From assembly GCA_030834765.1 (NCBI GenBank), contig JAUQXG010000523.1, positions 1-15,337 of the forward strand: a stretch of 15,337 bases of DNA, written 5' to 3'. The notes below the pieces were generated by a model. It worked only from the letters and a program-made list of their open reading frames with translations, had not been told where the DNA came from and did not search any database. Made by a program: the position numbers and the translations under genes. Position 1 is the first letter of the stretch. Each line of letters begins with the position of its first letter. Shown piece after piece: positions 1 through 15,337 of the stretch. Source of the stretch: Lutispora sp. Lineage in GTDB: Bacteria > Bacillota > Clostridia > Lutisporales > Lutisporaceae.

Positions 1-941
1 AAAGACAAACAGAAAATAAGATTATTAAAAAAGCGATTTCGGAAGTATATGAAAATGTGCAAAAAGGCATGACACTTTCTGAGACAATGAACATGAATCA
101 AAAGGTATTCCCCTCTATCCTTGTGAATATGGTGGAAGCGGGAGAAGCTAGCGGAAGCCTTGATACCATAATGGAAAGAATGTCAGTGCACTATGAGAAG
201 GAATTCAAAATAGAGAATAAGATTAAAGGAGCCATGATTTATCCAATGGCACTGGCAATAATCGCTACAGCGGTTGTAGTATTTATGTTGATATTTGTAA
301 TGCCTACCTTTGTAGGAATGTTTGAAAGCAGTGGAGTGGAGCTCCCTGGACCAACGAGAGCACTACTTTCCATAAGCCATTCCCTTAGAAACTTCTGGTA
401 TATATACATAGCTGCAACAGTAGGACTAGTATTCGGCTTTCAATATTATGGTAACACAGAGATCGGAAGATTGCAGTTTGATACAATTAAATTTAAAATA
501 CCTGTTTTGAAAAGCACAAATATTAAAGTTGCAACCTCAAGATTTACAAGAACGCTATCAACTCTTTTATCAAGCGGTATACCCTTGATGCAAGGTATAG
601 ATATCGTAACCAAAGTCATAGGAAATACCTATGCAGCCAAAAAACTTGAAAATGCCAAGGAAGAAGTGAGAAGAGGGATTCCTCTTTCAAAAACCATCAA
701 GGATACAGGTATATTTCCACCCATGATTGATTCTATGATACAAATAGGCGAAGAATCAGGAGCCTTGGATGAAATACTTAATAGAAGCGCCGATTTCTAT
801 GACGAAGAGGTGGAAGTAGCCCTTCAAAAGATGACAGAGCTGATGCAGCCCATAATGATCGTTATCATGGCAGCTATAGTAGGCTTCATCGTCATTTCAA
901 TCGCATTACCTATGTTTGATATGGTGAACACCATTCAATAG
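1..941 (+). CDS. pilC: Type IV pilus inner-membrane platform protein PilC (GspF family), 5'-truncated by window edge
   Basis: PilC is the polytopic membrane platform on which PilB and PilT act to extend and retract the pilus. The reading frame is open from nucleotide 3 to the window edge, so the GTG at 57 is internal. About 312 codons are present of a family length near 400, so roughly 90 N-terminal residues are missing. The two T2SSF domains each show the family hallmark: GEASGSLDTIM at nt 141-173 and GEESGALDEIL at nt 747-779. Three hydrophobic segments are visible, at about nt 228-308, 390-440 and 849-920, and the last lies at the C terminus as usual. An SGIPL motif sits near nt 573-587. 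The gene is followed by pilA and pilD, so it belongs to the pilus operon. PilB and possibly PilT probably lie upstream, outside the window. GspF of a type II secretion system is the only close alternative, and the pilM/N/O neighbours argue for T4P. Confidence 0.96.
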   Translation, partial: RQTENKIIKKAISEVYENVQKGMTLSETMNMNQKVFPSILVNMVEAGEASGSLDTIMERMSVHYEKEFKIENKIKGAMIYPMALAIIATAVVVFMLIFVMPTFVGMFESSGVELPGPTRALLSISHSLRNFWYIYIAATVGLVFGFQYYGNTEIGRLQFDTIKFKIPVLKSTNIKVATSRFTRTLSTLLSSGIPLMQGIDIVTKVIGNTYAAKKLENAKEEVRRGIPLSKTIKDTGIFPPMIDSMIQIGEESGALDEILNRSADFYDEEVEVALQKMTELMQPIMIVIMAAIVGFIVISIALPMFDMVNTIQ

Positions 942-962
942 TAAATACAATGATGTTATTTT

Positions 963-1022
963 GGAGGTGATAAGGTAAATAGGTGGCAATAAAAGGTTAG
1001 CATGGTATTATTAAATTTTTAG
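963..1022 (+). other. Orphan Shine-Dalgarno with two minicistrons between pilC and pilA
   Basis: GGAGGTGAT at 963-971 is a very strong Shine-Dalgarno match but no gene follows it. Downstream are two tiny open frames: GTG at 983-1000 (MAIKG, stop TAG) and ATG at 1002-1022 (MVLLNF, stop TAG). The second stop overlaps the AGGAGGT ribosome site of pilA at 1021-1027. This could feed ribosomes to pilA by coupling, act as a standby site, or be the remnant of a lost gene. The sequence is seen directly; any function is inference. Confidence 0.3.
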
Positions 1023-1034
1023 GAGGTATTATTT

Positions 1035-1391
1035 ATGTTTAAATGGTTTGTAAAAAAGATTAATAACAGGAAAGGTTTCACACTTATTGAATTAGTTGTA
1101 GTTATTGCTATATTGGGTATATTGGCGGCAATAGCGGTGCCCAGATTGACAAGTTCTAAAGCCGAGGCAGAAAGAGTTGCTAAACTAGCTACTGTAAGAA
1201 CATTAAATGGTGCAGTTTCTATGTACTTAGCAACTGCAACTGCTGAAGAAATAACTAGCATAAAAGATACAGCAGATGATGCGGCAGAGGTTCTGACACT
1301 CTTAGAAGGCAAGGACTTAGTACAAAAAGGAGTAGACATTACTGGTATAAGTTGGACTGATGCTGATGATTTATTCGTAGTAACACCATAA
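1035..1391 (+). CDS. pilA: Major type IV pilin PilA (class III signal peptide)
   Basis: This prepilin has 118 residues. The leader has 14 residues and ends in Gly14. Cleavage by PilD would leave Phe as mature residue 1 and Glu at +5 (FTLIE), followed by the hydrophobic helix that packs the fibre core and the usual Pro at +22. The mature protein has about 104 residues and is rich in Ala, Thr, Asp and Glu. It has no cysteine, so there is no disulfide-bounded D-region. An AGGAGGT site at 1021-1027 lies 7 nt before the ATG. It is called the major pilin because it is small, has a simple head, sits between pilC and pilD, and has a strong ribosome site. The only other pilins here are PilV/W/X/FimT-like. 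A pseudopilin (GspG-type) role cannot be excluded by sequence, but the T4P context makes it less likely. Confidence 0.93.
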   Translation: MFKWFVKKINNRKGFTLIELVVVIAILGILAAIAVPRLTSSKAEAERVAKLATVRTLNGAVSMYLATATAEEITSIKDTADDAAEVLTLLEGKDLVQKGVDITGISWTDADDLFVVTP

Positions 1392-1638
1392 GTATCGGGG
1401 ACTGTTCTTTTGCTTCCGAGTTAGAGAAAGTAAATATAATAGAAACAGTAATTTAAGAATGACTATGTAATCCAAATCTTACTATATACACTATATTTCA
1501 TTTATATATAGGGGAGAAATCTCCCCCTATATATAAATACTAAAAAATAACAGAAGAGAAATATAAACTTGTAATAATATTTATATTAGATACAGTTAAT
1601 AAAAGACTAAGTACAGATAAAAAACAAGGAGGCTCCTG
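1392..1638 (+). other. 247-nt intergenic region between pilA and pilD with hairpin and weak promoter-like boxes
   Basis: No gene is visible here. The region holds a REP-like stretch just after the pilA stop (1395-1419), a long hairpin (1500-1538), and two weak -10-like boxes. One is TATAAT at 1435-1440, with only a poor TTGCTT 19 nt upstream. The other is TACAGT at 1591-1596, 16 nt after TTGTAA. The pilD ribosome site AAGGAGG (1626-1632) lies at its right end. The layout would suit separating high pilin expression from the downstream genes. No consensus c-di-GMP riboswitch motif was recognised by eye. Confidence 0.5.
1500..1538 (+). terminator. Long stem-loop after pilA (attenuator or mRNA stabiliser rather than full terminator)
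   Basis: A perfect 15-bp inverted repeat pairs 1500-1514 with 1524-1538 (arm ATTTATATATAGGGG) around a 9-nt loop, within which A1515-T1522 and G1516-C1521 could also pair. It lies about 110 nt after the pilA stop. It is followed by ATACTAAAAAATAAC, not a T tract, so it is not a canonical intrinsic terminator. It more likely protects the 3' end of pilA mRNA or partly attenuates read-through into pilD. That role is inferred from position and structure. Confidence 0.55.
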
Positions 1639-2400
1639 ATGTACCCACTAATATTCGTACTAGGCATAATTATAGGCTCCTTCCTTAATGTATGCATTTA
1701 TAGAATACCAAGAGAAGAGTCCATAGCCTTTCCGTCTTCTCACTGCACTGCTTGCAGTCATCCTCTTAAATGGTATGATCTTATACCACTATTTAGCTAT
1801 TTAACCTTACACGGAAAATGCAGATATTGCAAAGGAGAAATATCTTTACAATATCCGATGATAGAAGCACTAAACGGAATACTTTATCTCATAACTTTTC
1901 ATTTTTATGGTTTATCCTTACAATTTATATTTTACAGCATAATTTTAAGCATTTTAATTGCGATTAGTCTTATAGATTATTATCATAAAATAATTCCTGA
2001 TGGACTTACCCTTATGATATTTATAGTAACCATTGTATATAAAGCAGTAAATCTGTTTGCTTTTGGTGTTCCTCTTCATATTTGGGAAAATGTCTTTGGA
2101 CTTTTGGCAGGAGGAGTATTATTCTTCCTCATCGCAATAGTCTCTAATGGAGGCATGGGTGGAGGAGACATAAAACTCATTGCGGCATTGGGCTTTATAT
2201 TAGGATTGAAAAAAACGCTTTTAAATATATTATTGTCCTTTATAATAGGAGCAGTCTTTTCTATATTTTTATTGTTTATGAGAAAAAAAGGTAAAAAAGA
2301 TGAAATACCCTTTGGACCCTTTATTAATATTTCTTTTTTAATCACCATACTTTTCGGTGATAGAATGATATTCTGGTATATACAATCATTCCTGATATAG
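1639..2400 (+). CDS. pilD: Prepilin leader peptidase / N-methyltransferase PilD (A24 family)
   Basis: PilD cleaves after the conserved Gly of prepilins at the cytoplasmic face of the membrane and, in bifunctional members, methylates the new N-terminal residue. The protein has 253 residues. The N-terminal part has the GSFLNVCIYRIP signature and two cysteine pairs (C36/C39 and C61/C64) that form the zinc-binding loop of bifunctional members. The two catalytic aspartates are visible: D113 in LIDYYHKIIPD and D177 in GMGGGDIK. Several membrane helices follow in the usual A24 layout. The strong AAGGAGG site at 1626-1632 lies 6 nt before the ATG. The stop codon overlaps the ribosome site of the next gene, so the two are probably coupled. 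Substrates would be the seven pilin-like proteins of this locus, and perhaps competence or secretion pseudopilins encoded elsewhere. Confidence 0.97.
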   Translation: MYPLIFVLGIIIGSFLNVCIYRIPREESIAFPSSHCTACSHPLKWYDLIPLFSYLTLHGKCRYCKGEISLQYPMIEALNGILYLITFHFYGLSLQFIFYSIILSILIAISLIDYYHKIIPDGLTLMIFIVTIVYKAVNLFAFGVPLHIWENVFGLLAGGVLFFLIAIVSNGGMGGGDIKLIAALGFILGLKKTLLNILLSFIIGAVFSIFLLFMRKKGKKDEIPFGPFINISFLITILFGDRMIFWYIQSFLI

Positions 2401-2411
2401 GAGGGCGTTTC

Positions 2412-3839
2412 ATGAAAAGGCGGCATAAATCTGGTTTTACTCTAGTTGAAATAATAGTTTCAATCGCTTTGCTTGCCATAATAGCACTTTTTATGCTTCC
2501 CATGTCTGCATATTCAATAAAGTTTTCGAAATGGAATGATATAAGGCTTACAGCCATGAATCTTGCTTATTCCCAGACAGAATGGCTGAAAACCCTAGAC
2601 TATAAAACCGAGCTAGGCCTCAACCAAACAGGTTATTCTCCTCAGGGAACAGTGAAAAGCAACCTTTATATGAATAAAACAGGCTCTGATCCACTTATCA
2701 TTGAAGGAATAGAATATAGGCTTCTAACAAGCATCTATTGGGAAAGTGCTGAATCAACCAATGGAGATTTCGTAGCAAATGCTACAAAAAAATTAGATGT
2801 CACTGTAATAGCGAAAGATCCTTTATTAGGAACTCAAAAAACCTATTCTGTTATGGGCTCTCTTGTAGCATTTGAGGGTGAAAGAATACCTTCAAGCAAT
2901 GTACCATTAAAGGTAAGGGTCATAAGCGGTGAAAATTTTGATAAACCGGCAAAAAATGTAAAGGTTATAATAAATAATATAAGCAATACATTGATAACCT
3001 TCGGACTGACAGATAATGAAGGAAAGGTTTATTTTACGGAGCTTATAAATGCCAAGTATAATGTGATTCCTGACAGCTGGCAGGGTGGAGATATGATGTC
3101 AAGACCAACTGGTATCACAGGCACAGGAAATGATCAATCATGGAGATTTAATGAACTTATTGAAATAAAAGCTTTAGATGCGGGCAAGGATTTTGTAGAA
3201 CAGGTGGTTTCTGTAGATTATCCTGGTTATATAGTAATCCCAAGTTACCCATCGGCATTGATGGATAATACGATAATAACTATGAAACCTAAATATACTC
3301 CACCAGAAGGAGTTATGATGGAATTAAATATGAACACAAATTTAACCAAGCTTATTTCAAAAAAGATATGGAGAGCTTGGGAATATGATTATACGATGAA
3401 ACGAAGCAATGATGTATATTATTTTGCAGATGCAAACAATGGTAATCTATGGGATGGAAAGTTCCCTTATATGGATGGAGCCATAACAAATAGAAATCTT
3501 AAGCTGTCCTTTGGCATGAATACAGGAAGCTTTAAAAAAGAATTAAATGGAACGGTTACATTAGAAATTGAATTTACCTCGGAGATAACAGGTAATATAA
3601 ATGATATGCTCTATACGCTATATGATGGAGCTACAGCTTTGAATATAACAAATCCTATCATAACTCAATCTGTACCAGGTAAAAATAACAAATTCAAAAT
3701 AAACTTAAGTACAAATCCTGCAATTTCAGGAAACAGTCTTAAGTTTGTTATTGATAATGCTGCCGAGGATATAATCAAAAATACTTATGGTATGAAGCTG
3801 GTGCAGGACAGAAACTATTGTGATTTGATATTAAAATAG
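2412..3839 (+). CDS. Large minor pilin (PilV/GspI-like N terminus) with long C-terminal extension, putative tip adhesin
   Basis: The protein has 475 residues, three to four times the usual pilin length. The leader MKRRHKSG ends in Gly8. The mature N terminus FTLVE has Glu+5 and a long hydrophobic helix. Residues 40-155 form a pilin-like head. Residues about 164-222 (VPLKVRV ... TDNEGKVYFTEL) resemble the carboxypeptidase-regulatory-like or transthyretin-like beta-sandwich found in many surface proteins. The remaining 250 residues are aromatic- and Asn-rich beta-type sequence that I do not recognise. The ribosome site AGGAGGG (2399-2405) overlaps the pilD stop. Large C-terminal modules on minor pilins in other systems are often tip-located adhesins, so a surface- or glycan-binding role is plausible but inferred. 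It is the first member of the large V-W-X trio. Confidence 0.85.
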   Translation: MKRRHKSGFTLVEIIVSIALLAIIALFMLPMSAYSIKFSKWNDIRLTAMNLAYSQTEWLKTLDYKTELGLNQTGYSPQGTVKSNLYMNKTGSDPLIIEGIEYRLLTSIYWESAESTNGDFVANATKKLDVTVIAKDPLLGTQKTYSVMGSLVAFEGERIPSSNVPLKVRVISGENFDKPAKNVKVIINNISNTLITFGLTDNEGKVYFTELINAKYNVIPDSWQGGDMMSRPTGITGTGNDQSWRFNELIEIKALDAGKDFVEQVVSVDYPGYIVIPSYPSALMDNTIITMKPKYTPPEGVMMELNMNTNLTKLISKKIWRAWEYDYTMKRSNDVYYFADANNGNLWDGKFPYMDGAITNRNLKLSFGMNTGSFKKELNGTVTLEIEFTSEITGNINDMLYTLYDGATALNITNPIITQSVPGKNNKFKINLSTNPAISGNSLKFVIDNAAEDIIKNTYGMKLVQDRNYCDLILK

Positions 3840-3853
3840 ATTGGGGTTTTATC

Positions 3854-4468
3854 ATGGGCAATCCTATAAAAATAATGCTGCAAAATAGAAAAGGTGTTAC
3901 TTTAATTGAGCTTGTTTTAGTGGTTTCTTTTATAAGCATAATTATCATGCTATCATACAATATGCTATTTTTGACCCAAAGAGGTTTTAAAAGTGTGAAT
4001 GATAGCTTTGATATCTCAGAACAGCTTCGTATATTTCAGATTCGTATCCAAAAGGAAGCAAATCAAGGAAAAAAAGCTGTAGAAACAGATGATGTATTTA
4101 AAAAGATTAGCGCAACGGAATTATATATTTATACTGATATCGATGGAGATTCTAATAATATTCCAGAATTGGTTAGGTACAGGAAGGATGGAGATAAGCT
4201 AAAAAGAGATGTAAAATATAAAAAAGCTACAAGCACAGAATATCCTTTTGTGTATCAGACAAGCTTTACAGATGAAAAGGTTGTATTGAATAATGTATCC
4301 AATACTGATATTTTCGGAACCGTCGAAAAGGTCAGAGAGCCAATTTCAGGTCAAGAAACAGAGGATTATAGAAGAAAGGTCATGATGACCTTGAAAATTA
4401 TAAAAGACGGAAAGGTTATAGATGTACAGACCATGCTTGTATCAAAGAGCAGAACTGAAACCGAATAG
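3854..4468 (+). CDS. Minor pilin, PilW/GspJ-like
   Basis: The protein has 204 residues and a class III signal peptide: a 14-residue leader ending in NRKG, then VTLIE with Glu+5 and a hydrophobic helix to about residue 43. The LTQRGFKSVNDSFDISEQLR stretch after the helix, and the overall size, match the PilW/GspJ type of minor pilin. This type joins PilV- and PilX-like proteins in the complex that primes or caps the fibre. The ribosome site is weak (GGGG at 3843-3846, 7 nt before the ATG), so translation may depend on coupling to the previous gene, whose stop is 14 nt upstream. A downstream ATG at 3875 would leave a shorter leader but has no ribosome site. Confidence 0.85.
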   Translation: MGNPIKIMLQNRKGVTLIELVLVVSFISIIIMLSYNMLFLTQRGFKSVNDSFDISEQLRIFQIRIQKEANQGKKAVETDDVFKKISATELYIYTDIDGDSNNIPELVRYRKDGDKLKRDVKYKKATSTEYPFVYQTSFTDEKVVLNNVSNTDIFGTVEKVREPISGQETEDYRRKVMMTLKIIKDGKVIDVQTMLVSKSRTETE

Positions 4469-4484
4469 AAAGGAGATTTTAGTT

Positions 4485-6164
4485 GTGAAAAAACTATACA
4501 ATAATAAAGGCATGACACTTCCGTTAGTCCTTATTGTACTTGTTTTTATTACTGTATTGGGCTTTGCAATGCTAAATATGACCAGCACCCAGGCAAGATT
4601 TAATACTGTTGATGAAACAAACAAAAAAGCAATTGAATATGCTGAAGCTGGATATAACGCATACCTTTGGCATTTAAATGATGATGTAAATTATTACAGC
4701 AGACAAGAGAGCATAGATATGCAGAATATAGATATCTCATTTCAGGATGGTTATTATAAGCTAGAGGTCACTAAACCTAGTGATATAGACAGATTTATAA
4801 CTATAAAATCCACTGGATGGACAAAAAGTAACCCTTCAATCAAAAGGACGATAGAAGCAAAAATAAGGAAGAAGCAGTTTGTTCATCATGTTTATGTTAG
4901 CGATAATGAAGGCAGTAACATATGGTGGACTACAGGTGATGAGAGTCATGGTCCTTACCATACAAATGGAGATTTAAGGATTCAGGGACGGCCAGTTTTT
5001 TTTGACACAATTACTTATAATAAAAAGAAAACCTTATATAAAGGCACAGGCTATAATCCTGACTTTAAAGTGACAGATCCTGTACAGCCGCAAAAGGTTG
5101 ACACGTTGGATTTTCCGGCAAGCAATGCCGCTCTGATAGAATGGGCCTCAAAAGATGGAATGTTATTTACAGGAAGAACTTGCATCTATATTGATGGTGA
5201 AAATGTAAAGATAAGAAATAAAAATTCTTCAGAAATAATTACTAAAAGTATAAGCTCCATCAAGAATAAGGTTATTTATGTAGATACCGTAAATGGAAGC
5301 GTAGATAAGTTTAATATCAATTCTGGAAATATTTTTATTTCAGGACAGTTAAATGGAGTTCTCACCATAGCAGCAGCAAATGATATTTTTATTACCTATG
5401 ACGATCCTACTAATTGGTACGATTATGATTCCACAAGACTAACAGATGCAAGCTATATCCCTCCGTCGCCCCCTATGACCTTTAAATGGAAGGATAATAG
5501 AAGTTATTCTTATCCTGAGACAGGAGGGATATCTTATAAAAACACTACTTTTACTCCTTCTTATAAACCTACTGGAAAGAACTATTACATTCGAGATGCA
5601 TCTGGTAAGGATATGCTTGGATTGGTGGCTAATAGAAATATTCTTATAAATCATTATGGCTGGCCCAAGAAAGCGATAAAAACAGATTTGAGTGATAATA
5701 ATTGGAATTTTAAATGGGTTTGGGGTGATTATGGCCAAAATGTTAGGACCTATCTATATAGAGATACTACTTATTATAATATTAAAGTAAATAGTGTTTT
5801 TTATAGTAGCTATAGACCAAGTAGTTCAAATTACTATAATGTTTGGGTGCCAGATGAAAAATGGGGAACTTCAAGTCAAACCTATGATGGGGCGCCTAAA
5901 GAGGTTATGATACATTCAGTGGTATTTGCCGTAAATGGGGGATTTGGTTTTGAAGATTATGATAAGGGTGCCAAAAGGGGTTACATAACCTTGTGGGGAA
6001 ATATCACTCAAAGAATACGATTGGCAGTAGGGTTAATAGAATCTACTGGTTATCTCAAAAAGTATTCACATGATCCAAGAATGTTTTATGACTATCCTCC
6101 CCATATATTAGAGCCTACCAATGTGGGTTGGGAAATACATGAATGGAAAGAAATTAATAATTGA
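4485..6164 (+). CDS. Large PilX/GspK-like minor pilin with long surface domain (559 aa)
   Basis: The GTG at 4485 is chosen because AAAGGAG (4469-4475) lies 9 nt upstream and the leader then reads MKKLYNNKG. An ATG 63 nt further upstream lies inside the previous gene. The mature N terminus MTLPLVLIVLVFITVLG lacks Glu+5, as in the PilX N-terminal/GspK group. The long head (residues about 130-559) is rich in Tyr, Trp and Asn. It carries HGPYHTNGDLRIQG (155-168), a beta-rich NGVLTIAAANDIFIT (290-304), DMLGLVANRNILI (376-388) and a C-terminal ITQRIRLAVGLIESTGYLKK (507-526) followed by DPRMFYDYPPH. These motifs recall a broad class of bacterial pilus-associated surface domains (DUF4900-like), which I recognise only by resemblance. 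GspK-like pilins sit at the very tip, so a large exposed head fits a tip adhesin. The head also has a PPSPP run (326-330) of the kind that needs EF-P. Confidence 0.83.
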   Translation: MKKLYNNKGMTLPLVLIVLVFITVLGFAMLNMTSTQARFNTVDETNKKAIEYAEAGYNAYLWHLNDDVNYYSRQESIDMQNIDISFQDGYYKLEVTKPSDIDRFITIKSTGWTKSNPSIKRTIEAKIRKKQFVHHVYVSDNEGSNIWWTTGDESHGPYHTNGDLRIQGRPVFFDTITYNKKKTLYKGTGYNPDFKVTDPVQPQKVDTLDFPASNAALIEWASKDGMLFTGRTCIYIDGENVKIRNKNSSEIITKSISSIKNKVIYVDTVNGSVDKFNINSGNIFISGQLNGVLTIAAANDIFITYDDPTNWYDYDSTRLTDASYIPPSPPMTFKWKDNRSYSYPETGGISYKNTTFTPSYKPTGKNYYIRDASGKDMLGLVANRNILINHYGWPKKAIKTDLSDNNWNFKWVWGDYGQNVRTYLYRDTTYYNIKVNSVFYSSYRPSSSNYYNVWVPDEKWGTSSQTYDGAPKEVMIHSVVFAVNGGFGFEDYDKGAKRGYITLWGNITQRIRLAVGLIESTGYLKKYSHDPRMFYDYPPHILEPTNVGWEIHEWKEINN

Positions 6165-6184
6165 ACTTAAAAGGAGGTATCCTC

Positions 6185-7249
6185 TTGAGACCATATTCAT
6201 CTTTTAATAAAAATATTATTTCAATTGATTTGGGTTCTTTTGAAATTAAAATGATTGAAGCGAAAGAAAACAAAAATGGGATTCAAGTAAATAAGGCTTT
6301 TTCCTTTAAAACGCCACCTGGTTCATATCAAAATGGCTATATAAAGGATTTTGGTACATTAGCTGCGATGATAAAAGAAGAATTGAAAGATAATAAATTT
6401 CATTCTGGTTTTTGTCATATGAGTATAAAGAGCTCCGCTATTATAAGCAGAGAAGTTTCGTTTCCAGCAGTAAGTGATGCAGAAATTGAAGGTTTGCTTA
6501 AGTATCAACTAAGTGAATATCTTCCAATGGATGCCAGTAAATACATCGTACAGCATAGAATAATTGGGTCGTCTCTGGATGAAAGTAAAGATAAGCTTGT
6601 TGTTATGGTTGTTGCAATACCTAAAGAAATCGTTGATGCACACTATAACTTTTTAATTGCTTTGGGTGTTAAACCAGCTATACTTGATTATCAGTCCAAT
6701 AGTCTATGGAAACTCATGAATTTTACAGACTATATAAACAGAAGCATAACAGTACGGGATAAAACCATTGCTATAGTGGACTTGGGTTATAGCAGTACAA
6801 ATATTACAATAACTAAAAATGGAGTGCTTAATACCAGTAGGGTAATAGAGATAGGCGGGATGCATTTAGATGATCATTCTGAAGATCTTGTTGCAGCAAG
6901 TGCAGAGGATGACTCTACAGAAAGCTTTCTTCTAGAAGAAACTTCAAATAAAAATAAATTCTTAGATCAAAGCAAATATTCAAGGATGGTAGATACCTCT
7001 GTTGAAGGGTTAATGGATAGAATTGAAAAGGTATTTAAATACTATATTTCAAAAGATATGGGTAACGAAATAGACCAAATCCTTATTTACGGAGGAGCAG
7101 CTAGAATTCAAGGTATAGAAAAAACATTTACCAATTATTTAAATATTCCTGCTGCCTTGATAAATGGCGTAGGCAGAGTAAATATTCAGGACGAGCCTGG
7201 AAAATATCTAAATTGCATAAGTGCAATATTAAGGGATGATGGGGTGTAA
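6185..7249 (+). CDS. pilM: Type IV pilus assembly protein PilM, actin-like ATPase
   Basis: PilM is the cytoplasmic actin-fold ATPase that binds the N-terminal tail of PilN and links the platform to the motor ATPases. The TTG at 6185 is chosen because AAGGAGGT (6171-6178) lies 6 nt upstream; an in-frame TTG at 6161 overlaps the previous stop and has no ribosome site. The product has 354 residues, near family size. The actin-fold motifs are visible: phosphate-1 IISIDLGSFEIK (11-22), phosphate-2 AIVDLGYSSTNITI (196-209) and adenosine IYGGAARIQGIE (301-312). The segment SFPAVSDAEIEGLLKYQLSE (92-111) is the conserved region preceding the SHS2-type insert. Residues 229-265 form an acidic, probably flexible insertion. 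The gene is followed with overlap by pilN. Confidence 0.95.
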   Translation: MRPYSSFNKNIISIDLGSFEIKMIEAKENKNGIQVNKAFSFKTPPGSYQNGYIKDFGTLAAMIKEELKDNKFHSGFCHMSIKSSAIISREVSFPAVSDAEIEGLLKYQLSEYLPMDASKYIVQHRIIGSSLDESKDKLVVMVVAIPKEIVDAHYNFLIALGVKPAILDYQSNSLWKLMNFTDYINRSITVRDKTIAIVDLGYSSTNITITKNGVLNTSRVIEIGGMHLDDHSEDLVAASAEDDSTESFLLEETSNKNKFLDQSKYSRMVDTSVEGLMDRIEKVFKYYISKDMGNEIDQILIYGGAARIQGIEKTFTNYLNIPAALINGVGRVNIQDEPGKYLNCISAILRDDGV

Positions 7250-7253
7250 TGAC

Positions 7254-7823
7254 ATGAAGGATTTAAACTTTTTTTCATCCTACAACAAGAAGCAGGAAAA
7301 AGGCATAGATAAGCAAAGCATTCTAAATGTTTTCTTACTGGTCTCTTTTATTGGAATCATATGTTATGGAAGTTATAATTTCTATACTATAAAAAAATTA
7401 AATAGCAATATTTCTTCTATGCAAAATCAAATCACTGTTAAAAAAAATGATCCTAAATATAATGAAATATTAGAAAAGAAAAACAAGATAAAGGACTTAC
7501 GAGATAATATATCAAAGATAATGTCTATTGATAAATATTTAGATGAGCGAGATGTGCTGAATGAATTTCTTCTAAGTGATATTGAAAATAACCTGCCTTC
7601 AAAGGTTTTTTTAAAGTCAATGGTTTTGAATCCTGATATCATAAAGATTGAAGGTAACTCCCAAGATAAGGAGTCTATCGCCCAATTTCAACATAATTTG
7701 ATAGAGCTTGGATTATTTCAGGAAGTATTTATTCCTCAAATTGTTGATAATATTGATTCCTTTAGTTTTATTATGGACATTAAATATAAGGAGGAGCAGG
7801 ATGGAGCTAAAGCTGGGCAATAA
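7254..7823 (+). CDS. pilN: Type IV pilus assembly protein PilN
   Basis: PilN is a single-pass membrane protein that binds PilM through its cytoplasmic tail and PilO through its extracytoplasmic domain. The ATG at 7254 is preferred because GGGGTG (7241-7246) lies 7 nt upstream and because the tail then begins MKDLNFFSSY, the usual PilM-binding start of clostridial PilN (in place of the proteobacterial INLLP form). An earlier in-frame ATG at 7236 lies inside pilM. The product has 189 residues: cytoplasmic tail 1-22, membrane helix 23-42, coiled coil about 45-100, then a small alpha/beta domain with LPSKVFLKSMVLNPDIIKIE (114-133). The 3' end overlaps pilO by 23 nt, which supports coupled translation and equal amounts of the two partners. 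Confidence 0.9.
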   Translation: MKDLNFFSSYNKKQEKGIDKQSILNVFLLVSFIGIICYGSYNFYTIKKLNSNISSMQNQITVKKNDPKYNEILEKKNKIKDLRDNISKIMSIDKYLDERDVLNEFLLSDIENNLPSKVFLKSMVLNPDIIKIEGNSQDKESIAQFQHNLIELGLFQEVFIPQIVDNIDSFSFIMDIKYKEEQDGAKAGQ

Positions 7824-9177
7824 CAAGCATAAAATCAAATTATCCATCAGCAAAAAAGAAAAAAATCTTCTCTTCATATTGGGAATTACAGTTTTATTAT
7901 GGGTTTCTTATCAATATCTCTTTACTCCACAGCAGGCTGATATTGAAAAGCTTACTCAAGAGAAAATTGCTAAGGAAAGTGAGTTGGCGCAGGTAAATAT
8001 AATATTAGCCAGTGAGGCAAAGATCAATAATGAGCTGGAAGGTCTTAGCAAAGAGTTTCTAACAGTATCAAAAAGGTATTTCCCTAAAGCAAATCAGCCT
8101 GAATTGATGCACATGCTAAACGATATCATAGATAATGGTCAATTAAATGTACCAAATATAACCTTTGCTAATCCCCAAAAAATTGAAGAATTGGATTCTG
8201 ACTTGATGGAAACTACAATACCATTTATAGGTACCTATAAGGATTTAAACAATTTCTTTTCACAGATCAGAGATAATCCGAAAAGGTTATTGGTAAGCGC
8301 ACTTTCTCTAGTAAAGGATAAAGATGATATGCTGAGTGGACAAATATCTATAGATGCGTATACCTATGAGAAACAAGGAAATATAAATGAGGGCTATTTT
8401 TATACCAATCCTTTTGTAAGCACTTCAAAGTATAGTCCGTTTAAACCCTTTGAAGGCTATGTAGAGCCAACAAATATACCAGATATTAATTCAAGTTCGG
8501 TAATGCCTGATATGCAGGGAAAAGGGTACTTGATAGATGATATGGAAGAAGACAATGTATACTTCCTAGGCACTAGCGCTGATGTTACTGGCAAGGTAGG
8601 AAAAATAAATATTCCTAAGTTCGGCAAAAGCGCTATCAGAGCAGAATACTTCATATCAACAGGCTATAAGGCGGAAAGAGCCTTTGTAGTGTTGGATGAT
8701 AAGAACATAACTTTAAAATATCCTCCTGACTCTATAGGCATATGGGCTTATGCATACGGCTATTCGCCTGCTACCATAGGTTTTAGATTCAAAGATCCAA
8801 ACGGAAGAAATATTGATATGGAGATAAAAAAGGGTGTGGATTGGAATGACTGGGAATACATATATGCAACTCCTCCACAGGATTTAAATGTTTATCCTTT
8901 AAAACTTGATAGAATATATTTCGAATTAGGAGCCAACAGGGACGATTATTCAGTGATGCTTTTTGATAGAATAGAATGCTCTTATTCTCTGGATGAAAAC
9001 TCTAACAGCGGTAATACAAGTTCCACATTCTATATTGTAAAGTCTGGAGATACTTTGACATCAATAAGTGAGAATTTTTATGGCACTGAATTAGGATACA
9101 CTAGAATAATGAAGGAAAATGGACTTGAACCAGGCTCTAAGTTGATACCAGGAGAAATTTTAGTAATATCTAAATAA
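7801..9177 (+). CDS. pilO: PilO-like pilus assembly protein fused to a beta-sandwich domain and a C-terminal LysM domain
   Basis: The ATG at 7801 is set by AAGGAGGAG, starting at 7788 and ending just upstream. The product has 458 residues, about twice a normal PilO. Residues 1-21 are cytoplasmic and basic, 22-40 a membrane helix, about 44-90 a coiled coil, and 93-190 the PilO-type ferredoxin-like domain (PFIGTYKDLNNFFSQIRDNP at 141-160 is typical). A Pro/Ser/Asn-rich linker follows (195-240). Residues about 243-396 look like a jelly-roll or CBM-like fold (YLIDDMEEDN at 243-252, AIRAEYFISTGYK at 278-290, IGIWAYAYGYSPATIGFRF at 312-330, DRIECSYSLDE at 389-399). After an Asn/Ser linker comes a clear LysM domain: FYIVKSGDTLTSISENFYG (410-428) to GEILVIS (451-457). 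LysM binds peptidoglycan, so this PilO could tie the membrane platform to the wall. That job is inferred from domain content. Confidence 0.88.
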   Translation: MELKLGNNKHKIKLSISKKEKNLLFILGITVLLWVSYQYLFTPQQADIEKLTQEKIAKESELAQVNIILASEAKINNELEGLSKEFLTVSKRYFPKANQPELMHMLNDIIDNGQLNVPNITFANPQKIEELDSDLMETTIPFIGTYKDLNNFFSQIRDNPKRLLVSALSLVKDKDDMLSGQISIDAYTYEKQGNINEGYFYTNPFVSTSKYSPFKPFEGYVEPTNIPDINSSSVMPDMQGKGYLIDDMEEDNVYFLGTSADVTGKVGKINIPKFGKSAIRAEYFISTGYKAERAFVVLDDKNITLKYPPDSIGIWAYAYGYSPATIGFRFKDPNGRNIDMEIKKGVDWNDWEYIYATPPQDLNVYPLKLDRIYFELGANRDDYSVMLFDRIECSYSLDENSNSGNTSSTFYIVKSGDTLTSISENFYGTELGYTRIMKENGLEPGSKLIPGEILVISK

Positions 9178-9190
9178 CGGGGAAAGGGTG

Positions 9191-11116
9191 ATGTACTTGA
9201 AAGGAAATAATAGATATATTATCATTGTGTTTGCATTATTATTTATCCTAATGCTTTTTCCCAAAATAAATATATATGCAGCGGATGATACAGGATATGA
9301 TGATGGTTATGCATACGGATTACTAGATGGGATATTAGATGGAAGTGATGATGCAGCTTCGGGAAATAAGAAAGTAATCGTAGTTCCAAAAGACAGTGAA
9401 ATAGAAGAAATATATAGTTTAAGTAAAGAGACTACTACATACAAAGCTAATTTTAAAAGAGGATATAAAGTTGGATATAGAGAAGGCTATATAAAAGGTT
9501 ATGATAATAAAAACAGTGAAGAAGATAAAAAAACGCCAATACAATATGCTGAGTCCTTGGCGGAAAAAATTGGAGCTATAAATGGCCATATAGATTATTA
9601 TGCAGGCAGAGCAAATAAATGGACATATAATCTACCCACCACCACAACTATTATTGAAATCTATGAGTTGCTAAAAGAACCAAATGATTACAAAAATGCT
9701 TTCATCGTGGCTTATAAAAATAAATATAAAATAGGGTATGAACAAGGATATGCTGATGCAAAGTTTAAACCGATATTGGCTGCTACAACACAAGGGAGCA
9801 AGGATGGAGAATACTTTGGATCTATGCTAGGAGCTAATTATGGCAGGTTGGACTATTATAAAAGTCTTACCATAGACTGGGAGAGGGGTATTCCTACAGA
9901 TAGTGAAATTAAAAGCACATATTTGCTGGGAAATGACAATAAAGATTATTCTGATGCTTTTATTGCTGGCTTTAAAAAATCCTATAATGAAAAATATGAA
10001 GAAGCCTACAGGGCTGCAAATACCAGCTATAATGCGCTATTATATGAAAAGGGCTATGCCCATGGCAAGGATATAGGCACACGAAAGGGAGAAACGTCAG
10101 CAAAAATTGACCTTGCTCTTGAAAGAAGCAGTGATCTAGCCAGGTATTTCTTTTCAGACAGCGATATAATAAATGAATATAAGCTATTTAATGAACATAA
10201 AAAATACAGTGATGGATTTATAAGCGGATATAAAGAAGGAATGAGAATAGGATACTTAACTACATATCAGCAATCAAGCTTTGATGATTTTTCCAAGAAG
10301 CTTCAGACTGCAATACTTCCTATTAGTGGAGGAGAAATAAAGTCTGGAGATGGAAGATTAGTAATAAGCACAGAGCAAGGTGTATTTTATAATGATATAG
10401 TAGTTTCAATAGATAGAATATTGAATAATAGCGGTATTTTTAAAATGCCCTCTGCTGACAGATTTACAAAAGCCTCTGACTTATATTCCGTAAGATTGGC
10501 TAACCCAACCAATGCAGTGGATAAAGATAAAATGGTAAAACTAACCTTTGAATATTATGGTTCCTATTTAACTGCAGGAATATATAAATACACCAATAAT
10601 GTTTGGACATATATGCCAAGTGATGTAGATGAGAAAAGCATAACAACATCTATTAGTGCAAAATCTTTAAATAATAAAACAGATATATATGCAGTTTTCA
10701 TAGACAACAAAGCAACTACACCTTATGACTTAAGAGGACATTGGGCAAAAAATGAGATTGTCACTTATATAAGAAGGGGCATAGTTGGTGTGAATATTGA
10801 CAATAACTTTTTACCAAACAATTATACATCTAAAGCTCAGTTTCTTAGCTATGTAAATAAGATATATAATACAAATTATACTGCAGTCGATATGGGAGTT
10901 ACTGTATTGAATGCCTTAGATATGAGTAAACCAGCAACTTATAATGAAGTAGAAGTTATCATGAGAAAGGCAACAAATGATAAAAACTTTACTTGGAAAT
11001 ATATAGCTGATAAAATTACTAAAAATAAAGATAGATATACGCTGAGTTATAATTCAATGGATAATTATATAACTCAAGCGGAGGCTATATATATGCTTTA
11101 CTACTTGACTGAATAA
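9191..11116 (+). CDS. Secreted SLH-domain surface protein with four GY-rich repeats, encoded within the pilus operon
   Basis: I do not recognise this as a named protein. The start is ATG 9191 or TTG 9197; AAAGGGTGAT (9183-9192) is better spaced for the TTG. A basic N terminus and hydrophobic run end at NIYA before AADD, a typical signal peptide. Four repeats of about 70-80 residues follow (nt 9296-10270). Each has G-rich GYxxGYxxG turns and a core like IPTDSEIKSTYLL...DYSDAFIAGFK. Next, a region (about nt 10307-10700) with GGEIKSGDGRLVIS looks like a ZU5-type beta-sandwich. The C terminus has a good SLH repeat, DLRGHWAKNEIVTYIRRGI (nt 10727-10783) with FLPNNYTSKAQFL, and a degenerate second one ending YITQAEAIYMLYYL. 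SLH repeats bind secondary wall polymers. It starts 13 nt after pilO, so it is probably co-transcribed. A wall-side partner or guide for the pilus is a reasonable inference but unproven. Confidence 0.8.
   Translation: MYLKGNNRYIIIVFALLFILMLFPKINIYAADDTGYDDGYAYGLLDGILDGSDDAASGNKKVIVVPKDSEIEEIYSLSKETTTYKANFKRGYKVGYREGYIKGYDNKNSEEDKKTPIQYAESLAEKIGAINGHIDYYAGRANKWTYNLPTTTTIIEIYELLKEPNDYKNAFIVAYKNKYKIGYEQGYADAKFKPILAATTQGSKDGEYFGSMLGANYGRLDYYKSLTIDWERGIPTDSEIKSTYLLGNDNKDYSDAFIAGFKKSYNEKYEEAYRAANTSYNALLYEKGYAHGKDIGTRKGETSAKIDLALERSSDLARYFFSDSDIINEYKLFNEHKKYSDGFISGYKEGMRIGYLTTYQQSSFDDFSKKLQTAILPISGGEIKSGDGRLVISTEQGVFYNDIVVSIDRILNNSGIFKMPSADRFTKASDLYSVRLANPTNAVDKDKMVKLTFEYYGSYLTAGIYKYTNNVWTYMPSDVDEKSITTSISAKSLNNKTDIYAVFIDNKATTPYDLRGHWAKNEIVTYIRRGIVGVNIDNNFLPNNYTSKAQFLSYVNKIYNTNYTAVDMGVTVLNALDMSKPATYNEVEVIMRKATNDKNFTWKYIADKITKNKDRYTLSYNSMDNYITQAEAIYMLYYLTE
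9296..10270 (+). repeat. Four diverged tandem protein repeats (70-80 aa each) in the SLH protein
   Basis: The repeats lie at about nt 9296-9502, 9545-9766, 9794-10030 and 10052-10270. The core aligns as VPKDSEIEEIYSL, LPTTTTIIEIYEL, IPTDSEIKSTYLL and FFSDSDIINEYKL. Each core is followed by a Y-x(2,3)-F-x2-GYK/GFK segment and further GY-x-x-GY turns (for example RGYKVGYREGYIKGY in unit 1). Repeats 2 and 3 also share a DYY motif before the core (HIDYY, RLDYY). The copies are diverged at the DNA level, so this is an old duplication, not a recent expansion. Confidence 0.8.
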
Positions 11117-11181
11117 AAATTATAAATAAAATGAGGTAGATATAAATATTTTTACATATTCTATAAAAAATTAAAGGAATT

Positions 11182-11211
11182 ATGCCAAGCACAGTGAATA
11201 TATAGTATAAT
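11182..11211 (+). promoter_or_regulatory. Candidate sigma-A promoter before the second minor-pilin set
   Basis: In the 129-nt gap after the SLH gene, a perfect TATAAT (11206-11211) lies 18 nt after ATGCCA (11182-11187, 4 of 6 matches to TTGACA). It could drive the second minor-pilin set and comFB separately from the first half of the locus. No terminator is seen between the two halves, so read-through is also likely. Confidence 0.4.
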
Positions 11212-11245
11212 TGGATAAGTCTTCTATATTTAAATTGGTGAAAAC

Positions 11246-11614
11246 ATGAAAAATGTAAAAACTTATAATTCAGGATTTACAATTATAGAGCTTTTGTTTG
11301 CTCTTACAATTTTCTCTATATTATTCATTGCTGTCTCTTCACTATTAATGACCACAATTAAGATTTCTGAAACTTCTAAGCAACAATATGATGCGTTGAT
11401 TCTGGCTCAAAATCACTTGGAAATGATTAAGGCTTCTAAGGAGGTTTTAAAAGCTAAGGAAAGGTATCAATATGGAATTTATGATATTGAAGTAGATATC
11501 CAAGACATTCCTGAATATGGTGGAAAGTTATATAAGGTTATTATAGAGGTATCAGCATATAATCGGATTTTAGAAAAGATTGAGGGACTTAAAATTGTAG
11601 AAGTATGGGAGTAG
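11246..11614 (+). CDS. Minor pilin, PilV/GspI-like (compact)
   Basis: This prepilin has 122 residues with a 10-residue leader ending in SG. The mature start FTIIE has Glu+5, followed by LLFALTIFSILFIAVSSLL. The segment QQYDALILAQNHLEMIKASK (51-70) after the helix is typical of PilV/GspI pilins. The ribosome site is weak (GGTGA at 11237-11241, 4 nt before the ATG). It opens a second minor-pilin set that parallels the earlier large trio but with normal-sized heads. The next gene starts 5 nt after its stop. Confidence 0.85.
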   Translation: MKNVKTYNSGFTIIELLFALTIFSILFIAVSSLLMTTIKISETSKQQYDALILAQNHLEMIKASKEVLKAKERYQYGIYDIEVDIQDIPEYGGKLYKVIIEVSAYNRILEKIEGLKIVEVWE

Positions 11615-11618
11615 CATT

Positions 11619-12185
11619 GTGTGCAAAATTATGCAGAATAAAAAAGGCGCAGTTTTAGTATTTGTTTTATTAATCGGTTCTGTAATGATTGTGACAGGCA
11701 CAGCTTTATTATCTACAGCAGCCATGAATTACAAAATGAAGAGATTAAACAGCCAAGTGAAGCATGTTTTCTATACATGTGAGGCTGTAATGGAAGAAGC
11801 ATATATCATGTCAGTAGAGTATATAGAAGATGCATTAACCTATGCAAGGGGAAAAGAACAAGCTAGCTTTGAAAAATCATATATTAATTTCCTAAAAGGA
11901 AATTGTATGGACTTACCTCCTTCAGGTGGAATTGTAGGAATTTTAAAAGATAAATCCAGGTATATATTATATAAGGATAACTGTTATAGAATAGATTCAA
12001 AGCTGCTAGAGAAAATAGGTTTTTATCAATTAGAAATCATATCTACCTATTCAGAAAACAATATTGAAAAACAATTGAAGCTGATTTGCGAAATAAATAC
12101 TCCTGAAATGAATGATAACTTTCCCTTTTTAGATATCGTTGCCGAAGATTTGATAGATATTGTTGATTGGAAAGTAGAAAGGTAG
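11619..12185 (+). CDS. PilX-like minor pilin or pilus-associated protein (compact)
   Basis: The start is GTG at 11619 with GGGAG (11607-11611) 7 nt upstream, overlapping the end of the preceding gene. The product has 188 residues. The leader ends in NKKG, followed by AVLVFVLLIGSVMIVTGTALL, which has no Glu+5, as in PilX N-terminal/GspK proteins. The post-helix segment carries YTCEAVMEEAY, which resembles the AEA(G) motif of PilX-like proteins (compare YAEAGYNAYL in the large paralogue at nt 4638-4667). Cysteines at residues 49, 91 and 117 could allow a disulfide. It is paralogous in type, but not in head domain, to the 559-aa protein of the first set. Confidence 0.75.
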   Translation: MCKIMQNKKGAVLVFVLLIGSVMIVTGTALLSTAAMNYKMKRLNSQVKHVFYTCEAVMEEAYIMSVEYIEDALTYARGKEQASFEKSYINFLKGNCMDLPPSGGIVGILKDKSRYILYKDNCYRIDSKLLEKIGFYQLEIISTYSENNIEKQLKLICEINTPEMNDNFPFLDIVAEDLIDIVDWKVER

Positions 12186-12190
12186 TTTCG

Positions 12191-12769
12191 ATGATTTGCT
12201 TTAAAAATAGAATGAATGGTTTACAAAATAATGGCTTCACTTTAATTGAGATAATCACTTCCTTGGCCTTATTTGGTGTTATTATTACCCTAATACTTTC
12301 AACAATGAATAGCAGCATTAATATAATGTCTAGGGTTGAAAAAGGAGTAGAAATTCAGCAGCAGGCTCAATTTATATTTAACTTTTTAGAAGAAAAGGTC
12401 ATGGAATCTACAGGCTTGATATATCTAGAAGACAGACAAGGTAAAAGTAAGATGAATTCAAATGAAAAAATTTTTATAAAGAAAATGATTTTTAAGAATA
12501 AAGTTGATAGGCTGGACAAAGGATATATATTTCAACTTATAAAAGACCCAGAATACGATTTTTATAACTTGAAATATGGCATAGGATTATCTGGCAGCGC
12601 AACAGTAGAGGTAGGCAATTATATAGAAAATATTGAAGTAGAGCCTATACCTTTTGATAAAAAATATAATGAAGCTGATGGAATATTAATTAGAATTAAC
12701 TTTGTCTTTGATAAATACAGCACAAAGGTAGAAAACATCTTTCATTACAGAAACTCCAGTGGGGTATAG
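12191..12769 (+). CDS. Minor pilin, PilW/GspJ-like (compact set)
   Basis: The ATG at 12191 is chosen because AAAGG (12178-12182) lies 8 nt upstream, next to the stop of the previous gene. The product has 192 residues: leader MICFKNRMNGLQNNG (15), then FTLIE with Glu+5 and a hydrophobic helix ending near NSSINIMS. EIQQQAQFIFNFLEEKVMES (54-73) is the post-helix segment typical of PilW/GspJ. The rest is a beta-rich head with many Lys, Asp and Glu residues. It is the counterpart of the 204-aa PilW-like protein in the first set. Confidence 0.83.
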   Translation: MICFKNRMNGLQNNGFTLIEIITSLALFGVIITLILSTMNSSINIMSRVEKGVEIQQQAQFIFNFLEEKVMESTGLIYLEDRQGKSKMNSNEKIFIKKMIFKNKVDRLDKGYIFQLIKDPEYDFYNLKYGIGLSGSATVEVGNYIENIEVEPIPFDKKYNEADGILIRINFVFDKYSTKVENIFHYRNSSGV

Positions 12770-12772
12770 GAT

Positions 12773-13228
12773 TTGAATAAAATGAAAGGTCAGAAAGGCT
12801 TTACATTAATAGAGCTTATAGTTGTTCTCGCTGCATTAGCAATGCTTTTGTCTTTAGGAGTACCTAGAATGCAAAAAAGCTCCAGCGAACTTCTTGCAAT
12901 AAGCAAGACCTTGAGAGATGAAATAAGATATGCAAGGACTATGAAAATGACAGAAGGCAAAAATTATAGGTTAGTTTTTCAAGAGCATAGCTATATTCTT
13001 TCGGAAGGACCAAAGAGAATAAAAGAAGTTCTGATTGGTCAAGATTTCGCTATCAATCAAAACTTCACAGGTAACGAAATTTATTTCTCTTTTAATGGAG
13101 CTCCCCTATCAAATGGAGGAACAATTACAATAACAAATAAGGTTAGTAAAAAGTATTGTAAAATCACAGTAGTACCTGCAACAGGAAGAATTTTATTAAT
13201 AAATAAAATATTTAGCGGAAATGAATAA
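12773..13228 (+). CDS. Minor pilin, FimT/GspH-like
   Basis: The product has 151 residues if it starts at TTG 12773 (GGGG at 12761-12764, 8 nt upstream); ATG 12782 is an alternative that shortens the leader to six residues. The leader MNKMKGQKG is followed by FTLIE with Glu+5 and a hydrophobic helix. SKTLRDEIRYARTMKMTEGK (45-64) is the hallmark of FimT/GspH pilins. VVPATGRI near the C terminus also fits, since many FimT-like proteins have a G-x-I/V pattern there. In other bacteria FimT-type pilins help initiate the fibre, and some bind DNA during uptake. A DNA-uptake role is only a possibility here, made slightly more interesting by the comFB gene next door. Confidence 0.85.
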   Translation: MNKMKGQKGFTLIELIVVLAALAMLLSLGVPRMQKSSSELLAISKTLRDEIRYARTMKMTEGKNYRLVFQEHSYILSEGPKRIKEVLIGQDFAINQNFTGNEIYFSFNGAPLSNGGTITITNKVSKKYCKITVVPATGRILLINKIFSGNE

Positions 13229-13240
13229 GGGAGGTTTATT

Positions 13241-13522
13241 ATGTATAAACTAAGAAACTTTATGGAGGAAGCTGTTATCCATAAAACCAACGATGTACTA
13301 AAAATAATGAATATCTGTAAATGTGAAAAATGTAAATTAGATATAATAGCAATTGCACTAAATGATTTACCTTCAAAGTATGTTGTAACACAAATAGGTG
13401 AATTATATATGAAAGTTGGTGAATTAGCTCAGCAATTTGAAGTTGACATTGAAACTGCAATTGTAAAAGCGGTAGTTCAAGTTTCTAAAAATCCAAAGCA
13501 TGATGTAAACCAATCGATCTAA
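13241..13522 (+). CDS. comFB: ComFB family protein (late competence development protein)
   Basis: The protein has 93 residues, close to the family length of about 98 in Bacillus subtilis. The signature is clear: NFMEEAV (6-12), the cysteine group C26-x-C28-x2-C31-x2-D34, then LNDLPSKYVVT (40-50). The cysteines bind zinc in the B. subtilis homologue. From memory, ComFB-type proteins in cyanobacteria have been described as c-di-GMP receptors affecting pili, competence or cell size; whether this one binds the nucleotide is not shown by sequence. AAGGGAGGT (13227-13235) lies 5 nt before the ATG and overlaps the end of the minor-pilin gene, so it is the last gene of the pilus operon. No membrane segment or signal peptide is present, so it is cytoplasmic. 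Confidence 0.9.
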   Translation: MYKLRNFMEEAVIHKTNDVLKIMNICKCEKCKLDIIAIALNDLPSKYVVTQIGELYMKVGELAQQFEVDIETAIVKAVVQVSKNPKHDVNQSI

Positions 13523-13828
13523 TGTTATCCTTATTGAGGTTAAGGGATGCAGAAAAGTAATGAAAGACAGATATTATAAATAAGATTGATTTATGTATAG
13601 ATAGCTATGCTGGTGTAATAATAAATACGGATGTCTATGGTTACTGCAATATAGAAATTAGAAGTATCGTAGAATCAGTGTGTATATAGAATATGTATTC
13701 TAGTGAGAAATTTATACAGAATTCTATTTAAATTTGAGTATGTATCAGTTTAGACAAAATGATTATGTATTAGCCATTATTCTATGACATGATTATTGAA
13801 AAAATAACATGCATATACAAATGTTTCC
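13523..13828 (+). other. Gene-free region between comFB and efp
   Basis: About 300 nt with no credible reading frame; all starts run into early stops. It contains a near-palindrome TAGAATA-TG-TATTCTA at 13687-13702, an AGAATTCT palindrome at 13718-13725, and a weak bulged stem 13788-13797/13803-13811 just before the efp promoter. None is followed by a T tract, so no clear terminator for the pilus operon is seen. No riboswitch or tRNA was recognised. Confidence 0.6.
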
Positions 13829-13858
13829 TTGACTCTTCTTTTGTTTTGAGTATATAAT
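13829..13858 (+). promoter_or_regulatory. Sigma-A-type promoter of efp
   Basis: TTGACT (13829-13834) and TATAAT (13853-13858) are spaced by 18 nt, a near-consensus housekeeping promoter. Start of transcription would fall near 13865, giving a leader of about 95 nt before the efp ATG. This shows that efp is not simply read through from the pilus operon. Confidence 0.75.
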
Positions 13859-13961
13859 TGAGTGTATTCGTATTTTGATAAGTAATTTTATATTAATTTA
13901 TGGAAATAATATTACTAGCGTTTTTATAATGCAATATTTTTATTTTGGAGGGATAATTGAG

Positions 13962-14519
13962 ATGATTTCTGCCGGTGACTTTAGAAAAGGCGTAAGTTTT
14001 GAAATGGATGGACAAATATTTTCAATAATAGATTTCCAGCATGTAAAACCAGGTAAAGGCGCAGCCTTTGTTAGGACTAAAATCAAGAATATTATTTCAG
14101 GCGGTGTAGTAGAGAGAACTTTTAATCCTACTGACAAATTCGAGAAGGCAAATATAGAGAGGAAAGAAATGCAATTTCTATACGAAGATGGCGGATTATA
14201 CTATTTTATGGATAATGAGTCATATGAGCAGATTCCTCTAAACCATGACCAAGTAGAAGAGGCTATAACTTTTCTAAAGCCAAATGATACAGCAAATATT
14301 AAGTTTTATAAAGGTGAGGCTTTCTCAGTTGAAGCTCAGAACTTTGTTGAACTTGAAGTTACACAAACTGATCCAGGCTTTAAAGGAGATACAGCAACAG
14401 GAGCTACGAAGCAAGCAACAGTTGAAACAGGTGCTACAATAAATGTACCTTTATTCATAAATACAGGAGATAAAGTCAGGATTGATACTCGAACAGGCGA
14501 GTATATGGAAAGAGTATAG
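13962..14519 (+). CDS. efp: Translation elongation factor EF-P
   Basis: EF-P binds between the P and E sites of the ribosome and relieves stalling at consecutive prolines. The ATG at 13962 is chosen because GGAGGG (13947-13952) lies 9 nt upstream and the protein then has exactly 185 residues, the family length. An in-frame ATG 87 nt further upstream has no ribosome site and would add a non-conserved tail. Domain I starts [20 protein letters not shown]. The loop [14 protein letters not shown] places the tip lysine at K32, the residue modified in B. subtilis EF-P. The C-terminal OB domain ends with the conserved [20 protein letters not shown] segment. The CD1247-like gene follows 35 nt downstream, probably in the same transcript. 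Confidence 0.98.
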
Positions 14520-14554
14520 TGGTATAATATACTATATAATTATAAGGAGATGAA

Positions 14555-14977
14555 ATGATGGAATACTTATATGAAAGAGTGGCCTATTTAAGAGGGCTTG
14601 CGGAAGGTGCAAAAGTTGATGAATCAACTAATGAGGGCAAGCTAATAACAAAAATCATTGAGGTGCTGGGAGATTTTGCAGATTCAATCAATGAATTGAA
14701 TGATGCGCAACTAGAACTTGACGATTACGTAGAAGCAATAGACGAAGATTTGACAACTCTAGAAGATGATGTTTATGACGAAGAAGACGAAGATAATGAC
14801 GAAGAGGATGACGATTTTGACTTTTTAGAGTTAGAATGCCCTCATTGCAAAGAATATGTATATTTAGATCAAGAATTAGCAGGAAATGGTGAAGAAGTTC
14901 TTTGCCCAAATTGTCATGAGCCAATAGAAATTGAATTTGGCTGCTGCTGTGATGATGACTGCGGTTGTGATGAATAG
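14555..14977 (+). CDS. CD1247 N-terminal-domain protein with acidic linker, zinc ribbon and Cys-rich tail
   Basis: The product has 140 residues. Two adjacent ATGs (14555 and 14558) follow AAGGAGA (14544-14550); the second has the better spacing and gives the usual MEYLYERVAYLRGLAEG start. The helical N-terminal domain (to about 70) is that of a conserved clostridial family which I know only as CD1247 N-terminal. A strongly acidic stretch follows (about 69-89, mostly Asp/Glu). Then comes a zinc ribbon, C95PHC98 and C117PNC120. The C terminus ends in a cluster of five cysteines (130-132, 136, 138) among aspartates, a possible second metal site. It lies between efp and spoIIIAA, a linkage common in Clostridia. 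No function is known to me. It lacks a signal peptide, so it is cytoplasmic. Confidence 0.85.
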   Translation: MMEYLYERVAYLRGLAEGAKVDESTNEGKLITKIIEVLGDFADSINELNDAQLELDDYVEAIDEDLTTLEDDVYDEEDEDNDEEDDDFDFLELECPHCKEYVYLDQELAGNGEEVLCPNCHEPIEIEFGCCCDDDCGCDE

Positions 14978-15002
14978 TATCATTTAAAACGAATACATAT
15001 TT

Positions 15003-15039
15003 GCCCTTCTGGTTTTACCAGAAGGGCTTTTGTTTTTTT
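15003..15039 (+). terminator. Strong intrinsic terminator after the efp/CD1247-like genes
   Basis: A perfect 10-bp stem GCCCTTCTGG (15003-15012) / CCAGAAGGGC (15018-15027) with loop TTTTA is followed directly by TTTTGTTTTTTT. This is a textbook Rho-independent terminator on the + strand, 25 nt after the stop codon. It insulates spoIIIAA from efp transcription. Confidence 0.95.
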
Positions 15040-15064
15040 GTATAGGTATTTTTTTTAATAAGCT

Positions 15065-15095
15065 GTCATATTATTAGTACAAACTTAATAATAAT
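15065..15095 (+). promoter_or_regulatory. Possible sigma-E (sporulation) promoter of spoIIIAA
   Basis: GTCATATT (15065-15072) matches the sigma-E -35 consensus. About 15 nt later the AATAATAAT stretch (15087-15095) only loosely resembles the CATACAAT -10 box. Position just upstream of spoIIIAA and just after a terminator supports a separate, mother-cell-specific promoter, as known for the spoIIIA operon in B. subtilis. The weak -10 keeps this tentative. Confidence 0.35.
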
Positions 15096-15116
15096 TATCT
15101 AGAAAGGGGGACAAAC

Positions 15117-15337
15117 ATGGTAAGCGATTTGTCTTTCTTAGATGTTATCAAGTATATGCCAGTAAATTTAAAAGCTTTTTTGCTTCATGTCCCAATAGAA
15201 ATAATGAAAGAAATGGAGGAGATCAGGCTAAGGTTAAATAAGCCTCTAATTATTTCAGGGTCAACAAAAGAGTATTTCGTCAGTATCAGTGGATTAACCA
15301 AACAGATTGAAGATGCATATCTAATAACACCTGAGGA
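15117..15337 (+). CDS. spoIIIAA: Stage III sporulation protein SpoIIIAA, N-terminal part (cut by window end)
   Basis: Only 73 codons are present, with no stop before the window ends. The ATG follows GAAAGGGGG (15102-15110). The translation starts MVSDLSFLDVIKYMP and contains MEEIRLRLNKPLII, the conserved N-terminal EEIRLR-x-x-x-PL motif of SpoIIIAA, followed by the expected IT-P-E stretch. SpoIIIAA is the secretion-type ATPase of the SpoIIIAA-AH/SpoIIQ channel that links mother cell and forespore during engulfment. Its presence marks the organism as an endospore former or a recent descendant of one. The remaining spoIIIA genes should follow outside the window. Confidence 0.93.
   Translation, partial: MVSDLSFLDVIKYMPVNLKAFLLHVPIEIMKEMEEIRLRLNKPLIISGSTKEYFVSISGLTKQIEDAYLITPE

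Follow-up and report, generated by a model that had tools for sequence, protein, structure and literature searches.

The window analyzed here (the whole 15,337-nt stretch of Lutispora sp. DNA) carries a type IVa pilus locus, in the order pilC (cut by the window edge), pilA, pilD, genes for modular pilins, pilM, pilN, pilO, the gene under study, prepilin-like genes, comFB, and efp. The names pilC, pilA, pilD, and efp are presumptive assignments made by inspection. The components of such a locus, namely, PilM, PilN, PilO, N_methyl prepilins, a platform protein, and a prepilin peptidase, are found together, the platform and peptidase genes having been recognized by eye from the sequence and being conserved in relatives. 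All features located below lie on the forward strand. pilM (positions 6161 to 7249; Pfam PilM_2, E = 1.4e-30) and pilN (7236 to 7823; Pfam PilN, E = 1.4e-10) are followed by pilO (7801 to 9177), which by eye likely starts at the ATG at 7801. The PilO product consists of a PilO core with a Pfam match just under the cut-off, a jelly-roll-like (JR) domain (8536 to 8991) that is conserved in the PilO proteins adjoining the family described here, and a C-terminal LysM domain (9025 to 9174; Pfam LysM, E = 1.7e-7). The PilO-LysM fusion proposed in the initial annotation of this DNA is therefore confirmed.

The gene of interest occupies positions 9191 to 11116, with an ATG at 9191 and a stop codon ending at 11116, and encodes 641 amino acids. 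We use the label GYSLH for this SLH-anchored GX3-repeat protein and its family. The open reading frame starts 13 nt downstream of the pilO stop at 9177 and is preceded by GGGGAAAGGGTG. Four genes follow (11246 to 13228), three of which have N_methyl (prepilin) matches, while the one without such a match (11619 to 12185) is PilX/ComG-like by eye. The reading frame, its spacing from pilO, and the prepilin set downstream thus agree with what had been reported. No terminator-like site was found between positions 9000 and 11400 in a promoter/terminator scan, and promoter-like sites around GYSLH were near the shuffled mean (18 versus 14.6).

Domains of the GYSLH protein

The N terminus of GYSLH is basic and hydrophobic and ends in IYA-AD, and by eye it resembles a Sec signal, as previously claimed; the putative signal peptide spans residues 1 to 30 (9191 to 9280), with cleavage after IYA. 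Four repeats of 78 to 84 residues follow: repeat 1 (residues 33 to 110; 9287 to 9520), repeat 2 (residues 116 to 194; 9536 to 9772), repeat 3 (residues 198 to 280; 9782 to 10030), and repeat 4 (residues 285 to 368; 10043 to 10294). They were mutually homologous in all six profile-profile comparisons (E = 4e-13 to 3e-29), with hhalign probabilities of 98.7, 97.9, and 98.9 for repeat 1 against repeats 2, 3, and 4, of 99.8 and 99.4 for repeat 2 against repeats 3 and 4, and of 99.7 for repeat 3 against repeat 4, giving a range of 97.9 to 99.8; a repeat-only profile also matched at repeat 4. Repeat number varied from two to five among 80 sequences, in which some proteins are counted twice under different identifiers (four repeats in 36, three in 33, two in 10, and five in 1).

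The repeats had originally been described as carrying GYxxG turns. The presence of four repeats was borne out, but the turns were not. In 32 family sequences, spacings of four and eight residues (i,i+4 and i,i+8) were overrepresented both for glycine pairs (z = 50 and z = 28, respectively) and for tyrosine or phenylalanine pairs (z = 36 and z = 23), and 489 G-x3-G pairs were observed where 77 were expected. So strict a four-residue period of glycine and aromatic residues argues for helices and points to repeats that would be helical, with a glycine face, rather than turns. Three of the 32 members weakly matched Yae1_N, a family with GX3 helices. An NCBIfam match to FliH (E = 6e-7) was rejected as a sign of relationship, having scored 28.9 bits where the cut-off is 192 and being explained by the GX3 periodicity. 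Yae1/Lto1 and FliH GX3 repeat proteins resemble GYSLH in having a glycine at every fourth residue, but the weak Yae1_N and FliH matches are motif-like and do not indicate membership; those proteins are cytosolic, and their roles are unrelated to that of GYSLH.

When the repeat-only profile was run over 348 genomes of the phylum, it gave matches in 9. Two of these were GYSLH proteins (in the Lutispora genome itself and in G083), two (in G474 and G434) were proteins encoded away from type IV pilus (T4P) genes, and five were weak and all in family f107 (L143 among them). The repeat unit alone therefore refinds GYSLH, but it also occurs without T4P genes nearby. In both of the proteins tested with Pfam (L137 and L139, one per family), a Cu_amine_oxidN1 domain was joined to the repeats, and the proteins of L140 to L142 resemble these by eye.

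The middle domain (residues 372 to 508; 10304 to 10714) is conserved in the family. It had been called ZU5-like, an identity that we reject: a Pfam scan of this region in 12 members gave nothing above noise (best E = 0.05) and no ZU5, and no PDB chain matched significantly (best E = 0.81).

The SLH region (residues 509 to 641; 10715 to 11113) consists of a worn first SLH, a truncated second, and a third with ITQAE. SLH was matched at an E value of 0.01 or lower in all 32 members of the family alignment (best, 4.6e-30), and the family profile matched the solved SLH domains of Sap (PDB 3pyw) at E = 2e-12. Wall-anchored SLH proteins typically contain three SLH repeats, whose binding motifs are of the TRAE type. 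In the alignment of 32, the window protein lacks three intact repeats of this type: its first motif is TSKAQ (SK, where 20 of the 32 members have TR or SR), its second SLH is shortened, and its third motif is ITQAE (TQ, against TR or SR in 30 of 32). All 31 GYSLH rows with a second SLH, and all 19 of the PilO-SLH proteins described below, have TY or SY in this SLH instead of TR. The SLH region originally claimed as an anchor is therefore well matched across the family, but the window's own copy is worn, its match at residues 513 to 551 scoring 20.7 bits against a Pfam cut-off of 20.8, and wall binding may be weak in this member.

Distribution of GYSLH and its pairing with one PilO type

Members of the family were found at T4P loci in Lutispora, in Tissierellales, and in the family of Natronincola. 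A scan of genome contigs gave 24 loci, 16 of which (L031 to L046) hold the GYSLH family. In the remaining 8, the match is confined to the SLH region or its vicinity and, in L048, begins at residue 433. pilO lies directly before GYSLH in all 14 family loci whose contig extends upstream; the remaining two, L036 and L040, begin at the edge of a contig. We counted 150 Tissierellales genomes, taken as the same draw for both genes, and found the GYSLH family in 52 (at E values of 1e-30 or lower) and a PilM of the window type in 89. Both were present in 49 genomes, GYSLH only in 3, PilM only in 40, and neither in 58 (Fisher P = 1.7e-11, relatedness not corrected). In every one of the 45 genomes with both on one contig, GYSLH followed PilM in the same orientation, at a distance of 1.95 to 2.44 kb in 43 and of about 4.0 kb in 2; in one of the latter (G768), it stands behind pilin-like genes. 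Seven GYSLH genomes had no PilM on the same contig, and the match lay less than 1.8 kb from the contig start in six of them (the seventh is G858). This synteny indicates that the full-length family is not found mostly away from T4P loci, and the association of full-length homologues with pilM-pilN-pilO loci was thereby upheld. It also refutes the idea that GYSLH is an ordinary SLH protein that landed in the operon by chance. SLH proteins are common, and a profile including the SLH region matched 202 of 391 genomes of the class, most of the matches listed covering the SLH part only; however, its same-strand position after pilM in 45 of 45 same-contig cases, and the same location in three taxonomic groups, make an accident of this kind extremely improbable.

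In family f70 (Serpentinicella and Natronincola; 20 genomes, tallied from L087, L146, and 17 further regions), GYSLH comes next after pilO in 15 genomes and a PilO-SLH fusion is present in 3; of the remainder, G739 has a PilO without GYSLH and G735 gave no match. A GYSLH equivalent beside other PilO proteins of Clostridia was not supported: among 40 regions of the class picked from PilM matches, only L087 had a GYSLH profile match after pilO, and 3 of the 40 (L088, L089, and L113) end right after pilO. A further profile search, which scored the best 7999 candidates by shared words and says little on family members with other anchors, gave 19 proteins, 3 of them SLH-only. A run of in-frame TAG codons suspected in pilM of several genomes was dismissed, as the open reading frame is intact in L249 and L254, the two compared, where each TAG is either the stop codon or directly follows it.

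We then considered the PilO next door. A PilO profile of 18 members matched PilO 3jc8 (E = 2.6e-5), which we take to be the Myxococcus protein, as well as solved LysM chains. LysM is present in all 18 members chosen for this alignment and missing from 8 other GYSLH-neighbor PilO proteins, whose loci nevertheless have a JR PilO; G279 has a PilO with LysM and neither a recognized JR domain nor GYSLH. Judging from those eight loci, LysM on PilO is not required for the presence of GYSLH. The JR domain itself gave a weak Lyase_N match in 2 of 10 members (best E = 1.5e-5) and a FlaA match in 1 of 10 (E = 0.003), and neither was found in the window's own JR domain.

Of 92 loci, 86 with a recognized PilM and PilO were counted; L036, L038, L039, L040, L102, and L104, where one or the other was not recognized, were left out. 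The 86 comprise 35 with a JR PilO, 48 with another non-fused PilO (including L255, which has a pilO split between two reading frames and was counted as lacking JR), and 3 with fusions. GYSLH was present at 31 of the 35 JR PilO loci and at none of the 48 others, or none of 45 when three loci ending after pilO are set aside. The association over the 83 non-fused loci (Fisher P = 9e-19; 4e-18 without those three) overstates independence, because the loci were picked by hand, many of them are related, and the JR profile was built from GYSLH-neighbor PilO proteins; much of the link may be due to common descent and to bias in the profile. Four JR PilO loci (L188, L250, L252, and L263) lack GYSLH, and the distribution of the GYSLH label on a tree of PilO cores requires at least five gains or losses, so the machine can do without it. 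Within one branch of T4P machines, GYSLH is an optional component, and it is not a universal secretin substitute.

PilO-SLH fusions

In G326, the gene after pilN encodes a PilO joined to an SLH region of the GYSLH family. A homolog search with this protein yielded 19 PilO-SLH proteins of 390 to 411 amino acids, query included, and the named sources were Serpentinicella alkaliphila, Natronincola ferrireducens, N. peptidivorans, and Geosporobacter subterraneus. The fusion-bearing f70 genomes are G326, G746, and G747. Profile searches found the PilO core and SLH in all 19 proteins and JR, LysM, the repeats, and the middle domain in none of the 19. No separate GYSLH was found at the three fused loci, and in G326 the profile search, with 3 of 26 candidates scored, listed no repeat-bearing match.

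We built a tree of SLH regions from 89 rows (47 GYSLH, 19 fusions, and 23 labeled generic). All 47 GYSLH and 19 fusion rows fell under one node (support 99/94), together with one row labeled generic, L023, which is the C-terminal piece of a GYSLH (G021). The fusions form a single clade (99/96) nested in the GYSLH clade, beside the two-repeat GYSLH proteins of L177, L178, and L181 (100/99). One deletion across adjoining pilO and GYSLH genes would yield such a product. The PilO-core tree, in which the fusions stand beside no single GYSLH-bearing PilO, neither contradicts nor supports fusion in place; we had considered it as support and dropped it, its deep nodes being poorly supported (48/77).

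The fusions favor an anchor among the possible functions of GYSLH. One lineage has kept the SLH region and put it on PilO, which suggests that the separate GYSLH protein also holds PilO to the wall; with the anchor fused to PilO, the JR domain, repeats, and middle domain would together be a noncovalent bridge made unnecessary. The same proteins bear on another reading, that GYSLH is a surface adhesin, an S-layer decoration, or a fibre-retention protein that rides in the pil operon without touching the assembly base. SLH proteins are often surface proteins, and 2 of the 32 family members have Big_5 domains. However, in 19 proteins PilO itself carries the family's SLH, which places the anchor on the inner-membrane subcomplex, and among the loci tabulated GYSLH occurs only beside one PilO type. 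We consider a surface role of this kind unlikely.

A candidate wall tether for the pilus base

The initial annotation suggested a wall-side module (a conduit, guide ring, or anchor) that replaces the secretin. No secretin was found in any of 51 genomes, including the 87% complete genome of the host; these represent the host's family and class relatives rather than the Tissierellales and Natronincola families at large, and in 14 control genomes the same search detected rings in 6. Omp85 was found in none of 22 genomes. Neither a secretin match nor one of the PilQ, PilP, or TsaP type was found in the GYSLH protein by Pfam and PDB searches. On the other hand, GYSLH is missing from 52 of the 83 non-fused T4P loci that were tabulated (3 of the 52 end right after pilO), which argues against a general secretin substitute. 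Nine of the 51 secretin-free genomes (G003, G004, G007, G040, G041, G045, G046, G048, and G050) have T4P regions without GYSLH, although the regions of G004 and G048 end after pilO.

These observations weigh on the proposal that the repeats oligomerize to form a tube or collar, giving the fibre passage across the wall and S-layer in place of a secretin. The position of GYSLH adjoining pilO is compatible with this, helical GX3 repeats could pack into oligomers, and a repeat number of two to five could fit wall thickness. Against it, no ring former appeared among the PDB sequence matches, T4P regions lack GYSLH in the nine secretin-free genomes just listed, and the 19 PilO-SLH fusions keep the SLH region without the repeats, so a conduit made of repeats is not needed there. 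A guide ring thus seems improbable, slightly more so than a surface role. From the earlier suggestion we retain a T4P-dedicated module and an anchor, given the ties to pilM-pilN-pilO and the PilO-SLH fusions, and set aside the conduit or ring, which finds no support other than gene position.

We hypothesize, with a probability of roughly 0.65, that GYSLH is a dedicated wall tether of the type IVa pilus machine (the PilM-PilN-PilO complex) in monoderm Clostridia. The sequence basis for such a tether is a family placed at T4P loci, the homology of the repeats, neighbors that are exclusively JR PilO among the loci tabulated, and PilO-SLH relatives. GYSLH would be secreted, and its C-terminal SLH region, by homology to other SLH domains, would bind a pyruvylated wall polymer. 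The two to five helical GX3 repeats and the middle domain would extend inward and take hold of PilO on its extracytoplasmic part, with the jelly-roll domain as the most likely site, while the LysM of PilO could grip peptidoglycan in parallel. The PilM-PilN-PilO-PilC base would thereby be fixed under the wall opening and could bear retraction force. The host envelope fits a wall tether: no Omp85 and no secretin were found, and the host genome has a full-length CsaB-type gene (PF04230, E = 1.1e-49), a CsaB-type gene being present in 18 of the 22 genomes examined; PF04230 also includes other pyruvyltransferases, and the match is support for, not proof of, a pyruvylated polymer.

A fuller version of the tether model, which we offer tentatively and rate at slightly under even odds, describes a load path for monoderm pili. 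The JR domain of PilO would dock on an SLH-anchored GX3 strap whose two to five repeats make it an adjustable spacer. In one lineage, a deletion across the two neighboring genes would have hard-wired the SLH anchor onto PilO, making JR, LysM, the repeats, and the middle domain unnecessary. Such a path would correspond, in monoderms, to the PilP-PilQ-TsaP connection. In diderm type IVa pili, TsaP, which contains LysM, the AMIN domain of PilQ, and PilP provide the wall and secretin links; GYSLH may be TsaP-like in action, as a wall-binding protein tied to the basal machinery. Those systems are diderm, whereas secretin and Omp85 were absent from the genome sets above.

How pili cross peptidoglycan has been named an open question (Pelicic 2019; PMC6916266), and in the same article the PilO of monoderms such as Streptococcus sanguinis is proposed to be bifunctional, with a role in wall anchoring or crossing described as "entirely speculative." The monoderm PilO discussed there resembles the one studied here in being large and having an extra C-terminal part. 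The portion of that article covered names no SLH protein, PilO LysM, or PilO-SLH protein, whereas at the loci described here a separate gene encodes the anchor, or the anchor is fused to PilO. A PilO-LysM protein encoded near archaellum genes in Chloroflexota, proposed as a scaffold bridging peptidoglycan (PMC13319060, which also names TsaP and PilP), carries LysM as the window's PilO does, but it belongs to a different machine and phylum, and the term "S-layer homology" is absent from the main text of that article. The SLH region of GYSLH is homologous to those of SLH surface proteins such as Sap (3pyw) and the SLH protein of Paenibacillus alvei (PMC6081394, in the part consulted); GYSLH differs from these in the TY or SY that replaces TR in its second SLH (31 of 31), in its placement at pil loci, and, in the window member, in its wear.

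The words "peptidoglycan" and "cell wall" are absent from the main text of PMC10191384 (presumably Pelicic 2023), as is "S-layer" from the text seen of Imam 2011 (PMC3244431), and the parts of PMC5865380, PMC5817068, and PMC5491611 covered contain no description of the GYSLH family or of PilO-SLH. None was found either in titles and the beginnings of abstracts in the open-license literature, which is weak evidence of absence. On this weak literature evidence, GYSLH appears to be an undescribed family of proteins that are probably secreted.

The tether hypothesis suggests a likely job for a family that its sources, in the 2 of 18 matches that are named, know only as "S-layer homology domain-containing protein." The GYSLH family, with its consistent position following pilO, and the existence of PilO-SLH fusions provide a concrete candidate, with PilO as a named partner, for how pili may be held in the absence of a secretin. 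GYSLH would thereby make testable the wall-anchoring role of monoderm PilO that was raised as speculation in the sections of PMC6916266 cited above.

Variants of GYSLH in relatives

The longest form seen of GYSLH, the SLH-anchored protein with GX3 repeats (units of 78 to 84 residues in the window's own protein, with glycine recurring every four residues), was an 895-aa protein with five repeats, encoded on the reverse strand of locus L248 in genome G750 (positions 4802 to 7486, reverse-complement numbering). In two relatives, Tissierella sp. P1 (L045, 9983 to 12027) and the source of L039 (396 to 2384), the reading frame was in pieces, reflecting either real loss or sequencing error.

GX3 repeats distant from pilus genes

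The same type of repeat was also observed in secreted-looking proteins encoded away from type IV pilus genes, in L137 (843 to 1784, minus strand) and L138 (1 to 624, plus strand) and, as weaker cases, in L139 (7226 to 8002), L140 (6907 to 7653), L141 (6758 to 7618), and L142 (255 to 1013, minus strand). Cu_amine_oxidN1 was matched by Pfam in L137 and L139 and was recognized by eye in the other four. A small gene with a LysM-like start (a Pfam LysM match in L137 only) adjoins the repeat gene in L137 and L138.

Other genes of the pil cluster

The window encodes a modular 475-aa prepilin (2412 to 3839) with weak matches to SdrD_B (E = 0.003) and a bMG3-like domain (E = 0.08). A ComFB-family gene (13241 to 13522; PF10719, E = 7.9e-23) lies at the cluster end, and a relative was found at 10 of the 16 GYSLH loci, some of which stop short of that position. 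At two loci without GYSLH, L115 (4692 to 5771) and L253 (4636 to 5559), PilO carries LysM without a recognized jelly-roll domain, representing further combinations of wall-binding parts on PilO.
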